Assembly (NCBI RefSeq): GCF_013170845.1
Contig: NZ_CP033367.1
Coordinates: 3,039,001-3,103,000 of the forward strand
From: Mesorhizobium loti R88b
Lineage (GTDB): Bacteria; Pseudomonadota; Alphaproteobacteria; Rhizobiales; Rhizobiaceae
Length of the DNA stretch: 64,000 nucleotides
Direction: 5' to 3'
Part shown: positions 1 to 64,000 of the stretch, one piece after another
Position numbering within the stretch: the stretch's first letter is position 1
How the letters are laid out: each line of letters begins with the position of its first letter
The notes under the pieces: model-generated
The model's input: only the letters and a program-made list of their open reading frames with translations
What the model was told of the DNA's origin: nothing
Databases searched by the model: none
Position numbers and translations under genes: made by a program

Positions 1-678
1 GCCGGGCACGCGGATGCGGATGTGGAGATGGCCGCCGAGCCGCGCGGCCTGGCGGGTGATGTGCTCCTGCAGGGCATGGCCGAGGCTGAGGCCAACGAAG
101 GATTCGTTCAGGATATCAGTGAGGCTGACGGCATGCAGGCCGGCGAGCCCCGGCCAGTCGCGCGCGGTGATCACCACCAGCCGGTCAATGAAGAACGGTC
201 TTTGCTCGAGATGCGAAAGGCCGGCCCAGGTGGCGGCAATGCCGAGATCGGCCGCACCGCTGGCCACCGCTTCGGCGATTTCGTGGCTGGGGCGTTCGTC
301 CAGATCGATGTCGATGCCGGGATGCGCCACCAGGAAGGCCGGCAGGATGTCGCGCAGCAGCTCGGCCGTGGCGGCGGTGTTGGCCATCAGGCGCACGCGG
401 GCGCGCAGGCCGCCGGCATAGGCACCAAGGTCGCCGGCCATCGCCTCGATCTGGTTCTGCACGGCGCGGGCATGGTGCAGCAGCGCCTGGCCGGCGGCCG
501 TCGGCATCACGCCACGACGGCGGCGCTCCAAAAGCGGCGCGCCGAGCCTCTCCTCCATGCCCTTGATGCGAGCGCTCGCCGAGGCCAGCGCCAGTCCGGC
601 AAGTTCCGCGCCATGGGTGATGCTGCCGCGCTCGGCCACCAGCAGGAACAGCCGGAGATCGGTGAGATCGAAGCGCAT
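1..678 (-). CDS. LysR-family transcriptional regulator (3' end beyond window)
   Basis: The frame begins at an ATG whose complement is at 676-678 and stays open to the window edge, giving 226 residues without a stop, so the C-terminus is missing. Residues 1-60 form a typical LysR winged helix (FDLTDLRLFLLVAERGSI, then GAPLLERRRRGVMPTAAG). Residues 90-226 are the start of the effector-binding domain (RVRLMANTAATAELL, FLVAHPGIDIDL). LysR proteins are cytoplasmic DNA-binding regulators that often control a divergent neighbour. Here the divergent genes are a small secreted-looking peptide gene and a TSUP exporter, which is a plausible but unproven target. Confidence 0.9.
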   Translation of the reverse strand, partial: MRFDLTDLRLFLLVAERGSITHGAELAGLALASASARIKGMEERLGAPLLERRRRGVMPTAAGQALLHHARAVQNQIEAMAGDLGAYAGGLRARVRLMANTAATAELLRDILPAFLVAHPGIDIDLDERPSHEIAEAVASGAADLGIAATWAGLSHLEQRPFFIDRLVVITARDWPGLAGLHAVSLTDILNESFVGLSLGHALQEHITRQAARLGGHLHIRIRVPG

Positions 679-794
679 TTTCGTTCCCTCAAAGCATGCG
701 GCTTCAGCCTTCGTCCTGGCCGAAGGCTGGCAGCGCAACTTCCACATTGTGCGCGGCTCATATGCCAGTCAATCATTTGCAATGGAGATGTGCG

Positions 795-1019
795 ATGAAC
801 GACAAGACATCAGGCCGGAAGAAACCAGGCAGGCAAGGGCTCGGCATTCTTGAGAGCATGGCGATCGTGCTGGCGGTGGCCGTTGCCTCGCTTGCCCTAG
901 CGCAGGCGCAGCCCGGCCCCCGGGGATGTGCGATGACGGCGGCTTCGGTCAGCCGCGATGCCGCGCCGGCAAAACCGAGCCCGGACACCGAGGCGACGGA
1001 CATGCTGTTGCATGATTGA
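795..1019 (+). CDS. small hypothetical protein with N-terminal hydrophobic segment
   Basis: A 74-residue frame has GGAG at 784-787, seven bases before its ATG. Residues 1-18 are basic, residues 21-38 are hydrophobic (SMAIVLAVAVASLALAQA, then QPGPRG), and the rest is Ala/Pro/Asp-rich. This looks like a signal peptide or single membrane anchor with a short periplasmic tail. I recognise no family. It sits between a divergent LysR gene and the TSUP exporter gene, 15 bases upstream of the latter, so the two may be co-transcribed. Confidence 0.4.
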   Translation: MNDKTSGRKKPGRQGLGILESMAIVLAVAVASLALAQAQPGPRGCAMTAASVSRDAAPAKPSPDTEATDMLLHD

Positions 1020-1034
1020 TTCCGTGGTGCGGTC

Positions 1035-1784
1035 GTGCTGAGCGTGGGCGTGATTGCCTGGATCGGTGCCGTCTTCCTCGCCGCCGGCCTGGTCAAGGGC
1101 GTCGTCGGCATGGGGCTGCCGACGGTCGCGATGGGATTGCTGGCGGTGACGATGCCGCCGGCGCAGGCGGCCGCTTTGCTGCTGATCCCGTCGCTCGTCA
1201 TCAACCTCTGGCAATTGGTCACCGGCCCCTCTTTTCGGGGTCTCATCAAGCGGCTGTGGACGATGATGGCCGGCATCATACTGGGCACCATCGCCGGGGC
1301 AGGGGTGCTCAGCGGCGCACATGCGGGCGCGGCCTCGGCAGGGCTCGGCGCGGCACTTGTGCTTTATGCCGTTCTCGGCCTGCTAAAACTCGGCTTCACC
1401 ACGCCGGCGCGCCACGAAGCGTGGGCCTCACCACTGGTCGGCGTGGCGACCGGGCTGGTCACCGGCGCCACCGGCGTCTTCGTCATCCCGGCGGTGCCCT
1501 ACCTGCAATCGCTGCGGCTGGAGAAGGAGGATCTGATCCAGGCGCTCGGCCTGTCCTTCACCGTCTCGACGGCAGCCCTTGCTATCGGCCTGTTCAGGAC
1601 AGGCGCGCTCGCATCGCCGACGACGCAGCTGGCGGGGTCGGCAGCAGTCCTCATGCCGGCGCTGGCCGGCATGTTCATCGGACAGGCGCTGCGCCAGAAG
1701 ATGAGCGTCGAGACGTTTCGCAAAGTGTTCTTTGTCGGCTTGCTGGCGCTGGGGGTGTATGTCGCGCTGGAGGCGCTTTGGTGA
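1035..1784 (+). CDS. TSUP (TauE/SafE) family membrane exporter
   Basis: This 249-residue very hydrophobic protein is of the length usual for TSUP transporters (about 250 residues, around eight membrane helices). The family's internal duplication shows as two glycine-rich blocks: GLVKGVVGMGLPTVAMGLL near residues 19-37 and GVATGLVTGATGVFVIPAVP near 136-155. Family members export sulfite, sulfoacetate or related organosulfur anions across the inner membrane; the substrate here cannot be read from sequence. The start is a GTG at 1035 with no clear ribosome-binding site, so a later start is possible. Confidence 0.85.
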   Translation: MLSVGVIAWIGAVFLAAGLVKGVVGMGLPTVAMGLLAVTMPPAQAAALLLIPSLVINLWQLVTGPSFRGLIKRLWTMMAGIILGTIAGAGVLSGAHAGAASAGLGAALVLYAVLGLLKLGFTTPARHEAWASPLVGVATGLVTGATGVFVIPAVPYLQSLRLEKEDLIQALGLSFTVSTAALAIGLFRTGALASPTTQLAGSAAVLMPALAGMFIGQALRQKMSVETFRKVFFVGLLALGVYVALEALW

Positions 1785-1792
1785 GGTTGTCC

Positions 1793-2350
1793 TCACTCGG
1801 CAATCGACCGGATAACCCGCGCCGGGTTTCCGCCGACAAGCGTGTTCGGGGGAACGTCCCGGGTCACCACCGAGCCCGCCGCGACGACGGCGTTTTCGCC
1901 CACCGTCACGCCGCCGATGACCGTTGCGCCGGCGGCGATCCAGACGTTGCGTTCGATGACGATTGGCTTCGCGGTGGTGAAGGCGCGCCGCCGCGACGGT
2001 TCGAGGGGATGGCCTGAGGTGATGAGGCTGACATTCGGCCCGATCAGCACATCGTCGGCGATGTCGAGCCCGCCGAGATCATAAAAGGTGCAGTTCTGGT
2101 TGATGAAGACATTGCGCCCAACGCGGATGTCGGGCCCGCCGGTCGTGTAGAAGGGCGGGATCAGCAAGAAGCTCTCGTCCACCGTCCTGCCGATGAGTTC
2201 GCTGAACACGGCACGGACCTCGTCCGCGTCGTTGAACGTCAAGCGGTTGAGACGGGCGGTGATCGCCATCGCCCGTTTGACATCCGCCAGCATGGCCGCC
2301 GATTCCGGCGTTCTCCCGGGGATTATCCTGGTGCGACCGTCATCGGCCAT
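1793..2350 (-). CDS. LacA/NodL-type hexapeptide-repeat acetyltransferase
   Basis: The 185-residue protein belongs to the left-handed beta-helix acetyltransferases that move acetyl from acetyl-CoA to a sugar hydroxyl. The N-terminal helical maltose-acetyltransferase segment (residues 7-50, [17 protein letters not shown]) is followed by hexapeptide repeats ([60 protein letters not shown]). The catalytic-type His is in SGHPL. The start at 2350 is preferred over an upstream in-frame start because GGAGG lies ten bases before it. The acceptor sugar is unknown. It converges on the TSUP gene with an 8-base gap. Confidence 0.85.
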
Positions 2351-2424
2351 TCGTTGCTTTCCTCCGGGCACGGTCGAACGAATGGCCGACACATGCCGCG
2401 ATTCCAGCTCTTGGAGATAGGCCC

Positions 2425-2874
2425 CTACCGAACCACCAGCACCGGAATTGCGGTATAGGACAGCACTTCCGCCGTCTGGCTGCCCAGAAGCAGCCGGCCC
2501 AAACCGCGGCGACCATGCGAGGCCATGACGATCAGGTCGCAGCCGAGCGCCTGCGACAGCTCCAGGATCGCTTCGGCGGGCCGCTTGTCCTCGACATGGA
2601 CCACTTCGGCGGAGACGCCGGCGGCGTCGGCCGCTGCCTTGCCCTTGTCGAGAACCTCCTTGCCATATTTGCGCGATTCTTCCTGGTAGACCGCCAGTTC
2701 ATCACCCGCGGCATAGCCGGCCATGGCGCCGCCCCAGGCGAAAATGGGGTACGGCTCCGAGACGGTGACGAAGGTGACGGTGGCACCGATGCCTTTTGCC
2801 AAGGTGAGGCCATGGGCAACGCCCTTGTCGGCCAGTTCCGATCCGTCGGTGGCGATGAGCAGATGTTTGTACAT
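2425..2874 (-). CDS. universal stress protein, UspA family
   Basis: The 149-residue single-domain Usp starts with the family sequence [15 protein letters not shown] and ends with the ATP-binding pattern G-x2-G-x9-G-S/T ([20 protein letters not shown]) and PVLVVR. Usp proteins are cytoplasmic ATP-binding stress proteins, in rhizobia often induced by low oxygen. A perfect TTGAT-N4-ATCAA dyad 105-118 bases upstream (2979-2992) suggests FNR/FixK control. It is transcribed alone. Confidence 0.92.
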
Positions 2875-2978
2875 GATGATCTGACCTGTTGTGCAAGGGC
2901 CGGTGCCCTTGGGGTGGCGGGAGCCCTTGAGGGCTGCCCCTGATATAAGTTCGCTACGGGCTTCATCACAGGGCCACC

Positions 2979-2992
2979 TTGATGCGGATCAA
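2979..2992. promoter_or_regulatory. FNR/FixK-type box
   Basis: TTGATGCGGATCAA is a perfect match to the FNR/Anr/FixK consensus TTGAT-N4-ATCAA. It lies about 105 bases upstream of the universal stress protein start on the minus strand, within range for CRP/FNR-type activation. That an FNR/FixK protein acts here is inference. Confidence 0.6.
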
Positions 2993-3087
2993 GGCCAGGG
3001 GTTGGAACTCAACCAATGTCAGGCCAGTCGCTGCCTGCCTTCAGCGATCCGGCCAACTGTCTGTAAACATTGCTGATCGCAAACGAA

Positions 3088-3113
3088 TGGCCGCCGAGCA
3101 TGCCCGGCGGCCA
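3088..3113 (-). terminator. stem-loop downstream of the phosphatase gene
   Basis: TGGCCGCCG (3088-3096) pairs perfectly with CGGCGGCCA (3105-3113) across an 8-base loop, 26 bases after the stop of the gene ending at 3139. The minus-strand sequence after the stem (TTCGTTTGCG) is only moderately T-rich, so termination strength is uncertain. Confidence 0.5.
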
Positions 3114-3138
3114 ATCGTGAAACTGTATGATGCTGGGC

Positions 3139-4671
3139 TTAGAACGGTGTCGCGGGCAGTTCCTGGGTGCCTTCGAGCTTCACGGCCTGGAGTTCGTTCG
3201 CGTTGTAGCCAAGAGCCCGCAGGATGGTGGGCGCCACTTGCGTCGTCTGCACCAGGGTCGGTACCGATCTCGGCTTGAGCGAAGGATTGCTGATGAGAAG
3301 CGCCACGTTGCGATCGTTCGCATTGGCGCCGCCATGCTCGGCAATCTTCGAACCGGATGTGTAGACCACGCCCGGGTTGACCGTGGCTATGAAGTCCGGG
3401 GTACGGCTGTCGGTGGCCGGATCCTGATAGGCGAGGGCAAGGGCATTGGGCGGCTGGATCTGGGCGATGCCTTCAGCCTTGCTCGACTTCTCGAGATAAT
3501 CCTGCGCCGCCGCAAGGTTCTTGACCCTGTCTTGCGGTTTGAGCCAGATCAGCGCGGCGTCGTCGGCAATGTGGAAGGCGTAGCCCGGTGTCTTGGTGTA
3601 TGGATCATCGTCCAGTGGCTGGAACGTCGCCGGGTCGATGGGCGACTGGCCATGCTTCGAGGCAAGTATGATCAGGGTCGAACTGGTGAGGTGGTTGTCC
3701 TTGAGTGCCACCATCAGTTCGCCGAGGGCGCCGTCCACATAGGCGAGTTGCCCGGCAAGACCATTGCCAGGCGCGCCGCTGGCATCCAGATAGCCGCCCA
3801 CCAGACCGGCCTCGTCGCCGGGACCGGACTTGGGGAGTTTCTGGCCCACGCTTACCGCCTGGAAATTCATGCCGAAAAGCGCGGGAACCGCGGCGGGATG
3901 CGAACCGGTGCTGTCGAGCCCCTTGATTTCGTTGATCACCGCCTTGACCCGCGCTTCGTCAAAGTCACGCTCGGCCTTGAAGCTGCCGGTCGTCTTGACC
4001 TTCGTGCTGGGGATCAAGCTGTCCTGTTCCAGGGCGTAGAGGTCGTCGACGCCTTTGCCCGAAGGTCCGTTCAGCCATTCGTAGGCCGGATGCTTGTCGG
4101 ACCAGGCCGTGCGGCCGCCATGAGCCTTCACGATCTCGAAGACGTTGTTGACCCGCACGAAATCATGCGGATAGACCACCGAGCACTTGCCGTTGATCAG
4201 CGTCATCGGCAGCTTGGCCGGGTCGATCTGGCTGTGGAAATCGCCCGGCTTGCCGCCACCATCAAGGCGCGTCGAATCGACGTCGATGTTCTCGGCGAAG
4301 GACACCTCGGCGCCGGCCTCGCCCTTGCAATCCGAAGCCGGCGCGAAATAGGTGCGGTCGTAGCTGTCGTCATAGAACACGCCCGTCGATTTGGGCGTGC
4401 CGCCGGTCACCTGTGCGACAAGGCCAGGAAACGAGTCGGACGGGGCGCTGGTCAGCGCATTCGGATAGAAAATCCCGGTACCGGCGAGCGTGGCGATCGC
4501 GCTTTTCGGATTCGCGGCGACATAGTTTGCCAGGTCGAGTGCATGGAGCCCGTCGATACTGATGAGCAGCACGTGCTTGTAGGGTGCGGCGTTGGCGCCG
4601 GAAACAGACAGCGCGCCCGCCAACGCCGTCGTCAGCGTGCCGGCGGCCAGTGCCAGAGATAGTCTTTTCAT
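3139..4671 (-). CDS. secreted alkaline phosphatase / nucleotide pyrophosphatase family protein
   Basis: This 510-residue protein has a clear Sec signal peptide (MKRLSLALAAGTLTTALAGALS, cleavage near SGANA-AP) and the alkaline phosphatase superfamily metal motifs: HVLLISIDGLHALD after the signal, a T/S nucleophile region (NALTSAPSDSFPGL), ASKHGQSPID and AEHGGANANDRN near the C-terminus. The family (type I phosphodiesterase) hydrolyses phosphomono- or diesters in the periplasm using two metals. The ATG at 4671 is chosen because AGGGA precedes it and the signal peptide begins there. It is a single gene, followed by a stem-loop at 3088-3113. Confidence 0.85.
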   Translation of the reverse strand: MKRLSLALAAGTLTTALAGALSVSGANAAPYKHVLLISIDGLHALDLANYVAANPKSAIATLAGTGIFYPNALTSAPSDSFPGLVAQVTGGTPKSTGVFYDDSYDRTYFAPASDCKGEAGAEVSFAENIDVDSTRLDGGGKPGDFHSQIDPAKLPMTLINGKCSVVYPHDFVRVNNVFEIVKAHGGRTAWSDKHPAYEWLNGPSGKGVDDLYALEQDSLIPSTKVKTTGSFKAERDFDEARVKAVINEIKGLDSTGSHPAAVPALFGMNFQAVSVGQKLPKSGPGDEAGLVGGYLDASGAPGNGLAGQLAYVDGALGELMVALKDNHLTSSTLIILASKHGQSPIDPATFQPLDDDPYTKTPGYAFHIADDAALIWLKPQDRVKNLAAAQDYLEKSSKAEGIAQIQPPNALALAYQDPATDSRTPDFIATVNPGVVYTSGSKIAEHGGANANDRNVALLISNPSLKPRSVPTLVQTTQVAPTILRALGYNANELQAVKLEGTQELPATPF

Positions 4672-4869
4672 TGAAGTGTCCCTCGTCTCGCAACCCGTCG
4701 ATGGATCAGGGTAGGCGAGCGGACATGACAGGTTCATGAAAACTTGGTGGCAGGGACCTTACGGATTGGTAAGCCAGCGGTGCAGAAGGGCTGCGATGGC
4801 AGCCGGGGACTTTCGCTGTCTGGTGCCGACCGCTAAACCTTGGCCTGACTTCAACGAAAGACCGAGCTT

Positions 4870-5451
4870 ATGAGCAACGCGTATCCGCAAATCCACCTGG
4901 TCCGGCATGGCGAGACGGCGTGGAGCCTTTCGGGGCAGCATACCGGCCGCACCGACATGCCGCTGACGCCGGCCGGCGAGGCGGCCGCCCGGGGCGTGGC
5001 CGAGCGGCTCAAGGGCCTGTCGTTTTCGGCCGTCTGGTCGAGCCCCTCGCAGCGCGCCTACAACACCAGTGTGCTCGCCGGTTTTGGCGCTCAGAGCGTC
5101 AGAAACGACGATCTGCAGGAGTGGGACTACGGCGCCTATGAGGGGCGCACCACCAAGGAAATCCTGGCCGAGCGGCCGAGCTGGAATGTCTTTCGCGACG
5201 GCTGCCCGCAAGGCGAGATGGCGGCCGATGTCGGTACCCGCGCCGACAGGATCATCAGACAGCTTCGCGACGCTGGCGGCTCGATCCTGATCTTTTCCAG
5301 CGCGCATTTCCTGCGCGTGCTCGCCGCCCGCTGGCTCGGCCTGCCGCCGGAAGGCGGGGCGCTGTTCGTGCTCGATACGGCCAGCATCAGCGTGCTCGGC
5401 TATGAGCATGATCTGAGCGAGCCGGTGGTGCGCAAGTGGAACCAGGCATAG
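4870..5451 (+). CDS. histidine phosphatase (phosphoglycerate mutase-like) family protein
   Basis: The 193-residue protein carries the phosphohistidine motif VRHGETAW at residues 11-18, the acid/base Glu region (LQEWDYGAYEGRTTKEI, near 80-96) and the second catalytic histidine in FSSAHFLRVLAARWL (near 144-158). These broad-specificity phosphatases dephosphorylate small metabolites in the cytoplasm; the substrate is not predictable. The next gene starts 11 bases after its stop, so the two are probably one transcript. Confidence 0.88.
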   Translation: MSNAYPQIHLVRHGETAWSLSGQHTGRTDMPLTPAGEAAARGVAERLKGLSFSAVWSSPSQRAYNTSVLAGFGAQSVRNDDLQEWDYGAYEGRTTKEILAERPSWNVFRDGCPQGEMAADVGTRADRIIRQLRDAGGSILIFSSAHFLRVLAARWLGLPPEGGALFVLDTASISVLGYEHDLSEPVVRKWNQA

Positions 5452-5462
5452 GGCGCAGGCCC

Positions 5463-5786
5463 ATGGATAACATTCGGGCGAAGCTGCTGCTATCCGTGCA
5501 ACGCGCGCTGCTCGGCGCCGTTTCGCCGAGGCTTCGGGCGGTTACCTGCGGCTGGGAAGGGTTTGAGATCACGCTTCGCTTCGTGTTTGACGGCGAGGTC
5601 GCCGATCCCGATCTCGAAGATGCCGGGATCGTCGCAACAGAAGTGGCGGCCGACTTCCCGGCACCCTGGACCGTGGACGAGGAGATCGCTCGACTGGACC
5701 ATCCCGATGATCTGCGCAGAGGCGCGCTCGCGCTTTGGGCATACTGGCGCAAGGAGAGCGCCGCGGAGACAGAAAATCCAGATTGA
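5463..5786 (+). CDS. conserved hypothetical protein, 107 aa
   Basis: It begins MDNIRAKLLLSVQRALLGAV and continues with an alternating beta-like stretch (LRAVTCGWEGFEITLRFVFDGEVAD) and an acidic segment ending in a Trp-rich helix (LALWAYWRKES). It is small, soluble and acidic, and I do not recognise a named family. Short acidic proteins of this shape include immunity-type proteins, but no toxin gene is adjacent. It lies 11 bases after the histidine phosphatase gene on the same strand. Confidence 0.7.
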   Translation: MDNIRAKLLLSVQRALLGAVSPRLRAVTCGWEGFEITLRFVFDGEVADPDLEDAGIVATEVAADFPAPWTVDEEIARLDHPDDLRRGALALWAYWRKESAAETENPD

Positions 5787-5809
5787 ACGATTGGCGATGA
5801 TAGCCAGCC

Positions 5810-6211
5810 CTATCTATCGAACTTCCGGATCGCTTCCGCCGTCACCGGCGTGAAGAAATTCACCAGATTGCCGTCGGGGTCGCGAAACAACAGCGAGCGG
5901 TTGCCCCAGGGCATGGTGGTCGGCTTCTGCACGGTCGTGTTCCTGATGACATCCGACAGCCTGATGAATTCGGCATCGACGTCGCCGACGCGGAATTCGA
6001 GGATGGCGGTGTGGTTGTCGGCCGGGCGGGCAATGTCGCCGCCAAACAGCATCAAGGTGCGCGTGCTGCCGATCGCCAGCGTGCAGGACGGTGTCGCCAG
6101 TTCCGCGAAGTCCTCCGTGTAGACCGTCACCGGCATGCCGGTAATCTCGCCGTAGAAGCGCACGAGGCGCTGAACGTCTGATGTGATGATGCGGACAGAG
6201 ATGAAATTCAT
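5810..6211 (-). CDS. VOC (glyoxalase/bleomycin resistance) family protein
   Basis: The 133-residue protein shows the paired beta-alpha-beta-beta-beta modules of the VOC fold: an N-terminal MNFISVRIITSDVQRLVRFYGEITGMPV and a C-terminal LLFRDPDGNLVNFFTPV. Metal-ligand candidates include the Asp/Glu residues of the second module. VOC proteins range from glyoxalases to dioxygenases and drug-binding proteins; the chemistry cannot be assigned. It converges on the preceding gene with a 23-base gap and lies downstream of the sigma factor gene on the same strand. Confidence 0.85.
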   Translation of the reverse strand: MNFISVRIITSDVQRLVRFYGEITGMPVTVYTEDFAELATPSCTLAIGSTRTLMLFGGDIARPADNHTAILEFRVGDVDAEFIRLSDVIRNTTVQKPTTMPWGNRSLLFRDPDGNLVNFFTPVTAEAIRKFDR

Positions 6212-6309
6212 GACCTGGGCTCCTTGATCGCTGAAGCCGCGAGCCGGCTCCCGATCGCTCTATAGGCCAGGCCTCCTGCCAGCTTTCTGTCAGGAGAAGG
6301 TTGCGATGA

Positions 6310-7416
6310 CTACGCTTGCGGTTCCGACCACCTCTCCTGCACCGTTGGCGGCAGGCCGAAGGCGGTAAACAAATCGGCGCCGAGCGGGCCGACATAGACC
6401 GTCAGCGAGGCGATCCCGCCCGCGGCCGGCTCGATGATATGCAGCGACTGGGCGCGCCACTCAGGATCCTGATGGCGCCGTGCGTAGATCGCGACCGCGG
6501 GCTGGCCGTTGGCCCGCGTCGCCACCGCGCGGTACCCTGCGAAATTGCGCCACACCGTCCTGAAGAAATCGTGGATCGCAGCGCGTCCCTGGTACCAGTC
6601 CAGCCATGGCGGCATGTGGTAAGTGGCGTCCTCACGCAGCAGCGCGATGAAGCCGTCGAGATCGGCCGCCTGCCAGGCCTTGATATAGCGATCGAGCAGC
6701 AGGCTTTCGTCGCGGTTGGGCTGCGATCGCTGCAGGGGACGCCCGGTGGGATAACGCACCGCAAGCGTCGCGCGCGCCCGCTGCAGGGCACTGTTGACCG
6801 AGGCGGTCGAGCCGCCGAGCAATTGCCCGGTCTCAGCCGCCGACCAGCCGAGCACGTCGCAAAGCAAAAGTGCCGCGCGTTGCCTCGGTGGCAGCAACTG
6901 GATGGCGGCGACGAAGGCAAGCCGGATGGCTTCGCGGGTCTCGTAGCGCGCTTCCGGGCCGGGCTCGCCATCGACAAGGTCCGGCAACTCGGCGTCGGGG
7001 TAGGGCTCCAGCCAGGAAAGCTCGGCGGCCGGCCCGGCGGTGGCGCGGCCCTCGGTCGGCGGTCGATCCGGCGGCTCGAGGATGCGATGCGCCGCCGACC
7101 GCGCCTTGATGGCGTTGAGGCAGGTGTTGGTGGCGATCGTATAGAGCCAGCCGCGCGGCGAGCCGCGCCCGTCGAATTGCGAGCGCCCACGCCATGCCCT
7201 GAGGAATGTGTCCTGCACGAGGTCGTCAGCCTCATGCAGCGAGCCCATCATCCGGTAGCAATGCAACTTCAACTCGCGGCGGTGGGCCATTGTCAGCCGC
7301 TCGAAGGCCAGCGGATCGAGGATCGGCTGGCCTGTCAGGCCCAGCGGCTCAAGCGGACTGGGAGCGTCTGTCATGTCGAGGCTGCCAAGCGGAATTTGCC
7401 GGAATGTGCCTCGCAT
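6310..7416 (-). CDS. ECF sigma factor with C-terminal SnoaL-like domain
   Basis: The protein has about 368 residues. Sigma region 2 is at roughly 45-115 (LKLHCYRMMGSLHEADDLVQDTFLRAWR, GSPRGWLYTIATNTC) and sigma-4 at 175-225 (LPPRQRAALLLCDVLGWSAAETGQLLGGS). It is followed by a SnoaL_2-type domain (DRYIKAWQAADLDGFIALLREDATY... MPPWLDWYQGRAAIHDFF). ECF factors of this layout redirect RNA polymerase, and the fused NTF2-like domain replaces a separate anti-sigma factor. The start at 7416 has GAGG eight bases upstream; an ATG at 7374 is an alternative. It follows an SDR gene by 10 bases, so the two are probably an operon. Confidence 0.88.
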   Translation of the reverse strand: MRGTFRQIPLGSLDMTDAPSPLEPLGLTGQPILDPLAFERLTMAHRRELKLHCYRMMGSLHEADDLVQDTFLRAWRGRSQFDGRGSPRGWLYTIATNTCLNAIKARSAAHRILEPPDRPPTEGRATAGPAAELSWLEPYPDAELPDLVDGEPGPEARYETREAIRLAFVAAIQLLPPRQRAALLLCDVLGWSAAETGQLLGGSTASVNSALQRARATLAVRYPTGRPLQRSQPNRDESLLLDRYIKAWQAADLDGFIALLREDATYHMPPWLDWYQGRAAIHDFFRTVWRNFAGYRAVATRANGQPAVAIYARRHQDPEWRAQSLHIIEPAAGGIASLTVYVGPLGADLFTAFGLPPTVQERWSEPQA

Positions 7417-7426
7417 CCTGCGCGCC

Positions 7427-8173
7427 TCATGCCGCCGCTGCAAGGCCGCTGCCGCTCACCGTGAAGGCAGTGCCTTGCAGTTTGTCGGCGGCGAGTGCGA
7501 CCACGGCGCGGCCGACATCGGCAGGCACCTGTACGTCGGTCATGCTGGCCAGGAAATCGGCCGGGGTGATGCCGAGATAGGCCGAAATGCCTGCAATGCC
7601 GCGCTGGCCGACGCCGGTGCCGGCCATGATGCGCATCGGCGCCAGTGCCATGAAGCGCAGGCCAAGGCCCAGCCTGTCGGCTTCCTTCTGGCTGTGGGCG
7701 GCAAGGAACATCTGCATGCGCTTGGCGCCGGAATAGCCGCCCGAGTTCGGCGGGCCGCCGCTGAACGCGGCACCGCTGGAGATCAGCACCACGCGGCTGC
7801 CCGGCTTCAGCCCGCCTCGCAGGGCGGCCTTGCAGAACAGGAACGATGCCTTGACGTCCGTCTCCCAATTCGCCGAGAAATCGTCCCAGCTCTGGTCCTG
7901 GATGGATGCCGACGGCGCGAAAGCACCGGCCGAGATCACCAGCACATCAGGCTGCATGGCGGCAAACACCGCGTCGGGCGCGGTATCCTGCGTGGCGTCG
8001 GCGGCAAGCGTCTTCACGCCTGACGTCTCCCAGGAGAGTTCTTTCAGATCGGCCGCGCCGCGGGCGACGGCAAGCACGGTTGCTCCCTCGCTGAGAGCAA
8101 CTTCCACGATCGAACGCCCGACACCCCGGCTGCCTCCGACGACGACGACATTTTGACCTTTCAACGATTGCAT
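7427..8173 (-). CDS. short-chain dehydrogenase/reductase
   Basis: The 248-residue classical-size SDR has the NAD(P)-binding loop GGSRGVGRSIVE near residues 13-24, an NxAG-like segment (VISAGAFAPSA), a Ser before the active site (LISSGAAFSG) and the catalytic YSGAK near residue 151. It reduces or oxidises a small carbonyl/alcohol in the cytoplasm; the substrate is unknown. It is the first gene of a two-gene unit with the ECF sigma factor, which suggests that the sigma factor or its regulon responds to the same condition. Confidence 0.87.
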   Translation of the reverse strand: MQSLKGQNVVVVGGSRGVGRSIVEVALSEGATVLAVARGAADLKELSWETSGVKTLAADATQDTAPDAVFAAMQPDVLVISAGAFAPSASIQDQSWDDFSANWETDVKASFLFCKAALRGGLKPGSRVVLISSGAAFSGGPPNSGGYSGAKRMQMFLAAHSQKEADRLGLGLRFMALAPMRIMAGTGVGQRGIAGISAYLGITPADFLASMTDVQVPADVGRAVVALAADKLQGTAFTVSGSGLAAAA

Positions 8174-8386
8174 GGCTCACCTCGCTGTTCCGGCCCGGAG
8201 GATTCCGGCGCCTGTAGGTGAAGACAGCGGAGGTGGGCGGGAATCATCGGTGGGAGCAAAAAGAAACTTTGGCGGGTCTGTCAGGCGGCTCTCATTCGTC
8301 CCCCGTTTGCCAAACATTAGCTTGAGGCGATATGCTGGACGGCCCATCGCCGACCTCTTGGGCGCAACGATATCTGGGAGGAATGG

Positions 8387-8659
8387 ATGATGACGACATT
8401 GTTCGTGAGACATACCGTGTCCGACTACAAGGCCTGGCGCAAAGTCTATGACGGATTCGCCCCGGTGCAAAAGGCCGGCGGCGTGAAGGCAGAGACCGTC
8501 TATCAGGCGGCGGACAACCCCAACGACGTTACCGTGACCCACGATTTCGCCAGCGTCGCCGAGGCACAGGCCTTCATCCAGAACCCGAAATTGAAAGAGG
8601 CGATGGGAAGTGCCGGCGTGATCGGTGCGCCGACCATGTGGATCACCAACAAGGCTTGA
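8387..8659 (+). CDS. small ABM/dimeric alpha-beta barrel-like protein
   Basis: The 90-residue protein begins MTTLFVRHTVSDYKAWRKVYDGF and has the alternating strands and helices of the dimeric ferredoxin-like (antibiotic biosynthesis monooxygenase-like) fold: VTVTHDFASVAEAQAFIQNPKLKEAM. Such proteins bind small aromatic or lipid ligands; no catalytic role can be assigned. GGGAGG at 8376-8381 fits a start at 8387 or at the next ATG, 8390. The gene stands alone and ends at a bidirectional-looking stem-loop. Confidence 0.8.
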   Translation: MMTTLFVRHTVSDYKAWRKVYDGFAPVQKAGGVKAETVYQAADNPNDVTVTHDFASVAEAQAFIQNPKLKEAMGSAGVIGAPTMWITNKA

Positions 8660-8692
8660 TCGACCGCTCCGGCCGCGCGTGCTGCAGGAATA

Positions 8693-8714
8693 GCCAGGCC
8701 GCTTCCGGCCTGGC
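8693..8714. terminator. stem-loop between convergent genes
   Basis: GCCAGGCCG (8693-8701) and CGGCCTGGC (8706-8714) form a perfect 9-bp stem with a CTTC loop between the convergent ABM-like and pseudouridine synthase genes. It probably serves as a terminator for either strand, although neither flank has a strong T-run. Confidence 0.55.
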
Positions 8715-8727
8715 GGGGACGCTTGGC

Positions 8728-9489
8728 TCAATCGGCCAGCAGCGCCAGCTCCTCCGCCGTCAAATGCCGAGCCGTGCCCTTGGCAAGGTCGCCGAGCGGC
8801 AAGCGGCCGATGGCGATGCGGATGAGGCGCTTGACCTCGATGCCGTGGGCGGCGAGCAGACGGCGGATGTGGCGGTTGCGGCCTTCGTCGAGCACGATCT
8901 CCAGCCAAGCGGTGCGGCCGCCGCTGCGCAAAAGCGCGATCGCGTTTGCCTTCAGGGTCTCGCCGTCGACGGTCACGCCCGCGCGCAGCGTCTCCAGCAT
9001 CGCCGCGTCGGGCACGGTGGCGACCTGCACGTGATAGGTCTTGGGCAGATGCGAGGCCGGGTCCATCAGCCGGTTGGCGAAATGCGTGTCGTTGGTCATC
9101 AGCAGCAGGCCTTCGCTCGCCTTGTCGAGACGGCCGACCGGTGAGACGAACGGCAAATCGAGCCCATCCAGGCAGGCATAGACAGTGTCGCGCTGTTGCG
9201 GGTCGTCGCGCGTGGTGACCAGCCCGCGCGGCTTGTTGAGCATGACATAGACCTTGCGCTCGGCAACCACCTCATCGCCATCGACGACGATGCGGTCGCG
9301 GTTCAGGTCAACGCGCAGCGAGGCATCGCGCACCACCTTGCCGCCGACGCGCACGCGACCCTCCGCGATCAGCAGCTCGGCCTGCGTGCGCGAGCACAGG
9401 CCGAGTTTGGAGAGCGCGCGGTTCAGGCTGACGCCGGGGGGGTTGCTGGTGGGACGACGGCCGATGGTTGGTGGCTGGCGTGGTGTCAT
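8728..9489 (-). CDS. RsuA/RluB-family rRNA pseudouridine synthase
   Basis: The 253-residue protein starts with an S4 RNA-binding domain (VSLNRALSKLGLCSRTQAELLIAEGRVRVGG, residues 19-50) followed by the RsuA/RluB catalytic domain. The active-site motif is VGRLDKASEGLLLMTND, with the catalytic Asp in RLD, and the family segment DEGRNRHIRRLLAAHGIEVKRLIRIAIG follows. The enzyme isomerises a specific uridine in ribosomal RNA; which one (16S U516 or 23S U2605-type) is not resolved from sequence. The ATG at 9489 is taken as start; the frame stays open to 9633, but the extra residues look non-coding. Confidence 0.88.
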   Translation of the reverse strand: MTPRQPPTIGRRPTSNPPGVSLNRALSKLGLCSRTQAELLIAEGRVRVGGKVVRDASLRVDLNRDRIVVDGDEVVAERKVYVMLNKPRGLVTTRDDPQQRDTVYACLDGLDLPFVSPVGRLDKASEGLLLMTNDTHFANRLMDPASHLPKTYHVQVATVPDAAMLETLRAGVTVDGETLKANAIALLRSGGRTAWLEIVLDEGRNRHIRRLLAAHGIEVKRLIRIAIGRLPLGDLAKGTARHLTAEELALLAD

Positions 9490-9633
9490 GTCCTGCTTTG
9501 TCGTTCCGGAGTGCGTGTCCGGCGGGCATGCCGGCGATCCGCCGCCGGCACCGTCGTTTGGCAAGCGGGGCCGCCGCCGCACCTTGGCTATCACGCGCAT
9601 CCGGTGCTGCTCAAGCCAGTGGCAGAGGTCCAC

Positions 9634-10500
9634 CTATCTGGTGGCGGCTGCGACCAGCATTTCGCATGGCCCTTCGAACTGTCCGTCATGCTCGAACTGA
9701 CCAAGCGCGGTTTCGATTTCGGCCCAGGCGTCGTCCTGCTCGCGAGGCGACAGGCCGGCCAGCATCTGGTGCAGTGCGCCAAACGATTCCTGCTCGAACT
9801 GCAGGCATTCGAGCGCCGATTGCAGCCGCACCGGTGCGTTGACCTTCTCGATGCGTACGTCATTGAAACCGGCATCGGTCAGGCGCTTGGCCAGCACCGT
9901 CGGGTCGCCCAGGCTGAACGGCCCGGGCTGGCCGGGCAGTGGCGCAGGCAGCGCGGCACGGCGGCGGATAATGCCGACCGGGATCGAGAAGAACGGGTTC
10001 CTGTCGGCGGTGGAATAGACGATAGCGCCGACCTTGCCGCCTGGTTTCAGATGATCGCGCATGCCACCCAGAGCCCGGTTCTGGTCAGGAAAATAGATCA
10101 GCCCGACGCGCGAGATCACCGCGTCGAACGGTTCAGCCGATAGGGCATCCAGCATTTCGCCATCGGCGACGGCGGTGTCGACATTGGCGTAGCCGGCCAG
10201 CTTCGCATTGTCGGCGGCAAAGTTCAGAATGCCCGCCGAGATGTCGGTGGCCAGCACATAGCCCGTCGGCCCGACACGCCGCGCGGCCGTCAGCGTCTGT
10301 TCGCCGGCACCAGCGGCGACATCGAGGACCCGGCTGCCCTTGCCGACATCGGTCATGTCAAGCATCAGTTCGGTGGCGGGCCCGAGCCAGCGGGTCAACA
10401 GCGGACCCCAGCGGTTCCAGGCTTCGGCGGCACTATCCCATTGCTTGCGGGTGGTTTCCTTGAACTTTGCCGGATCGAAGATCGGTTGCTGCATGGTCAT
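9634..10500 (-). CDS. class I SAM-dependent methyltransferase
   Basis: The 288-residue protein has the UbiE-like Rossmann fold: motif I VLDVAAGAGEQTL near residues 58-70, an acidic loop (VLATDISAGIL), motif II/III (FDAVISRVGLIYFPDQNRAL) and a post-motif segment (LKPGGKVGAIVYS). It transfers a methyl group from SAM to an unidentified small molecule. It is divergent from a LysR gene 117 bases away, the usual layout of a LysR regulator with its target. Confidence 0.87.
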   Translation of the reverse strand: MTMQQPIFDPAKFKETTRKQWDSAAEAWNRWGPLLTRWLGPATELMLDMTDVGKGSRVLDVAAGAGEQTLTAARRVGPTGYVLATDISAGILNFAADNAKLAGYANVDTAVADGEMLDALSAEPFDAVISRVGLIYFPDQNRALGGMRDHLKPGGKVGAIVYSTADRNPFFSIPVGIIRRRAALPAPLPGQPGPFSLGDPTVLAKRLTDAGFNDVRIEKVNAPVRLQSALECLQFEQESFGALHQMLAGLSPREQDDAWAEIETALGQFEHDGQFEGPCEMLVAAATR

Positions 10501-10617
10501 GGCTTCCTCCGTGAAGGCACTATTGCCTTGCCGGAAAGCCTAGGGGTGGCGTAATTCTGGTGCCATTCTCGAAATCTCGACGCCCATTTTGCAAAATTGC
10601 ACGGATAGGGGTCCAGG

Positions 10618-11508
10618 ATGCATTGGGATGACTTGCGGATTTTCCTGGCCGTCGCGCGCGACGGCTCGATAAGCGGCGCCGCAAAACGCATGAACATCCA
10701 GCACTCCACCGTGTCGCGCCGCATCCGGCTCCTGGAGACGCAGCTTGGCACGCGGCTGATCGAGCGCAAGAAATCCGGCTATGAGCTGACGCCGGCAGGC
10801 GACGAACTGAGAATGGCGGCCGGCAAGATGGAGATGGAGGTGCTCGAGGTCGAGGGCGCGCTCGGCGGCCAGGAAGACCGTGTCGCCGGCGAGCTCAGGG
10901 TGTCGGCGATCAACAACATGGCATCATCCGTGCTGATGCCGATCTTCGCCGGCTTCAGCGAGGCCTATCCCGACATCCGGCTGCATGTGCAGGTCTCCAA
11001 CAAATATGTCAGCCTTGCCGAACGCCATGCCGACATTGCCATCCGGCTGACCAACACGCCGCTCGACACGCTGGTGGGTACGCGCCTCACCAATGTGGCG
11101 TCGGCCGTCTACGGAGAGCGGCGCTATCTCAGCGGTTTGCGCACCAGCGGCGCCAGACCGCTCTGGATCGGGGTGGAGTGCTGCGCCTTCCACCAATCCT
11201 GGACCCATGCGGCCTGTCCGGATCACCGCCATAGTTTCTTCGTCGACGATACGCTGCTGACGCTCGCCGCCCTGAAACAGGGGCTCGGCCTCGCCTATCT
11301 GCCCTGCTTCATGGGTGACAGCGCCGGCGAACTGGAGCGCTTTCGCCAACCGGACCCGATCCATGATCTTGGGCTCTGGCTGCTCTACCATCCGGACCTC
11401 AGGCGAACCAAGCGCGTCAGGGTGTTTCGTGAGCACATGGTGGCGGCCATCCGCGACCAGAGCGCGTTGTTCGAAGGCCGCCTGCCGCAGCCATCAGGGT
11501 CGGCTTGA
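10618..11508 (+). CDS. LysR-family transcriptional regulator
   Basis: The 296-residue protein has an N-terminal winged helix (MHWDDLRIFLAVARDGSISGAAKRM, residues 1-60) of the subgroup in which Trp-Asp-Asp precedes the helix, and an effector domain from about residue 90 (GELRVSAINNMASSVLMPIF). It probably regulates the divergent methyltransferase gene and itself. In the intergenic segment I see no perfect T-N11-A palindrome that stands out. Confidence 0.9.
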   Translation: MHWDDLRIFLAVARDGSISGAAKRMNIQHSTVSRRIRLLETQLGTRLIERKKSGYELTPAGDELRMAAGKMEMEVLEVEGALGGQEDRVAGELRVSAINNMASSVLMPIFAGFSEAYPDIRLHVQVSNKYVSLAERHADIAIRLTNTPLDTLVGTRLTNVASAVYGERRYLSGLRTSGARPLWIGVECCAFHQSWTHAACPDHRHSFFVDDTLLTLAALKQGLGLAYLPCFMGDSAGELERFRQPDPIHDLGLWLLYHPDLRRTKRVRVFREHMVAAIRDQSALFEGRLPQPSGSA

Positions 11509-11546
11509 TACGTCGCTGCCGCAGCCGCTCACCGGTGGCGGCGCGG

Positions 11547-11936
11547 TCACGCGCTTTGCTGCGCCATGACGATGAAATTGCCGCAAGTGTCGTCGAAGAA
11601 GGCCGCGCTGACCGGACCCATGCGCCGGGGCGGTCCGAGAAATTTCACGCCACGCCCGGCGAGGCGGTCGTAGTCGGCCTGGATGTCTCGGCTGGTGATC
11701 AGGGCTGCCGGGAAGTGGGCGTCATGGAGCGCTTTCTGCGCGGCGCGCGCCGGCGCATCGCGGTTGGGCTCAAGGACGAGTTCTGCGCCGTCGGCTTGAT
11801 CGGCAGACACCACCGTCAGCCAGCGAGCCCGGCCGCCGTCGTAATCGTGCTTTTTCACGAAACCGAGGACCGAGGTGTAGAAGGCCAGCGCCTTGTCCTG
11901 GTCGTCGACCTTGATGAGGATATGGCGAAGCTGCAT
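11547..11936 (-). CDS. VOC family protein
   Basis: The 129-residue protein begins MQLRHILIKVDDQDKALAFYTSVLGF, a textbook VOC N-terminal module, and ends FFDDTCGNFIVMAQQ, the second-module strand. The length is typical. The ATG at 11936 is used because the VOC fold begins exactly there, although the frame is open further upstream. It is the last gene of a probable four-gene unit (ArsR regulator, SRPBCC, hydrolase, VOC), so a detoxification or small-molecule sensing role is plausible. Confidence 0.87.
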   Translation of the reverse strand: MQLRHILIKVDDQDKALAFYTSVLGFVKKHDYDGGRARWLTVVSADQADGAELVLEPNRDAPARAAQKALHDAHFPAALITSRDIQADYDRLAGRGVKFLGPPRRMGPVSAAFFDDTCGNFIVMAQQSA

Positions 11937-11977
11937 GGTCGGATTTCCTTTTATTCGTATGGAGTTGGCGCCCGCGC

Positions 11978-12817
11978 CTAATCCCGCCCGTTGAAAAACG
12001 CCGTCAGCACCGGCGCATGCGCGGCTGCCTTCAGCATGTGGTTCTGGCCTGCCAGCGTCTGGTAGCGGGCGTTGGGCAGGGCCTGCGCCAATGCCTTGTT
12101 GCCATGGCGCATCCAAAGCGGGCTTTTTCCTCCATCGGTCACCAGTATCGGCACGCCGAGCGGGGTCCAGCGGGAGGGGTCGAGCGGCTTGCCGAGCTGG
12201 TCGCCGGCGACGATGGCGCCGTCATAGGGCAGCGTATGCGCCACCGCCTTGAGCTTGCGCCAGATCGGCGTCAGCTTCATGAAGGCGATGAGCAGGCCGG
12301 GCATGCCGACCGATTGGAGGAAGGCGCTCACGGCGTCGCCGCGCCGGTCGTCGGCGATGGCTTGCCGGATCGCTGCCCAGTCGCCTTGCGTGGTCGCGCG
12401 GCTGTCGTCGACGATCAGCGGCGCTTCGTAGAGCGCCAGCTTCCTGATGCCGGGCAGGCGGGCTGCCGCCATCAGCGCCAGCATGGCGCCTGACGACATG
12501 CCCCAGACATAGGCTTCACCGCCGGCCGCCTGCAGCACGGCCTCGATGTCATCGACCTCGCGCTCGACCTGATAAGGCAAGGTGTCGCCGCTGTCGCCAC
12601 GGCCGCGGCGGTCGTAGCGGAACACGGTGAAATCGCTCTCCAGCCCCTTGGCCAGCGGGCCGCTCGGGCCCATGGCGCGCGAGCAGAGCGCGCCGTCGAC
12701 GAGGATGAGCGGATGGCCCTGGCCCCGGCGCTCGCAGGCGATCGGCGTTCCATCGCTCGACAAGACGGGCCGCGACGTCAAGGCTTGCGTGATCGGCCTG
12801 GCGCTTTCAGCCAGCAT
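11978..12817 (-). CDS. alpha/beta hydrolase
   Basis: The 279-residue protein has an oxyanion-region strand (HPLILVDGALCS), the nucleophile elbow GMSSGAM (G-x-S-x-G, near residues 105-111), an Asp in LVTDGGKSPL and the catalytic His in AGQNHML near the C-terminus, so the triad looks complete. It is a soluble hydrolase of unknown substrate. Its start overlaps the end of the SRPBCC gene by 11 bases, which indicates translational coupling. Confidence 0.87.
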   Translation of the reverse strand: MLAESARPITQALTSRPVLSSDGTPIACERRGQGHPLILVDGALCSRAMGPSGPLAKGLESDFTVFRYDRRGRGDSGDTLPYQVEREVDDIEAVLQAAGGEAYVWGMSSGAMLALMAAARLPGIRKLALYEAPLIVDDSRATTQGDWAAIRQAIADDRRGDAVSAFLQSVGMPGLLIAFMKLTPIWRKLKAVAHTLPYDGAIVAGDQLGKPLDPSRWTPLGVPILVTDGGKSPLWMRHGNKALAQALPNARYQTLAGQNHMLKAAAHAPVLTAFFNGRD

Positions 12818-13307
12818 GGTCGGCTCCTAAGTTGATCAGCTGTTCCAGCCGGTCGAAGCTCTGCATCCACCCGCCGCGCATGCCGAGCGCCAGCAGGCGT
12901 TCGCGGTCGGCGACGCTGGCAAGCGTCACCTCGAAATGGACATGGGTGCGCTGGCCATTGGCCGTGAAGGTGACCGTGTGGCGGCTCTGGCCTGGCGGCT
13001 TGCCGGCCCATTCACGGATTTCAGGATCGGGTTCGTCGCAATAGCTCAGCCTGGAATTCTCGACGACTTCGAGATAGCTGCCCTGGTTGCGGTAAAGCGC
13101 GCCGCCGGCGGTCAGCATGTCGATGCGCCAGCGGCCGCCGACGCGCACGTCGAGCACACAATGGGGAATGGTGCAGTCCCTGATGCCCCACCATTGCGCG
13201 ACCAGAAGCGGATCGGTCCACAGCCGGAAGACGCGCTCGACCGGAGCATCGAAAATCCGCTCGATGGCAAAACTGCGGTCGGCGGTTGCAGCAGTGAGCG
13301 CGCTCAT
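12807..13307 (-). CDS. SRPBCC/AHSA1 (START-like) domain protein
   Basis: The 166-residue protein has the AHSA1 signature: RSFAIERIFDAPVERVFRLWTDPLLVAQWWG at the N-terminus and RTHVHFEVTLASVADRERLL followed by GWMQSFDRLEQLI at the C-terminus. The fold makes a hydrophobic ligand pocket. Genes of this type are commonly paired with an ArsR-like repressor, as here, where the start overlaps the repressor stop by 4 bases. The ligand is unknown. Confidence 0.9.
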   Translation of the reverse strand: MSALTAATADRSFAIERIFDAPVERVFRLWTDPLLVAQWWGIRDCTIPHCVLDVRVGGRWRIDMLTAGGALYRNQGSYLEVVENSRLSYCDEPDPEIREWAGKPPGQSRHTVTFTANGQRTHVHFEVTLASVADRERLLALGMRGGWMQSFDRLEQLINLGADHAG

Positions 13308-13639
13308 TCCTTTTTGTCCACGCCGCGCCGCAGGAGGTCTTCCATGCGGTCGAAACGGTCTTCCCAGAGTTTTCTGTAGTCGTCGAGCCAGCGGTCGATG
13401 TCGCGCAGCGGCTTGAGCTCGATGCGGCTGAGGTGCTTTTGCGCCGCCCGGCTGCGGGTGACGAGGCCGGCCTGCTCCAGCACGCCGACATGCTTGGAGA
13501 CCGCGCGCACGGTGAGCGCGAAGGGCTGCGCCAGTTCGGCGACCGATGCCTCGCCATCGAGCAGCCGGGCCAGGATCGCCCGGCGCGTGGGGTCGGCGAG
13601 CGCGGCGAATGTGTCGTCGAGAGAGATTTGAGGGGTCAT
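13304..13639 (-). CDS. ArsR-family (SRPBCC-associated) repressor
   Basis: The 111-residue winged helix protein (FAALADPTRRAILARLLDGEASVAELAQPFALTVRAVSKHVGVLEQAGLV) lacks the ELCVC metal site, so it belongs to the non-metal subgroup that accompanies AHSA1-type proteins. The tail DYRKLWEDRFDRMEDLL is typical. It heads the unit ending at 11547. A double GAAC-N6-GTTC dyad begins 5 bases upstream of the start and overlaps the expected promoter, which points to autorepression. Confidence 0.9.
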   Translation of the reverse strand: MTPQISLDDTFAALADPTRRAILARLLDGEASVAELAQPFALTVRAVSKHVGVLEQAGLVTRSRAAQKHLSRIELKPLRDIDRWLDDYRKLWEDRFDRMEDLLRRGVDKKE

Positions 13640-13643
13640 TGTG

Positions 13644-13673
13644 GAACCGATTAGTTCTGGAACTAATTGGTTC
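13644..13673. promoter_or_regulatory. double dyad operator in front of the ArsR gene
   Basis: GAACCGATTAGTTC (13644-13657) and GAACTAATTGGTTC (13660-13673) are inverted copies of each other with one mismatch and a 2-base spacer. Each is also a GAAC-N6-GTTC dyad. Directly upstream of the repressor start, this is the expected operator. Repressor binding is inferred. Confidence 0.65.
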
Positions 13674-13741
13674 TATAATGGGATCAAGCCGCCACGTCAA
13701 CTGGCCGCGACCAGGGCCTCGGAGGCGATCGTATTGGACGG

Positions 13742-13757
13742 CAGGAGCTCTCTCCTG
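13742..13757 (-). terminator. short stem-loop after the double hydrolase gene
   Basis: CAGGAG and CTCCTG form a 6-bp stem with a CTCT loop immediately after the stop of the gene ending at 13758. The stem is short and no T-run follows, so this is only a possible terminator. Confidence 0.3.
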
Positions 13758-15557
13758 TCACAGGCGCGTAATGACAAATTTCACAACGAGCGCGTAGACC
13801 AGCAAAATTGTGATGCACGCCCAGATGCTGAGGCTGGAGGACAGCACCAGAGCCGGTACGACTAGGATGACGATTGCCGCGAGCACCCATAACGTGGCCC
13901 GCGTGCTGGACAGAGCCTTCAACCACCCGAGCTGTTTCTTGACAAAGCCGGCGGCGTTGTCCGGTGGGATCTGACCGCCGACAATGAAGTTGGCAATATT
14001 GTCCCATTGCGCTTCCGCAATGCCAGCGCCATGGCTGCCTTCTACATATTTGCGCTCAGCGATCTCGGGTGGGGCGTCGTACTTAGCCTGCTTGAAGCCG
14101 TCGAAGCCGGCTCCGCCCAGGTCGAAGCAGCGGAAGCCCTCAAGGCTTTTCGGCAGGAGGGCAACCACCCAGTCCTTGCTGGCAACGATATTCAGGAAGC
14201 GTTCCACGCGCCGCTGTCCAATCGGTGTTTTCCAGTCGTAGTCGGTCCGCACCACGCTGCCCGCGAACAGCACATTGCGAAAGGTGCAGGCCGGATAGTC
14301 GATGAGCGCACGCGCGGCGAGATAGGTGCCGTTGGAGTGGCCGACATAATGGAAGCTCGAATTCGGATATTGCGCCACGGCGCCGACATATTGATCCATG
14401 AACCATTCCACCTTCTGGCGGCGTATCCAGGGCAGAATGAAGGGAAGCATGGCGAAGTAGCCATAGGTGGGCGTCCAGGCGCGAAAGACCGTTGCAGGCT
14501 TGTTCTGTTCTCGGACCTTTTCCGCGACACGGTGGGTCCAGAAGCCGTCGTCGCGTATGCCGTGGATGACGAACACCGTATCCTTCACCTTGTGATCAGG
14601 CTTGTCGACCTCGTCGATCAGCAAGGACGGGTCGGTCGCTATGTTGGTCAGATCCCGCTTCGTGCCCGTCAATGCGACCAGGAATCGGCCCTTGCGTGCC
14701 TCAGCCGCCGCCTGATCGCCGTCTGTCGCGGTGAAGCGGATGGCACTGTGGTGATCCGTCTTGTCGAGTTTGATCAGGAAGTAGGAAGGGTTGCCCCCAG
14801 CATTGCCGTCGACAACGATATCGACTTGGTCGAAAGGGGATATGAGGTCGTCCGTGCTGCCGATGAGTTGTATCAGTATCGGCTCATGCGATGCCGCTGC
14901 TGGCCCCACAGCCTGCGAAGTCTCCTGCTGCAGCCCGGCGGCAAGTTGCTGGCGTCGGTAGGCCAGCCAATGCAGGCGCGTCTGGGCCATGAATGGCGCG
15001 CCCAGCCGAATGTCGAAAATGGTCGGCGCCCAGCGTGGCAGAACGTGGCCTATCAGGCCGCAGATGTTGAAGCCGATCGAATACCACCAGCTGAGGCGCG
15101 GCGAAATCTGCCAGCCGCGATTGAAGGCCGCCAGCAGGACGATCCGGTGCACCTTGTCGGCCCATTCCCGTTTTTGCTGGTGCTGAAAGGTCTTCTCGGT
15201 TGCAAAGCCGGGAGGACTGCCCGACGCGACCAGAAACACACGCCGTGCAATCGTGGCCCCAAGACTATGCCCAATCAGGATGATGCGTTCGTAGGGTGAC
15301 TTGATTTGGACGAGTTCGTCTATGTCTTTGAGTATCTTCGCCACGACATCGACAGCTCGCGCTGACCTGAGTTGGCGATGATAGGCAAGCAGCGGGACGA
15401 AAGTATCGACACAATGCGTATCTTTCCATGCTTCACGAGTGGCTTCGGCGACATCGCCCATCGCCTGTGCCGTTGATCCCCAGCCATGCAGGATAATAGC
15501 CAGTATTGCGGGTTGTCCGGCAGCGCCGGTGCCTGGTCTAAAGCCCTCGATTGACAT
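13758..15557 (-). CDS. double alpha/beta-hydrolase protein with C-terminal membrane anchor
   Basis: The 599-residue protein contains two lipase-like cores. The first has HGWG (near 24), the elbow GHSLGA (96-101), a DD region (STDDLISP) and DHH (about 267-269). The second has VIHGIRDDGFW (near 330), the elbow GHSNGT (406-411), an Asp in ASKDWVVALLP and a His in EGSHGAG. Both triads look intact. Two adjacent hydrophobic helices close the protein (WVLAAIVILVVPALVL and IWACITILLVYALVV), so it is probably held at the inner membrane. The start at 15557 follows a GGGGGA site; an upstream in-frame start at 15608 is less likely. The substrate is unknown. Confidence 0.75.
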   Translation of the reverse strand: MSIEGFRPGTGAAGQPAILAIILHGWGSTAQAMGDVAEATREAWKDTHCVDTFVPLLAYHRQLRSARAVDVVAKILKDIDELVQIKSPYERIILIGHSLGATIARRVFLVASGSPPGFATEKTFQHQQKREWADKVHRIVLLAAFNRGWQISPRLSWWYSIGFNICGLIGHVLPRWAPTIFDIRLGAPFMAQTRLHWLAYRRQQLAAGLQQETSQAVGPAAASHEPILIQLIGSTDDLISPFDQVDIVVDGNAGGNPSYFLIKLDKTDHHSAIRFTATDGDQAAAEARKGRFLVALTGTKRDLTNIATDPSLLIDEVDKPDHKVKDTVFVIHGIRDDGFWTHRVAEKVREQNKPATVFRAWTPTYGYFAMLPFILPWIRRQKVEWFMDQYVGAVAQYPNSSFHYVGHSNGTYLAARALIDYPACTFRNVLFAGSVVRTDYDWKTPIGQRRVERFLNIVASKDWVVALLPKSLEGFRCFDLGGAGFDGFKQAKYDAPPEIAERKYVEGSHGAGIAEAQWDNIANFIVGGQIPPDNAAGFVKKQLGWLKALSSTRATLWVLAAIVILVVPALVLSSSLSIWACITILLVYALVVKFVITRL

Positions 15558-15956
15558 GCCCGTCCCCCTTTTTGGCAATGAATCATGTCTTGCAGGCGCC
15601 GGTTTCACGGCCCCTGCTTCGGGTACGGCTCAAGCTGTCGCGACCGGTTGCGCTGGAACCCCGACCCGCGCATCAACACTCCGACCCCGGCTTTATGCCC
15701 CACCAGGATCGAGCTTTTGCTTCCCCGCCAAATACTTCCAAGCACCAGATGCAATACATCTTATCCCTGCAGGCGCCGAAGTCCACTGCAAATGATAAAG
15801 CAAAGGCGGGAATTCGAAGTCTTGGTTCGACTTCGAACTCCCGCCTGTTGATCTTGTCATGTCCTCGTTTGGTCGAGGGTGCCGAAACATCGGAGGCGTG
15901 CCGACCCCCCTTCGCCGGGACGAACCCGTGGCCCGGCAAGGGGCTGTTCAACCGCC
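15558..15956. other. 399-base intergenic region without a supported gene
   Basis: Open frames here are short, lack ribosome-binding sites and show no familiar composition. The only clear structure is the 17-bp inverted repeat at 15805-15845. Confidence 0.5.
15805..15845. repeat. 17-bp inverted repeat (intergenic dyad)
   Basis: The arms at 15805-15821 and 15829-15845 are complementary except for one base, and each contains TTCGAAGTC or its complement. The 7-base loop is TTGGTTC. It is not followed by a T-run on either strand and lies downstream of the aldo/keto reductase gene, so it may stabilise a transcript end or be a mosaic-element fragment. Confidence 0.6.
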
Positions 15957-16838
15957 TCAGGCGGCTGCCTTCTCGCCGGCGATGCCGTTCAGCACGGCGA
16001 TCGCGTCGGCGGGCAGCTTCAGCTCCGCCGCCGCCAGGTTTTCCCTGAGATGGCCGACCGAGGAGGTGCCGGGGATGAGCAGGATGTTGGGCGCGCGCTG
16101 CAACAGCCAGGCGAGCGCCACCTGCATCGGGGTTGCGCCGAGCTTTTGCGCGACACCGGCCAGCGTGGTCGACTGCAGCGGCGTGAAGCCGCCGAGCGGG
16201 AAGAACGGCACATAGGCGATGCCGGCGGCGGCTAGTTCGTCGATCAGCGCGTCATCCTCGCGATGCGCGATGTTGTACTGGTTCTGCACGCAGACGATGT
16301 CGGCGATGCCGCGCCCTTGTGCGAGCTGCTTTGACGTGACGTTGCTCAGGCCGATATGGCGTATCAGGCCCTGGCGCTGCAGTTCGGCGAGCGTATTGAG
16401 CTGCGGCTCGAGCGATCCTTCGGCGGGTCCGTGGATGCCATGCATGGAACGCAGGTTGACGACGTCGATGATATCAAGTCCGAGATTGCGCAGATTGTCG
16501 TGCACGGCCTGCGTCAGCTCCTCCGGCGACATTGCGGGGAGCCACGACGCATCGGCGCCGCGCTTGGCGCTGACCTTGGTGACGATGGTGAGGTTGGCGG
16601 GGTAGGGGTACAGCGCCTCGCGGATGATCTGGTTGGTGACGTGCGGGCCGTAGAAATCCGATGTGTCGATGTGGTCGACGCCGCTGGCGATCGCCTCGCG
16701 TAGCACGGCGAGTGCTGCATCATGGTCCTTCGGCGGGCCGAAGACGCCCGGTCCCGCCAGTTGCATGGCGCCGTAGCCGAGGCGCTTCACGGTGCGGTCG
16801 CCGAGCTTGTAGGTTCCGGCCTTGCTGATGTCGGTCAT
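15957..16838 (-). CDS. aldo/keto reductase
   Basis: The 293-residue protein shows the AKR barrel markers: LGYGAMQLAGP at the first strand, HIDTSDFYGPH (Asp and Tyr of the catalytic tetrad, near 57-66), VTKV (Lys near 87), NLRSMHG and the NADPH-binding end LLIPGTSSVGHLRENL. It is a cytoplasmic NADPH-dependent carbonyl reductase of unknown substrate. The divergent LysR gene 93 bases away is the likely regulator. Confidence 0.9.
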   Translation of the reverse strand: MTDISKAGTYKLGDRTVKRLGYGAMQLAGPGVFGPPKDHDAALAVLREAIASGVDHIDTSDFYGPHVTNQIIREALYPYPANLTIVTKVSAKRGADASWLPAMSPEELTQAVHDNLRNLGLDIIDVVNLRSMHGIHGPAEGSLEPQLNTLAELQRQGLIRHIGLSNVTSKQLAQGRGIADIVCVQNQYNIAHREDDALIDELAAAGIAYVPFFPLGGFTPLQSTTLAGVAQKLGATPMQVALAWLLQRAPNILLIPGTSSVGHLRENLAAAELKLPADAIAVLNGIAGEKAAA

Positions 16839-16931
16839 GGTCTCATCTCCGTTGGATCAGCCCAATGTAGACAAAGCGCGCCTGCACGATAATATGGTGC
16901 AATCGGCACAGCCTGTGCGGAAGAGCGAACA

Positions 16932-17837
16932 ATGGCAGCGGATCTGGGAGACCTCCAGGCGTTCATGGCGGTGGCGCGCGCCGGCGGCTTTCGCGAAGCG
17001 GCCAGAACGGGCAGCGTCAGCGCCTCCAGCCTTTCAGAGACGGTGCGGCGGCTTGAGACCGGGCTTGGCGTGCGGCTCCTCAACCGCACCACGCGCAGCG
17101 TGGCGCCGACCGAGGCCGGGGCGCGCCTGCTCGAACGGCTCGGCCCCGCGCTCGGCGAAGTCGAGGCGGCGCTCGACGTGGTCAACGGCTTTCGCGGCCG
17201 CCCGGCCGGCACGCTGCGGCTCAACGTGCCGGTGGTCGCGGCGAAACTGGTGCTGCCGCGCCTGTTGCCGCCTTTCCTGGCCGCCTATCCCGACATCCGG
17301 ATGGAGGTGACCGCCGAGGACAGTTTCGTCGACATACTGGCGAGCGGCTGCGATGCCGGCATCCGCTATGACGAGCGGCTGGAGCAGGACATGATCGCGG
17401 TGCCGATCGGCCCGCGCCGGCAGCGCTTCGCCACCGCCGCCGCACCGGCCTATCTCGACCGCCACGGCCGGCCCGACCATCCGCGCGATCTGCTCGATCA
17501 CGCCTGCCTGCGCGGCCGCTTCGCCAGCGGCCTGACTCCGGCCTGGGAGTTCGAGCGCGACGGCGAGGTGGTGAGCGTCGAACCGACCGGCCCGCTTTTG
17601 GTCAGCACCGGCACGGCAATGGCCCTTGCTGTCGAGGTGGCGGTCGCCGGCGGCGGCATCGTCTCGCTGTTCGAGGACTGGCTGCGTCCCTATTTCGACG
17701 ATGGCCGGTTGGAGCCGGTGCTCGAGCCCTGGTGGCAGGAATTCTCCGGCCCGTTCCTCTACTATCCCGGCCGCCGCCTCACGCCGGCGCCGCTGCGGGC
17801 GTTCATCGATTTTGTCGGCGGCATGCGCTGGGGCTGA
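16932..17837 (+). CDS. LysR-family transcriptional regulator
   Basis: The 301-residue protein has the winged helix at residues 3-62 (LGDLQAFMAVARAGGFREAARTGSVSASSLSETVRRLE) and belongs to the DsdC/PA0477-like subgroup (TTRSVAPTEAGARLLERLGPALGEVE). It is divergent from the aldo/keto reductase gene and probably controls it. Its last 76 bases overlap the 3' end of the convergent LysR gene. Confidence 0.9.
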   Translation: MAADLGDLQAFMAVARAGGFREAARTGSVSASSLSETVRRLETGLGVRLLNRTTRSVAPTEAGARLLERLGPALGEVEAALDVVNGFRGRPAGTLRLNVPVVAAKLVLPRLLPPFLAAYPDIRMEVTAEDSFVDILASGCDAGIRYDERLEQDMIAVPIGPRRQRFATAAAPAYLDRHGRPDHPRDLLDHACLRGRFASGLTPAWEFERDGEVVSVEPTGPLLVSTGTAMALAVEVAVAGGGIVSLFEDWLRPYFDDGRLEPVLEPWWQEFSGPFLYYPGRRLTPAPLRAFIDFVGGMRWG

Positions 17838-18733
17838 GGTGTGGCATGGTAGCGAAGGGCTTCGAGAACGAGCGCGAAGGCAGGTGAGGGCTGGCGACGG
17901 CTCGGATAGTAGAGATGATAGCCCGGGCGGGGCGCGCACCAGTCGTCCAGCACGCGCAGCAGCCGACCGCTGGTGATATCAGGCTCCACCAGGTCCAATG
18001 GCAAGTAGGCAAGTCCCAACCCGTCCAACGCTGCTTGCCGTATCAGGTTTATGGAGTTGAACACGGCACGACCCTGGACACGGGCTTTCATCTCGCGGCG
18101 ACCCTTGCGAAACTCCCAGACATAGAAACCGCCATGCGTCGGCAGCCGCAGGTTGATGCACTGGTGCTCGGTAAGCTCCTGCGGCGTGCCCGGCAGCGTC
18201 CGGCCTTCGAAGTAAGCGGGAGCCCCAATCACTGCCTGTTGGAAATCAGGACCGATGCACGTCGCGATCATGTCCTTGTCCACCTGCTCGCCAAGTCGCA
18301 CGCCGGCGTCGTAGCGCTCCGCCACAATGTCGGTCAAACCATAGTCCGAGATGATCTCGACGTTCACGTCAGGATACTGCGGCAGCAACCGCGCCATGGC
18401 AGGCCAGAGGATGGTTTCAGCGGCGTGCTCGATGGAATTGATCCCGACCGTGCCGGCCGGCTTGTCGCGCATCTCTCCCAATGCCTGGATGTCGCGTTCG
18501 ATTTCATCGAACCTTGGCCCGATGCTGCCCAGAAGCCTCTCGCCGGCCTCTGTCAGGCCAACGCTGCGGGTCGTGCGGGTCAGAACCCGAAGTCCAAGCC
18601 GCTCCTCCAGGGTGCGGATGGTATAGCTCAAGGCAGACTGTGACACGCCGAGCTTGGCAGCCGCTTTGGTGAAACTCCCCTCGCGGGCGACCGCGATAAA
18701 GGCCAGCAGGTCGTTCACGTTCTGCCTTCGCAT
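17762..18733 (-). CDS. LysR-family transcriptional regulator
   Basis: The 323-residue protein has an N-terminal winged helix (NVNDLLAFIAVAREGSFTKAAAKLGVSQSALSYTIRTLEERLG) and an effector domain from about residue 95. Its C-terminal tail of about 25 residues is antisense to the upstream LysR gene, so it is longer than most relatives (about 300). It is divergent from an SDR gene 96 bases away, its probable target. Confidence 0.9.
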   Translation of the reverse strand: MRRQNVNDLLAFIAVAREGSFTKAAAKLGVSQSALSYTIRTLEERLGLRVLTRTTRSVGLTEAGERLLGSIGPRFDEIERDIQALGEMRDKPAGTVGINSIEHAAETILWPAMARLLPQYPDVNVEIISDYGLTDIVAERYDAGVRLGEQVDKDMIATCIGPDFQQAVIGAPAYFEGRTLPGTPQELTEHQCINLRLPTHGGFYVWEFRKGRREMKARVQGRAVFNSINLIRQAALDGLGLAYLPLDLVEPDITSGRLLRVLDDWCAPRPGYHLYYPSRRQPSPAFALVLEALRYHATPQPQRMPPTKSMNARSGAGVRRRPG

Positions 18734-18829
18734 TCATCAATCCTATTTCTAAGTTCATGCCGATAATACCATCTAATCCCGTTTGCCAGCAGGGGCTATC
18801 TGATCCCCAGCAACGAAGGATTTTGAAAC

Positions 18830-19663
18830 ATGAGCAAGGTTTGGTTCATTACCGGCGCCGGGCGAGGCATGGGCCTGCATATTGCCAGGGCTGCGCTCGC
18901 CGCCGGCCATCAAGTGGTCGCCACCGGCCGCAACACAGACAAGGTGGCCAAGGCCGTCGGCCAATCCGACAGGCTTCTGGTCGTCAAGCTGGACGTGACC
19001 AGCAGCGCCGATGCCGAGACGGCGGCAAAGGCCACCATCGAGCGCTTTGGCCGCATCGACGTCCTCGTCAACAACGCCGCCAGCTTCTACGCGGGCTATT
19101 TCGAGGAGCTGTCGCCCCGGCAGATGGACCTGCAATTGGCCACGAGCCTTGTCGGCCCCATGAATGTCACCCGCGCTTTTCTGCCGGCGATGCGCAAGCA
19201 GGGATCGGGCAGGATCATCTCGATCTCGTCGACGGCGGGCCTCGTGGGCTACGAATTCTGCACCGCCTATTCGGCCTCCAAATTCGGTCTCGACGGCTGG
19301 ATGGAAGCGCTGCAGATCGAGGTCTCGCCCTTCGGTATCGAAACCATGATCGTCAATCCGGGCTTCTTCCGCACCGAACTTCTCACCGAGGAATCGACCC
19401 AATACGCCGACCTTGCCATCGCCGATTACAGCGCGCGCCGTGCGCAGCAGGAAGCCTTCTGGACCGGTGCGAACGGCACACAGGGCGGCGACCCTGCGAA
19501 GCTGGCGCAGGCCCTGATCACGCTGGACAGGCAAGCCGTGCTTCCCCGTCGCTTCCTGGCCGGCGCCGATGCCATTGCCACGGCCGAACAGAAGATCGCG
19601 ACCTTGCAGCAGCAGATCGAAGCCTATCGCGCGCTTTCAAGCTCGCTGGCGATCGACGGGTAG
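18830..19663 (+). CDS. short-chain dehydrogenase/reductase
   Basis: The 277-residue SDR has the cofactor loop TGAGRGMGLHIA (residues 8-19), LDVTSS, the NNA motif (VLVNNAASFYAGY), the catalytic Ser (IISISSTAGLVG) and YSASKFGL. The NADP(H)-type Arg in TGRNTDK follows strand 2. The C-terminus has a helical Gln-rich tail (TAEQKIATLQQQIEAY). The LysR gene divergent from it is the probable regulator. Confidence 0.9.
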   Translation: MSKVWFITGAGRGMGLHIARAALAAGHQVVATGRNTDKVAKAVGQSDRLLVVKLDVTSSADAETAAKATIERFGRIDVLVNNAASFYAGYFEELSPRQMDLQLATSLVGPMNVTRAFLPAMRKQGSGRIISISSTAGLVGYEFCTAYSASKFGLDGWMEALQIEVSPFGIETMIVNPGFFRTELLTEESTQYADLAIADYSARRAQQEAFWTGANGTQGGDPAKLAQALITLDRQAVLPRRFLAGADAIATAEQKIATLQQQIEAYRALSSSLAIDG

Positions 19664-19906
19664 TTCCTGCCACGAGCGCCAAAGCGCCGGTCGAAACAGA
19701 TTCAACAGGCGCGCTTAAGTGTCTGTTCTTATGCATGAATGCATGTCGTTGCAGAAAGCTGCAGCCCGTCGGTGCCGATCCAGGCCATCCCCGGGAAACC
19801 TTATTCCAAACAATCCAAACCCGATCTGTAACGGTTTGTTTCCACGCCCGTCGTATTCACAGCAGGCTGCGTCGCAAATGGGCGACGCATCATGGACGCG
19901 TGAAGC

Positions 19907-21820
19907 ATGGGTTCGCCCTGGTCTGAATTGCTGGCCAACCTCGCGGTCGTTGCGATGTTCGTTTCGGTCTGGATCCACACGCATGTGTGGCTGGATCGCA
20001 GGCCGGCCGTTGTGAAGGCCGCGGCCTTCGGCCTGCTGATGGGCGCCGGCGCCATCATCCTGATGTTGACGCCGATGCAACTCCAGCCAGGGGTCTTTGT
20101 CGATCTGAGAGCGACGATGATTGCCGTTGCCGGCTTCTTCGGCGGTCCCGTCGCCGGCATCGTCGCCGGCGTCATGGCCGGTGCCTTCCGGGTTTTCGAG
20201 GGCGGCATCGGTGCCTTGGCCGGCGCGGTCGGCATCGCGGCCACCATGCTGGTCGGCATTGCCGGCAATCTTGCGCTCAGGGGTCGCGCCCCCACCATGC
20301 GCGATATCATGATCCTGGGTGCCGCAACCGCATGCGGATCTCTGCTTGGCCTCAGCGTCCTGCCACGGTCCGTTGTCGAGACGGTGCTGCCAGAGGTGGC
20401 GTTTCCCTCGACATTGCTCATCTTCGTCTCCGTGGCGATGTCGGGACTGGCGCTCTACCAGGAGCGGCGGCGTATCGAGGCGCTGCAGTCGCGGCGCATC
20501 TTCAAGGCCGTGGTCGAGACCTTGCCCGACTGCCTCAACGTCAAGGACCTCGACGGGCGGTTCATCGTCGCCAATCCGGCAACGGCCGAACTCATGCATG
20601 CGCCTGATGCCAGGGCACTGATCGGCAAGACGGATTTCGACTTTTATCCCAGCGAAACGGCGCAGGTGTTTCGCGCCGACGAGCTGGCCGCGCTGGCATC
20701 CGGCGTCTCCACCACAATCGAGCAGCATCTTCAGCATGAAGATGGCACCGATGGCTGGCTGGCGACGCTGAAGGCGCCGTTTCGCGACAGGGCCGGGACG
20801 ATCGTCGGCCTGATCACGCACAATCGCGACATCACCGAACGCAAGCAGCTGCAGACCGAACTGGCGGAAAGCCAGGCCAGGCTCGGCGACGCGCTGACGC
20901 ACATGGCCGACGGCCTGGTGATGTTCGATCGCGATGGGCGGCTGGTGCTGTGCAACGCCCAGTACCGTGCCATGTTTCCGAAGACCGCCGATATCAGGGT
21001 GCCCGGTGCCGACCACCGCGACATCCTGCGCGCCTCGGCGGCGCGCGGCGAAGGCATCACGCCGCCGGATGCGGTCGAGGCGTGGGTCGCCGAGATCATG
21101 GCCTTGCAGACGCAGGCCAGCCACCGCCAGATCAGGCTGGCCGACGGGCGCTGGCTCGACGTGCGGACCCGGCCGACCGGCGATGGCGGCAGCCTCAGCG
21201 TGTTTTCCGACATCACCGAGGCCAAACAGGTCGAGGCCGAACTGATGGCGGCCAACGAGAAGCTGAACCTGCTGGCGCATCGCGACGGGCTGACCGAACT
21301 GTTGACGCGGCGGGCCTTCGACGAGGCGCTGGCGCGCGAATTCGCGCGCGGCCGGCGCAACACGACGCCGCTCAGCCTGCTCATCATCGATGTCGACTGG
21401 TTCAAGCGCTTCAACGACCACTACGGCCACCCGGCGGGCGATGAATGCCTGCGCAATGTGAGCCGCTGCATCGAGGCGACGGCGCGCCGGCCGGCCGACG
21501 CGGCGGCCCGCTACGGTGGCGAGGAATTCGCCGTTGTCCTGCCCGAAACCGACGCGCGAGGCGCCTTCGTCATCGCCGAAACGCTGCGGGGCAAGGTGCG
21601 CGACCTCGGGCTTGCGCATGCCGGCAGCGAAAAGGGCATCGTCACCGTCAGCATCGGGGTCGGCACTTTCGACGGTGGCGCTGACATCGAGATCGCCGAT
21701 CTCTTGCGGCGCGCCGACGAGGCGCTCTACGGCGCCAAGGCCGCGGGGCGCGACCGCGTGCATGGCTGGCGCCCGCATCTCAGCGAACCCCGCTCGACTG
21801 GCTCCCGGCGCAAGGCGTGA
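19907..21820 (+). CDS. membrane-bound diguanylate cyclase with two PAS domains
   Basis: The 637-residue protein starts with a 5TM-LytS-like membrane region (to about residue 185; RATMIAVAGFFGGPVAGIVAGVMAGAFR). PAS domains follow at about 195-310 (FKAVVETLPDCLNVKDLDGRF) and 320-440 (ALTHMADGLVMFDRDGRLVLCN), and then a GGDEF domain. The active site is GGEEF at 537-541 and the product-inhibition I-site is RPAD at 528-531, so it should make c-di-GMP and be feedback-controlled. The signal sensed by the membrane and PAS parts is unknown. The 243 bases upstream hold only a short ATGCAT repeat (19731-19744). Confidence 0.9.
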   Translation: MGSPWSELLANLAVVAMFVSVWIHTHVWLDRRPAVVKAAAFGLLMGAGAIILMLTPMQLQPGVFVDLRATMIAVAGFFGGPVAGIVAGVMAGAFRVFEGGIGALAGAVGIAATMLVGIAGNLALRGRAPTMRDIMILGAATACGSLLGLSVLPRSVVETVLPEVAFPSTLLIFVSVAMSGLALYQERRRIEALQSRRIFKAVVETLPDCLNVKDLDGRFIVANPATAELMHAPDARALIGKTDFDFYPSETAQVFRADELAALASGVSTTIEQHLQHEDGTDGWLATLKAPFRDRAGTIVGLITHNRDITERKQLQTELAESQARLGDALTHMADGLVMFDRDGRLVLCNAQYRAMFPKTADIRVPGADHRDILRASAARGEGITPPDAVEAWVAEIMALQTQASHRQIRLADGRWLDVRTRPTGDGGSLSVFSDITEAKQVEAELMAANEKLNLLAHRDGLTELLTRRAFDEALAREFARGRRNTTPLSLLIIDVDWFKRFNDHYGHPAGDECLRNVSRCIEATARRPADAAARYGGEEFAVVLPETDARGAFVIAETLRGKVRDLGLAHAGSEKGIVTVSIGVGTFDGGADIEIADLLRRADEALYGAKAAGRDRVHGWRPHLSEPRSTGSRRKA

Positions 21821-21886
21821 GCCCTGGCTGTCACAGCATTGTCGTGGCCGGCTGCCATTATTCCATAAATCTGGATCGATGGATTG

Positions 21887-22219
21887 ATGGACAAGACAAC
21901 AGCATTGCTGGCGCTCGCAGCACTCGGCCAGGAAACCAGGCTGGAGGTGTTCCGGCTTTTGGTTCGGGCCGGAGCCGAGGGTGTGCCGGCAGGCGAGGTG
22001 GCGACGCGGCTGGGCACAGTGCAGAACACCATGTCGGCGCATCTGAAAATCCTCGGCCAGGCCGGGCTGGTGCATGCCGAACGCGACGGCCGCAGGATCC
22101 GCTACACAGCCGACATGACCGGGTTTCGCAATCTGCTGGCTTATCTGATGGAGGATTGCTGCAACGGCGCGCCGGAGCTTTGCCAGCCGATCCTCCAGGC
22201 GGTGACCTGCAAATGTTGA
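21887..22219 (+). CDS. arsR: arsenic-responsive ArsR repressor
   Basis: The 110-residue winged helix protein (LAALGQETRLEVFRLLVRAGAEGVPAGEVATRLGTVQNTMSAHLKILGQAGLV) has no ELCVC site in the recognition helix. Instead it has cysteines near the C-terminus: C91-C92, C99, C108 and C110. This fits the alternative As(III)-binding site type of ArsR proteins. It heads arsR-aqpS-arsC, with the aqpS start 7 bases after its stop, and probably represses this operon until arsenite binds. Confidence 0.88.
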   Translation: MDKTTALLALAALGQETRLEVFRLLVRAGAEGVPAGEVATRLGTVQNTMSAHLKILGQAGLVHAERDGRRIRYTADMTGFRNLLAYLMEDCCNGAPELCQPILQAVTCKC

Positions 22220-22226
22220 GGTTGAC

Positions 22227-22901
22227 ATGACCGACCTTCGACGCCGCCTCGTGGCCGAAGCTTTGGGCACCGCCATGCTGGTTGCCACGGTGGTCGGCTC
22301 GGGCATCATGGCCAGCCGGCTGACCGGCGATGTCGCACTTTCGCTGCTTGGCAACACGATTCCAACCGGCGCCATGCTGGTGGTGCTGATCACCACGCTG
22401 GGGCCGATCTCGGGCGCTCATTTCAACCCGGCCGTCACGCTGGTTTTCGGGCTGCGGCGTGACATCGGCTGGCTGGCCGTGCTGGGCTACGTCACTGTCC
22501 AGATTGTTGGCGGCCTCGCCGGCACGCTGGTGGCGCATGCGATGTTCGAGCTGCCCTTGCTGGAGGTCTCGGCAACGGTGCGCAGCGGGCAGGGGCAGTG
22601 GCTGGCCGAACTGGTCGCGAGTTTCGGGCTGGTCTTCACCATCCTTGCCGGCTTGCGCTTCAGGGGCGATGCCATTCCCTGGCTGGTCGGGCTCTACATC
22701 ACATCAGCCTACTGGTTCACGGCCTCGACCTGCTTCGCCAATCCGGCGGTGGCGATCGCCCGAGCCTTCTCGAATACGTTTGCCGGCATCCGGCCCTCCG
22801 ATGTTCCGGCCTTCATCGCTGCGGAGCTGGCGGGTGCGCTGCTTTCGCTGGCGCTGGCCGGCTGGCTGCTGGCGGATATCCCAAGACCCTCACTGAGATG
22901 A
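22227..22901 (+). CDS. aqpS: aquaglyceroporin of the arsenic operon (AqpS-like)
   Basis: The 224-residue six-helix MIP protein has both half-helix boxes, the first as FNPAVT (near residue 72) and the second as FANPAVAIAR (near 170). In Sinorhizobium meliloti the aqpS gene replaces arsB between arsR and arsC: arsenate is reduced inside the cell and arsenite leaves by diffusion through the channel. Position and sequence match that arrangement. The next gene starts 10 bases after its stop. Confidence 0.9.
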   Translation: MTDLRRRLVAEALGTAMLVATVVGSGIMASRLTGDVALSLLGNTIPTGAMLVVLITTLGPISGAHFNPAVTLVFGLRRDIGWLAVLGYVTVQIVGGLAGTLVAHAMFELPLLEVSATVRSGQGQWLAELVASFGLVFTILAGLRFRGDAIPWLVGLYITSAYWFTASTCFANPAVAIARAFSNTFAGIRPSDVPAFIAAELAGALLSLALAGWLLADIPRPSLR

Positions 22902-22911
22902 AGGCCGCGCA

Positions 22912-23334
22912 ATGACCATCACCATCTATCACAACCCGGCCTGCGGCACCTCGCGCAACACGCTGGCGATCATCCGCCAGTCCGGCGAGGAGCCGGAGGT
23001 GATCGAGTATCTGAAGAACCCGCCATCGCGCGAAAAGCTTGTCGAGCTGATCGCGGCAATGGGAATGACGCCGCGCGCACTGCTGCGCGAAAAGGGCACG
23101 CCCTATGCGGAGCTCGGCCTTGGCGATGCCAAATGGAGCGATGACGAGATCCTCGACTTCATGCTGGCGCATCCGATCCTGATCAACCGGCCGATCGTGG
23201 TGAGCCCGCTCGGCGTCGTGCTGGCCCGGCCGTCGGAGGAGGTGCTCGATTTCCTGCCCAACCCGGATATCGGCCCGTTCACCAAGGAGGACGGCGAGGT
23301 CGTCGTCGATGCCGACGGCAAGCGGGTCGTCTGA
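22912..23334 (+). CDS. arsC: glutaredoxin-dependent arsenate reductase
   Basis: The 140-residue protein matches the R773-type ArsC family in length and motifs: the catalytic cysteine in HNPACGTSRNT (Cys11), the Arg cluster in LINRPIVVSPLGVVLARPSE and a spaced FxxPNPDIG tail. It reduces As(V) to As(III) in the cytoplasm with glutathione and glutaredoxin. It is the third gene of the arsR-aqpS-arsC unit. Confidence 0.93.
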   Translation: MTITIYHNPACGTSRNTLAIIRQSGEEPEVIEYLKNPPSREKLVELIAAMGMTPRALLREKGTPYAELGLGDAKWSDDEILDFMLAHPILINRPIVVSPLGVVLARPSEEVLDFLPNPDIGPFTKEDGEVVVDADGKRVV

Positions 23335-23336
23335 GG

Positions 23337-23358
23337 TATTTCGATATTTTTCGAAATA
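23337..23358. promoter_or_regulatory. inverted repeat operator before the second arsR
   Basis: TATTTCGA (23337-23344) and TCGAAATA (23351-23358) are perfect inverted copies with a 6-base spacer, 40 bases upstream of the second arsR start. The first ten bases, TATTTCGATA, recur at 23730-23739 in front of the flavoprotein gene. This is a likely ArsR operator. Confidence 0.6.
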
Positions 23359-23397
23359 GGGATTGACGGCTTCGACCGTTGGCCGCATGTTATTTCC

Positions 23398-23718
23398 ATG
23401 AAACTCGAACAAGCAGCGAAGCAGTTGGAAGCGCTCGGCAATCCGACGCGACTGAATCTCTATCGCATCCTGGTCAGGGCGGGCGAGGCGGGCCGGCCGG
23501 TCGGCTTCCTGCAGGAGAGCCTCGGCATCGCTGCCTCGACGCTGTCGCACCATCTGCACCGCCTGATCCTGACCGGACTGGTCAGCCAGGAGCGGCAGGC
23601 GACGACGCTGATCTGCCGCGCCAACTATCCCATGATGAACGATCTCATCGGCTTCCTGGCCGACGAATGCTGCGCCGACGCCGCTTGCAATCCGGCGGCT
23701 GGTGACGCGGCCGCATAG
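23398..23718 (+). CDS. arsR: second ArsR-family repressor
   Basis: The 106-residue protein (EALGNPTRLNLYRILVRAGEAGRPVGFLQESLGIAASTLSHHLHRLILTGLV) has a C-terminal cysteine cluster, C91-C92 and C97 (DECCADAACNP), as As(III)-sensing ArsR proteins do. It is flanked by an operator-like palindrome upstream and by a half copy downstream, before the flavoprotein and MFS genes that it probably controls. Confidence 0.88.
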   Translation: MKLEQAAKQLEALGNPTRLNLYRILVRAGEAGRPVGFLQESLGIAASTLSHHLHRLILTGLVSQERQATTLICRANYPMMNDLIGFLADECCADAACNPAAGDAAA

Positions 23719-23729
23719 TTTTTGCCTGT

Positions 23730-23739
23730 TATTTCGATA
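23730..23739. promoter_or_regulatory. repeat of the ArsR operator half-site
   Basis: TATTTCGATA repeats the ten bases at 23337-23346 and lies 21 bases upstream of the flavoprotein start. It suggests a second binding site for the same regulator between arsR2 and the downstream genes. Confidence 0.45.
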
Positions 23740-23759
23740 ATACCGGAAGGATAGAAGCT

Positions 23760-25151
23760 ATGGCCACGCAAAACGATTTGCCGATCGCCGTCATCGGCGC
23801 CGGCCCGGTTGGCCTGGCGGCCGCCGTTCATCTCATGGCCCGGGGCTTGCCGGTAAAGCTCTATGAAGCCGGCAGCGGCGTCGCGGCCAGCCTGCGCGAT
23901 TGGGGCCATGTGCGGGTGTTCACGCCTTGGCGCTATTGCGTCGACCAGGCGGCCGGCAGGCTGCTCGAAAGCCAGGGATGGCGGATGCCGGACGCGGAAG
24001 CGTTCCCGACCGCCGACGAACTCGTCGCGCACTATCTCGAGCCGCTGGCCAGCCTGCCAGAAGTTTCGTCGTCGATCGAAACCAATGCGCGTGTCGTGGC
24101 CATATCGCGCTGGGGTGCCGACAAGGTGCGCGGCAGTAAGCGCGGGACGCGGCCGTTCATGCTCGTCGTCGAGACCGCTGATGGCACAAGGCGCGACAGT
24201 GCGCGGGCGGTCATCGACGCCTCGGGGACATGGCGCACGCCCAACCCGCTCGGCGCCGGCGGCATCGCGGCGGAGGGCGAGGCGGAATTCGCCGACCGCA
24301 TCGCCTACGGCATCCCCGATATTCTCGGCCGCGACCGCGCGCTCTATGCCGGCCGCGCGACGCTGGTTGCCGGTTCCGGTCACTCGGCGGCCAACGCCTT
24401 GCTCGACCTTGCCAGGCTGGCCGATGCCGCGCCCGGCACGGCCTTCATCTGGGCGGTGCGTGGAACCGACCTCGTGCGCATCTATGGCGGCGGCGACGCC
24501 GATCAGTTGCCGGCACGCGGTGAACTCGGCGCCGATGTGCGCGACCTCGCAGAAAGCGGCCGTGTCCGGCTGGCGACGGGCTTTGCAACGGTTGCGATCC
24601 GCGAGCACGACGGCCGGCTGATCGTCGAGGGGCAAGGCGAGGAGGGGTTGCTGCAACTCGGCCCTGTCGACCGCATCATCGCCGCGACGGGACAGCGGCC
24701 GGACTTGTCGCCGACCACGGAACTCAGGCTCGATCTCGATCCGTGGCTGGAAAGCGTCAAGGCGCTCGGTCCGCTCATCGATCCCAATGAGCATTCCTGC
24801 GGCGACGTACCGCCGCACGGCCATCGCGAACTCAGCCATCCGGAGCCCGGTTTCTATACGGTCGGCATCAAGAGCTATGGTCGTGCACCGACCTTCCTGC
24901 TGTTGACCGGCTACGAGCAGGTCCGCTCGGTCGCGGCGGCGATCGCCGGCGACATGGCGGCGGCCGACGCGGTACAACTGGTGCTGCCCGAAACCGGCGT
25001 CTGCACGGTGCCGGCGGGCCGCGCTTCGCAGGGCTGTTGCGGCGGGCCGGCACCGGTTGAGGTCGATGCCTGCTGCGTGGCGGATGTGGACGCGAAAGCG
25101 GCCGGTAAAAGCGGCTGCGGCTGTGCCAGCAAGATGGAAGCGGCCGAGTGA
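23760..25151 (+). CDS. arsenic-operon FAD/NAD(P)-binding oxidoreductase with cysteine-rich tail
   Basis: The 463-residue protein has an N-terminal FAD Rossmann motif (PIAVIGAGPVGLAAAVHLM, residues 8-26), a second dinucleotide-binding motif (TLVAGSGHSAANALLDLA) and the FMO-like ATGQRP segment. The last 49 residues hold seven cysteines: C415, C426-C427, C438-C439, C453 and C455. This is a tail unlike ordinary flavoproteins and is suited to binding a metalloid. Flavin monooxygenase-like genes (arsO) occur in other ars clusters, and the reaction is not settled. The MFS start overlaps its stop. Confidence 0.8.
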   Translation: MATQNDLPIAVIGAGPVGLAAAVHLMARGLPVKLYEAGSGVAASLRDWGHVRVFTPWRYCVDQAAGRLLESQGWRMPDAEAFPTADELVAHYLEPLASLPEVSSSIETNARVVAISRWGADKVRGSKRGTRPFMLVVETADGTRRDSARAVIDASGTWRTPNPLGAGGIAAEGEAEFADRIAYGIPDILGRDRALYAGRATLVAGSGHSAANALLDLARLADAAPGTAFIWAVRGTDLVRIYGGGDADQLPARGELGADVRDLAESGRVRLATGFATVAIREHDGRLIVEGQGEEGLLQLGPVDRIIAATGQRPDLSPTTELRLDLDPWLESVKALGPLIDPNEHSCGDVPPHGHRELSHPEPGFYTVGIKSYGRAPTFLLLTGYEQVRSVAAAIAGDMAAADAVQLVLPETGVCTVPAGRASQGCCGGPAPVEVDACCVADVDAKAAGKSGCGCASKMEAAE

Positions 25152-26419
25152 GCGACGCCAAGATCCCTGCCTCGGCCATCTGGGCGCTAGGCACCACACA
25201 GATCATCGGCTACGGCACGCTCTATTACAGCTACAGCATCCTGGCGCCGGCGGTGGCGGTGGAACTCGCCTGGTCGCAGCAATGGGTGTTCGCCGTGCTG
25301 TCGGTGTCGCTACTGGCAAGCGCTGTCCTGGCGCCGTTCGCCGGCAGCCTCGCGGACCGGGTCGGGGCAGGGCGCCTGATGGTGCCGGGATCGCTGGCGG
25401 CGGCGGGCGCGTTGCTTGTGTGCGCGCTGGCGCCGGGGCGCGCCGGCTTTGCGCTTGGCGTGCTGGCCATGGAGCTCGCCTCCTGCTTCGTGCTTTACAG
25501 CACGGCCTTCGTTGCTATCGTGCAGCTCGGCGGCGCGCGTCGCGGCATCACCCATCTCACCTTGATCGCCGGCTTCGCCTCGACGCTGTTCTGGCCCTTG
25601 ACGACGCTGCTGCACCAGCATCTCGGCTGGCGCGAGGTGCTCATTCTCTTTGCCGCGCTCAACGCCTTTGTCTGCCTGCCGATCCACTGGTGGCTGGCCC
25701 GGCTTTCCAGCCGCGCCGGCAAGGCGTTGGAGAGGATTATCCCGGTCACATCAGGCCTGTCAGGCCCGGCGCCCGGCCGGCGATGGTCGCCGCTGTTCGT
25801 CCTGGTGCTGACCGGATTTGCCATAGAAGGCTTCATGCTTTCGGCTGTTCTGGTGCAGATGGTGCCGCTGCTTTCCCTGGTCGGTCTCGGCGGCGCCTCG
25901 GTGCTGGTGGCAAGCCTGTTTGGCCCGTCGCAAGTGGCGAGCCGGCTGGTGAACATGCTGTTTGGCCGTGGCTTGACGCAGACATCGCTGGCGCTGGGCG
26001 CCACCGCAGCACTGGCCGGCGGCCTCGCGGTGCTGCTGCTGGTGGCGCCCTCCGTTCCCGGCGCCATGCTGTTTGCCGTGCTTTTCGGCTTCGGCTCGGG
26101 CCTGATGAGCATCGTCGGCGGCACGCTGCCGCTCGAATTGTTCGGCCACGAGCGCTACGGCTCCTATGTCGGCTGGATCACGGCAGCGCGCCAGTTCAGT
26201 TCCGCCTTTGCCCCTTTCGGCTTTACCCTGATGATATCGGGCCTCGGCGTTTTCCCGGCCTTGTGGCTCAATGTGATGGTCGGCCTGTTGGGCATCGCGG
26301 CCTTCGCCGCCGTTGTGTTGATCAGCCGGCAATCGCGCAAGGCTGAAAGGAGCGGCACGACTGATCCGGCCGCATTGCACCTGGAAACGGCGATGGCCTC
26401 GCCACCGCCTTCACGGTAG
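25148..26419 (+). CDS. MFS transporter of the arsenic island
   Basis: The 423-residue, 12-helix major facilitator protein has an MFS loop 2-3 pattern (GSLADRVGAGRLMVPGSLAA, near residues 74-93). The GTG start overlaps the flavoprotein stop (GTGA), so the two are translationally coupled. In Agrobacterium an MFS protein named ArsK exports arsenite, methylarsenite and roxarsone(III), and this gene may be equivalent. That identity is inferred from context, not from a diagnostic motif. Confidence 0.8.
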   Translation: MSDAKIPASAIWALGTTQIIGYGTLYYSYSILAPAVAVELAWSQQWVFAVLSVSLLASAVLAPFAGSLADRVGAGRLMVPGSLAAAGALLVCALAPGRAGFALGVLAMELASCFVLYSTAFVAIVQLGGARRGITHLTLIAGFASTLFWPLTTLLHQHLGWREVLILFAALNAFVCLPIHWWLARLSSRAGKALERIIPVTSGLSGPAPGRRWSPLFVLVLTGFAIEGFMLSAVLVQMVPLLSLVGLGGASVLVASLFGPSQVASRLVNMLFGRGLTQTSLALGATAALAGGLAVLLLVAPSVPGAMLFAVLFGFGSGLMSIVGGTLPLELFGHERYGSYVGWITAARQFSSAFAPFGFTLMISGLGVFPALWLNVMVGLLGIAAFAAVVLISRQSRKAERSGTTDPAALHLETAMASPPPSR

Positions 26420-26428
26420 TTGCACGGG

Positions 26429-26875
26429 ATGACCGATCCCGCCACGCCGATCGTCAAGACCATCGCCATCGCCGCCAAACCGGCTGAGGTTTGGCGGGTG
26501 CTGACGACGCCGGGGATAATCCCGCTATGGATGTCGGACGAGGAACTGACCGTCAGCCTCGAGGGACATGCCGGCGGCGCGATCGTGATACGCGGGCTGC
26601 TGCATGGCATGCCGTTCGAGAACCATGGCACCGTCCGGGCCTTCGAGCCGGAGAAGAGCTTCGCCTACAGCTACTGGAGCACGCTGTCGGCCTCGCGGCT
26701 GGCGGATGTGCCGGAGAACCACACGCTGGTCAGCTTCGCCCTGGCCTCGGCGGACGAGGGAACGCTGCTGACGCTGACGCTCAGCGACTTCGCCGAACCG
26801 GCGATCCGCCCGCATGCCAATCTCTACTGGGGGCCGACCTTGCAGATTTTGAAGGCGGTGTGCGATCAAAGTTGA
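26429..26875 (+). CDS. SRPBCC domain protein
   Basis: The 148-residue START-like protein (VKTIAIAAKPAEVWRVLTTPGIIPLWMSDEELTV at the N-terminus; NLYWGPTLQILKAV at the C-terminus) is a ligand-binding fold of unknown partner. It begins 9 bases after the MFS gene on the same strand, so it may be read through from the arsenic unit, although SRPBCC proteins are not known ars components. Confidence 0.83.
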   Translation: MTDPATPIVKTIAIAAKPAEVWRVLTTPGIIPLWMSDEELTVSLEGHAGGAIVIRGLLHGMPFENHGTVRAFEPEKSFAYSYWSTLSASRLADVPENHTLVSFALASADEGTLLTLTLSDFAEPAIRPHANLYWGPTLQILKAVCDQS

Positions 26876-26909
26876 GGAGGCGCCATCGCAGCAGATGGAC
26901 GCCCAGCAT

Positions 26910-27749
26910 TCAGCCTTTGAGGCCCTTGGCCAGCGCGCGAATACGGTCGGCGACCTCTTTGTCGATCGGATTGTAGACCGTCAGGTTCAGATCCGGCCGG
27001 CCGTCGACCGCGAAGGACGAATATTCCAGCTCGATGTCACCCAGTTCCGGGTGCTTCAGGCGCTTTGTTCCGTCGCCATGGGCGAGCACGTCGTTCTCCT
27101 GCCACAGGGCGGCGAATTCGGCGCTGCCGGCGCACAGTTCTTCCACCAGCTGGGTTACCTCGGAGACCGCGCCGGCGCGCGCCGCATCGGCCCGGAAAGC
27201 GCCGACCACGAAACGGGCGAGGTTTTGCCAATCGTGCTGCTTGGCGCGGATGTGGGGCGTGAGGAACATGAAGCGCAGGACGTTGCGGCGGTCGGCGGGA
27301 AGGGAGCCATAGTCGGTCAGCACGATCTCGGCGGCGCGGTTCCAGGCAACCACGTCCCAGGTCGCGGTCTTGATCAAGGCAGGGCTGGCATCGAGCGTGT
27401 CGATGAGGCGCTGCAGCCGGGGGCTGACGCCCTCGTCGCCCCTGTAGCGGACCTCGGGCGGGCGCCCGAGCCCCAGCATGAAGAGATGTTCGCGCTCCGC
27501 CTCGGTCAGCATCAGCCCCTTCGCGATGCGGTTCAGGACATCGGCTGACGGTGCACCGCCGCGGCCCTGTTCCAGCCATGTGTACCAGGTCGGGCTGATG
27601 TTGGCGCGCTGGGCGACCTCTTCGCGGCGCAGCCCCGGCGTGCGCCTGCGTCCCGAAAAGCCGAATGAGGCCGGGTCGAGCCGGGTGCGCCGGTCCTTCA
27701 GGAAGGCTGCGAGCGTGCCAGGGGAATTGGTGGGCATCCTGTTAGGCAT
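26910..27749 (-). CDS. XRE-family regulator with MmyB-like ligand domain
   Basis: The 279-residue protein has a helix-turn-helix at about 14-80 (LAAFLKDRRTRLDP..., GLRREEVAQRANISPTWYTWLEQGR). It then has the MmyB-like ligand-binding domain (LIDTLDASPALIKTATWDVVAWN... NVLRFMFLTP). Members typically repress an adjacent oxidoreductase gene, and here the divergent gene is an NAD-dependent epimerase-like protein 89 bases away. ATG codons at 27749 and 27737 are both possible starts. Confidence 0.9.
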   Translation of the reverse strand: MPNRMPTNSPGTLAAFLKDRRTRLDPASFGFSGRRRTPGLRREEVAQRANISPTWYTWLEQGRGGAPSADVLNRIAKGLMLTEAEREHLFMLGLGRPPEVRYRGDEGVSPRLQRLIDTLDASPALIKTATWDVVAWNRAAEIVLTDYGSLPADRRNVLRFMFLTPHIRAKQHDWQNLARFVVGAFRADAARAGAVSEVTQLVEELCAGSAEFAALWQENDVLAHGDGTKRLKHPELGDIELEYSSFAVDGRPDLNLTVYNPIDKEVADRIRALAKGLKG

Positions 27750-27838
27750 CCTGTTAAAGATTATACCACGATAAGATCACTACTTTAATGGGATAATAGA
27801 CCGTCGATATTACGCAGGCAACTGTCAGGAGATTTTGC

Positions 27839-28729
27839 ATGCGTATCTTTCTCACCGGCGCGACCGGTTTCATCGGCTCGGCCATCGTTCCCGAACTCAT
27901 CAAGGCCGGCCATCAGGTGATCGGCGTCACCCGCTCCGATGCCGGCGCAGAGGCGCTGGCCGCCGCAGGCGCCGAGGTGCATCGCGGAATTTTGGAAGAG
28001 CCAGAGGGCCTGCGCGATGGCGCGGCCAAGGCGGACGCCGTGGTCCACACCGCTTTCGATCATGATTTCTCGCGCTTTGCCGAGAACTGCGAAAAGGACA
28101 GCCGTGTCATCGCAGCACTCGGCCAGGCATTTGCCGGCTCCGACCGGCCGCTGTTGATCACGTCCGGGACCGGTTTTGGCGCCCCTGGGCATGGGCAGCT
28201 TGCGAGCGAGGACGTCTTCAACGCCAGCAACCCCCATCCGCGTATCGCCTCCGAACTGGCGGGCAATGCCTTGCTGGAGGCCGGCGTCAACGTCTCGGTG
28301 ATGCGCCTGCCGCAGGTCCACAATCCGCTCAAGCAGGGCCTGATCTCGCAGCTTATCGAGATCGCGCGCCAGAAAGGCGTCTCGGCCTATGTCGGCGAAG
28401 GCCGCAATCGTTTTGCTGCCGGCCATCTGCTCGACGTGGCGCGGCTCTACCGGCTCGCCATAGAAAAGCGGCAGCCCGGCGCGCGTTATCACGCAGTCGG
28501 CGAGGAAGGTGTCGAGGTGCGCGCCATCGCCGAGGCGCTTGGCCGGGGCCTCAACGTGCCGGTCGTTTCGATCGCGCCCGAAAAGGCGGCCGAGCATTTC
28601 GGCTGGATGGCCATGTTCGCGCCCATGGATATCCCGGCCTCCAGCGCGCTGACTCAGGCACGGCTTGGCTGGCACCCGACCGGCCCGACGCTGATCGCCG
28701 ATCTGGATGCGATGCGGTACCCCGATTGA
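27839..28729 (+). CDS. NAD(P)-dependent epimerase/dehydratase-like oxidoreductase
   Basis: The 296-residue extended or atypical SDR has the N-terminal TGATGFIGSAIVPELI loop (residues 5-20). Its second half carries EVRAIAEALGRGLNVPVVSI and PASSALTQARLGWHPTGPTLIADL, as in the family of sugar epimerase-like reductases. The classical YxxxK is not obvious, so catalysis may differ. It is probably controlled by the divergent MmyB-type regulator. Confidence 0.87.
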   Translation: MRIFLTGATGFIGSAIVPELIKAGHQVIGVTRSDAGAEALAAAGAEVHRGILEEPEGLRDGAAKADAVVHTAFDHDFSRFAENCEKDSRVIAALGQAFAGSDRPLLITSGTGFGAPGHGQLASEDVFNASNPHPRIASELAGNALLEAGVNVSVMRLPQVHNPLKQGLISQLIEIARQKGVSAYVGEGRNRFAAGHLLDVARLYRLAIEKRQPGARYHAVGEEGVEVRAIAEALGRGLNVPVVSIAPEKAAEHFGWMAMFAPMDIPASSALTQARLGWHPTGPTLIADLDAMRYPD

Positions 28730-28744
28730 GGAGGGTGGCGCGCG

Positions 28745-29440
28745 TCAGCGCGTGACGGCATAGCGCAAGTGCACGACCCCATGCGTCAGCGTTTCGCAGC
28801 TCTTCAGCGACAGTTGCATCTTGCCCGCAAGGCCGCTTTCGCCGAACTCCACAAAACCCTGGTTTGCCGCCCGCGCATCGAGCGCGGGGGCGATGAGAAG
28901 GCTGAGTTCGTCGACAAGCCCTGCCGCGAAGAAGGAGCCGTTGATGCCGGCGCCGCCTTCGAGCAGCAGCCGGCGGATGCCGAGTTCACGCCCGAGCACG
29001 TCGAGCATGGCGGCAAGGTCGATGTCCGTCGTCTCCGACACAATGTAGGACACGCCGTCGGCGGCGAGCTCGGCCAGATGGCTGTCGGCGACGCCGTGCC
29101 CGAGCAGCACCACGACATGGTCGCCGCCGATGTCGGGTTTAGAAAAATGCACCTTGCCTGAGGCATCGAGCGCCACGGCATAGCTGTCCGCGTCACGTTG
29201 GGCGAAATGATGCGGCCGCTCTACCTTGCCGGCATTGGCCGGCGGGTGCGCGGCGGCCTTGCTCATCTCGGCCATGGTGACACGGCCGACGATCCAGCCG
29301 TCACCTTCGAGATCGCCGTGGATCTTTTCATAGAGGCCCGACCAGTCCGGTACGCCGCCATCGGGGCTCTTGGTGTAGCGGCTCGGATGCAAGCTGCCGT
29401 CGAGTGAGGCGAGCATATGGCAGATGATGTGCGGCTTCAT
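28745..29440 (-). CDS. dihydrofolate reductase/RibD-C family protein
   Basis: The 231-residue protein has the RibD C-terminal/DHFR-like fold: MKPHIICHMLASLDGSLHPSRY, GDGWIVGRVTMAEMSK, and RRLLLEGGAGINGSFFAAGLVDELSLLIAPAL. In riboflavin synthesis this domain reduces the ribosyl amino-uracil; stand-alone copies like this one have unknown substrates but bind NADPH. The ATG at 29440 is preferred over an upstream in-frame codon. It converges tightly (15 bases) on the previous gene. Confidence 0.87.
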   Translation of the reverse strand: MKPHIICHMLASLDGSLHPSRYTKSPDGGVPDWSGLYEKIHGDLEGDGWIVGRVTMAEMSKAAAHPPANAGKVERPHHFAQRDADSYAVALDASGKVHFSKPDIGGDHVVVLLGHGVADSHLAELAADGVSYIVSETTDIDLAAMLDVLGRELGIRRLLLEGGAGINGSFFAAGLVDELSLLIAPALDARAANQGFVEFGESGLAGKMQLSLKSCETLTHGVVHLRYAVTR

Positions 29441-29772
29441 GCGGGTGCTCCAGGGATGGGCTGAGGTGCGGTTCAAACTAGTGCCGTGGCCGGAGAATGG
29501 AAGCGGGGCGCGTCGGCTCGGTCAAAATTCCGATAATTCCGATAATTGGCCGCCCAACACTGTTATATCGATGTTGCACAAATGGTTGACCCTGGGTTAG
29601 CATCCCTGGGCTGATGCCGATGGGAGGCAGTTTTTGCAACGGATATCAGCTGGAGCGGCATGCGCCGTCTTGCGCAAGGAGGATGCTCCAACACTTTGAA
29701 CCGACGCATTATCCCTTCCCAAGACCGATCCCGGTCCTGGGGATGATGCGTTTCTGTGGAGGAGGATCAACC
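29441..29772. promoter_or_regulatory. promoter region of the sugar ABC operon
   Basis: These 332 bases carry no supported gene. They contain a tandem AATTCCGAT pair (29526-29543), an AT-rich stretch and a possible promoter (TTGCAC, 17 bases, TTAGCA; 29573-29601). A strong GGAGGA lies just before the ATG at 29773. No regulator gene for the operon is adjacent. Confidence 0.4.
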
Positions 29773-30720
29773 ATGAACAGACGTGAATTCCTGCTGTCGT
29801 CCGCGGCGTTCGGCGCCATGATGCTGGCCGCACCCTCGGTGTTTGCCGAAGACAAGCTCACCATCCTTGGCTCGGTGCCCAATCTCGGCTTTCCGTTCTT
29901 CGTGCACATGCTGAACGAGATCAAGGCGGAGGCCGCAGCACAAGGCGTCAATTTGACCGAGAGCGACGGCCAGAACTCGGCCACCAAGCAGACCGCCGAC
30001 ATCGAGGCGGCCTTGGTGCAGAAGGTCAACGCCATCGTGATTTCGCCGCTCGACGTCAACGCGCTGGCGCCGGCCATCGAGGAAGCGGTCAAGGCCGGCG
30101 TTCCCGTGGTGACGATCGACCGCCGCGTCGACGGTGTCCAGGGCATCCTCGCCCATGTCGGGGCCGACAATGTCAAGGGCGGCGAGGCGGAAGCCAGTGC
30201 CATGGTGGCGGCATTCCCCAACGGCGCCAAGCTGTTCCACCTGCAGGGCCAGCCCGGTGCCGGTCCGGCGATCGACCGCAACAAGGGCGTGCACAATGTG
30301 CTCGATCCCTTGAAGGACAAGTACCAGATCATCTTCGAGCAGACCGCCAATTTCGCGCGCGCCGAGGCGCTGTCGGTGACGGAAGCCGGCCTCGCCGCCA
30401 ATGGCAAGCCGGACGCCATCATCTGCGCCAATGACGACATGGCGCTCGGCGCGCTGGAAGCGTGTGCGGCGCGCAACTTCACCGACGTGAAGATCTACGG
30501 CTTCGACGCGCTGCCGGAAGCGCTGGTTGCGGTACGCGACGGCAAGCTCGCTGGCACGGTCGAACAGTTCCCCGGCCAGCAGTCGCGCACGGCCGTGCAG
30601 ATCGCCGTCGCCTACGCCAAGAACAAGACCGAGCCGAAGGAGAAGCTGGTGCTGCTGACGCCGATCGTTATTGGCAAGGATAATCTGGATAAGGCGGAGC
30701 GGTTGAGCGAGACGAAGTAG
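29773..30720 (+). CDS. ribose-type sugar ABC transporter substrate-binding protein
   Basis: The 315-residue periplasmic binding protein begins with a signal peptide (MNRREFLLSSAAFGAMMLAAP, cleavage near SVFA-ED). The periplasmic-binding-protein type 1 fold follows, with the DxN-type pattern IVISPLDVNALAPAIEEAVKAGVPVVTIDRRVDG and CANDDMALGALEA. It captures a monosaccharide and delivers it to the ATPase and permease encoded downstream; the sugar is not predictable. GGAGGA precedes the chosen start; the frame is open further upstream but without coding character. Confidence 0.9.
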   Translation: MNRREFLLSSAAFGAMMLAAPSVFAEDKLTILGSVPNLGFPFFVHMLNEIKAEAAAQGVNLTESDGQNSATKQTADIEAALVQKVNAIVISPLDVNALAPAIEEAVKAGVPVVTIDRRVDGVQGILAHVGADNVKGGEAEASAMVAAFPNGAKLFHLQGQPGAGPAIDRNKGVHNVLDPLKDKYQIIFEQTANFARAEALSVTEAGLAANGKPDAIICANDDMALGALEACAARNFTDVKIYGFDALPEALVAVRDGKLAGTVEQFPGQQSRTAVQIAVAYAKNKTEPKEKLVLLTPIVIGKDNLDKAERLSETK

Positions 30721-30739
30721 GGCTGGTTGGTGAGGCCGG

Positions 30740-30913
30740 CGGGACAGCGCCCCCCTCTGCCCTGCCGGGCATCTCCCCCACAAGGGGGGAGATCGGCAGC
30801 TTCTTCGACCGCGCCTTTCTTGCAACGTTTGAGATTGGCGAAAGCCGGCGTGACGTCCAATCTCCCCCCTCGTGGGGGAGATGTCCGGCAGGACAGAGGG
30901 GGGCGCTGTCCCG
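30740..30913. repeat. large inverted repeat, rhizobial mosaic element
   Basis: Two 54-base arms (30740-30793 and 30860-30913) are inverted copies with 3 differences, around a 66-base centre. Each arm ends internally in a smaller hairpin (CTCCCCC...GGGGGAG). Related units occur at 35585-35802 and 42543-42593. It separates the binding-protein and ATPase genes and would make a very strong RNA structure in that transcript. Confidence 0.85.
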
Positions 30914-30940
30914 CGACTTGCCACAATCCGGGAGCCACCC

Positions 30941-32503
30941 TTGCCAGCTGAAGCCGCACTGCTCGCCGTCGAGGGCGTCACCAAGCATTTTTCCGGCGTC
31001 ACGGCACTCAGCGATGTCTCGCTCGACATCCGCGCCGGCGAAATCCTCGGCCTGCTCGGCGAAAACGGTGCCGGCAAATCGACGCTGCTGAAAATCCTGT
31101 CGGGCGTCATGCCGCCGTCCGGCGGGCGCATCACCTTCGACGGCGCCGACTACGCGCCATCCAGCCCGCAGGATGCCAAGCGGCTCGGCATCGTCACCAT
31201 CTACCAGGAACTCAGCCTGATCCCGACGCTGACCGTGGCGGAGAACATTTTCATCGGCCGCGCGCCGGTCGGGCCGCTCGGGCTGGTCAGCTGGAAGCGC
31301 ATGGAGCGGGACTCCCGAGACATCATCGCCCGCGTCGGCCTTTCCATCGATCCGATGACGCCGGTGTCGGCGCTGTCGGTGGCCGAGCAGCAACTGGTCG
31401 AGATTGCGCGGGCGCTGTCGCTGAAGAGCCGGCTGATCATCATGGACGAGCCGACCTCGGCGCTGACCGAGACCGAGGTGCAGCGGCTTTTGTCGATCAT
31501 GGACCGGCTGCGCCAGGACAAGGTCGCCATCATGTTCGTCACCCACCGGCTGGAGGAGGCCTCCGCCATCTGCGACCGCATGACGGTGCTGCGCGACGGC
31601 CGGCTGGCCGGGCATCTCGACCGTGAGGGTGGTCCGATCCAATTGCCGCGCATCATCGAGAAGATGGTCGGCCGCGCCGCCTCGGAACTCTACGCCCGAC
31701 CGGCGCAGCGCGCGGTGGCCGGCGATGTCGTGCTGTCGGTGCGCGGCCTGCGCACCGTGCGCGACCCCGAAGCGCCGCATGCCATCGTGCTCGACGGCGT
31801 CGACATCGACCTCAAGGCGGGCGAAATCCTCGGTGTCGCCGGGCTTGTCGGCTCGGGCCGCACGGAACTGGCGCGCGCCATTTTCGGCGCCGACCGGATC
31901 GCTGCCGGCACCATCACGCTCGACGGCAAACAGATCGCTCCAGCCTCGCCGGCGGACGCCATCGCGCTCGGCATCGGCCTGGTGCCGGAGGACCGCAAGC
32001 ACCAGGCGATCTTTGCGGCACTCGGCATCCTGCCCAATTTCTCCGTCGCTTCGCTCGGCCGCTTCAGCAACGGTTTTGGCTTCATGGCCGAGCGGCGTGA
32101 GCGCGATGCATTGTCGGGTTTCAGAAAGATGCTGTCGATCCGCATGGCCTCGGCCGAGCAGGCGATCGAAGGCCTGTCGGGCGGCAACCAGCAGAAGGTG
32201 ATCCTGGCGCGCTGGCTGGCGCGCGATCCAAAAGTGCTGATCGTCGACGAGCCGACGCGCGGCGTCGATGTCGGCGCCAAGGCCGAGGTGCACCAGATCC
32301 TGGTGCAATTGGCGGCGCGCGGCATCGCGGTGATGATGATCTCGTCCGAACTGCCAGAGGTGCTGGCGGTGTCGGACCGCATCGTCACCATGCGCCGGGG
32401 GCGCATCACCGGTGAGATGCCGGGCGTCGAGGCAAACGAGGAACGATTGATGGAACTGATGGCGCTCGACAGAAAGCCACAGGACGAGAGGCAGGCACGA
32501 TGA
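30941..32503 (+). CDS. ribose-type sugar ABC transporter ATP-binding protein
   Basis: The 520-residue double ATPase is of the RbsA/MglA/XylG type. Domain 1 has the Walker A GENGAGKST, the signature LSVAEQQLVEIARAL and Walker B LIIMDEPTSAL. Domain 2 has a degenerate Walker A (GLVGSGRTEL) with signature LSGGNQQKVILARWL and VLIVDEPTRGVD. The start is taken as the TTG at 30941, which has GGGAG upstream and places the first strand correctly. An upstream in-frame ATG at 30872 lies inside the repeat. The permease start overlaps its stop by 4 bases. Confidence 0.92.
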   Translation: MPAEAALLAVEGVTKHFSGVTALSDVSLDIRAGEILGLLGENGAGKSTLLKILSGVMPPSGGRITFDGADYAPSSPQDAKRLGIVTIYQELSLIPTLTVAENIFIGRAPVGPLGLVSWKRMERDSRDIIARVGLSIDPMTPVSALSVAEQQLVEIARALSLKSRLIIMDEPTSALTETEVQRLLSIMDRLRQDKVAIMFVTHRLEEASAICDRMTVLRDGRLAGHLDREGGPIQLPRIIEKMVGRAASELYARPAQRAVAGDVVLSVRGLRTVRDPEAPHAIVLDGVDIDLKAGEILGVAGLVGSGRTELARAIFGADRIAAGTITLDGKQIAPASPADAIALGIGLVPEDRKHQAIFAALGILPNFSVASLGRFSNGFGFMAERRERDALSGFRKMLSIRMASAEQAIEGLSGGNQQKVILARWLARDPKVLIVDEPTRGVDVGAKAEVHQILVQLAARGIAVMMISSELPEVLAVSDRIVTMRRGRITGEMPGVEANEERLMELMALDRKPQDERQAR

Positions 32504-33513
32504 GCGCGACGGAACAGAATGAGCGCGGCGGCATCAATGTCGCGCGGCTGTTGATGAGCTTCGGGCCGCTGCTGTTCCTGGTGGCGCTGATCGTCGTCTT
32601 CACCTTGTTGAAGCCGAGCTTCATCGATCCGATCAATCTGTTCAACATCACGCGGCAGATCTCGATCACCGGGCTGATCGCGCTCGGCATGACCTTCGTC
32701 ATCCTCACCGCCGGCATTGATCTGTCTGTCGGCTCGCTGCTCGCCTTTTGCGGCATGGTCGCCGCCGTCGTCGCCAAGGGCGGCACGGCCAACACGCTGT
32801 CGCTGTCGACCACGGGCACACAAGGCTATGGTTGGTTCGCGGCCCTGCTGGCGGCCGTCTTGGTGGGGGCTGCCGCCGGCGGCGTGCAGGGGCTCGCCAT
32901 CACCCGGCTGAAAGTGCCGCCCTTCGTCGTCACGCTGGGCGGGCTGACGGTGTTTCGCGGGCTGACGCTGACCATCTCCAATGGCGGCCCGATCTCGGGC
33001 TTCGACGCCTCGATGCGCTGGTTCGGCACCGGCCTGATCGGCCCGGTGCCGGTGCCGGCGATCATCTTCGCCATCGCCGCGATCCTCTGCCACATCGTGC
33101 TGCGCTACACGCGCTACGGCCGCGCCGTCTATGCGGTTGGCGGCAATGCCGAGGCGGCACGACTTTCCGGCCTGCGCGTCGACCGCATCCTGGTCTCGGT
33201 CTATGTCATCGTCGGCTTCTTCGCCGGGCTTGCCGCCTTCGTGCTGTCGGCGCGGCTCAATTCATCGGAAGCGGTCGCCGGTATTGGCTACGAGCTGACG
33301 GTGATTTCCGCCGTCGTCATCGGCGGCACCTCGCTGTTCGGTGGCATCGGCTCGGTCGGCGGCACCGTGGTGGGCGCGGCGCTGATCGGCGTGCTGCAGA
33401 ACGGGCTGCAGTTCAACAATGTGTCGTCCTATACGCAAAGCATCGTGATTGGGCTGATCCTGATCCTGGCGGTGGCGTTTGATCGGTGGCTGAAATCGCG
33501 GGTGAGACGGTGA
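32500..33513 (+). CDS. ribose-type sugar ABC transporter permease
   Basis: The 337-residue membrane protein of the RbsC/XylH family has the characteristic GLIALGMTFVILTAGIDLSVGSLLAF, the cytoplasmic RYTRYGRAVYAVGGNAEAARLSG coupling segment, and GGTSLFGGIGSVGGTVVGAALIGVL. About eight to ten helices are expected. It overlaps the ATPase gene (ATGA) and completes the binding protein-ATPase-permease set. Confidence 0.92.
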   Translation: MSATEQNERGGINVARLLMSFGPLLFLVALIVVFTLLKPSFIDPINLFNITRQISITGLIALGMTFVILTAGIDLSVGSLLAFCGMVAAVVAKGGTANTLSLSTTGTQGYGWFAALLAAVLVGAAAGGVQGLAITRLKVPPFVVTLGGLTVFRGLTLTISNGGPISGFDASMRWFGTGLIGPVPVPAIIFAIAAILCHIVLRYTRYGRAVYAVGGNAEAARLSGLRVDRILVSVYVIVGFFAGLAAFVLSARLNSSEAVAGIGYELTVISAVVIGGTSLFGGIGSVGGTVVGAALIGVLQNGLQFNNVSSYTQSIVIGLILILAVAFDRWLKSRVRR

Positions 33514-34007
33514 GGACAGCGTTAGCGGGAGCCGCTCGGAGTGCTGGAGTCATGGTGATGCTTGTATCTCAGGTCCACGCTGCGGACGCGCCGTATGATT
33601 GGAGCGATGAGCAGGGGGCGGAGTCCGCGAAGCGGATCATCGTGAAGTGCCTGGACGCGTTCGAAGACAGTAAAGAGCGTGACTCCTGCGTGTTCAAGCC
33701 AATCGAGATTTGCCGCACGCAATTTGACAATGGCAGCGAAAACCAATTCGCCATCAATCAATGTACCGGCTATTCGGGCGCGGCATGGAGCAGCATGGTC
33801 GACGATGTCTATGCTCGGCTTGTGCAATCGGGAAAAGCTTCGAGCGACATCGCCAAATCGCAATCAATGTGGAGTGCCTGGAACGAGTACGATTGCCACG
33901 CGATTTCAGATTATATCGGCACTCGGGCCCTAATGGACTATGGCGACTGCAAGACCAGGCATGCGGCGGGAAGAGTATTTGATTTGCTGGAGTTGATCCC
34001 TCATTAG
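33510..34007 (+). CDS. LprI-like secreted protein
   Basis: The 165-residue protein starts at a GTG overlapping the permease stop. It has a signal-like N-terminus (AARSAGVMVMLVSQVHA) and a Cys-patterned domain resembling the LprI/DUF1311 lysozyme-inhibitor-like fold: NQCTGYSGAAWSSMVDDVYARL, QSMWSAWNEYDCHAIS, YGDCKTRHAAGRVFDLLEL. Cysteines come in pairs, as expected for a periplasmic disulfide protein. Its coupling to a sugar transporter is unusual. The function of rhizobial members is unknown. Confidence 0.7.
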   Translation: MRTALAGAARSAGVMVMLVSQVHAADAPYDWSDEQGAESAKRIIVKCLDAFEDSKERDSCVFKPIEICRTQFDNGSENQFAINQCTGYSGAAWSSMVDDVYARLVQSGKASSDIAKSQSMWSAWNEYDCHAISDYIGTRALMDYGDCKTRHAAGRVFDLLELIPH

Positions 34008-34032
34008 CGGTGTGTGAGCACGCTGTTGGGAG

Positions 34033-34610
34033 TTAACCCGGCAGCCTCTCCTCGATGATCTTCGCCGAACCCGGCACCAGCTGCCCTCCATGGTCAAATC
34101 GCAGCACCACAACCCAGTTGAACTCATCGCCTGGCCATTTGCCGTTCGGCAGCAGTGCCTGCGGGTCGGCGCCGAAGGCCTTGATGAGCTTGGCCAACTG
34201 ACCGTGATGCCAGGCGATCAGGATCGACTTGCCGTGGTTTTCGGTCGACAGCGCCGCGACGAGGTTCTGGACTTCCCTGTCGGCGAAGCGTTGATCGATG
34301 GGTAACTTCAAGGCCTGGCTGAGTGGCGTCAGCGTCAGCCGCTCGCGCGCGCTGTTCCTGGAATCGGCACTGGCCACCAGCATGTCGGGCCGGAACGGCG
34401 TGCCGTCGAGCATGAAGGGCTGGAAATAGGCGACATAGGCTTGCGCGCGGGCCTGGCCCTCGGGCGACAAATCCGGGCCGCGTCGGGCTTTTCGCCGTGA
34501 CGCACGATCAGCACCGTGGCGTCGGCGAGCCCGGTCGTTGTGTCGCCGGCGGCATGGGCGGACAGGGCAAGCGCCATCAACCACAGGGCGGCGACAACAA
34601 AGCGTTTCAT
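34033..34610 (-). pseudogene. frameshifted secreted histidine phosphatase
   Basis: An ATG at 34610 (AAGGACC upstream) opens a signal peptide (MKRFVVAALWLMALALSAHA) and the phosphatase motif LIVRHGEKPDA at about residues 34-44, but the frame then leaves the family and stops at 34335. The rest of the enzyme continues in another frame from about 34473: DLSPEGQARAQAYVAYF, then the second His in IAWHHGQLAKLI, to a stop at 34033. A single missing base between about 34473 and 34484 explains both halves. It is either a recent pseudogene or an assembly error. Confidence 0.85.
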
Positions 34611-34716
34611 GGTGGTCCTTCCCTGGTTTCCGAGGCCACCAATCAGCGCAGCATTCCGACGGAATCAGGGCCGGCTTGGTGTCAGGCCGCCGGCTGCTCA
34701 ACATGCCAAGCGTGCC

Positions 34717-35079
34717 TCAGGCCGCTTCGCGCGCCCACAGGCGGTGGCTGTAGCGGCGGAAGAAGCGCGCCACGAGACGCTGCTGCCTGGCCCTGACCAG
34801 ATCGGGCAGGCGTCGTTCCTGGCGCCAGCGCGGCATGTTGCGCCAGCAGGCGATGATGCGGGCGGTGTCCTCGATGGCTTCGTCCGCCGACAGCGCTGGG
34901 CCGATCGCGGCCAGGAACAGCGGTTCGGATTGTTTCAGTTCGTCGATGACGGACTTGCGCCTGAAATGGTCGTGGCGGGCCTGTGCGATGCCGTTGCGGC
35001 GGATCGTCTCGAAGGCTTCGAGCAAAGCAGGGCTGTCGCCGGTGTAACCGCAGGCGCGGGCGAAATCGGCGGCATCCAT
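34717..35079 (-). CDS. hypothetical protein, 120 aa
   Basis: A soluble helical protein (MDAADFARACGYTGDSPALLEAFETIRRNGIAQARHD at the start, basic C-terminus RRYSHRLWAREAA) of no family I recognise. GGGAG lies before the ATG at 35079. It marks the left edge of a block of phage-like and small genes and is separated from the divergent Zn-ribbon gene by an AT-rich 173-base region. Confidence 0.65.
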   Translation of the reverse strand: MDAADFARACGYTGDSPALLEAFETIRRNGIAQARHDHFRRKSVIDELKQSEPLFLAAIGPALSADEAIEDTARIIACWRNMPRWRQERRLPDLVRARQQRLVARFFRRYSHRLWAREAA

Positions 35080-35218
35080 CACTGCTCCCGGGTCTGATGC
35101 TACAGCGACTCACATTTGCGAGTTTATAAAAGTGTAACTCAAAAATTTGTGGAAGGGAAACTTTTGGGAAAGTGTTGAAACTGCGACTCGACTCCGCGTG
35201 CAAAACACACGAATATGT

Positions 35219-35233
35219 GAACAAATCAGGAAC
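35219..35233. promoter_or_regulatory. alphaproteobacterial SOS (LexA) box
   Basis: GAACAAATCAGGAAC matches the GAAC-N7-GAAC direct repeat bound by LexA in alphaproteobacteria. It ends 19 bases before the ATG at 35253, a position where LexA would block transcription. Confidence 0.65.
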
Positions 35234-35252
35234 AAAAGGCGAGGGAGGGGCG

Positions 35253-35555
35253 ATGGCATTGCCAGGCAAGGAGTCAGTGGTTGCGCAAGTCGCCTCGATC
35301 TCGGTCGAATGCGCCGATTGCGGCCGCAACAGATGGTGGCGGCCTGATCAGCTGAAGCGGTTCGGGGTGAATGGCAATACGCCGCTGGCGGCACTGTCGG
35401 GCCGCATCGTCTGCTCGGCCTGCCGCGCTGACGGGCTGCCGGGCACGGCGATCTCGATCCAGGCCGCGTTCATCGACGAGCGCCAGCGCGTGCGCAGCGA
35501 AGCGCAGATGCTGAGCGACAGGGAGGTGCCGGTGGAGGGGTCGAGGAGGGCTTGA
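35253..35555 (+). CDS. small zinc-ribbon-like protein
   Basis: The 100-residue protein begins MALPGKESVVAQVASISVEC and has two C-x2-C knuckles (CADC and CSAC) about 39 residues apart, a likely Zn ribbon. GGGAGGGG precedes the ATG. The SOS box upstream suggests DNA-damage induction, as does its neighbourhood with a phage-type S24 repressor. No family name is recognised. Confidence 0.7.
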   Translation: MALPGKESVVAQVASISVECADCGRNRWWRPDQLKRFGVNGNTPLAALSGRIVCSACRADGLPGTAISIQAAFIDERQRVRSEAQMLSDREVPVEGSRRA

Positions 35556-35890
35556 GTGGAGATGGGCCCCATGGCGACCCAGCCACCTTCTCCCCGTCAC
35601 TATACGGGGAGAAGGTGCCGGCAGGCGGATGAGGGGCGGCGCTGATTTTGCAGAATTGAACTTTTTATTCTAGTGGTCTTTGAGGGACTGGCTAGGTAGT
35701 CGTGTTCTTCGACGTGGGGCAATCGAGGCGCCATTTACCGAAACCTTGGCGCTGCCCCTCATTGTCCTGCCGGACATTTCTCCCCGTAGTGACGGGGAGA
35801 AAGTGGGCTGCTGCGCATGTTTTCGCCAACTATCAGCGGTGTAGGAGCACCACGCACTGGTGAGGTGCTCGCGCACAAGCAAACGGCGCC
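35556..35890. repeat. pair of inverted mosaic palindromes
   Basis: Two copies of a hairpin unit face each other. ACCTTCTCCCCGT/ACGGGGAGAAGGT (35585-35597 and 35604-35616) runs into GCCGGCAGGCGGATGAGGGG. A diverged inverted copy, GCCCCTCATTGTCCTGCCGG, runs into TTTCTCCCCGT/ACGGGGAGAAA (35777-35787 and 35792-35802). They bracket about 110 AT-richer bases. Nothing coding is seen here. Confidence 0.75.
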
Positions 35891-36586
35891 TCAATACCCC
35901 AGCAATTCCTTCAGCGGTATAACCCGCCAGACATGCTTGATCGCGTAGCGGTTGAAGGTGATCGTTTTCGGCGGATTGTACTGCTCGACCACCAGTTCAC
36001 CCGCCGTGCGCTTGACCAGTTTCTTGACGAAGGCCTTGCCGTTCTTTTCGTTTTCTTCCGGAAACGTCTCGATCACCACATGGTCGCCCGGCACCGCGTC
36101 GCGGCCGCCGCAATAGATCAGGTCGCCAGGTTCGTAGCGCGGCACCATGGAATCCGACAGCACATGCAGCGCGAACACCTTTGGCAGGTTGCGCACGCCC
36201 GGCGGGCGCTGGACGTAGCCGGCCGGCTCGCCGTTGAAGGTGAAGTCGCCGTCGTCACCGCCGACTGCGGCGCCCAGCACCTCGATATCCATTGATCCGG
36301 CGGGCAGGGGGCCGGCATCGGTGACGATCTCGGCATCGGCCACCGGGCCGGCATCGTCGAGGAAGACAACCTGCCCCTGGCCGAGCGCGACGGGGTCGAC
36401 GCGCAGGAAAGCGGCGGTCTTGAACAGGTTCTCGGTCTTGGGCAGATTGCGGCCGGTTTCCCAATTGCCGACGGCGGCGACATCGGTGTCGTTGTGCTCG
36501 GCAATATGGCGCATGACCAGGCCGCGCTGCTTGCGCGCCTGGCGTATCGCCGCCCCGACCTTGATCGACAGTTCCGTTTTGGCCAT
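35891..36586 (-). CDS. phage-type XRE repressor with S24 (LexA-like) peptidase domain
   Basis: The 231-residue protein has an N-terminal helix-turn-helix (LSIKVGAAIRQARKQRGLVMRHIAEHN, residues 5-31) and a C-terminal S24 domain. The catalytic Ser is in VLSDSMVPRYEPGDLIY and the catalytic Lys in GKAFVKKLVKR. Such repressors self-cleave after RecA activation and control lytic genes. It is divergent from the gene at 36670, the layout of a phage immunity switch. Confidence 0.9.
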   Translation of the reverse strand: MAKTELSIKVGAAIRQARKQRGLVMRHIAEHNDTDVAAVGNWETGRNLPKTENLFKTAAFLRVDPVALGQGQVVFLDDAGPVADAEIVTDAGPLPAGSMDIEVLGAAVGGDDGDFTFNGEPAGYVQRPPGVRNLPKVFALHVLSDSMVPRYEPGDLIYCGGRDAVPGDHVVIETFPEENEKNGKAFVKKLVKRTAGELVVEQYNPPKTITFNRYAIKHVWRVIPLKELLGY

Positions 36587-36634
36587 GGCGCCCATCTGAG
36601 CGATGAAAGCAGCTCTCGTCTATGAAAGAATGGC

Positions 36635-36663
36635 TTGCATCTATTTTTGAGTTATGCTTATAT
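36635..36663 (+). promoter_or_regulatory. possible promoter of the gene at 36670
   Basis: TTGCAT (36635-36640), 17 bases, TTATAT (36658-36663). Transcription would begin close to the ATG at 36670, so the message could be leaderless. No ribosome-binding site is seen upstream of that ATG. Confidence 0.4.
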
Positions 36664-36669
36664 CTGGCC

Positions 36670-37062
36670 ATGCAGAACCTGTCCAGCTTTCAAGGCGCCG
36701 TGGCGCCGGCCTCCCGCGAGGCAAACCCAACGACTGAAGTCGTTACCCATTCCCTTCCGCCCCGGCCGTCCTCCTCCCCGGCCGGGGCGAAGCCCGAGCG
36801 CTCTGATGCCTCGGGTCCGGCCCGCCCGTCACCGGCGGCCGGAACGGCCGGAGCCGCCGCTCCCCGCGGCTCCGGCCCCCCATTCGACCGGCCAGCTGCC
36901 GGTCCCTATGCGCGCTCCTGCATCCGCACGCAGGACGGCACCGTCATCCTGTTCGAGCCGATGACGGGCAGGGCGGTTTCCGCCCCTGACAGAAAGACGG
37001 CGGAGGCCAGGCTTCTGCGCCTGCGCGCCGGGGTTCCGCTCCGGCTGATCCGCCCCGACTGA
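36670..37062 (+). CDS. proline/alanine-rich hypothetical protein
   Basis: The 130-residue protein has a disordered Pro/Ala/Ser-rich first half and a short folded C-terminus (YARSCIRTQDGTVILFEPMTGRAVSAP, then RLLRLRAGVPLRLIRPD). It is divergent from the S24 repressor and is probably its target. No family is recognised. A start further upstream at 36622 is possible. Confidence 0.55.
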   Translation: MQNLSSFQGAVAPASREANPTTEVVTHSLPPRPSSSPAGAKPERSDASGPARPSPAAGTAGAAAPRGSGPPFDRPAAGPYARSCIRTQDGTVILFEPMTGRAVSAPDRKTAEARLLRLRAGVPLRLIRPD

Positions 37063-37188
37063 TTCCGGCGAGGAGCCGGCTCTCTCACCGAACACCCTGA
37101 CCCTGGCCCGCACCGGGCCTGACCCTGACGCATGGCCGACGGCGCGCCTGGGCGTGGCCGAAGGCGGACCCATGGATGGAGCCTGGAC

Positions 37189-37866
37189 ATGGCAAGCTAC
37201 AGCGACGCCGAATTGCAAGAGATCGCCCGCTGGCTGAAAGAGGGGCTTTCGGCCTCGAGGATCGCGGCGGCGTTCAGCGCGCTGCGCGGCAGCGCTGTGT
37301 CACGCAACGCCATTATCGGCATCGTCCACCGCAACGCCATGCTGGGCGCCATCGGCTTTGCCAATGGCAAGGGAGTGCCGGCCGGCGCCAAACGCGTTGC
37401 GGGGGCTGCGGGCAAGCGGGCGAGCCGAACGCCTGCGAAGGGCAGAGCAGACGACAAGGCGGTCGCCGGTAACTTGGGAGAGAAGCATGCCGCCAAGAGC
37501 GCCGGGGTGCGGAAGAACAAGGCTCGGGCCAGGCGTGACGCGCCGCCCGCCTGGCTACCGCCACGCCTGTTTGTGCGCGAGGTGGGGGTGCTGATCGCCG
37601 ATGGCGAAGCCTACCGTTTCAAGGTGCCGGCGCCACAGCGCGGACCGATCGGCCGCCAGCCGCATGGCGTGGCGATGCGCTTCATCGACTGCCTGTTTTC
37701 CCGCTGCCGCGCGCCATTGGACCTGACGCTGGAAGAGGATCCGGGGAACGACGCGCCGGGCAGCCGGCCCGGCGCCGACATGCTGTGCTGCGGCATGCGC
37801 ACAAAAGCGCTGAAAAGCTACTGCGGCTACCACCAGGCGCGATTTCAGAGGCGGGTTTGCACGTGA
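37189..37866 (+). CDS. GcrA-like cell-cycle regulator homologue
   Basis: The 225-residue protein has the GcrA N-terminal DNA-binding pattern (YSDAELQEIARWLKEGLSASRIAAAFSAL..., SRNAIIGIVHRNAMLG, residues 3-52), a basic Ala/Lys linker and the GcrA-type cysteine/histidine C-terminus (CLFSRCRAPLDLTLEEDP, CCGMRTKALKSYCGYHQARFQ). GcrA works with CcrM methylation in the alphaproteobacterial cell cycle. This copy sits in a phage-like block and lacks the usual length and sequence at the N-terminus, so it is more likely a phage or accessory paralogue. Confidence 0.8.
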   Translation: MASYSDAELQEIARWLKEGLSASRIAAAFSALRGSAVSRNAIIGIVHRNAMLGAIGFANGKGVPAGAKRVAGAAGKRASRTPAKGRADDKAVAGNLGEKHAAKSAGVRKNKARARRDAPPAWLPPRLFVREVGVLIADGEAYRFKVPAPQRGPIGRQPHGVAMRFIDCLFSRCRAPLDLTLEEDPGNDAPGSRPGADMLCCGMRTKALKSYCGYHQARFQRRVCT

Positions 37867-38225
37867 ATTTTCCTTCTCCCCGTTCACGGGTGCGGCATGC
37901 ACACATTTCCAAGCAGCTGGTCTTTGGCGATAGCGTGCATGGCAGCTTGGCGTATGCATTGTCTTATGCCGCGCTGGTCGACCCCCACTCCGTCTCGGCT
38001 TCGCCGAGCCACCTCTCCCCCGATCGACGGGGTAGAGGAAAGGCACCAGGCTTTTTGCCGTCAACGCTCGTCCAGCAAGGCTCTCTTCCTTTCCCTCCGG
38101 AGGGGGGAAAGGTGGCGCTGCGAAGCAGCGGCGGATTGGGGGAACCACATGGCAATCAAGCCTCGCAACGATCAATCACGCCAGCAACAGAAGATGTTTG
38201 CATAGCGGGCAGCGTCCCCTTCACC
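37867..38225. repeat. intergenic region with degenerate mosaic palindromes
   Basis: No gene is supported in these 359 bases. They hold a truncated CCTTCTCCCCGT/ACGGG hairpin at the left end, a CTCGGC-TTC-GCCGAG hairpin (37994-38008), an imperfect CTCTCCCCC/ACGGGGTAGAG hairpin near 38012-38039 and a CCTTTCCCTCC/GGAGGGGGGAAAGG pair near 38090-38113. These are fragments of the palindromic elements seen elsewhere in the window. Confidence 0.6.
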
Positions 38226-38543
38226 CTATTTCGGCGCCTGCCGGCCCTGCTTGGGCATGCGGCTCTGCACGCTGCGTGGCTCCAGCATCATGGCCGGGCC
38301 GCTGGCTTCGACCAATATGCCGGCAACGCGGGCAAAGCCGGTGAACACTTTCATGGCGTCGGATTGCGAGATCTGCGCCGCGATCGCCGCGCTGCAGGCA
38401 TTGAGCGCGCTGCGGTAGACGTGGCCGCGCCGTTCGATCGGCCAGCGCTGCAGGAAATCGGCGGCGTCGCTGACGCTGTCGATTTCCTCGACATGCCCGT
38501 CGAGCGACACTTTGAGCGGCACTCCGGTTTTCATCGTACCCAT
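38226..38543 (-). CDS. DUF982 family protein
   Basis: The 105-residue protein matches the small rhizobial DUF982 pattern: a beta-rich start (VPLKVSLDGHVEEIDSVSDAADFLQRWP), then RGHVYRSALNACSAAIAAQISQSDAMKVFTGFARVAGILV. The function of the family is unknown. AGGG precedes the ATG at 38543. A second DUF982 gene lies 90 bases upstream on the same strand. Confidence 0.8.
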   Translation of the reverse strand: MGTMKTGVPLKVSLDGHVEEIDSVSDAADFLQRWPIERRGHVYRSALNACSAAIAAQISQSDAMKVFTGFARVAGILVEASGPAMMLEPRSVQSRMPKQGRQAPK

Positions 38544-38633
38544 GGCGTTCACCCTGGCCTTTCGTGCGGTGTAAAAGACCGCGTGTATAAACGCACAAGC
38601 CAGGCTGGCGGTTGCATCACGGTTGGCGCCGGC

Positions 38634-38915
38634 TCATGGATTGGCGGCTGCGTCCAGCCAGTCATGAGCACGGCTTCTCGGCTTGGCCACCAGAATGCCT
38701 TGCTGCCTTGCCGCCTTTGTGAAGGCTTCGAAAGCAATGCGCGGGCAGCAGCTGCCGTCGATAGCAAGTCCGATCAGCCGCGCGGCATCAGAATAGGCCG
38801 GCTTTGCCTTGTCGGGCCATTGCTGGCGCAGCGCTTTCTCCGCTTCGGCCACCGAGCCGACCAGCATCGTCTTGTTGTCGCTAAAACGCAGCGTAAGCGG
38901 CATGAAAGCCGTCAT
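38634..38915 (-). CDS. DUF982 family protein (second copy)
   Basis: The 93-residue protein aligns in layout with its neighbour: LTLRFSDNKTMLVGSVAEAEKALRQQWPDKAKPAYSDAARLIGLAIDGSCCPRIAFEAFTKAARQQGILV. GGAGG lies eight bases before the ATG at 38915. The two copies are diverged paralogues in tandem. Role unknown. Confidence 0.8.
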   Translation of the reverse strand: MTAFMPLTLRFSDNKTMLVGSVAEAEKALRQQWPDKAKPAYSDAARLIGLAIDGSCCPRIAFEAFTKAARQQGILVAKPRSRAHDWLDAAANP

Positions 38916-39007
38916 CGGCAAACCTCCCCTTGGATTGGTCGCGGCACAACGTCCGGAGTTGCGGCTGGTTCCATTAGCGTTCATGTAAGAATGGCGCGGG
39001 GCACGGC

Positions 39008-39619
39008 ATGAGCGAGCGGCCCTTCATGCAGCTCTACGTCTCCGATTTCGTCGGCGACACGTTGCAGCTCTCGACCGAACAGATCGGCGCCTACATGCTG
39101 CTTTTGATGGCGATGTGGAACGCCGGCGGCAGCCTGCCCGACGATGACGCCAAGCTCGCGCGGGTGGCGCGGCTGCCACTCAAGAGATGGCGCACCATCA
39201 GCACCGATCTCATGACCTTCTTCGAGCGCGAGGCGGGCGAGATCGGCCACAAGAGGCTGACCAGGGAGCTGCACAAGGCGCTGGTCAAAAGCGAGGCGAG
39301 GGCCGCCGCCGGCGCGCGTGGCGGTGCCGCCACCGCCCTGAAAACAAAGACGCATGTCCCAGCAAATGCCGATGGTTTGCCTCGGCATTCTCCAGACTCC
39401 AGAAACCAGAAGGAAAAGGCTGGCGCCTTTTCCCGCGCAAACACGACAGCTCCCGTTTTGTCGGGAAAAAAATCCGGCTGGCAGCGGCCGAAAACCCACA
39501 CCGACGCCGCCAATGCCATCATCGAGGAGATCGAGACCCATGACCGCAGCCGAAATGCAGCAGGCGACGAAGGCGCTGGCCGCGATGTTCTCATGCTTCC
39601 CGCAATCCGCCTTGACTGA
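39008..39619 (+). CDS. DUF1376 (YdaU-like) phage replication-type protein
   Basis: The 203-residue protein starts MSERPFMQLYVSDFVGDTLQLSTEQIGAYMLLLMAMW, the hallmark of DUF1376/YdaU proteins encoded in lambdoid-type prophage replication regions, followed by a disordered Lys/Ala-rich middle. It probably takes part in phage DNA replication initiation. The next gene begins inside its last 80 bases in another frame. Confidence 0.85.
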   Translation: MSERPFMQLYVSDFVGDTLQLSTEQIGAYMLLLMAMWNAGGSLPDDDAKLARVARLPLKRWRTISTDLMTFFEREAGEIGHKRLTRELHKALVKSEARAAAGARGGAATALKTKTHVPANADGLPRHSPDSRNQKEKAGAFSRANTTAPVLSGKKSGWQRPKTHTDAANAIIEEIETHDRSRNAAGDEGAGRDVLMLPAIRLD

Positions 39620-39845
39620 TGTCGAGATGCAGCTGCGCGGCTATCTCAGCGCCGTGCGCGACGCCGAGCTTGCCGATTTGCAGGCCGCCATCCAGCGTTT
39701 CGTGCGCGGCGAGGTGAAGAGCGGCAACGCCCAGTTCTGCCCGTCAAGCGCGCAGCTCTGCATTGAGGTGCGCGAGCGGCGCATGATGCGCGAGCTGATG
39801 GCGAGAAGGGCGGCCTCGGTTCCCGCGAAGCTGGCGGCGGGATGA
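39540..39845 (+). CDS. hypothetical protein overlapping the DUF1376 gene
   Basis: The 101-residue helical protein (MTAAEMQQATKALAAMFSCFP... LRGYLSAVRDAELADLQAAIQRFVRGEVKSGN... FCPSSAQLCIEVRERRMMRELM) starts 80 bases before the DUF1376 stop. Phage replication-loader-associated proteins have a similar helical layout with a CPSSAQL-like motif, so it is likely a partner of the DUF1376 protein. This is inference from position. Confidence 0.7.
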   Translation: MTAAEMQQATKALAAMFSCFPQSALTDVEMQLRGYLSAVRDAELADLQAAIQRFVRGEVKSGNAQFCPSSAQLCIEVRERRMMRELMARRAASVPAKLAAG

Positions 39846-39894
39846 CCCCTCTAACCGAAACACCGCACCCCAATCCCCAACAAGGAGCCACCCC

Positions 39895-40488
39895 ATGCCC
39901 AAAAAAGCCAAAGCCGCCAAGCCACAAGCCCCCAAACTGCCGAAGGGCGAGGCCGAGCAGGTGCGCATCCGCCGCGAGGTCGGCCATGATTTTGCGCTCA
40001 GGGACGACGCGTTCGGCCGCAAGCGGCTGGCCGCCGGCACGGCTGAAGCGCGGCGTGTCTACGAAGTGTCGAATGACGGCTACACCTCCACCGGCGGCAT
40101 CGTGCGGGTGCGCACGGTCGACCCGCTCATCGGCATCACCTCGCTGTCGCGCCAGCAGCGCGAGGCCGGCCAGCGCTACCGCGAGGATTTTCAGTGCAGC
40201 CAGCAGGCCAGCGTCAAACCGATGCGCTGGGCCGAGCGCATCGATGGCGGCCGCCACGGCGGCGGCATCGCCGACAATGTGCTCGACGCCGGCCGCGCGC
40301 ATGCCGCGGCGACCAGGGCGCTGGGGCATTGGGATGTCGCGGCAGTGGTGCGACACGTCTGCTGCGCGGGGGAGTCGGTTAAAGGTGTGGCCGAGCAGAC
40401 GGGGGAAGGCCGGGACGTGGTGACGAAGCTCTTGAAGGTCGGGCTGGACCTGCTGGCGGTGCACTATGGGATGATGATGGGGCGGTGA
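39895..40488 (+). CDS. DUF6456-like protein
   Basis: The 197-residue protein has a basic Lys/Ala/Pro N-terminus and a C-terminal domain (LSRQQREAGQRYREDFQ... ALGHWDVAAVVRHVCCAGESVKGVAEQTGEGRDVVTKLLKVGLDLLAVHYG) like the DUF6456 segment found with HTH proteins in alphaproteobacteria. The end reads as a helix-turn-helix, so DNA binding is plausible. It closes the phage-like block. Confidence 0.65.
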   Translation: MPKKAKAAKPQAPKLPKGEAEQVRIRREVGHDFALRDDAFGRKRLAAGTAEARRVYEVSNDGYTSTGGIVRVRTVDPLIGITSLSRQQREAGQRYREDFQCSQQASVKPMRWAERIDGGRHGGGIADNVLDAGRAHAAATRALGHWDVAAVVRHVCCAGESVKGVAEQTGEGRDVVTKLLKVGLDLLAVHYGMMMGR

Positions 40489-40553
40489 GGGGCGAGGCTC
40501 GGCAAAGGTTTGGCCCGTGCTTTTGAAGGTAGACGTCCAGAAATGTGTATTGC

Positions 40554-41000
40554 CTACCGAGCCCATTCCACGTCGATCTCGGTTGGTTTTGGCAACCGAA
40601 ACCGGCGCAACATTACGAGGGCCGCTGTGAAGGTTATGACGTGGATCAAGACTTCCAAGGCACCCCAAGGTTTGGCTGAAGTCGCATTTTCATCCCAGTA
40701 GTTTTTGGTCAGGAGCAGCATCGAATTGCTAAAAACGATGAATAAAGCAAGCTCCAGGAGGAATATTCCGGTGAAGACGAGAAATCTTGGCAGGAATTTT
40801 GTCCGGGGTGCAATCGCGGCAACAACAATCGCGATAAACAACCCGAAGACAAGCGGTGTCGTTGGGTATTTTGCGATACGGACGTGAAATGTGTAGGCGG
40901 CTTGGCCGACGACGATTGCTCCGATAAATGTGGCCAGCGCCAAGGCAACAAGGTTGACTGCCAGCCGTTTCAGCAAATCCGTTCCCAAGATCCTAGCCAT
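40554..41000 (-). CDS. four-helix hypothetical membrane protein
   Basis: The 148-residue protein has four hydrophobic helices (LAVNLVALALATFIGAIVV; TPLVFGLFIAIVVAAIA; FLVFTGIFLLELALFIVFS; LEVLIHVITFTAALVMLR). No family is recognised. Its start overlaps the end of the lipoprotein gene by 8 bases, so the two are translated together and may interact at the inner membrane. Confidence 0.65.
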   Translation of the reverse strand: MARILGTDLLKRLAVNLVALALATFIGAIVVGQAAYTFHVRIAKYPTTPLVFGLFIAIVVAAIAPRTKFLPRFLVFTGIFLLELALFIVFSNSMLLLTKNYWDENATSAKPWGALEVLIHVITFTAALVMLRRFRLPKPTEIDVEWAR

Positions 41001-41448
41001 CCATGTTGATCCCAGGCGTGCATTTGTAGTCGGCAGGATTGGCGGGCTGAGGCATGGTGGCGGCTTTCAGCCTTTCGCTTTCGCTGCTGCAGGCCGGCCT
41101 GGAGAGAATCGAATAGCCCTTCTGCATCATGCAGCGATTGATGAAGCGATCTCGCAGGCCGTGGTTGGCATCGTAGGTGGTGGCTGTGGCCGGAATGTTC
41201 AGGCCGCCGCTCTCGCTGCAACTGGTGATGGTGCCAATGGTCCGGCATTGAACGGAGCCAGGGGTATAGACCCCGCCGCTCACCTGCGTTGCCATTGCCT
41301 GGGGTATCTCGCGAAGCGAGGCGATCTTGCACTGGTCATAGTCGGCTTGCCGCTGGCTGGCATTGGTGCCGGGCTTGAATGCAGCGGGCACGGGGCCAGT
41401 TTGACAGCCTGCCAGCAATAGAACTGCCACAAGTTGAAGTTTTTTCAA
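40993..41448 (-). CDS. small lipoprotein
   Basis: Starting at the TTG at 41448 (GGGGG eight bases upstream), the protein opens LKKLQLVAVLLLAGC, a lipoprotein signal with lipobox LLAGC at residues 11-15, followed by about 135 residues with several cysteines. The frame is open further upstream, but those residues are not signal-like. It would be attached to a membrane in the periplasm. Function unknown. Confidence 0.65.
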   Translation of the reverse strand: MKKLQLVAVLLLAGCQTGPVPAAFKPGTNASQRQADYDQCKIASLREIPQAMATQVSGGVYTPGSVQCRTIGTITSCSESGGLNIPATATTYDANHGLRDRFINRCMMQKGYSILSRPACSSESERLKAATMPQPANPADYKCTPGINMDG

Positions 41449-41669
41449 GATTGATTCCCCCCGGAAGTGCTGTCCAATCAATCGCAAAACCGAAGATGTC
41501 TCAAGAGCATCGGTATTGGGCCAACAAGGTCGCGCATATCCGCGGATATCTGGCAGGCATTTTGCTTGGCATCTGGCACCATCCGTCAGCATCCTCGCCT
41601 CCATTTTGAACCCTTCCCCCGTCTCGCCCATTACCCTGGCATGCAAACAGCCAAGGGAAGGAGAGACCC

Positions 41670-42530
41670 ATGCACATCATTCTTGGAGGAACCGGCCACG
41701 TCGGCTCTGCCGCTGCAATAGCGCTTCTGCGGCAGGGCGAGGCGGTGACAATCGTGACGCGCGATGAGGCCAAGGCGGCACCTTTGGCTGCTCAAGGCGC
41801 GGAGGTGGCGGTGGCGGATGTGCTTGATGTCGAGGCGCTGCGGGGCGTGTTCAGCCGCGGCAAGCGGGCTTTCCTGCTCAATCCGCCGGCGGATCCCGCA
41901 ACCGACACCGATGTGCAGGAGCGCAGGACGGTGGAGGCAATAGTCGCGGCGCTCGAAGGGTCGGGGCTGGAGAAGGTGGTGGCGCAATCGGCCTATGGCG
42001 CACGGGCCGGCGAGCGCGTGGGCGATCTCTCCGTCCTGCACGGGCTGGAGGAGAAACTTGCCCGTCAGCCCATTCCGGCCAGCATCCTCCGGGCCGCCTA
42101 CTACATGAGCAACTGGGACGCATCGCTTGAAACGGCGCGGCGCGATGGCGTGGTCAATTCGCTTTTCCCCGCCGATTTCGAATTGCCGATGGTGGCGCCG
42201 ACGGACCTTGGCGAGGCAGCCGCGCGGCTGTTGCGGGAGCCGGCCGGCAAGAACGGTCTGCATCATGTCGAAGGGCCTGCCCGCTACTCGCCCGCCGATG
42301 TCGCCGACGCCTTTGGCGACGCGCTGGGCAAGGATGTGCGCGTGGTGTCGGCGCCGCGCGAGCATTGGGTAGAGGCGTTCAAGGAGGTGGGGTTTTCGCC
42401 TGAGGCGGCACAATCCTATGCGCGCATGACGGAGGTGACGGTTGACGAGCCCTATGACCCTGCGACCAGCCCCGAGCGGGGAAAGGTGACGCTTGAGCGC
42501 TATGTGGCGGAGTTGGCGGGAGGCAAATAA
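41670..42530 (+). CDS. NmrA-like NAD(P)-binding protein
   Basis: The 286-residue atypical SDR has the N-terminal LGGTGHVGSAAAIALL loop (residues 5-20) and the NmrA/quinone-oxidoreductase-like strand order (VTIVTRDEAKAAPLAAQGAEVAVADVLDVEAL; QSAYGA; LRAAYYMSNWD). Members bind NAD(P) as redox sensors or reduce quinones; which applies is unknown. GGAGAG precedes the ATG. A mosaic hairpin follows the stop. Confidence 0.87.
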   Translation: MHIILGGTGHVGSAAAIALLRQGEAVTIVTRDEAKAAPLAAQGAEVAVADVLDVEALRGVFSRGKRAFLLNPPADPATDTDVQERRTVEAIVAALEGSGLEKVVAQSAYGARAGERVGDLSVLHGLEEKLARQPIPASILRAAYYMSNWDASLETARRDGVVNSLFPADFELPMVAPTDLGEAAARLLREPAGKNGLHHVEGPARYSPADVADAFGDALGKDVRVVSAPREHWVEAFKEVGFSPEAAQSYARMTEVTVDEPYDPATSPERGKVTLERYVAELAGGK

Positions 42531-42542
42531 TCGGACTGCCGC

Positions 42543-42593
42543 GCCGCCCCTCATCCGCCTGCCGGCACCTTCTCCCCGTGAACGGGGAGAAGG
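42543..42593. terminator. mosaic hairpin acting as shared terminator
   Basis: CCTTCTCCCCGT (42568-42579) and ACGGGGAGAAGG (42582-42593) form a perfect 12-bp stem between two convergent genes. The 25 bases before it, from GCCGCCCCTCATCCGCCTGC at 42543 on, repeat the unit at 35585-35643 in the other orientation. It is both a repeat copy and a likely bidirectional terminator. Confidence 0.65.
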
Positions 42594-42605
42594 GAGCTAA
42601 GCCCC

Positions 42606-44582
42606 TCAAAACAGCGCCTTCTCCAGCGGCCCCTCCAGCGTTTCCGCAAACGCCGTCGTCAGATGGTGCCGGTCACGAAATGCCAGTTTGCCTGATATGA
42701 ACACATGGCACTCGGTCGGGCCGCAGAATTGGTCGGTGAGGTCGACGTAGCGCGTGTCGGGCACGCTTTGGACCACGGCGCGCTCTTGCGCCGCGGCGCT
42801 GTCATTGGCGGCCTGCGCCCTTGGCGTGTCGCAGCGCGAGGGGGCTTCGCGCCACCAGAGCGCGCGGGCCACGCAGGAGTTGGCGAAGCTGTCGCCGATC
42901 GGGGTGTCGCGAATGACAGCCGTCTCGACGCCGGCCTGACTGAAGGCCTGCAATGTGGAGCGCAGGCCTTCCCGCCAGCGCGCGGTCTCCTGGCCGCGCT
43001 CGGCGGCGGGCATGTCGCGGGTCAGGTTGCCGATCGAGAATTCCGAGATCACCACCAGGCGCGGCCTGGCCTGGATGATGTCCGCGATCGCCTGTTCGCG
43101 CCAGGCGTCGCATTCGGTGTAGTCGCGCTTCAGCACCGCGCTGAAGGTTGGCAGCCGCGAGGCGCGGCATGAGGATTTGAGATAGGTGACCACCTTGGTG
43201 TCGTTGCGGCTCGCCGCCTCGACCAGCGGCGTCGACCAGTGGTCGGCGTGCGAATCGCCGAACAGCACGATGGTGTGGGCGGCGTCGGCCTTGCCGAATG
43301 TGCAGGGTTTGGGCGTGACCGTGTGGAAGTCGAGCAGGCAGTTTTCGTCAGTGGCGCGCGCGGTCGACGGTTGTTCGGCGGCCTGTTCAATGCCGCGCTG
43401 GGCCGGGTCGATATTGCGCGTGGCGAAATGCGCGCTGGCATAGGCTGCCACCACGCCCACGCCGGTCAGCGCCAAAGCGGGGGCGAGCGCCCATCTGCCC
43501 GCTGCCAGCCAGGGACCGCGCCGCGCCGGGTTCTCGATCAGATGATAGGTCAGGAACGCCAGCACCAGCGCCAGCGCGCCGCAGCCAAGGCGCTGCGGGA
43601 TGGTGAGATCCGGCACCAGCATGCCGGCATAGACGATGACAGGCCAGTGCCAGAGATAGAGCGAATAGGAGAGCGTGCCGATCCATTGCAGAGGCGGCAG
43701 CGACAGAACGGAAGCTGGCGCCAGGGCTCGCCAGCTTGCAGGGCTGGCTGTCTCCGTGTCGTGTTCTTCACCGGCGCCGCCCAGCAGCACCAGCACCGTG
43801 CCTATGACCGGCAACAGCGCGTACCAGCCGGGGAAGGGCATGTCTTCGCTCAAGCGGAGATAGGCCGCCGCGATCAGCGCCAGGCCAAGCCAGCCTTGCA
43901 CCGCGCGCAGCCCGGGCCGGTGTTGCCACAGAGTTGTAGGCGCCAGCGTCGCCAGGCCGCCGGCGGCGAACTCCCAGGCGCGTAGCGGCGAGAAATAGAA
44001 GGCCCAGGCCGGCGAGAGGCTGGTCAACCACAGGCAAGCGATAAAGGAGGCGAGGCCGGCAACGCCGATCACCATCACCGCCATGCGCCGGCCCTGGTGC
44101 AGCCAGGCGGCCAGGAGCAGCAGCGCCGGCCAGACGAGATAGAATTGCTCCTCCACCGACAGCGACCAGAAGTGGATGAAGGGATTGCTGAACGCATCGG
44201 CGGCGAAATAGTCGAACGACCAGCGCAGCAGCCACAGATTGATGGCGTAGGCCGAGGCATACATGGCGCCGTGCGCATAGAGCGCCTGCTCCTCCGGTGC
44301 CAGGATGAAATAGCCCGCGCCAAGCGTCGCCAGGATGACGAAGACGGCCGCCGGCAGAAGGCGCCGGGCGCGCCTGGCATAGAAGCGCCAGAGGTCGAGG
44401 CGGCCGGTCTCGGTGATCTCGCGCATCAGGTGCGTCGTGATCAGCCAGCCGGAGATGACGAAGAAGATGTCGACGCCGGCAAAGCCGCCGGGCAGCGCCG
44501 TGAGGCCGAAATGATAGGCAACGACGCCGCCGACCGCCAGCGCGCGCAACCCCTGTATGTCAGGCCGGAATGATGCCGCCAT
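42606..44582 (-). CDS. OafA/YrhL-type membrane acyltransferase with SGNH domain
   Basis: The 658-residue protein begins with the acyltransferase-3 membrane domain (FRPDIQGLRALAVGGVVAYHF; FAGVDIFFVISGWLIT; RARRLLPAAVFVI; HFWSLSVEEQFYLVWP) and ends with an SGNH hydrolase-like domain (VLFGDSHADHW, and the D-x-x-H pair in FRDRHHLTTAF). The pair adds O-acyl, often acetyl, groups to cell-surface polysaccharides. GGAG precedes the ATG at 44582. It is divergent from the three small peptide genes at 44802-45231. Confidence 0.9.
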   Translation of the reverse strand: MAASFRPDIQGLRALAVGGVVAYHFGLTALPGGFAGVDIFFVISGWLITTHLMREITETGRLDLWRFYARRARRLLPAAVFVILATLGAGYFILAPEEQALYAHGAMYASAYAINLWLLRWSFDYFAADAFSNPFIHFWSLSVEEQFYLVWPALLLLAAWLHQGRRMAVMVIGVAGLASFIACLWLTSLSPAWAFYFSPLRAWEFAAGGLATLAPTTLWQHRPGLRAVQGWLGLALIAAAYLRLSEDMPFPGWYALLPVIGTVLVLLGGAGEEHDTETASPASWRALAPASVLSLPPLQWIGTLSYSLYLWHWPVIVYAGMLVPDLTIPQRLGCGALALVLAFLTYHLIENPARRGPWLAAGRWALAPALALTGVGVVAAYASAHFATRNIDPAQRGIEQAAEQPSTARATDENCLLDFHTVTPKPCTFGKADAAHTIVLFGDSHADHWSTPLVEAASRNDTKVVTYLKSSCRASRLPTFSAVLKRDYTECDAWREQAIADIIQARPRLVVISEFSIGNLTRDMPAAERGQETARWREGLRSTLQAFSQAGVETAVIRDTPIGDSFANSCVARALWWREAPSRCDTPRAQAANDSAAAQERAVVQSVPDTRYVDLTDQFCGPTECHVFISGKLAFRDRHHLTTAFAETLEGPLEKALF

Positions 44583-44741
44583 GGTAACTCCTTCGCTGCG
44601 CCCAGCCATCCTCCCGTGTCGATCTGGCCAAACAATATTGCAGTGCAGCAAGTTTTTCGCAATGCAACATGGCGAAAAAGGGAAAATGGCGGAATTCAAC
44701 TTCCCGGCAGAGCGAGGGTCACTTGGAATTTTAGCCGCCGC

Positions 44742-44770
44742 TTGACAAACGTCGATGCCGCAGCCCTATT
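44742..44770 (+). promoter_or_regulatory. sigma-70-like promoter of the peptide genes
   Basis: TTGACA (44742-44747), a 17-base spacer and CCTATT (44765-44770). The predicted start lies about 25 bases before the first peptide ATG. A second TTGACA (45075-45080) stands before peptide 3 but has only a weak -10 partner (TCCATT). Confidence 0.55.
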
Positions 44771-44801
44771 TCCAGCTGAGGGATTTGCAGGGGATCAACA
44801 A

Positions 44802-44891
44802 ATGAAAAAAACCTATACGAAGCCGGTGCTTGCAAAGCGCGAGAGATTGTCGACCATCGTGGCGGAATGCCCCATCTCGAACTGCATGTGA
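44802..44891 (+). CDS. putative RiPP precursor peptide 1
   Basis: The 29-residue peptide starts at the ATG at 44802, with GGGGA at 44790-44794, seven bases upstream. Residues 1-21 match peptides 2 and 3 (MKK-x-Y-x-KP-x-L, then an R at 13, LS at 16-17, I19 and A21). The eight-residue C-terminus is ECPISNCM, with cysteines at 23 and 28. The leader's Y-x2-P-x-L is the spacing seen in lasso-peptide leaders, where it is bound by the recognition element. The core lacks the Gly1 and Asp/Glu7-9 needed for a lasso ring, so the class is open. No modification enzyme is nearby. Confidence 0.65.
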   Translation: MKKTYTKPVLAKRERLSTIVAECPISNCM

Positions 44892-44892
44892 C

Positions 44893-44982
44893 ATGAAGAA
44901 AGCGTATGAAAAGCCGACGCTTGTTCGGCGTGACAAGCTCTCAGCCATCACCGCCGGTTGCACACCTTCGTCCTGCCCATAG
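44893..44982 (+). CDS. putative RiPP precursor peptide 2
   Basis: The 29-residue paralogue starts one base after the stop of peptide 1, so the two are translated together. Leader positions M1, K2, K3, Y5, K7, P8, L10, R13, L16, S17, I19 and A21 are identical to peptide 1. The core is GCTPSSCP, with cysteines again at 23 and 28. Thr20 sits two residues before Gly22, like the conserved -2 Thr of lasso leaders, but the core has no acidic residue for a macrolactam ring. Confidence 0.65.
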   Translation: MKKAYEKPTLVRRDKLSAITAGCTPSSCP

Positions 44983-45132
44983 CGCAGGGCGGACGTTACA
45001 GCGGCATGGTCGACGGCCATGCCGCCCGTGCGATCAACATTTCGCGATTTTCGCGGGGGTCGTTCAGCTCTGGCTTGACATGGGTTGGGCGGCTCGCTCC
45101 ATTGGCGGCCTTTCCGTGGCATGGGGATTCTG

Positions 45133-45231
45133 ATGAAAAAGACGTACCAAAAGCCGACGCTCGACAAGCGCCAGCAGCTTTCCCGCATCACCGCGGCCGC
45201 GGTCAGCTCGTCGGGTGGCCCGAAACCCTGA
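45133..45231 (+). CDS. putative RiPP precursor peptide 3 (no cysteines)
   Basis: The 32-residue paralogue begins at the ATG at 45133 (GGGGA six bases upstream). It keeps the same 21-residue leader pattern (Y5, K7-P8, L10, R13, L16-S17, I19, A21), but its C-terminus is AAVSSSGGPKP with no cysteine. It is separated from peptide 2 by 150 bases that include a GGCATGG/CCATGCC inverted repeat. The leader is kept while the core changes completely. Confidence 0.6.
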   Translation: MKKTYQKPTLDKRQQLSRITAAAVSSSGGPKP

Positions 45232-45375
45232 TCGAGGTTTCGGCAAAACCGGCGCTGCTGACCTGTTCGGGCTCGCAATCTTGCCGGACCATATTGTCTG
45301 GCAATCGCCGCTGATGGTTTCAGCCATGCTGCAGGTTCTGGAAGATGAGCCGCCCTTGCTGATATAGAGCGCCGC

Positions 45376-46086
45376 ATGAAGGCAGGATTGAGCGCAAGGC
45401 GGTTTCGGGTCGAGGTGGTCGCAGCGCCGCGTTCGCCCGGCGTCTGGGGATCGGCGACCGTCAACATCTTCGACGGCGACAGCTGGATTGGGGCGTATGA
45501 GCGCAACTATCCCAGCTTTGGGGAACAAACCTTCGAGCCGTTCGAGATCGATGGCGCCTGGTATGCACTCTATTCCAGCGACTACACCGCAACGCGGGTG
45601 ATGAGCCTGCCGGCTTGCAAGGATTTGGGCGGCGAGGAGTCAGCGTCCGATGGCTTTTGCCCGGTCGAGCTTTTTGTGCCGCGCTACAGGAAGGCCACAT
45701 ACACGAAACGAGCGACGGGCGAGCTGAAAGAGAAATGGGTGTTCGAAGCTCGGGCCGAGACGTTCAAACTGCAGGAAGACAATGCGTATGATTATGGCTG
45801 GTCGATCGGCCCCTGGTTGTCGCTGACCACCGGCTTCGTCGCCGGCTGCATCTGGGGCGACGATTCAACCTGGAAGGTCCAACTGTTCGATCTGTCGGAA
45901 GCGGCCAGCGGCAAGATTGTCCGGACGGAGCGGTTCGGTCACCTGGCGCTTGCCGAGGGCATCTCGCTCGCCGGTTCCCTCGACTTCGATCGCCATATGC
46001 CGGACTGGGAGTTGCGGGCGACCATCATCCGGCGCGAGCGCCGCGACGTCGCCACCGGCAAGCTCATCGATCCCTACGACGAATAG
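45376..46086 (+). CDS. hypothetical protein, 236 aa
   Basis: A soluble protein rich in Trp, Tyr and Asp (VNIFDGDSWIGAYERNYPSFGEQTFEPFEIDGAWYALYSSDYTA... SIGPWLSLTTGFVAGCIWGDDSTWKVQLFDLSEA). No signal peptide is seen and I recognise no family. It starts 144 bases after peptide 3 on the same strand, with only a weak GAG-like site before its ATG. A connection to the peptides is possible but unsupported beyond position. Confidence 0.65.
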   Translation: MKAGLSARRFRVEVVAAPRSPGVWGSATVNIFDGDSWIGAYERNYPSFGEQTFEPFEIDGAWYALYSSDYTATRVMSLPACKDLGGEESASDGFCPVELFVPRYRKATYTKRATGELKEKWVFEARAETFKLQEDNAYDYGWSIGPWLSLTTGFVAGCIWGDDSTWKVQLFDLSEAASGKIVRTERFGHLALAEGISLAGSLDFDRHMPDWELRATIIRRERRDVATGKLIDPYDE

Positions 46087-46126
46087 CTTGCCGCCCCGAA
46101 AGCGGACAGGCGAGGAGCCGCCGATC

Positions 46127-46402
46127 CTATGGAGCAGGCTCGATCACTTTGCGGCCGCGTGTCAGATAGGCCAGCAGGCCCAGCAGCAGGAACCCCACCA
46201 CCCAGCACACGACAAAGGCGGCAACGCCGATGGCGGCACCCAGGTCGACGCCGAGGCTGAACACATTGGTGCTCAGGCCCGGCAGCTTGTCCGATGCGCC
46301 CATGCCGGCATCGGCGACCCACAGCATCAGCATGTTGAAGCCGATGAACAAGAGCAGGAAAATCCAGCCGAACAAGCCGCGCTTGCGCCTGACCGCTTCC
46401 AT
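46127..46402 (-). CDS. small two-helix membrane protein
   Basis: The 91-residue protein has two hydrophobic helices (WIFLLLFIGFNMLMLWVA; AAIGVAAFVVCWVVGFLLLGLLAYLT) and a basic N-terminus. GGAGG lies eight bases before the ATG at 46402. No family is assigned. It lies downstream of a perfect 11-bp stem-loop (46483-46508), so it probably has its own promoter. Confidence 0.65.
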   Translation of the reverse strand: MEAVRRKRGLFGWIFLLLFIGFNMLMLWVADAGMGASDKLPGLSTNVFSLGVDLGAAIGVAAFVVCWVVGFLLLGLLAYLTRGRKVIEPAP

Positions 46403-46482
46403 GCCCCGTACCTCCACCGACGTCCCCAATGGCGCGACAATCGCCGATCGGGCTTTGCGGCGCAAGCCACGAGCCTCAAGCA

Positions 46483-46508
46483 AGACAGCCCCGCGAACGG
46501 GGCTGTCT
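46483..46508 (-). terminator. perfect 11-bp stem-loop
   Basis: AGACAGCCCCG and CGGGGCTGTCT pair perfectly with a CGAA tetraloop, 24 bases after the stop of the small gene at 46532. It fits a terminator for that gene and supports the gene being real. The T-run on the minus strand is weak. Confidence 0.6.
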
Positions 46509-46531
46509 GAAGCGCTGGTCCATCGAGCGAT

Positions 46532-46717
46532 TTAGCTGCCGCCGTTGAGCTTCACGCTGCTGCAGAATTCCGGATGGCTGTTGGCGGGGGTGGCGTTCTT
46601 TGCCTCGTCGGCGCACGCTGTCTTCATCGAGGTCTGATCGTCCGGCGTAAGCGCCTTCCAGGCTTTGACGAAATCGTCATTGCCGCGGCACGACCGCCCG
46701 CCGTGAATATGGATCAT
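46532..46717 (-). CDS. small Cys-containing hypothetical protein
   Basis: About 61 residues (HGGRSCRGNDDFVKAWKALTPDDQTSMKT... NSHPEFCSSVKLNGG) with three cysteines (CRGN, CADE, FCSS), like a small secreted disulfide protein. The mature-looking part is clear, but no signal peptide precedes it in this frame, so the true start or an upstream frameshift is uncertain. A terminator follows its stop. Confidence 0.4.
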   Translation of the reverse strand: MIHIHGGRSCRGNDDFVKAWKALTPDDQTSMKTACADEAKNATPANSHPEFCSSVKLNGGS

Positions 46718-46772
46718 GGCGGCACCATGCTGAAACTTCCCGGCTCCATGATTGTCCCGCGCCGGCCGCCTT

Positions 46773-46796
46773 AAAAAAGGCCCTACCGGCAGGGCC
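46773..46796 (-). terminator. rho-independent terminator of the ABC operon
   Basis: On the minus strand GGCCCT-GCCGGT-AGGGCC is followed by TTTTTT (46773-46778). It lies 110 bases after the stop of the last permease gene (46906) and before the small gene at 46717, so it should end the transporter transcript. A separate perfect palindrome, ATCGCCTCTAGAGGCGAT, sits between at 46823-46840. Confidence 0.8.
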
Positions 46797-46905
46797 GGCG
46801 GGGCATTGATCGGAGGTCTGCAATCGCCTCTAGAGGCGATGTCGCAGCAACGAGAACGGCGTGCGAAAAGTTTCACTGCCAGCCGTTGCCGGTGGCGTCG
46901 AAGCC

Positions 46906-47733
46906 TCAGCCGCTTGTCGCCCGGCGGCCCTGGCCGCGCCGGGCAAGCAGGTTCGCCACCACCAGAAGCACGATCGACAGCGCCATCATCAGCGTCGCGG
47001 CGGCGGTGATGGCGGGCGAGAGTTTTTCGCGCAGGCCGATGAACATTTCGAGCGGCATGGTGCGCTGGCCGGCACTGGCCAGGAACTGCACCACCACCAC
47101 CTCGTCGAAGGAGGTGACGAAGGCAAACGCCGCGCCCGAGAGCACGCCGGGCAGGATCAGCGGCAACATCACACGGAAGAACGCAGTCAGCGGTCTTGCA
47201 CCTGAAATGGCGGCGGCGCGCATCAGATTGCGGTCGAAGCCGGTGAGGCTGGCGCCGACGGTGACGACGACGAAGGGGCTGGCGAGTGCGGTATGCGCCA
47301 GGATGATGCCGGCATAGGTGCTGGCCAAGCCAACGCGGGCGTAGAACAGGTACGAGCCAACGGCGGTGATCACCACAGGCACGATCAGCGGCGACAGCAA
47401 AAGCGGCATGACGATGCGGCGGCCGGGAAACTTCTCGTTGGAGAGCGCGATTGCCGTCAGCGTACCGAGCGTGGTGGCGATCAGCGTGGTGCCGAAGGCG
47501 ACGATCAGGCTGTTGCCGATCGCCGACTGCCAGCGCTGCGTGCCCAGCACCACCTCATACCAGCGCGTCGACAGGCCTTCGAGCGGGAAGATGAAGAAGG
47601 CGCCGCTGTTGAAGGAGAGCGGCACCGGGATCAGGATCGGCACCAGCAGGAACAGGATGACCAGCCCGCACCACAGCCAAAGCAGCGCGACGCGGATGCG
47701 TTCACCAGATGTCGGGTAGGGCGAGAGCAGCAT
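46906..47733 (-). CDS. ABC transporter permease (PotC/PotI-like)
   Basis: The 275-residue protein has six helices and the binding-protein-dependent permease EAA-like loop (AAAISGARPLTAFFRVMLPLILPGVLSGAAFAFVTSFDEVVVVQF), as in spermidine/putrescine-type transporters. It is the last of four genes transcribed leftward from the ATPase. It starts 2 bases after the other permease stops, so the two are tightly coupled. Confidence 0.92.
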   Translation of the reverse strand: MLLSPYPTSGERIRVALLWLWCGLVILFLLVPILIPVPLSFNSGAFFIFPLEGLSTRWYEVVLGTQRWQSAIGNSLIVAFGTTLIATTLGTLTAIALSNEKFPGRRIVMPLLLSPLIVPVVITAVGSYLFYARVGLASTYAGIILAHTALASPFVVVTVGASLTGFDRNLMRAAAISGARPLTAFFRVMLPLILPGVLSGAAFAFVTSFDEVVVVQFLASAGQRTMPLEMFIGLREKLSPAITAAATLMMALSIVLLVVANLLARRGQGRRATSG

Positions 47734-47735
47734 GG

Positions 47736-49016
47736 CTACACCATCTTCAGGCGGTCGAGGCCGAGGATCCGGGCGAAGATGCCGAACAGCCCCAGGGTGA
47801 AGACGAGCAGGATGAAGCTCAGCGCCGCCGCCATCTCCCAGTTCAGTTCGACATTGACGTAATTGGCGATGAAATTGCTGATCAGCTGGTCGCTGGCGCC
47901 GCCGATCAAGGCAGGGGTGATGTAGTAGCCGAGGCACAGGATGAAGGTGAGCAGGCAGCCGGCCATGACGCCGGGGAAAACCTGCGGGAGATAGACACGC
48001 CGGAAGGCGGTGAAGGGCTTTGCGCCGAGCGAATAGGCGGCCTTCATCTGCGAGGGCGCGATGGTGCGCATGACGGAGTAGATCGGCAGCAGCGTGAACG
48101 GCAGCTGGATATGCGTCATAGCGATGATCAGGCCGATGCGGCTGTACATCAGGTCGAGCCGCTCGTCGGCGATGCCGAGCCACAGAAGCAGATCGTTGAC
48201 CAGGCCGAATTTCTGCAGCAGCACCGTCCAGGCGGCGGTGCGCACCAGGATCGACGTCCAGAACGGCAACAGCACCGCGACGATCAGGATCGCCGCGAGC
48301 CCCTTCGGCACGCTTGCTATGAGATAGGCGAGGGGGAAGCCGAGCAGCAAGGTGGCGAGCGTCACGGCGGCGGCAACGAAGAAGGTGCGAGCGAACACTT
48401 GCAGGAAAATCGCCTGTTCGGGCGGCACGCGCTCGATGCCGCCATCGGCGTTCCAGCGGAGATCGAGTGCGCTCAAGAGGTAGAACGAGGTGATCGCGTG
48501 GGTGCCGCTGGCGATGGTCGGCCAGGTGCCGGGCGCCGACCAGAAGGGCACGGATTTCATGATGTCGAGCGGCGGCTTGCCGCCGGCGCCTTCGAGCTGG
48601 CGCACGGTCTTCAGCACCTGGCTGCGGGCGCCGGGCAGGCGGGCGTTGAGCGCCTTGGCCAGTTCGTAGGCGGTGCCCTTGGCCTGGCTGTCGCTGAGGT
48701 CCGCGGCCAGCGCAGTGAAGGCGGCATCGCCCGGCAGGCCCTGGCCATTCCAGCCGGCGAGCGCCTGGCTGGTGCGCGGCAAGGCGTCGGCGATGGTCGG
48801 GTCGTAGACGGCGCGCGAGAGCAGCAGCACGATCGGGATGCCGAAGCTCAAGGCCAGAAGCAGGAGCAGGGGTGCGGCCAGCGCCAGCGTGCGTAGCCGA
48901 TCGCCGAATTCGGCGCGGCGCAGCGCCGCCGACGCGGTTCCGGGATCCGCGCCGGCGGCCGACCGGCCGCGGGCCAGCGCGGGCCGGTCGAGTTCGCTGG
49001 GCTGCAAGGCCGACAT
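47736..49016 (-). CDS. ABC transporter permease (PotB/PotH-like)
   Basis: The 426-residue protein is longer than the usual about 300 because of an insert of about 120 residues between helix 1 and helix 2 (DALPRTSQALAGWNGQGLPGDAAFTALAADLSD...). Such an insert is seen in some alphaproteobacterial opine/polyamine permeases. The coupling loop reads AAYSLGAKPFTAFRRVYLPQVFPGVMAG. It starts 8 bases after the binding-protein gene stops. Confidence 0.9.
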   Translation of the reverse strand: MSALQPSELDRPALARGRSAAGADPGTASAALRRAEFGDRLRTLALAAPLLLLLALSFGIPIVLLLSRAVYDPTIADALPRTSQALAGWNGQGLPGDAAFTALAADLSDSQAKGTAYELAKALNARLPGARSQVLKTVRQLEGAGGKPPLDIMKSVPFWSAPGTWPTIASGTHAITSFYLLSALDLRWNADGGIERVPPEQAIFLQVFARTFFVAAAVTLATLLLGFPLAYLIASVPKGLAAILIVAVLLPFWTSILVRTAAWTVLLQKFGLVNDLLLWLGIADERLDLMYSRIGLIIAMTHIQLPFTLLPIYSVMRTIAPSQMKAAYSLGAKPFTAFRRVYLPQVFPGVMAGCLLTFILCLGYYITPALIGGASDQLISNFIANYVNVELNWEMAAALSFILLVFTLGLFGIFARILGLDRLKMV

Positions 49017-49024
49017 GCTAGGTC

Positions 49025-50074
49025 CTACTGCGCCAGCCAGGCGTTGAAGCGCTTGACCAGGTCTTCGCCATAGTCGCCCCAGAACTCGGTGTCGGCGACG
49101 AGGTAGGCGCCGGCCAGATGGTCTGGCGCGTTGGGCAGTTTCGGCAAGGCATCGGCCGCGACGAAGGACGCCGCATCGGTGCGCACCGGCCCGTAGGTGA
49201 TGTAGCTGGCGAGCTTGGCGTTGTTTTCCGGCTTCGAGATATAGGCAAGGTATTTGTAGGCGAGCTCCGGGTTCTTGGCGCCCTTCGGGATGGCGATCAT
49301 GTCATATTCGAGGATCTGGTTATTCCAGACGACCTTGAACGGCTTCTTGTCGGTGTCGATGGCGTTCTGGATGCGGCCGTTCCAGGCGGTGGTCATCACC
49401 ACTTCCTGCGAGGCGAGCAATTGCGCCGGCTGCGCGCCGGCATCCCACCAGACGATATCCTTCTTGATGGTGTCGAGCTTCTTGAAGGCGCGGTCGACGC
49501 CTTCCGGCGTCGCCAGCACCTTGTAGACGTCGGCGGGCGCGACGCCATCGGCCATCAGCGCCCATTCCAAATTCTGCGCCGGGAATTTGCGCATGGCGCG
49601 CTTGCCCGGGAATTTCTTGGTGTCGAAGAGGTCGAGCACCGACGTCGGGGCTTCCTTCAGCACGGTTGGGTCATAGGCGAGGATGTCGCCATAGGCATCG
49701 AGACCGACACCGCAATCAAGCGCCGAGCCTTCGATGAACTTGTCGCGCGGGCCGATCTTGGAATAGTCGAGCCGCTCGAGAATGCCGGCGTCGCAGCCTT
49801 GCAGCACGGTCGCGGTTTCGACCGTCACCAGGTCGATCGGCACATTGCCGGTGTCGACCATGGCTTTGACCTTGCCGAGATCGCCGAGATATTCCTGCTC
49901 GAGGATCTTGGCGCCGGTCTCCTTGCTGAACGGCTCGAACCAGGCCTTGCGCTGGGCATCCTGCCAGGCGCCGCCGCTGGCCATGATCGACAGTTCATCG
50001 GCGAAGGCGTGGCTGATGCTGAGCAATGCGGTGGCCGCCGCTAAAGCGAGCATCCGGGTCTTGGCGATTTTCAT
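49025..50074 (-). CDS. PotD/PotF-like periplasmic binding protein
   Basis: The 349-residue protein has a signal peptide (MKIAKTRMLALAAATALLSIS, cleavage near HAFA-DE) and the type 2 periplasmic binding fold: GGAWQDAQRKAWFEPFSKETGAKI, NVPIDLVTVETATV, KNPELAYKYLAYISKPENNAKLA. It resembles binding proteins for polyamines, gamma-aminobutyrate or opines. The ligand cannot be fixed from sequence. It is the second gene of the operon. Confidence 0.9.
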   Translation of the reverse strand: MKIAKTRMLALAAATALLSISHAFADELSIMASGGAWQDAQRKAWFEPFSKETGAKILEQEYLGDLGKVKAMVDTGNVPIDLVTVETATVLQGCDAGILERLDYSKIGPRDKFIEGSALDCGVGLDAYGDILAYDPTVLKEAPTSVLDLFDTKKFPGKRAMRKFPAQNLEWALMADGVAPADVYKVLATPEGVDRAFKKLDTIKKDIVWWDAGAQPAQLLASQEVVMTTAWNGRIQNAIDTDKKPFKVVWNNQILEYDMIAIPKGAKNPELAYKYLAYISKPENNAKLASYITYGPVRTDAASFVAADALPKLPNAPDHLAGAYLVADTEFWGDYGEDLVKRFNAWLAQ

Positions 50075-50117
50075 GTTTTTCTTCCCCTATTTTTGAGACT
50101 GATCTGTTCTGGTTGGT

Positions 50118-51266
50118 TCAGGATGGACCTGTGTTGGCGGCGCCCGCCGCGGCATCGGCGGGAAAGGCGCGGCAGTCATTGGCTGCACAGGAGACCGTGA
50201 CGGCCTCGCCATTGGCCATCGATGCTTCGGGGCCGACCTTGACGGTCAGCACCTGGTCATTGCCGAGCCTGGCCAGCAGCCGCAGATGGTCACCGAGATA
50301 GATGCGGCCGTCGACCGTCGCGGGCAGGGCGTTGCCGCCCGGGGCGGCCGGCGCCAGGCTCAGCCGCTCCGGGCGGATGGCGACGTGGCAGACAGTACCC
50401 TGGGTGACGCCGACTGCGAGCGCGGTGAGTTCGCCGCCGCCGGTCAGCCGCACGCGGCATTGCTGGCCCGAGACGCGCTCGACCACGCCTTCCAGCGTGT
50501 TGTTCTCGCCGATGAAGCTCGCCACGAAGGAGCTTTGCGGGGAATTATAGAGATCGTCGGGCGAGCCGAGCTGGGCGATGGCGCCATTGTTGAAGACGGC
50601 GACGCGGTCCGACATGGTCAGCGCCTCGCTCTGGTCATGGGTGACGTAGACGATGGTGACGCCGAGCATGGTGTGGATCTGCTTGATCTCGAGCTGCATG
50701 TGCTCGCGCAATTTCTTGTCCAGTGCGCCCAGCGGCTCGTCCATCAGCACCAGGCTCGGCTCGAACACCAGCGCGCGGGCCAGCGCGACGCGCTGCTGCT
50801 GGCCGCCGGAAAGCTGCGCCGGCTTGCGGTCGCCGAATTGCTTCAGCCGCACCATGTCGAGCGCGCGGCCGACGCGGCCGGCAATGTCGGCCTTGCTCAC
50901 CTGGCGCACGGAGAGCGGGAAAGCGACGTTCTCCGCCACACTCATATGCGGGAACAGCGCGTAGTTCTGGAACACCATGCCGATGTTGCGCTGGTAGGGC
51001 GGCAAGCGGTCGACCGGCTTGCCTTCCAGGGTGATGGTGCCGCTGGTCGGCCGTTCGAAGCCGGCCAGCATGTTGAGCGTCGTCGTCTTGCCCGAGCCCG
51101 AAGGCCCGAGCAGGGTCAGGAATTCGCCACGCGCGACGCCGAGGTTCAGCCGCGTCACCGCGAAGGCGCGGCCGTCATAGGATTTCTCGACATCGACGAA
51201 ATCGACAAAAGCCGGGCCTGGCGACGCGGCTGGCGGTGATGGCAGAACGGCCTGACGGGCGCTCAT
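50118..51266 (-). CDS. PotA-like ABC transporter ATP-binding protein
   Basis: The 382-residue protein has the Walker A GPSGSGKTTTLNMLAG, the signature LSGGQQQRVALARAL, Walker B LVLMDEPLGALDKKLREHMQLE and the C-terminal TOBE domain (HVAIRPERLSLAP... IYLGDHLRLLARLG) of the PotA/FbpC group. It energises uptake with the two permeases. It is the first gene of the operon and is divergent from the MocR gene, with 288 bases of repeat-rich regulatory DNA between them. Confidence 0.92.
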   Translation of the reverse strand: MSARQAVLPSPPAASPGPAFVDFVDVEKSYDGRAFAVTRLNLGVARGEFLTLLGPSGSGKTTTLNMLAGFERPTSGTITLEGKPVDRLPPYQRNIGMVFQNYALFPHMSVAENVAFPLSVRQVSKADIAGRVGRALDMVRLKQFGDRKPAQLSGGQQQRVALARALVFEPSLVLMDEPLGALDKKLREHMQLEIKQIHTMLGVTIVYVTHDQSEALTMSDRVAVFNNGAIAQLGSPDDLYNSPQSSFVASFIGENNTLEGVVERVSGQQCRVRLTGGGELTALAVGVTQGTVCHVAIRPERLSLAPAAPGGNALPATVDGRIYLGDHLRLLARLGNDQVLTVKVGPEASMANGEAVTVSCAANDCRAFPADAAAGAANTGPS

Positions 51267-51554
51267 CGGGCACGATCCCGAAATGTACTGGCTGTAGCAC
51301 TATGCGGCTTGTGATGCATGGTTCCGTCCCATTGGAAGCCCGCATCTCGGCGGGTCACCCAAACTTGTATGCTCACACAATCTATCTGAAATCGAGCATA
51401 GATGCATACAACTTTGACCGTCAAGCCGGTATTTTCGGTGATTGTGTGATATTTCCGCCTGACAAAGCGGAATTGATGTCACACAAGCGCTATTGTCCGG
51501 CGAATTGTCTTATGCTAAGCCCACGACGAAGCCGAACCCCCGAATCCATCCAGC
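51267..51554. promoter_or_regulatory. divergent control region with repeated half-sites
   Basis: TTGTATGC (51365-51372) and GCATACAA (51404-51411) are perfect inverted half-sites. TCACACAATC (51373-51382) has a perfect inverted copy, GATTGTGTGA (51440-51449), and a direct copy of its first 8 bases, TCACACAA (51479-51486). The spacing suits a MocR-type regulator that binds separated sites. The promoters of both divergent operons lie in this segment. Confidence 0.55.
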
Positions 51555-52943
51555 ATGCTCAGCGATCTCCGCCTTACCGAGGATGAAAGTCCGGTCTATC
51601 GCCGTCTCGCCGACGCGATCGCCGAGCGCATCGCTGCCGGCACGCTGGCGGTCGGCGACCGGCTGCCGCCGCAGCGCGACATAGCGCGCGCGCTCGGCAT
51701 CAACGTCACCACGGTGACGCGGGCGCTGGCGACGCTGCAGCAGCGCGGCCTGCTGGAGGCACGGCCGGGGCGGGGCACCACAGTGGCCGCCAGGCAGGCC
51801 GGCGAACGACCCGGCTTCGTCTCGGCGCCGAGCGACGAGAGCGGCATCATCGACCTGTCGGTCAACCGGCCCGCCACCTCGGCCTATCTCGACGCGCTGG
51901 CCGCGCTGCTGCCGCGCCTGCCCAGGGATCCGCACTATGCCTCGCTGCAGGACTATCATCCGCCGGAAGGGCCGCTCTGGGCGCGCGTGGCCGTCGCCGA
52001 CTGGCTCAAGACGGTTGCCGGCGATGGCGACCCCGGCCGCGTGGTGCTGGCGGCGGGCGCCCAGCATGGACTCGACTGCTTGCTTGGCGCGGTGACCCGG
52101 CAAGGCGAGGTGGTGCTTGCCGACGAGGTGACCTATCAGGGCATCAATGCGCTCTGCCGCGTGCATGGGCTCGATCTCAGGGGCGTTGCCATGGATCGCG
52201 GCGGCATGCGGCCGGACGCTTTCGACGCCGCCTGCGCGCAGCTGCGCCCCCGCGCGGTGTTCCTGGTTCCGACGCTGCACAATCCCACGACGATTACGCT
52301 CAGCGAAGCGCGCCGTCACGAGCTCGCCGCCGTCGCGCGCCGCCACAATGTCATGATCATCGAGGACGACGTCTACCGGCCGCTGGCCGACGAGGCCTTG
52401 CCTTCCTTCGCCAGCCTGGAGCCGGAGCTGACGGTGCATATCGGTGCACTGTCGAAATGCCTGGCGCCGGGCTTGCGGCTCGGCTTCGTCATCGCGCCGC
52501 GCGCCATTGCCGGCCAGGTGGCGGCGGCGTTGCGCATCAATTGCTGGAGCATCAGCCCGCTGACGGCGCTGATCGGGGCACGGATGATCGAGGACGGAGG
52601 GGCGGCGCGCATCATCGAGGTGCAGAAGCAGGAACTGCGCCAGCGCCAGGCGATCCTCAGCGAAATCCTCGGCCGCTACGATGTCCAGAGCCAACCAAGC
52701 GCCACCCATGCGTGGCTGCGCCTGCCCGAGCCCTGGCGCGGCGCCGGCTTTGCCCGCACCTGCCTGGAGCGCGGCGTGGCGCTGCTGCCAGGCGACGCCT
52801 TCGCCGTCGGCCGCGAACCGGTCCAGCATGGCGTGCGCATCAATGTTGGTGCCGCGCGTTCGCAGGACGATTTGCGCAGCGCGCTGACCACCATGGCCGA
52901 GTTGCTGTCGGCCGGGCATCTGCAACTGCCGGGTTTTGTCTGA
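51555..52943 (+). CDS. MocR-type regulator (GntR HTH fused to aminotransferase domain)
   Basis: The 462-residue protein has a GntR winged helix (residues 10-75; DRLPPQRDIARALGINVTTVTRALATLQQRGLLEARPG) and a PLP-binding aminotransferase class I domain. The domain contains VFLVPTLHNPTT (Asn region), IIEDDVYRPLADE and the PLP-lysine motif SKCLAPGLRLGF. MocR proteins sense amino acid- or amine-like effectors through PLP. It probably controls the divergent transporter and the flavoprotein gene 17 bases downstream. Confidence 0.92.
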   Translation: MLSDLRLTEDESPVYRRLADAIAERIAAGTLAVGDRLPPQRDIARALGINVTTVTRALATLQQRGLLEARPGRGTTVAARQAGERPGFVSAPSDESGIIDLSVNRPATSAYLDALAALLPRLPRDPHYASLQDYHPPEGPLWARVAVADWLKTVAGDGDPGRVVLAAGAQHGLDCLLGAVTRQGEVVLADEVTYQGINALCRVHGLDLRGVAMDRGGMRPDAFDAACAQLRPRAVFLVPTLHNPTTITLSEARRHELAAVARRHNVMIIEDDVYRPLADEALPSFASLEPELTVHIGALSKCLAPGLRLGFVIAPRAIAGQVAAALRINCWSISPLTALIGARMIEDGGAARIIEVQKQELRQRQAILSEILGRYDVQSQPSATHAWLRLPEPWRGAGFARTCLERGVALLPGDAFAVGREPVQHGVRINVGAARSQDDLRSALTTMAELLSAGHLQLPGFV

Positions 52944-52960
52944 GGCCAGGGAACCGCACA

Positions 52961-54205
52961 GTGACAGGGAAAAACGTCGAGATCGCCATCATCGGCGCTG
53001 GCGTGGTCGGGCTGGCAACGGCGCTGCGCCTGGCCAGCGACGGCCGCGAAGTCCTGCTCATCGATCCCAACGAGCCAGGCTCCGGCGCCTCGTCTGGCAA
53101 TGCCGGCACGCTGGCCGAATATGCCTGCCTGCCGGTCGGCAACCCCGCCGTGCTGCGCGCGCTGCCAAAACTGCTTCTCGACGCCGACAGTCCCTTTTCG
53201 CTGCGCTGGACAGCGCTGCTGCACCTGGCGCCGTGGCTCACCAGCTTCGTCAGGCAATCGCTGCCGGCCGCCACCCATGCCAATGCGGTCGCGATGGCCG
53301 GCCTGCTGGCCGATTCCCTGCCGGCCTGGGAGGAGATGGCTGTCGAGGCCGATGCCGGGGATTTGCTGCGCCGCAATGGCTGCCTCTATCTCTATCGCCG
53401 ACCGAACGATTTTGCCCGCGGCGCGGCAAGCCGTGCGTTGCGCGCCGAATTCGGCGTCGACCAGGCGGTGCTGAACCCCGGTGAAGTGGCCGCACTGGAA
53501 CCGAACCTGCCGGCGGTGCAGGGCGGCGGGCTGTTTTTTCCGCAATCGATGAACCTGACCGATCCCCAGACCATGATGGCGCGGCTGCTCAAGGCGGCGA
53601 CAGAGCGGGGTGCCGCCTTGCTGCGCGGCGAGGTGACCGGGCTGCGGGCCGATGCCGGTGGTGTCGACCTCAGCGGTCCCGGCCTCAGCCTGCGCGCGAG
53701 CAAGGTGGTGATCGCCGCCGGCGCCTTCTCGCGGCCGCTGTCGGCACAGGCCGGCGACCGCATCCCGCTCGAAACCGAGCGCGGCTATCACCTCGAATTC
53801 GCCACGCCTGCGCCGGTGCTGACGCGGCCGGTGTGCCCGGTCGATCTCGGCTTCTACATGACGCCGATGGCCGGCCGGCTGCGCGTCGCCGGCACGGTCG
53901 AACTCGGCCGGCTGGCCTCGCCACCCAATCCACGCCGGCTGGCGCTGCTCGATCGCGGTGTGCGCCAGTTCTTTCCAGCGCTCGGCCAGCCCTCGTCAAA
54001 ATGGCTCGGCTTCCGCCCGTCGCTGCCGGATTCGCGGCCGGTCATTGGCCCGTCGCCCGGCAATCCCGATATCATCTATGCCTTCGGCCATGGCCATCTC
54101 GGGCTGACGCTCTCGGCCATCACCGCGCGGCTGGTCGGTGACCTCATCGCCGACCGGCGGCCCAACAGCGAAAGACTTGCGCCTTTTGCGGCCGGGCGGT
54201 TCTAA
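52961..54205 (+). CDS. DadA/glycine-oxidase-like FAD-dependent amino acid dehydrogenase
   Basis: The 414-residue protein (GTG start at 52961) has the FAD motif VEIAIIGAGVVGLATALRLASDGREVLLID at residues 6-35, SGASSGNAGTLAEYA, and the DAO-family C-terminus (GFRPSLPDSRPVIGPSPGNPDIIYAFGHGHLGLTLS). It oxidatively deaminates an amino acid or N-substituted amino acid, passing electrons to quinone or oxygen. With the MocR regulator and the amine-type ABC transporter it forms a likely catabolic unit. Confidence 0.9.
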   Translation: MTGKNVEIAIIGAGVVGLATALRLASDGREVLLIDPNEPGSGASSGNAGTLAEYACLPVGNPAVLRALPKLLLDADSPFSLRWTALLHLAPWLTSFVRQSLPAATHANAVAMAGLLADSLPAWEEMAVEADAGDLLRRNGCLYLYRRPNDFARGAASRALRAEFGVDQAVLNPGEVAALEPNLPAVQGGGLFFPQSMNLTDPQTMMARLLKAATERGAALLRGEVTGLRADAGGVDLSGPGLSLRASKVVIAAGAFSRPLSAQAGDRIPLETERGYHLEFATPAPVLTRPVCPVDLGFYMTPMAGRLRVAGTVELGRLASPPNPRRLALLDRGVRQFFPALGQPSSKWLGFRPSLPDSRPVIGPSPGNPDIIYAFGHGHLGLTLSAITARLVGDLIADRRPNSERLAPFAAGRF

Positions 54206-54870
54206 CCACCCGCCGGCGCAGCCTCGATCTCCTGGAGATAAAACACCTTGCTCGGCTGCAGATGGTCGACGCAGAGCTGTGCCAGCACCCAATTGTCGCG
54301 GCGTTTCAGCGCCTCGATCATCATCGAGTGGTGTTGGCGCGAGACGTCGAGCTTTTCCCGGTCGGCGAGCGAATTGGCGCGCACCGGCAGGCTGAGGCGC
54401 ATGTAGTGTTCGATCGAGGACACCAGATAGGCGTTGCCGCAGGCCGAGAACATGGTCAGGTGGAAGCGGTCATTGGCCTCGTGGATGCCTCTGAGATAGC
54501 CCTTGTCGACATGGCCGCTGTAGATGCCGTGGATTTCGATCAATTCCGCGATCAGCGCGTCGCTGACCGGCAGGGGGATCATCAGCGCCGCCTGGCGCTG
54601 CAGCATTTCGCGCACCTCGTAGATCTGCCGCACCTCCTCGGGCGAGAGCCGGCGCACCATGGCGCCCTTGTTGCGCTCGCGCGTGACGATGCCGAGTTTT
54701 TCCAGCTGGTAGAGCGCCTGGCGGATGGTGTGGCGCGAAACCGGGAAGCGGGCGAGCAGCACATCCTCGACCAGGCGCGTGCCGGGTGCCAGCCGGCCGA
54801 AGATGATGTCCTCCTCCAGCGCGTGCACGGTGTCGGCTTCCTTGCCGCCATAGTCGAAGCTGTTGAGCAT
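54202..54870 (-). CDS. GntR-family (FCD) transcriptional regulator
   Basis: The 222-residue protein has an N-terminal winged helix (LEEDIIFGRLAPGTRLVEDVLLARFPVSRHTIRQALYQLEKLGIV, residues 17-61) and an FCD effector domain (IYEVREMLQRQAALM; DRFHLTMFSACGNAYLVSSIEHYMRL, with His and Asp metal ligands). It probably controls the convergent flavoprotein unit or itself. Two strong GTTGT/ACAAC palindromes lie immediately upstream of its start. Its stop overlaps that of the flavoprotein gene. Confidence 0.92.
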   Translation of the reverse strand: MLNSFDYGGKEADTVHALEEDIIFGRLAPGTRLVEDVLLARFPVSRHTIRQALYQLEKLGIVTRERNKGAMVRRLSPEEVRQIYEVREMLQRQAALMIPLPVSDALIAELIEIHGIYSGHVDKGYLRGIHEANDRFHLTMFSACGNAYLVSSIEHYMRLSLPVRANSLADREKLDVSRQHHSMMIEALKRRDNWVLAQLCVDHLQPSKVFYLQEIEAAPAGG

Positions 54871-54881
54871 CGCGAACCCTT

Positions 54882-54956
54882 GTTGTTCCCAGAACAACGC
54901 TTGTTGTTTTCCCCGGGCAACTCTCGTTGTCCGCCGGGACAACAAGAGTTGCCCGG
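54882..54956. promoter_or_regulatory. two palindromic GntR operator candidates
   Basis: GTTGTTC-CCA-GAACAAC (54882-54898) is a perfect 7-bp dyad, and a 20-bp dyad with one mismatch lies at 54913-54932 and 54937-54956, containing GTTGTCC/GGACAAC at its centre. Both share the GTTGT...ACAAC core typical of FCD-type GntR operators. They start 12 bases upstream of the GntR ATG, overlapping its promoter. Confidence 0.65.
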
Positions 54957-54970
54957 AAGCAGCACTCTAA

Positions 54971-55070
54971 AGCGGTTCATCGCTTCACGGAAACGCCGAA
55001 CCGCTCTATTTCCTTGTCTGGCTTCCTAGTCCGACGCAATTCCGGTTGGGAAAGCGCTATTCGCTTTCCC
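54971..55070. repeat. rhizobial intergenic mosaic element
   Basis: AGCGGTTC (54971-54978) pairs with GAACCGCT (54998-55005), and GGGAAAGCG (55048-55056) pairs with CGCTTTCCC (55062-55070). Between them is ACGCAATTCCG (55034-55044), which recurs at 63262-63272 in another palindromic element. These blocks look like the mosaic units scattered in rhizobial genomes. Confidence 0.55.
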
Positions 55071-55091
55071 TGGGATACGGTACCTGATCGC

Positions 55092-55601
55092 ATGACCAAA
55101 GCGCGCGCCGTGCCCATGCCTAGCAACAGCGTGCTTGCGCCGCTCTACGCCGGCGCGGACCTTTTGGACGCCTATGCAATTCGACTACCGGCGGGCGCCT
55201 GCGATGATCTGGAGGTGCTGGCGCGCGCCGCGTTCGAACGACCGGCGGGGTGGATTCGCGCGCTCACTCGTGTCCGCGATGTGGTGATGGCGGCAGTCGC
55301 CGTCAAATCGTCGCGCGCCATCGGTCTTGCCGCGGCGGCGCGTGGGCCGGTCATCGGCTTTTTCCCGGTGCTGTCAAAGAGCGCGACGGAGTTGGTCGTG
55401 GGCGAGGACGACCGGCATCTCGACTTCCGCGCCACCATCCAACTTCGCGCCGATGCGGCCAATGGGCGCGAGCTGGTCGTGGGTACCGTGGTGCATTGCC
55501 ACAATCGGCTGGGGCGTATTTATCTCGCGACGATAGCACCGTTTCATCGCGCGATTGTGCGGGCGAGTTTAGAACAGGCGGCAAGAGCAATGTCGATTTA
55601 A
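55092..55601 (+). CDS. DUF2867 family protein
   Basis: The 169-residue protein (LLDAYAIRLPAGACDDLEVLARAAFERPAGWIRALTRVRDVVMAAVAVK at the start, GEDDRHLDFRATIQL mid, TVVHCHNRLGRIYLATIAPFHRAIVRA at the end) matches the DUF2867 pattern of small soluble proteins of unknown function. The ATG at 55092 follows a mosaic element. It seems to be monocistronic. Confidence 0.75.
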   Translation: MTKARAVPMPSNSVLAPLYAGADLLDAYAIRLPAGACDDLEVLARAAFERPAGWIRALTRVRDVVMAAVAVKSSRAIGLAAAARGPVIGFFPVLSKSATELVVGEDDRHLDFRATIQLRADAANGRELVVGTVVHCHNRLGRIYLATIAPFHRAIVRASLEQAARAMSI

Positions 55602-55740
55602 GCTTGCTTTGATAGTCGCGGCTGGCTGTAGCCGGTCCGTGGCACATCCCGTGAATTCGATGGTATTTTGCATCCGCATGGCAACATGCCCTACCGTCGA
55701 CGGCTGGGCGCATCTGGGCAAACGACGACAGGAGCGAATT

Positions 55741-56166
55741 TTGTCTGAGCGCGACACGAAGCTCCACGGTTGCTGGCGGCTGGTTTCCTTCGATACCGAG
55801 CTTCAGGAATCAAAGGAGCGCAGTCAACCGTGGGGCGCCGACCCCAATGGGTACCTCATTTTCGGCTCTGATGGGCGAATGATGGTCCTGGTTACCGCGG
55901 AGACGCGGGAGCCGGGGAATACAGATAAGAAACTGCTGGCACTTTTCCGAACCGTGATGGCCTATACCGGGCGGTATCGGATAGATGGCGACAGGTTCAT
56001 CGTCAGGATTGACGCATCCTGGAATGAAGCCTGGAACGCCAGCGAGCAGGAACGGTTCTACAAGCTTGATGGAGACACGCTCGACGTCTTTACGGCCTGG
56101 ATGCCGAATCCGTTGGTATCAGGAAACCCAATAGGAAGGGGTATTCTCAGCTTCAGGCGCGAGTGA
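55741..56166 (+). CDS. lipocalin-like domain protein
   Basis: The 141-residue protein (TTG start at 55741, AGGAG seven bases upstream) begins SERDTKLHGCWRLVSFDTELQ and has the repeated beta strands of the lipocalin-5-type fold (DPNGYLIFGSDGRMMVLV, YTGRYRIDGDRFIVRID, EQERFYKLDGDTLDVFTA). It probably binds a small ligand in the cytoplasm. Ligand unknown. Confidence 0.75.
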   Translation: MSERDTKLHGCWRLVSFDTELQESKERSQPWGADPNGYLIFGSDGRMMVLVTAETREPGNTDKKLLALFRTVMAYTGRYRIDGDRFIVRIDASWNEAWNASEQERFYKLDGDTLDVFTAWMPNPLVSGNPIGRGILSFRRE

Positions 56167-56172
56167 TTTTCC

Positions 56173-56928
56173 CTATGCCGAGTTCGCAACCCCCTCGCGG
56201 ATCAGACTGACCACAAGCTGATCCAGGCCGGGGTCATCGAAGCTGACGATATGGGCCATTTGCATCGCCCGTCTCTTGCCGATCCGGGTGACTTCCTGGC
56301 GCATGATCGCCGTGACGAAGGCCGGGCCTGATCCGGTCAGGACAATGGCCTTGCCGACCAGCACGGGCTCGGAAATGGAAGCCCATTGCAGTGCCAGGAT
56401 CGATGGCTCGCTGGTCTGGCGGCTGTTGATGCCATTGAAGTAGATCCAGTTCAGGCGCGAGATCACCACGCCGTAGTGGTTGCCCGGCACGCGGGCTCCG
56501 CCCTGGCCGTCGCCCGGAGCCCACCGCGTCACCCGCCGAAAGGTGACCAGCTCCGCCTCGCGCCGCACGAAAGTGACCGAGCGCATCAGAAGTTCGGGAC
56601 GGCCGGGCACCGAAAAATAGGTGAAATAGGTACCGCCGGCGATGGCTGGGCTCGGCGGCCGCACCATGTTCTCGTACAGCTTCTGGCGCAGCGACGCGTA
56701 TTCGTCAGCCTGGCCCTCGATCTCGGGTTGGCGATAGAGTTCGTTCTCGTCGATCTTGAAGTAATCGCATATGAGCTGGGCAGTGGCCTTGTTGGGAACA
56801 GCCTGACCCTGCAGATAGCGTTCGAACTGGGTACGGTTTATGCCAAGCGCCCGGCACACCGCACTGACCGAGGCATGCCCCCGGATCAGCCGCCTGAGAT
56901 TGACAGCGAGATTCTGGCGAATTGGCAC
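56173..56928 (-). CDS. XRE-family regulator with unknown C-terminal domain
   Basis: The 251-residue protein has an N-terminal HTH (LAVNLRRLIRGHASVSAVCRALGINRTQFERYLQGQAVPNKATAQLICDYFKI, residues 7-59) and a C-terminal beta-rich domain of about 150 residues (YFTYFSVPGRPELLMRSVTFVRREAELVTFRRVTRW). It is probably a repressor of its own or the divergent gene region, in which GTAC-containing palindromes occur. Confidence 0.85.
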   Translation of the reverse strand: MPIRQNLAVNLRRLIRGHASVSAVCRALGINRTQFERYLQGQAVPNKATAQLICDYFKIDENELYRQPEIEGQADEYASLRQKLYENMVRPPSPAIAGGTYFTYFSVPGRPELLMRSVTFVRREAELVTFRRVTRWAPGDGQGGARVPGNHYGVVISRLNWIYFNGINSRQTSEPSILALQWASISEPVLVGKAIVLTGSGPAFVTAIMRQEVTRIGKRRAMQMAHIVSFDDPGLDQLVVSLIREGVANSA

Positions 56929-57260
56929 GACATCATCCCCGCGATTGACGTACGAACCATTTATTTAAGCAATAGCTTATATCATATTGATCATACCAAT
57001 AACATATGCCGCGGCTGCTTCCGAATGGGACCTTTGACCAATTGAAATGGTTGGAAATGTACGAATTGTACGTATTCGTACAGTTTTTCTATGCAAGCAC
57101 CGCAAATGGGCGTATTGCAGCGACAAGAGCGACCTTTATCGGCCACTCGACATCGTGTGATGGGGGGCGGTTTGGATATTGCCGACCTGGTCGACTGCAC
57201 GCATACCCGGTTGAGCAAGATTGGTAACGCGGCTTCGTCGCCGCGTAGGGAATCGCTGCC
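56929..57260. promoter_or_regulatory. AT-rich intergenic region with nested palindrome
   Basis: These 332 bases are lower in GC than their surroundings (AATAGCTTATATCATATTGATC near 56970-56990). They hold TGTACGAA (57058-57065) and TTCGTACA (57075-57082) as perfect inverted arms around TTGTACGTA, so GTAC occurs three times. This is a good candidate operator for the divergent XRE regulator. No coding region is supported in it. Confidence 0.5.
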
Positions 57261-57698
57261 TTGAGCCTTTTTGCCAGACTTCGCGCTGGCAGCCAGTCGG
57301 CCGCCTTGATCCCTTATAGATACGTCAAATTGCGCTCGGGTCTTCCCGACGACCTCGACGGCTTTCAGAACGCCCGGGATGTTGTCGCGGAAAATCCAGG
57401 CTGCCGCGTGATCCAGGATTGGCTGGTGTCCCGGGACGGCATTCTCGAGAAGCATCTCATCGTCGAGGACACAGCAACGGGAGAGCGTTTCGACGTGACG
57501 CCGCTCGAGCGCCGCGTGCCCTTCTTCGAACATCCAGGCACAAATGACGAGTTCGAGGGACTGTGGCATGAGATCAGCATGCCGGCCTATTCGCCGCCGC
57601 TACGGCTTGTCGTGCATGAGGCTGGCGACGAGATAACAAGGCACCGAGGCAGTGTGGCTTCCGATACCGGAACGTCCGGTGAGAACGCCGACGCTTGA
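57261..57698 (+). CDS. hypothetical protein, 145 aa
   Basis: A soluble protein (SLFARLRAGSQSAALIPYRYVKLRSGLPDDLDGFQNARDVV... HLIVEDTATGERFDVTPLERRVPFFEHPGTNDEFEGLWHEI). The start is a TTG at 57261 with AGGGA upstream. No known domain is recognised. It is divergent from the XRE regulator across the palindromic region, so it may be its target. Confidence 0.65.
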   Translation: MSLFARLRAGSQSAALIPYRYVKLRSGLPDDLDGFQNARDVVAENPGCRVIQDWLVSRDGILEKHLIVEDTATGERFDVTPLERRVPFFEHPGTNDEFEGLWHEISMPAYSPPLRLVVHEAGDEITRHRGSVASDTGTSGENADA

Positions 57699-57722
57699 TC
57701 CTATCGGGCGACGCCGGTCTTT

Positions 57723-57805
57723 CGGATCAGCCTGGCATGATCGTTCCGATCAGCCAGATATGATCGTTCCGATCAGCCGGGCATGATCGTTCCGATCAGC
57801 CTGAG
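57723..57805. repeat. 23-bp tandem repeat
   Basis: GATCAG recurs at 57725, 57748, 57771 and 57794, exactly every 23 bases, within units of GATCAGCC-x5-TGATCGTTCC form. The unit is not a multiple of three. It overlaps the last codons of the Crp-like gene, each unit encoding LIGTI-x2-G and a stop in turn, so the 3' end of that gene has been tandemly duplicated. Confidence 0.9.
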
Positions 57806-58516
57806 ATATTCGGCCTCGGCTTCGCCGTAACCGCCATTGGCGAGTTCCAGCAACCCGGCGCGGTCGCGAATGACGATCTCGCCACGGCGCGCGCGGATCA
57901 GCGCGCGCCCTTCCAGCAGCTGCAGCGCGACCGTGACGCCGGGCCGCCGCACGCCAAGCATGATGGACAGGAATTCGTGCGTTATGGCGAGGCTTTCGCC
58001 GGGCACCCGGTCGTCGCACATCAGCAGCCAGCGGGCCAGCCGTTCTTCCAGCTTCAGCCTGGCGTTAACGAGGGCGGTGCAGCCGGTCTGGGTCTGAAGC
58101 GCGTTGACGAAGCGCAGCAGGAACAGGCGCAAGGTCGGGCTCGCAGCAAGGGCTGCATTGAAAGGCGCGGCGTCGATGCGGATGGCTTGCCCTTCGAGCT
58201 GCACGTAACAGGCATGGGCGGAGCGGTCGTCGCCCATCACCAGGGGAGTGCCCGTCATGCCCTCGAAGCCGACGAAGCCGACCTCTGCCTCGTGGCCGCT
58301 CGGCGTGCTGGCGACGATCGAACCGATGCCCTGTTCGATGAAGTAGACAGCTTCGATCGGGACATTGGGGATGACCAGCATCATGCGCAACGGCAATTCA
58401 CAGCGCCGCATATGCGGCTCCAGCAAAGCGAGGTCATCCGCGCTCATGTGCAGCAACAGCTGGTTTCGATAGTTCTGGTTTCTGCCGGGATCAGATTGTT
58501 TGTCGGGATTGGTCAT
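57773..58516 (-). CDS. Crp/Fnr-family transcriptional regulator
   Basis: The 247-residue protein has an N-terminal cyclic-nucleotide-binding-like domain (LEPHMRRCELPLRMMLVIPNVPIEAVYFIEQGIGSIVASTPSGHEAEVGFVG) and a C-terminal Crp HTH (RLARWLLMCDDRVPGESLAITHEFLSIMLGVRRPGVTVALQLLEGRALI). No FNR-type cysteine cluster is present. The ATG at 58516 is chosen; the frame opens 10 codons earlier. Its last residues, LIGTIMPG, lie in a tandem repeat. Confidence 0.9.
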   Translation of the reverse strand: MTNPDKQSDPGRNQNYRNQLLLHMSADDLALLEPHMRRCELPLRMMLVIPNVPIEAVYFIEQGIGSIVASTPSGHEAEVGFVGFEGMTGTPLVMGDDRSAHACYVQLEGQAIRIDAAPFNAALAASPTLRLFLLRFVNALQTQTGCTALVNARLKLEERLARWLLMCDDRVPGESLAITHEFLSIMLGVRRPGVTVALQLLEGRALIRARRGEIVIRDRAGLLELANGGYGEAEAEYLRLIGTIMPG

Positions 58517-58826
58517 GGCGCGGCCCCAATGCAGGGCAAGAGCCATTCGAACTCCCAGCCGTCCGCGCCCGTATCAACGTGCCGACGATCAGCTGGATAT
58601 AGGGGTTTTTGACGAAGAAACCTAGGAATACGGTCTGGAATTCGATGCACGGCGTCCCCCACTGCCGTTCGCATACGAAAAGATCGACCTGAGGGTTAGT
58701 GTCGGAAGCGTACCAATTCACAATTGGTACAAAACCGACATATTTCCCGAGGGACGCTGAGAGCAGGCAGGCGTTGCCGGCTAACGATAAAGCTGGTCGT
58801 CCGGGAGCTTGGGCCGGCTTTTGCAT
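58491..58826 (-). CDS. possible small membrane-like protein (doubtful)
   Basis: A frame from an ATG at 58826 encodes 111 residues with a protein-like stretch (YVGFVPIVNWYASDTNPQVDLFVCERQWGTPCIEFQTVFLGFFVKNPYIQLIVGTLI). It lacks a ribosome-binding site, overlaps the start of the Crp gene by 26 bases and crosses the palindrome at 58710-58730. I list it so that it can be checked; it may be chance. Confidence 0.2.
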   Translation of the reverse strand: MQKPAQAPGRPALSLAGNACLLSASLGKYVGFVPIVNWYASDTNPQVDLFVCERQWGTPCIEFQTVFLGFFVKNPYIQLIVGTLIRARTAGSSNGSCPALGPRHDQSRQTI

Positions 58827-58982
58827 GAGGCAAGGCGAGTGTCGGGCTCGTCTCAAAAACCTGTCGTGCGTCCACGACGATGGGAACGAACCGCCGCCCC
58901 GGCGCTTAATTGCAATCACCTGTAAATGCTTGGCGATAGGTGACAGAGAGCATGCTGCTCCCGCCAGCAACCGGAGCCCGCG
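58517..58982. promoter_or_regulatory. gap with a perfect 9-bp palindrome
   Basis: GTACCAATT (58710-58718) and AATTGGTAC (58722-58730) form a perfect dyad around CAC, about 195 bases upstream of the Crp gene and 253 bases upstream of the DUF6894 gene. Apart from the doubtful frame at 58491-58826, no gene is supported in this gap. Confidence 0.5.
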
Positions 58983-59420
58983 ATGCCTCAGTATTATTTC
59001 GATATTCATGACGGCAAGGATTTCTCAGCCGACGAGGTGGGCGTTGACTGCAAGACGCTTGCCGACGTCAGTGACTATGCAGTCACCGTTCTTCCCGACA
59101 TCGCAAGGGACGAGTTGCCAAACGGACCCAATCGGGTTTTTTGGGTCAAGGCTCACATGGGCGATGGCAAGTATCTGTTTCGCGCTTCATTGGTGCTCGC
59201 GACCGCCTGGCTGGTTGAAAGACCAAACGGCGGCATCCACCCTGGCGAAACACTGAAACTCGCGGCACTCAAGCGCCTCAAAGGACAGATTGCCGCCATG
59301 CGGCGCGATTTGGCCGAGGACCAGCTAAGCCACGAATTGCATGAAATCGACGCCTTGCTGGGGGTCACCCAATCCGAAACGGACCGCATGATTGCGAGGT
59401 TGGCACGTTCGCAGCGGTAG
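58983..59420 (+). CDS. DUF6894 family protein
   Basis: The 145-residue protein begins MPQYYFDIHDGKDFSADEVGVDCKTLADVSDYAVTVLPDIARDELP, the conserved start of the rhizobial DUF6894 family, followed by strands (FWVKAHMGDGKYLFRASLVLATAWL) and a helical tail not found in shorter members. Function unknown; relatives are often stress-related. It is alone in its transcription unit. Confidence 0.85.
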   Translation: MPQYYFDIHDGKDFSADEVGVDCKTLADVSDYAVTVLPDIARDELPNGPNRVFWVKAHMGDGKYLFRASLVLATAWLVERPNGGIHPGETLKLAALKRLKGQIAAMRRDLAEDQLSHELHEIDALLGVTQSETDRMIARLARSQR

Positions 59421-59485
59421 CGCTGCCGCTGGATTCTCACGTTTCGGATTTATCCGCCGCTCGTAAAGCTTGACCGACCTTCGTT

Positions 59486-59830
59486 TCAGGCCCGCTCAAC
59501 GCCGCCTTGCGCCGCCTCTTCCTCGAGCTTGACAAGCTTTTCCTTGATCTCCTTCGGGTCGGCATGTTCCAGCCCGACAACATCGTTTCTCGTGTCGGCG
59601 AGAGCGACGATGATCTCGTCGAGCTTGGCGTGGATGGCGGCGGTGTCGCGATAGCCCTGGATCAGGACGACCCCGGTGATGACGATGGCCGCGACCGACA
59701 GCGCGTAGGTAACGGCGTTTGTCAGGCCGAAAGGCACCAAAGCCGTACACACCACCATGGCGATGATCATGACGTAGAAACCCGGCGGACGGGACAGGAA
59801 ATCAGCGGCGACGAAAAGGATCTTGTTCAT
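59486..59830 (-). CDS. low-affinity iron permease family protein
   Basis: The 114-residue protein has two to three hydrophobic helices (PGFYVMIIAMVVCTALVPFGLTNAVTYALSVAAIVITGVVLIQGY) followed by the family segment RDTAAIHAKLDEIIVALADTRNDVVGLEHADPKEIKEKL. Despite the name, bacterial members are not shown to transport iron and may be regulatory. The ATG at 59830 is preferred over an upstream in-frame codon. Confidence 0.75.
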   Translation of the reverse strand: MNKILFVAADFLSRPPGFYVMIIAMVVCTALVPFGLTNAVTYALSVAAIVITGVVLIQGYRDTAAIHAKLDEIIVALADTRNDVVGLEHADPKEIKEKLVKLEEEAAQGGVERA

Positions 59831-59951
59831 GCTGCCCGCAACCCTCCTGGTGTTCACCGGCGATCATGATGCCTGCAAGCTCGTAAAACTGGTTTTGTTC
59901 CAGGAACTTAGGCGACCTCCCGAAGTTGTGCAGAGGAGAAGGAGGCCAGCC

Positions 59952-60164
59952 ATGCCGAAATACCAGATCGACGAGATGGATGGCGATGCGCTTTCGGCTT
60001 CGCATGTCGCCAGCGGCGCCACCGCTCTCGAGGCGCTGCGCAAAATCACCGGCAAGACCATTTCGACGCGCGCCTTGCAGAACCACTGGTTCAGGGTGGT
60101 CGACGAAAGCGAGGGCAGCGTGTTCGAATACAGCGTCGAGCACACGCTCACCGCGCGTCGCTAG
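59952..60164 (+). CDS. small hypothetical protein, 70 aa
   Basis: It begins MPKYQIDEMDGDALSASHVASGATALEALRKITGK and ends with an acidic beta hairpin (FRVVDESEGSVFEYSVEHTL). GGAGAAGGAGG lies before the ATG, which makes the gene convincing. No family is recognised. It overlaps the convergent small gene by 17 bases. Confidence 0.7.
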   Translation: MPKYQIDEMDGDALSASHVASGATALEALRKITGKTISTRALQNHWFRVVDESEGSVFEYSVEHTLTARR

Positions 60165-60363
60165 TCTTGTTCGAGGCCTTTCGGGCGCCAGCCTTGCCCT
60201 TCGGCGCTGGCGTGCGCGGCGACTCGGACGATTGCGACAAAAGCCGCTGTTCGCGCAGCCGCGCGGTCTTGGCTTCACGCGCCTGACGTTCAAGGTCAAT
60301 GATCGTCTGGGACTCGCGGGTGGCGCGTTCAATCCGGTCCTTGTCCTGGGGCAGTCGGGCCAC
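60148..60363 (-). CDS. small coiled-coil hypothetical protein
   Basis: The 71-residue basic protein (ARLPQDKDRIERATRESQTIIDLERQAREAKTARLREQRLL) is one long helix with a Lys/Ser-rich tail (GKAGARKASNKTSDAR). The GTG at 60363 is chosen because AGGAGGAG lies just before it; an ATG at 60393 has no such site. No family is recognised. Confidence 0.65.
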   Translation of the reverse strand: MARLPQDKDRIERATRESQTIIDLERQAREAKTARLREQRLLSQSSESPRTPAPKGKAGARKASNKTSDAR

Positions 60364-60483
60364 GGCATTCTCCTCCTCATGCTTCGGTGGCACTCAAAAT
60401 GCGGGCCGGCGAAAAATGTTCCGGCGGCCAAGTCTCAGTACGAAAACGACATCAAATTTGTCTTTTGCGTGCCAGTTTTTGGC

Positions 60484-60801
60484 TCATTCGTCCCTCCAGA
60501 TGACCCGCTTTTCCCATCTGATTTCGACCAGACGCCTGAACCTGATGGTTACATGTTCCTGCCCCACGGGGTGGAACAGTTCGGCGTTCATCGATTCGTT
60601 GCGCCCGCATTTTTCGCAACGGACTTTCGCCCTGACCTCATCGATGCTCACATTGCCAATGACCTCGCGAAGCTCCTTGGGCTTGTAGAAGCGCTTGATG
60701 TTGCAATGGCCGCAGCGTAGCCGCGCGACCTGCCCGGCGTCATGGGCATGCATCAGGGTCCACGGCATACCCTTGGGCCATTTGTCTGGTTGATCAGGCA
60801 T
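60484..60801 (-). CDS. zinc-ribbon-like hypothetical protein
   Basis: The 105-residue protein has two C-x2-C pairs (CGHC in VARLRCGHCNIKRFYKP and CEKC in VRCEKCGRNESMN) about 33 residues apart, a probable structural zinc site, and a basic C-terminus. It resembles in layout the protein at 63669-63932. Function unknown. Confidence 0.7.
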   Translation of the reverse strand: MPDQPDKWPKGMPWTLMHAHDAGQVARLRCGHCNIKRFYKPKELREVIGNVSIDEVRAKVRCEKCGRNESMNAELFHPVGQEHVTIRFRRLVEIRWEKRVIWRDE

Positions 60802-60925
60802 GACTGAAATGAGGAAAATATTCCTCTCTCGTCAAGGGCCTGTCGGGGCGAAGATCGTCATTTCTTTCGCAACAGGCAACATGGCCACACCGGCCTGACT
60901 GTCGCTGTGGCTATGGTCCGTGCGG

Positions 60926-61525
60926 TCAGCCGCTTTCGGGCCGCACGGTTTCAACCCGAAGCGACCCTGCCGGAAGCGGACGCAACAATTCGCTCTCGGG
61001 CTTGGTCAGGTCGATCCACGCTGCCCAGTCCTCTGGTTGGAGAACCACGACCTGACGGTTGTGATAGGACGCGATGTCAGGCCCGGGCTCCGTCGTCAGC
61101 ATGGTGAAAGTGGGTGGCTTGTTGCCGACGGCTTCACGCCAGAGCCCGGCGATGGCCAGGAACGGAGAACCGTTGAGCGTGAAGCGATGTTTTGCCTTCG
61201 GATATTTCGAGCCGGTGAACTCGAAGAAGCCGGACGCCGGCACGAGACAGCGTTTGCTGTTGGCAAACTGCCGGCCTTCGGAGCGGAAGTTGAAGACAGG
61301 CCCGCCCTTGGGGCCGGCCGGTGGAAACCCGAATGTCATTGAAGCCAGTTCGATAGCGTCGCCGTCGGCGGCGCGGCGCATGATGGGAGCTGGATCGTTG
61401 ATGTGAATGTCGGCGGCCTGGGGCAGGTCGAGTTCGGTCTGGTGGCTGGGTATTCGAAGCGCCAGAGACGCCATCATCCGGCAATATTCGGCCCAGGCTA
61501 CATATTGTTCGTAATCATTGCACAT
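60926..61525 (-). CDS. SRAP family protein (HMCES/YedK-like) for abasic-site crosslinking
   Basis: The 199-residue protein begins MCNDYEQYVAWAEY with the catalytic Cys2 exposed after Met removal. It keeps the conserved FNFRSEGRQF, GFFEF (Glu) and ASYHNRQVVVL (His) segments. SRAP proteins form a thiazolidine crosslink with abasic sites in single-stranded DNA during the DNA damage response. Sequence around the Cys and Glu looks intact. No SOS box is seen upstream. Confidence 0.87.
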   Translation of the reverse strand: MCNDYEQYVAWAEYCRMMASLALRIPSHQTELDLPQAADIHINDPAPIMRRAADGDAIELASMTFGFPPAGPKGGPVFNFRSEGRQFANSKRCLVPASGFFEFTGSKYPKAKHRFTLNGSPFLAIAGLWREAVGNKPPTFTMLTTEPGPDIASYHNRQVVVLQPEDWAAWIDLTKPESELLRPLPAGSLRVETVRPESG

Positions 61526-61608
61526 GTGTCTCAATCCCACTGCAGCGATCGAATTCCAACACCCCTGTCAAGGCGGCCAGGCAAGAAACGCCGTACCAGG
61601 ATAGCAGA

Positions 61609-61980
61609 GTGACTATCCCCATGGAAAACCTCAGCCGCATGGCTCAGCCTGCGTACGAAAACGACACCACATTTGTTGTTGTGCGCCCGCGCAATCGCCC
61701 TAGAAATCAGATGTCACCAGCCACGAAACGGGCGCTGGTGCTTGAGAGTGTCGTGTGCTCCCGCCCTGCCGGGAGATTTGTGGTGGACGATCAACAGGAG
61801 GCGGGCGGCACGGTATCCGCTCACGATTCCCACATTTTGAGAAATGCCTTCAAGACGTCAGTCGCCGAACTGCAGCTGCCGGAAGCGCAATGGGTGGAGC
61901 ATGCCACGGCAATGATGCGCGACCTCACCGGCAGTCTTCACGTCGATGCCGGCTTCATCGATTGGATTATCCGCAAGTGA
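61609..61980 (+). CDS. hypothetical protein, 123 aa
   Basis: The protein (AYENDTTFVVVRPRNRPRNQMSPATKRALVLE... HDSHILRNAFKTSVAELQLPEAQWVEHATAMMRDLTG) has a basic middle and a helical C-terminus. GTG at 61609 has AGGA eight bases upstream; ATG at 61621 is the alternative. It overlaps the next small gene by 4 bases. No family is recognised. Confidence 0.6.
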   Translation: MTIPMENLSRMAQPAYENDTTFVVVRPRNRPRNQMSPATKRALVLESVVCSRPAGRFVVDDQQEAGGTVSAHDSHILRNAFKTSVAELQLPEAQWVEHATAMMRDLTGSLHVDAGFIDWIIRK

Positions 61981-62165
61981 AGAAGCCGCTGGCCGCCAAT
62001 CTGGCTAACGACAGTGCCACACCTGAAGATCACCTTGCCGCGGTGACGTTGGCCATCCATGCGACGTTCGGCGGCCTGGCCGCGCCTGTCGAAATGCTGA
62101 TCGAGGCTTTAAGCTTCGACGCTCCGGCGGACGCAATCACGCCACCCGTCGGCACGGTAGCCTGA
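61977..62165 (+). CDS. small hypothetical protein, 62 aa
   Basis: A GTG overlaps the preceding stop (GTGA), giving VKKPLAANLANDSATPEDHLAAVTLAIHATFGGLAAPVEMLIEALSFDAPADA, an acidic helical protein. The overlap indicates coupled translation with the gene at 61609. Its family is unknown. Confidence 0.5.
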   Translation: MKKPLAANLANDSATPEDHLAAVTLAIHATFGGLAAPVEMLIEALSFDAPADAITPPVGTVA

Positions 62166-62169
62166 CATC

Positions 62170-62415
62170 CTACCCACCCGAACGCCTCGTCTTGCCGGCG
62201 CCCTGTTCGCCACTCAGGAGACCGAAGTCGCCTGAACGAGTGCCGCTGTTGGCATGCAGGAAGCCCTCGGCCGCCAGGCCGCGCCGCAGCAGTTCACGCA
62301 CGGCAGCCGCACGGCTCGGCATGCGCTTGTCGAAACGCCATGTGTCGAGCGCGGCGAATTCCTCTTCGTTCAGCATGACTTGCAGCCGTTCGGGACGTTC
62401 GAGATTGTCGGTCAT
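62170..62415 (-). CDS. ribbon-helix-helix domain protein
   Basis: The 81-residue protein starts at the ATG at 62415 (AAGGAGG close upstream) and has the RHH pattern ERLQVMLNEEEFAALDTWRFDKRMPSRAAAVRELLRRGL at residues 7-45. RHH proteins are small dimeric DNA-binding repressors, often in toxin-antitoxin or phage units. No toxin gene is adjacent. A TAAGTGACTTA palindrome sits 45 bases upstream. Confidence 0.8.
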   Translation of the reverse strand: MTDNLERPERLQVMLNEEEFAALDTWRFDKRMPSRAAAVRELLRRGLAAEGFLHANSGTRSGDFGLLSGEQGAGKTRRSGG

Positions 62416-62459
62416 CATGGCCTCCTTCTCCCGGCAATCCAGCCGGTGAGCCGAATGAG

Positions 62460-62470
62460 TAAGTGACTTA
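62460..62470. promoter_or_regulatory. short palindrome, candidate RHH operator
   Basis: TAAGT-G-ACTTA is a perfect 5+1+5 dyad upstream of the ribbon-helix-helix gene, in a 269-base AT-rich intergenic region (62416-62684) that otherwise shows no gene. Confidence 0.4.
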
Positions 62471-62684
62471 TGTGCCTCACAATCTGCCAATGGCCTATTT
62501 GGTTCCAAGACAGTCAAACACATTTGTTGCACCGCGTACTCACTGTGCTTGGCTTACTTCACTGCCTCAACCTACTAACTAATTGATTTTATTAATGTTT
62601 TGTTGAGATTTGTCTTGCTTTAACGAAGCCGGCGGTGCATGGTGAAAGTGAGGGAAAACCCAGTCCCCAGGACAGGAGTTTGCC

Positions 62685-62978
62685 ATGTACACCTACCCGA
62701 TCGAGCTGCGCGACGACCTGAATTACACGCTGGTCAAGACAATCTACGAGTATGGCATCGTCAATGTTCCGGTATTGGCGGCGCAGCTGACCGGTCGCCA
62801 TGACAATCTGTCCCTAGCGGACGCCGAACGGCTGGTGCTCGGCTTTGCCCAGCTCTACGGCGCACCCATCGTGTTCGACCGCTCGGGATGCGATTGGCGG
62901 CTGAAAGAGCCTGTCGGCCGGGACAATGACGGCCTGCTTCTCGACATCGTCCAGAACGAGTTTGGCCGCGCCGCCTGA
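62685..62978 (+). CDS. hypothetical protein, 97 aa
   Basis: It begins MYTYPIELRDDLNYTLVKTIYEYGIVNVPVLAAQLTG and continues with a helix (LADAERLVLGFAQLYGAPIVFDRSG). A CAGGAG site lies before the ATG. The helical N-terminal part could bind DNA or a partner, but no family is recognised. It is divergent from the RHH gene. Confidence 0.65.
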   Translation: MYTYPIELRDDLNYTLVKTIYEYGIVNVPVLAAQLTGRHDNLSLADAERLVLGFAQLYGAPIVFDRSGCDWRLKEPVGRDNDGLLLDIVQNEFGRAA

Positions 62979-63073
62979 GCCGCGATTGTACGTTTCAGGC
63001 AATTCTCCTTGGCAGCGCCGGCGGAACCATTCCCTGTCGGCTGCCGTTGGGTCAGTTGGAAGGAACATCCAAC

Positions 63074-63247
63074 ATGATTCAAAACGTTGCAATGCCGCCG
63101 AGCCCGGTTCAAGGCTTCACAGTGGTGCAACGCCTCATGGCAGAAACCGGCATTACCGAACCACAGGCTATCGAGCTTGTCGCCTTCCTGGGGCTTAATT
63201 GGTCATCGCTGGTGCGCGAGGCCAAACTCATGAACCCGAGGCACTAG
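63074..63247 (+). CDS. small hypothetical protein, 57 aa
   Basis: It reads MIQNVAMPPSPVQGFTVVQRLMAETGITEPQAIELVAFLGLNWSSLVREAKLM, a helix-turn-helix-like pair of helices. GGAAGGA precedes the ATG at 63074. Its stop TAG lies within the left arm of the palindromic element at 63244. Confidence 0.6.
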   Translation: MIQNVAMPPSPVQGFTVVQRLMAETGITEPQAIELVAFLGLNWSSLVREAKLMNPRH

Positions 63248-63312
63248 AGCTCTTTGTTTTTACGCAATTCCGCACGGAAAACCGTTTCACACTTTTCCTG
63301 GAACTGCTCTAG
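63244..63312. repeat. palindrome-bounded mosaic element joining two gene ends
   Basis: CTAGAGC (63244-63250) and GCTCTAG (63306-63312) bound a 55-base centre with ACGCAATTCCG (63262-63272), also found at 55034-55044. The arms supply the TAG stops of both convergent neighbours. Confidence 0.6.
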
Positions 63313-63500
63313 AGCCGCACGAACTTATCCAGCCCCAAGCGCATCCGCTGGCCTTCCGCAAAGGCCAGAGCGATTGATTCAATCTCGAATGATCGGGTCA
63401 TGGCTTCGTCGCTATCAACCACGCGAACAAACCATTCGCCGCAGGCTTCGACCACTTCGACGCAACGGTTGACCGTGCCGTTCAGCTTGACGTCATCCAT
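63309..63500 (-). CDS. small hypothetical protein, 63 aa
   Basis: It reads MDDVKLNGTVNRCVEVVEACGEWFVRVVDSDEAMTRSFEIESIALAFAEGQRMRLGL, an alpha/beta fragment with one Trp and two cysteines. AAGGA precedes the ATG at 63500. The frame opens further upstream. Function unknown. Confidence 0.6.
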   Translation of the reverse strand: MDDVKLNGTVNRCVEVVEACGEWFVRVVDSDEAMTRSFEIESIALAFAEGQRMRLGLDKFVRL

Positions 63501-63668
63501 CACAGCTTCCTTAGAAAGCGATGGGGACATGTCGATTTTTATACGTTCGCCGAAATCGGTCTTCAATTAAAAAACATACGGTTTTGCGGTTCTCAACCTG
63601 ACAATCCTCATGCAAGAGGTTCCGCGCGCGCAGGAAAAGCACGAGTGGTTCAGTACGGCGCCCGGTCT

Positions 63669-63932
63669 TCAATACCGGGGCCTTTTATCGGAGACCACGA
63701 CCAGCCTTCCTCCGGCATTTTGGCACCGTTTGCAGACGAGCTTCGATGCCAGCCGCCTTTCCGTGTTGAAATCGTAGTGGGTCCCATAGATCTCGATCAG
63801 ACCATCGAGATCCAGCGAGCGCAAATGACCGCAACGCGTATTGCCGCAATAGACACTGAGGCCCATGCCTTGTTCCCGAAGCTCGCCGAGTTTTGCAGGC
63901 GCCGCGACCGGAACGATTATGTCTTGGGGCAT
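63669..63932 (-). CDS. zinc-ribbon-like hypothetical protein
   Basis: The 87-residue protein has four cysteines as C-x4-C and C-x2-C (VYCGNTRCGHLRSL and LVCKRCQNAGG), likely a zinc site with a 30-residue strand-helix insert. An in-frame GTG at 63947 is another possible start. It resembles the protein at 60484-60801 in layout. Nothing can be said about the 68 bases to the window end. Confidence 0.65.
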   Translation of the reverse strand: MPQDIIVPVAAPAKLGELREQGMGLSVYCGNTRCGHLRSLDLDGLIEIYGTHYDFNTERRLASKLVCKRCQNAGGRLVVVSDKRPRY

Positions 63933-64000
63933 GGCTGGGTTCGCCACCGCCGCGAGAACGGGTTTTCGAAACTCGGCCCGGTCAATGTTGCCGATCGCGT

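Follow-up and report, generated by a model that had tools for sequence, protein, structure and literature searches.

A distant cyclase-less enzyme set as the likely maturation machinery of three probable linear phosphopeptide precursors of Mesorhizobium loti R88b

Three neighbouring small genes of Mesorhizobium loti R88b are likely to encode precursors of linear phosphopeptides of lasso ancestry, which a distant enzyme set without a cyclase would mature in trans. The window, which is the whole 64,000-nucleotide stretch analysed here, covers C1:3039001-3103000 of a genome that consists of one contig of 7.2 Mb.

Results

Three precursor genes and their surroundings

The three open reading frames are real genes and members of a large family. 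All lie on the plus strand: gene 1 (MKKTYTKPVLAKRERLSTIVAECPISNCM, 44802-44891) and gene 2 (MKKAYEKPTLVRRDKLSAITAGCTPSSCP, 44893-44982) encode 29 residues each, and gene 3 (MKKTYQKPTLDKRQQLSRITAAAVSSSGGPKP, 45133-45231) encodes 32. A single base separates the gene 1 stop from the gene 2 start, and 150 bases lie between the end of gene 2 and the start of gene 3. The leader of gene 1 (MKKTYTKPVLAKRERLSTIVA, 44802..44864) is followed by the core ECPISNCM (44865..44888), in which Ser sits within a Cys pair, and by the stop at 44889-44891. Gene 2 comprises the leader MKKAYEKPTLVRRDKLSAITA (44893..44955), the core GCTPSSCP (44956..44979) and the stop at 44980-44982, while gene 3 is composed of the leader MKKTYQKPTLDKRQQLSRITA (45133..45195), the core AAVSSSGGPKP (45196..45228) and the stop at 45229-45231. 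A preliminary description of this DNA had listed these frames, their lengths and their cores, which we recovered to the base. Its count of 11-12 common leader positions becomes 12 identical positions among all three peptides, and the Cys residues that it placed at 23 and 28 of peptides 1 and 2 are present.

The -35-like element TTGACA lies on the plus strand 60 bases 5' of gene 1 (44742..44747) and again 58 bases 5' of gene 3 (45075..45080). The region 5' of gene 3 resembles the one preceding a solo copy elsewhere on the chromosome (C1:3141624). Across the family, TTGACA occurs in 106 of 202 upstream regions, where base shuffles give 4.3 on average, and 103 of the 106 occurrences fall between -70 and -51; the consensus of the 202 regions has no clear -10 box. 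With the element so placed in about half of these regions, many family genes may have their own promotion.

In a Pfam scan of the 22 ORFs flanking the genes in the window, 12 had a match (acyltransferase, ABC-uptake, regulator, phage-type and other genes) and 10, some of which are perhaps not genes, had none; no RiPP enzyme was among the 22. Profile searches of the own genome placed PF13471 only at 242 and 275 kb of C1 and PqqD only at 242, 275 and 463 kb (three matches), leaving no lasso-type maturation gene of either kind within C1:3039001-3103000, as had been claimed for the vicinity of the genes. Maturation by local enzymes was rejected on the Pfam scan of the flanking ORFs. Two further features of the window are recorded here: a 236-residue ORF 3' of gene 3 (45376-46086) with zero Pfam or NCBIfam matches, and a series of S24/HTH repressor, GcrA, DUF1376 and DUF6456 ORFs (35894-40485) that suggests a phage-derived stretch upstream.

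A peptide family with a constant leader

In the own genome, a degenerate DNA pattern that describes the start of the leader has three exact matches (gene 2, gene 3 and the solo copy at C1:3141624), with no match for the reversed control. The same pattern occurs in 70 of 119 Mesorhizobium genomes, and the control gave zero matches in all 119; judged by these sequence counts, recurrence of the leader pattern in the genome and the genus is not chance. A family profile (A3, built from 82 members) detected peptides in 83 of the 119 genomes. The preliminary description had proposed to look for the leader in related genomes, and far from lacking a match, most of them carry it. The profile matches the own genome 14 times at E<=0.01. 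Under the stricter E<=1e-4, 13 matches remain, distributed over C1:0.93, 1.00, 2.46, 3.08, 3.11, 3.14, 3.15 and 3.21 Mb.

With the family as query, a database search returned 453 proteins (E<=0.001), and NCBI names many of the best 120 as 'putative RiPP precursor' or 'lasso RiPP family leader peptide-containing protein'; these names are applied to the same family and give no class, enzymes or modification. Against the NCBIfam model NF033521 (lasso_leader_L3), peptide 2 scores 12.1 bits, with the cut-off at 19, and peptides 1 and 3 are unlisted. The window peptides also fall under the cut-off of NF033528.

Among 163 distinct peptides, a count that excludes 5 entries with Tyr off position 5 and peptides of fewer than 22 residues, the 21-residue leader is almost fixed and positions 22-31 are variable. 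The leader consensus is MKKTYEKPxLxKRxKLSxVTA, in which no peptide departs from K3 or L16, and few from K2, K7, L10 or A21; Y5 and P8 were imposed by the search pattern, which also restricted L10 to hydrophobics. The leader evolves more slowly than the core, with dN/dS of 0.185 versus 0.45 (65 ortholog-like, non-independent pairs; core value from equal-length cores only), so it does not decay as fast as the cores, the contrary outcome that the preliminary description had considered. Its view that a conserved leader with a variable core marks RiPP-type precursors is thus supported across the family.

Two unusual members were observed. In M. loti CJ3sym (L042:5840-6480), the gene 2 ortholog has W at the motif Tyr, two leader codons missing and the core DCTPSTCP, with genes 1 and 3 retained. 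A family-like peptide also occurs on a contig labelled as a Gaiellales MAG (L103:5995-6111), possibly a binning error.

An invariant serine in the cores

Core composition was analysed in 202 leader-pattern peptides with 187 distinct cores, selected by leader and not by core. Loci labelled or placed as Mesorhizobium supplied 173 of the 187, and others supplied 14. The W-type CJ3sym ortholog and the precursors of L184, L185 and G275 stand outside this set; their core Ser is present by eye. The median core length is 9 residues. Ser is present in all 187 distinct cores, while random redistribution left a mean of 44 and a minimum of 30 cores free of Ser (2000 shuffles). Exactly one Ser occurs in 132 cores, and the commonest location is core position 5 (68), followed by position 4 (27). 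Cys is absent from 146 cores and occurs exactly twice in 41, never once or three times, and in 41 of 41 two-Cys cores Ser lies between both Cys. We regard the invariant core Ser as the probable site of modification. The core compositions given in the preliminary description are correct, but it had overlooked this Ser.

A candidate enzyme set without a cyclase

A distance of about 2.84 Mb separates the window genes from C1:240.3-243.1 kb, where B1, B2 and HPrK-like genes on one strand meet a convergent NTP_transf_5 gene; this set is flanked by a Dak1 gene and an AMP-binding gene. A leader regular expression found no precursor within the 13-kb stretch around it, and the set contains no lasso cyclase. 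As a tblastn query, the cyclase of L010, the locus of a lasso-type cluster in the same genome, gave a full match in L010 and a best E of 0.69 elsewhere; this one query had no match in 20 loci (some overlapping; stretches of 7.9-15 kb) that carry the B1-B2-HPrK-NTase set.

The B1 profile matches lasso B1 structures, the best being TfuB1 (E 2.8e-14). B2 accompanies B1 and the kinase in 18 of 18 loci, its Cys74 and His111 are invariant in 16 sequences, and in L123 B2 and HPrK are fused in a single 471-residue frame. The own genome encodes two B2-type transglutaminase-like proteins. The kinase retains the P-loop and DD motif, with H135, S154, G157, K158, D175 and D176 invariant in 18 sequences; these are similar to the residues that matter in BsfK. 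It scores 19.5 bits against PF07475, under the gathering cut-off of 33.3, and stays below the curated cut-offs of HPr kinase families. A PDB sequence search with the kinase only gave nothing at E<=0.1. Its predicted model (pLDDT 92.7) has PEP carboxykinases as best structural matches, which we take to belong to the same P-loop superfamily as HPr kinase-like proteins.

No exporter recurs consistently across the loci; the L069 set is adjoined by a MacB/HlyD-type pair and that of L184 by an ABC gene. L184 additionally encodes a DUF6065 protein with a C-terminal PqqD domain (3242-4303, minus strand), adjoining the cyclase-less set and three Pro-rich precursors.

Peptides and enzymes co-occur

The HPrK-like gene was found in 80 of 119 Mesorhizobium genomes (best 18 candidates per genome), and the NTP_transf_5 gene is present in the same 80. 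All 80 kinase-positive genomes carry peptides, at least 3 each; among the 39 kinase-negative ones, three have one match each. The association has a Fisher p of 2.4e-27, a statistic that ignores shared ancestry. The preliminary description had suggested seeking co-occurring genes, and the HPrK-like and NTP_transf_5 genes elsewhere in the genome track the peptides. Concerning the three kinase-negative matches, the single peptide of G112 is intact, that of G114 has CTG at the start position, no kinase was found in either genome, and the G095 match is a relic in which both the YxxP part and the core Ser are missing. Damaged frames occur as well: the NTase frame is broken or split in G106 and G030, and a stop lies inside the profile-matched kinase stretch of G029.

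Across Hyphomicrobiales (377 genomes, 139 genera), the kinase was found in 15 genomes (best 5 candidates per genome), and peptides at E<=1e-4 in 12 (best 21 candidates per genome), all 12 among the 15. Outside Mesorhizobium, 6 peptide-positive genomes fall within the 9 kinase-positive ones of 368 (p 2.5e-11, with kinship ignored), and these 9 span six families. G194, G393 and G275, which are kinase-positive and missed by the peptide profile, have three, five and four low-scoring peptides near the operon, respectively; in the G275 precursors, A replaces the motif Pro. A phylum-wide search with the kinase profile gave 8 of 398 genomes, all in the same order, and as the best 5 candidates per genome were scored, kinase carriers were perhaps missed.

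Physical linkage is found in relatives. Devosia insulae (L069) encodes five tandem precursors followed by B1, B2, HPrK and NTase, all in the same direction. In Mesorhizobium, one peptide lies directly 5' of B1-B2-HPrK in L071, L088, L101 and L108, and in G046 a peptide precedes the kinase by about 0.9 kb. Outside this genus, precursors lie beside the set or within about 2.5 kb of it in 8 of 9 kinase-positive genomes (L178 to L182, L184, L185 and G275). The ninth, G161, has its profile matches elsewhere and merely a precursor-like ORF near the set. In G276, the precursor belongs to a frame of 132 codons. Its leader, KPYHKPTLTKGSVLSDVTA (L178:4050-4260, minus strand, and L151), continues into a longer frame with SDIRLKRDI, which we take to be reminiscent of the S74 intramolecular chaperone motif.

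Lasso likeness and alternative readings

The leaders share the register Y-17, P-14 and L-12, for which the search patterns demanded Y, P and a hydrophobic residue at -12. At -2, the 202 peptides have T (122), V (58), A (19), S (2) or I (1), the five residues that the pattern permits; window peptides 2 and 3 have T and peptide 1 has V. A complete lasso-type cluster of the own genome (L010:6693-12578, corresponding to C1:274.7-280.6 kb) encodes a precursor (MEQNVEKHEYETPSLTVHGSIETITQ/GGGGSTAIDASFPAHTPIGDLTFS), PqqD, B2, an Asn synthase, an HPrK-like protein and an ABC transporter. With the cut assumed at the lasso rule, the sequence preceding the core of this precursor is YETPSLTVHGSIETITQ. In the corresponding stretch, peptide 2 reads YEKPTLVRRDKLSAITA, equals it with 17 residues from Tyr to the cut and has Y-17, P-14, L-12 and T-2, confirming in register the YxxPxL lasso leader motif noticed earlier.

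That the peptides are true lasso precursors matured by this cluster would account for the leader motif and register, and the cluster would supply B1, B2, cyclase, HPrK-like protein and transporter alongside its own precursor. The cores fit this reading badly: 22 of 187 have at least 13 residues, 17 have D/E at core position 7-9, and 2 have both. None of the three window cores combines such a length with such a residue, bearing out the lack of lasso ring residues claimed before. The genome distribution fits badly as well. PF13471 occurs in 95 of 119 Mesorhizobium genomes, comprising all 80 kinase-positive ones and 15 of 39 others (best 34 candidates per genome), and 12 genomes have a PF13471 match and zero peptides. 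Conversely, G039, G067 (79% complete), G068, G116 and G118 hold 6 to 16 peptides each, with no lasso-type B2 found among the best 34 candidates per genome; as 5 of the 80 kinase-positive genomes have the second B2 type only, the lasso machinery is seemingly not needed. The lasso-cluster B1 shares 21% identity with the other B1. Lasso maturation was rejected on core length, ring residues and genome distribution, and we regard it as most improbable.

Whether the peptides are RiPP precursors at all may be asked from their neighbourhoods. In 79 loci, drawn from the best 80 of 120 relatives (each at most 12 kb long, some truncated where the contig stops), the enzyme set is present in 5, and among the mechanically called ORFs the most widespread gene family reaches at most 6 of 47 neighbourhood groups. 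The 74 loci without enzyme genes, together with a top neighbour family in at most 6 of the 47 groups, would suit small proteins with another job, such as regulators, antitoxins or signals, that resemble RiPP leaders by accident. The B1-B2-HPrK-NTase linkage in several families, the tight co-occurrence and the constant leader beside a varying core make this very improbable. Alternatively, B1 and B2 would mature the peptides in trans, but Ser would be modified otherwise, by direct nucleotidylation, glycosylation or an unseen enzyme, and the kinase would have its target elsewhere. NTP_transf_5 is as closely tied to the peptides as the kinase, which agrees with this proposal, as does LppN, described as without visible activity in the published expression system (PMC13381572). 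The proposal is nevertheless unlikely, given that the related kinases LppK and BsfK are reported to phosphorylate the core Ser of YxxPx-type precursors and that the kinase retains residues of the catalytic type.

Discussion

From the gene structure, family, register, core constraints, enzyme set, co-occurrence and linkage elsewhere, all computed here, we infer how linear phosphopeptides may arise. B1 would grip the leader at Y-17, P-14 and L-12 and hand the precursor to the kinase and B2. The HPr-kinase-type enzyme would phosphorylate the invariant core Ser, mostly at core position 4-5, B2 would act as a cysteine leader peptidase that cuts after T/V-2, A-1, and the NTP_transf_5 protein would then perhaps add a group, maybe a sugar, onto the phosphate. 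Recognition and cleavage by B1 and B2 are highly probable, and a phosphate on the core Ser is fairly probable. As no cyclase would take part, the product is in all likelihood linear, or has a disulfide as its sole closure if Ser lies between two Cys; such a disulfide in two-Cys cores is moderately probable. Transfer of a sugar or other group through the NTase is possible, if doubtful; we count sugar transfer because the K and N enzymes of pseudomycoidin are reported to phosphorylate and glycosylate a Ser (PMC8498205). The products may be exported and may have a biological role. In the own genome, a single enzyme set would serve about 13 precursors spread over the chromosome, and one distant set acting on scattered precursors could give these soil bacteria many different peptides.

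Several findings speak against this pathway: the kinase scores under the curated cut-offs and its best structural matches among PEP carboxykinases; the peptides of G112 and G114, where no kinase was found; the core Ser mostly at 4-5, versus 3 or the C terminus in studied cases; V as penultimate residue in 58 of 202 leaders, where T is usual; the lack of a consistent exporter; and the altered leader of the CJ3sym gene 2 ortholog. The G095 relic, the A for the motif Pro in G275, the longer frame of G276 and the damaged frames of G106, G030 and G029 count against it as well. Some phosphorylated lasso precursors are reported to carry Ile/Val at -2 (PMC10368454).

Among described classes, the LPP family of Bacillota comes closest. 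These Linear Polyphosphorylated Peptides were reported in 2026 from the lpp cluster of Paenibacillus alginolyticus, which is cyclase-less and encodes an RRE, an HprK-like kinase, an NTP transferase and the SpI-like peptidase LppS; LppK phosphorylates core Ser3, and the class is called restricted to Bacillota (PMC13381572). As far as that report describes it, the LPP system shares with ours the discrete RRE, the HprK-like kinase, the NTP transferase, the lack of a macrolactam cyclase, the YxxPx leader and the variable core. An LPP-like combination of RRE, kinase and NTP transferase without a cyclase is thus found here, although the kinase, recognised from its profile match, motif and model, stays under the curated cut-offs. 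By analogy, the present system probably works like the LPP pathway. It differs in its probable leader peptidase, a lasso-type B2 cysteine peptidase where LPP use LppS, in its leader (YxKPxLxKRxxLSxVTA in the Mesorhizobium family, YxxPxVLxHQxIxFETxxS in LPP), in cores with a median of 9 residues and precursors mostly scattered in Mesorhizobium, compared to LPP precursors of 35-200 residues within the cluster, and in its optional Cys pair and Hyphomicrobiales host (PMC13381572). By probable peptidase, leader, core size, layout and host, we consider it a counterpart of the LPP family, not a member. The preliminary description had proposed either a new class or enzymes in trans; the enzymes are probably in trans, with B1, B2, HPrK-like and NTP_transf_5 as candidates, but the class has relatives in LPP. 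The main text of the LPP report contains zero mentions of Pseudomonadota, Proteobacteria, Mesorhizobium, Rhizobi, 'in trans' or orphan (PMC13381572), and we recognised no published account of this alphaproteobacterial system within the open-access literature searched.

Phosphorylated lasso peptide systems, namely paeninodin, pseudomycoidin (PMC8498205) and bsf (PMC10368454), are described with B1, B2, HPrK-like kinase, nucleotidyltransferase, Tyr-17, Pro-14 and Leu-12, as here, but they have a cyclase and a lasso core, both of which are absent here. BsfK of Bradymonas sediminis is reported to phosphorylate an internal core Ser, Ser3 (PMC10368454). In layout, a second comparison can be drawn. 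Prochlorosin precursors are scattered away from ProcM. Prochlorosins, as described (PMC10783134), likewise combine one promiscuous enzyme with many precursors, but their lanthionine chemistry, Nif11-family leader and unrelated enzyme set them apart.

We lean slightly towards a dispersed RiPP system in which one chromosomal cyclase-less hub of B1, B2, kinase and nucleotidyltransferase serves scattered precursors, as many as about 20 in a genome, a large share of which have a promoter-like element to themselves. Such a hub would produce a collection of short phospho- or phosphoglycopeptides that are linear, some with the modified Ser in a disulfide loop, and would form its own class in Hyphomicrobiales, with an origin in lasso machinery separate from that of the Bacillota LPPs. 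Since enzymes and precursors are mostly unlinked in Mesorhizobium, genome mining that relies on gene clusters would be prone to overlook such a system. A family named merely 'putative RiPP precursor' thereby gains candidate enzymes and a probable modification, the orphan B1-B2-kinase-nucleotidyltransferase set gains a candidate substrate, and exact masses of the predicted products can be given. The calculated [M+H]+ is 894.315 for ECPISNCM with a disulfide and 974.282 when it also carries one phosphate, 749.259 and 829.226 for the corresponding forms of GCTPSSCP, and 957.500 and 1037.466 for AAVSSSGGPKP without and with one phosphate; a hexose on the phosphate would add 162.053. If true, the reading would extend cyclase-less lasso-type chemistry beyond Bacillota to Mesorhizobium and its order, which include partners of legumes.
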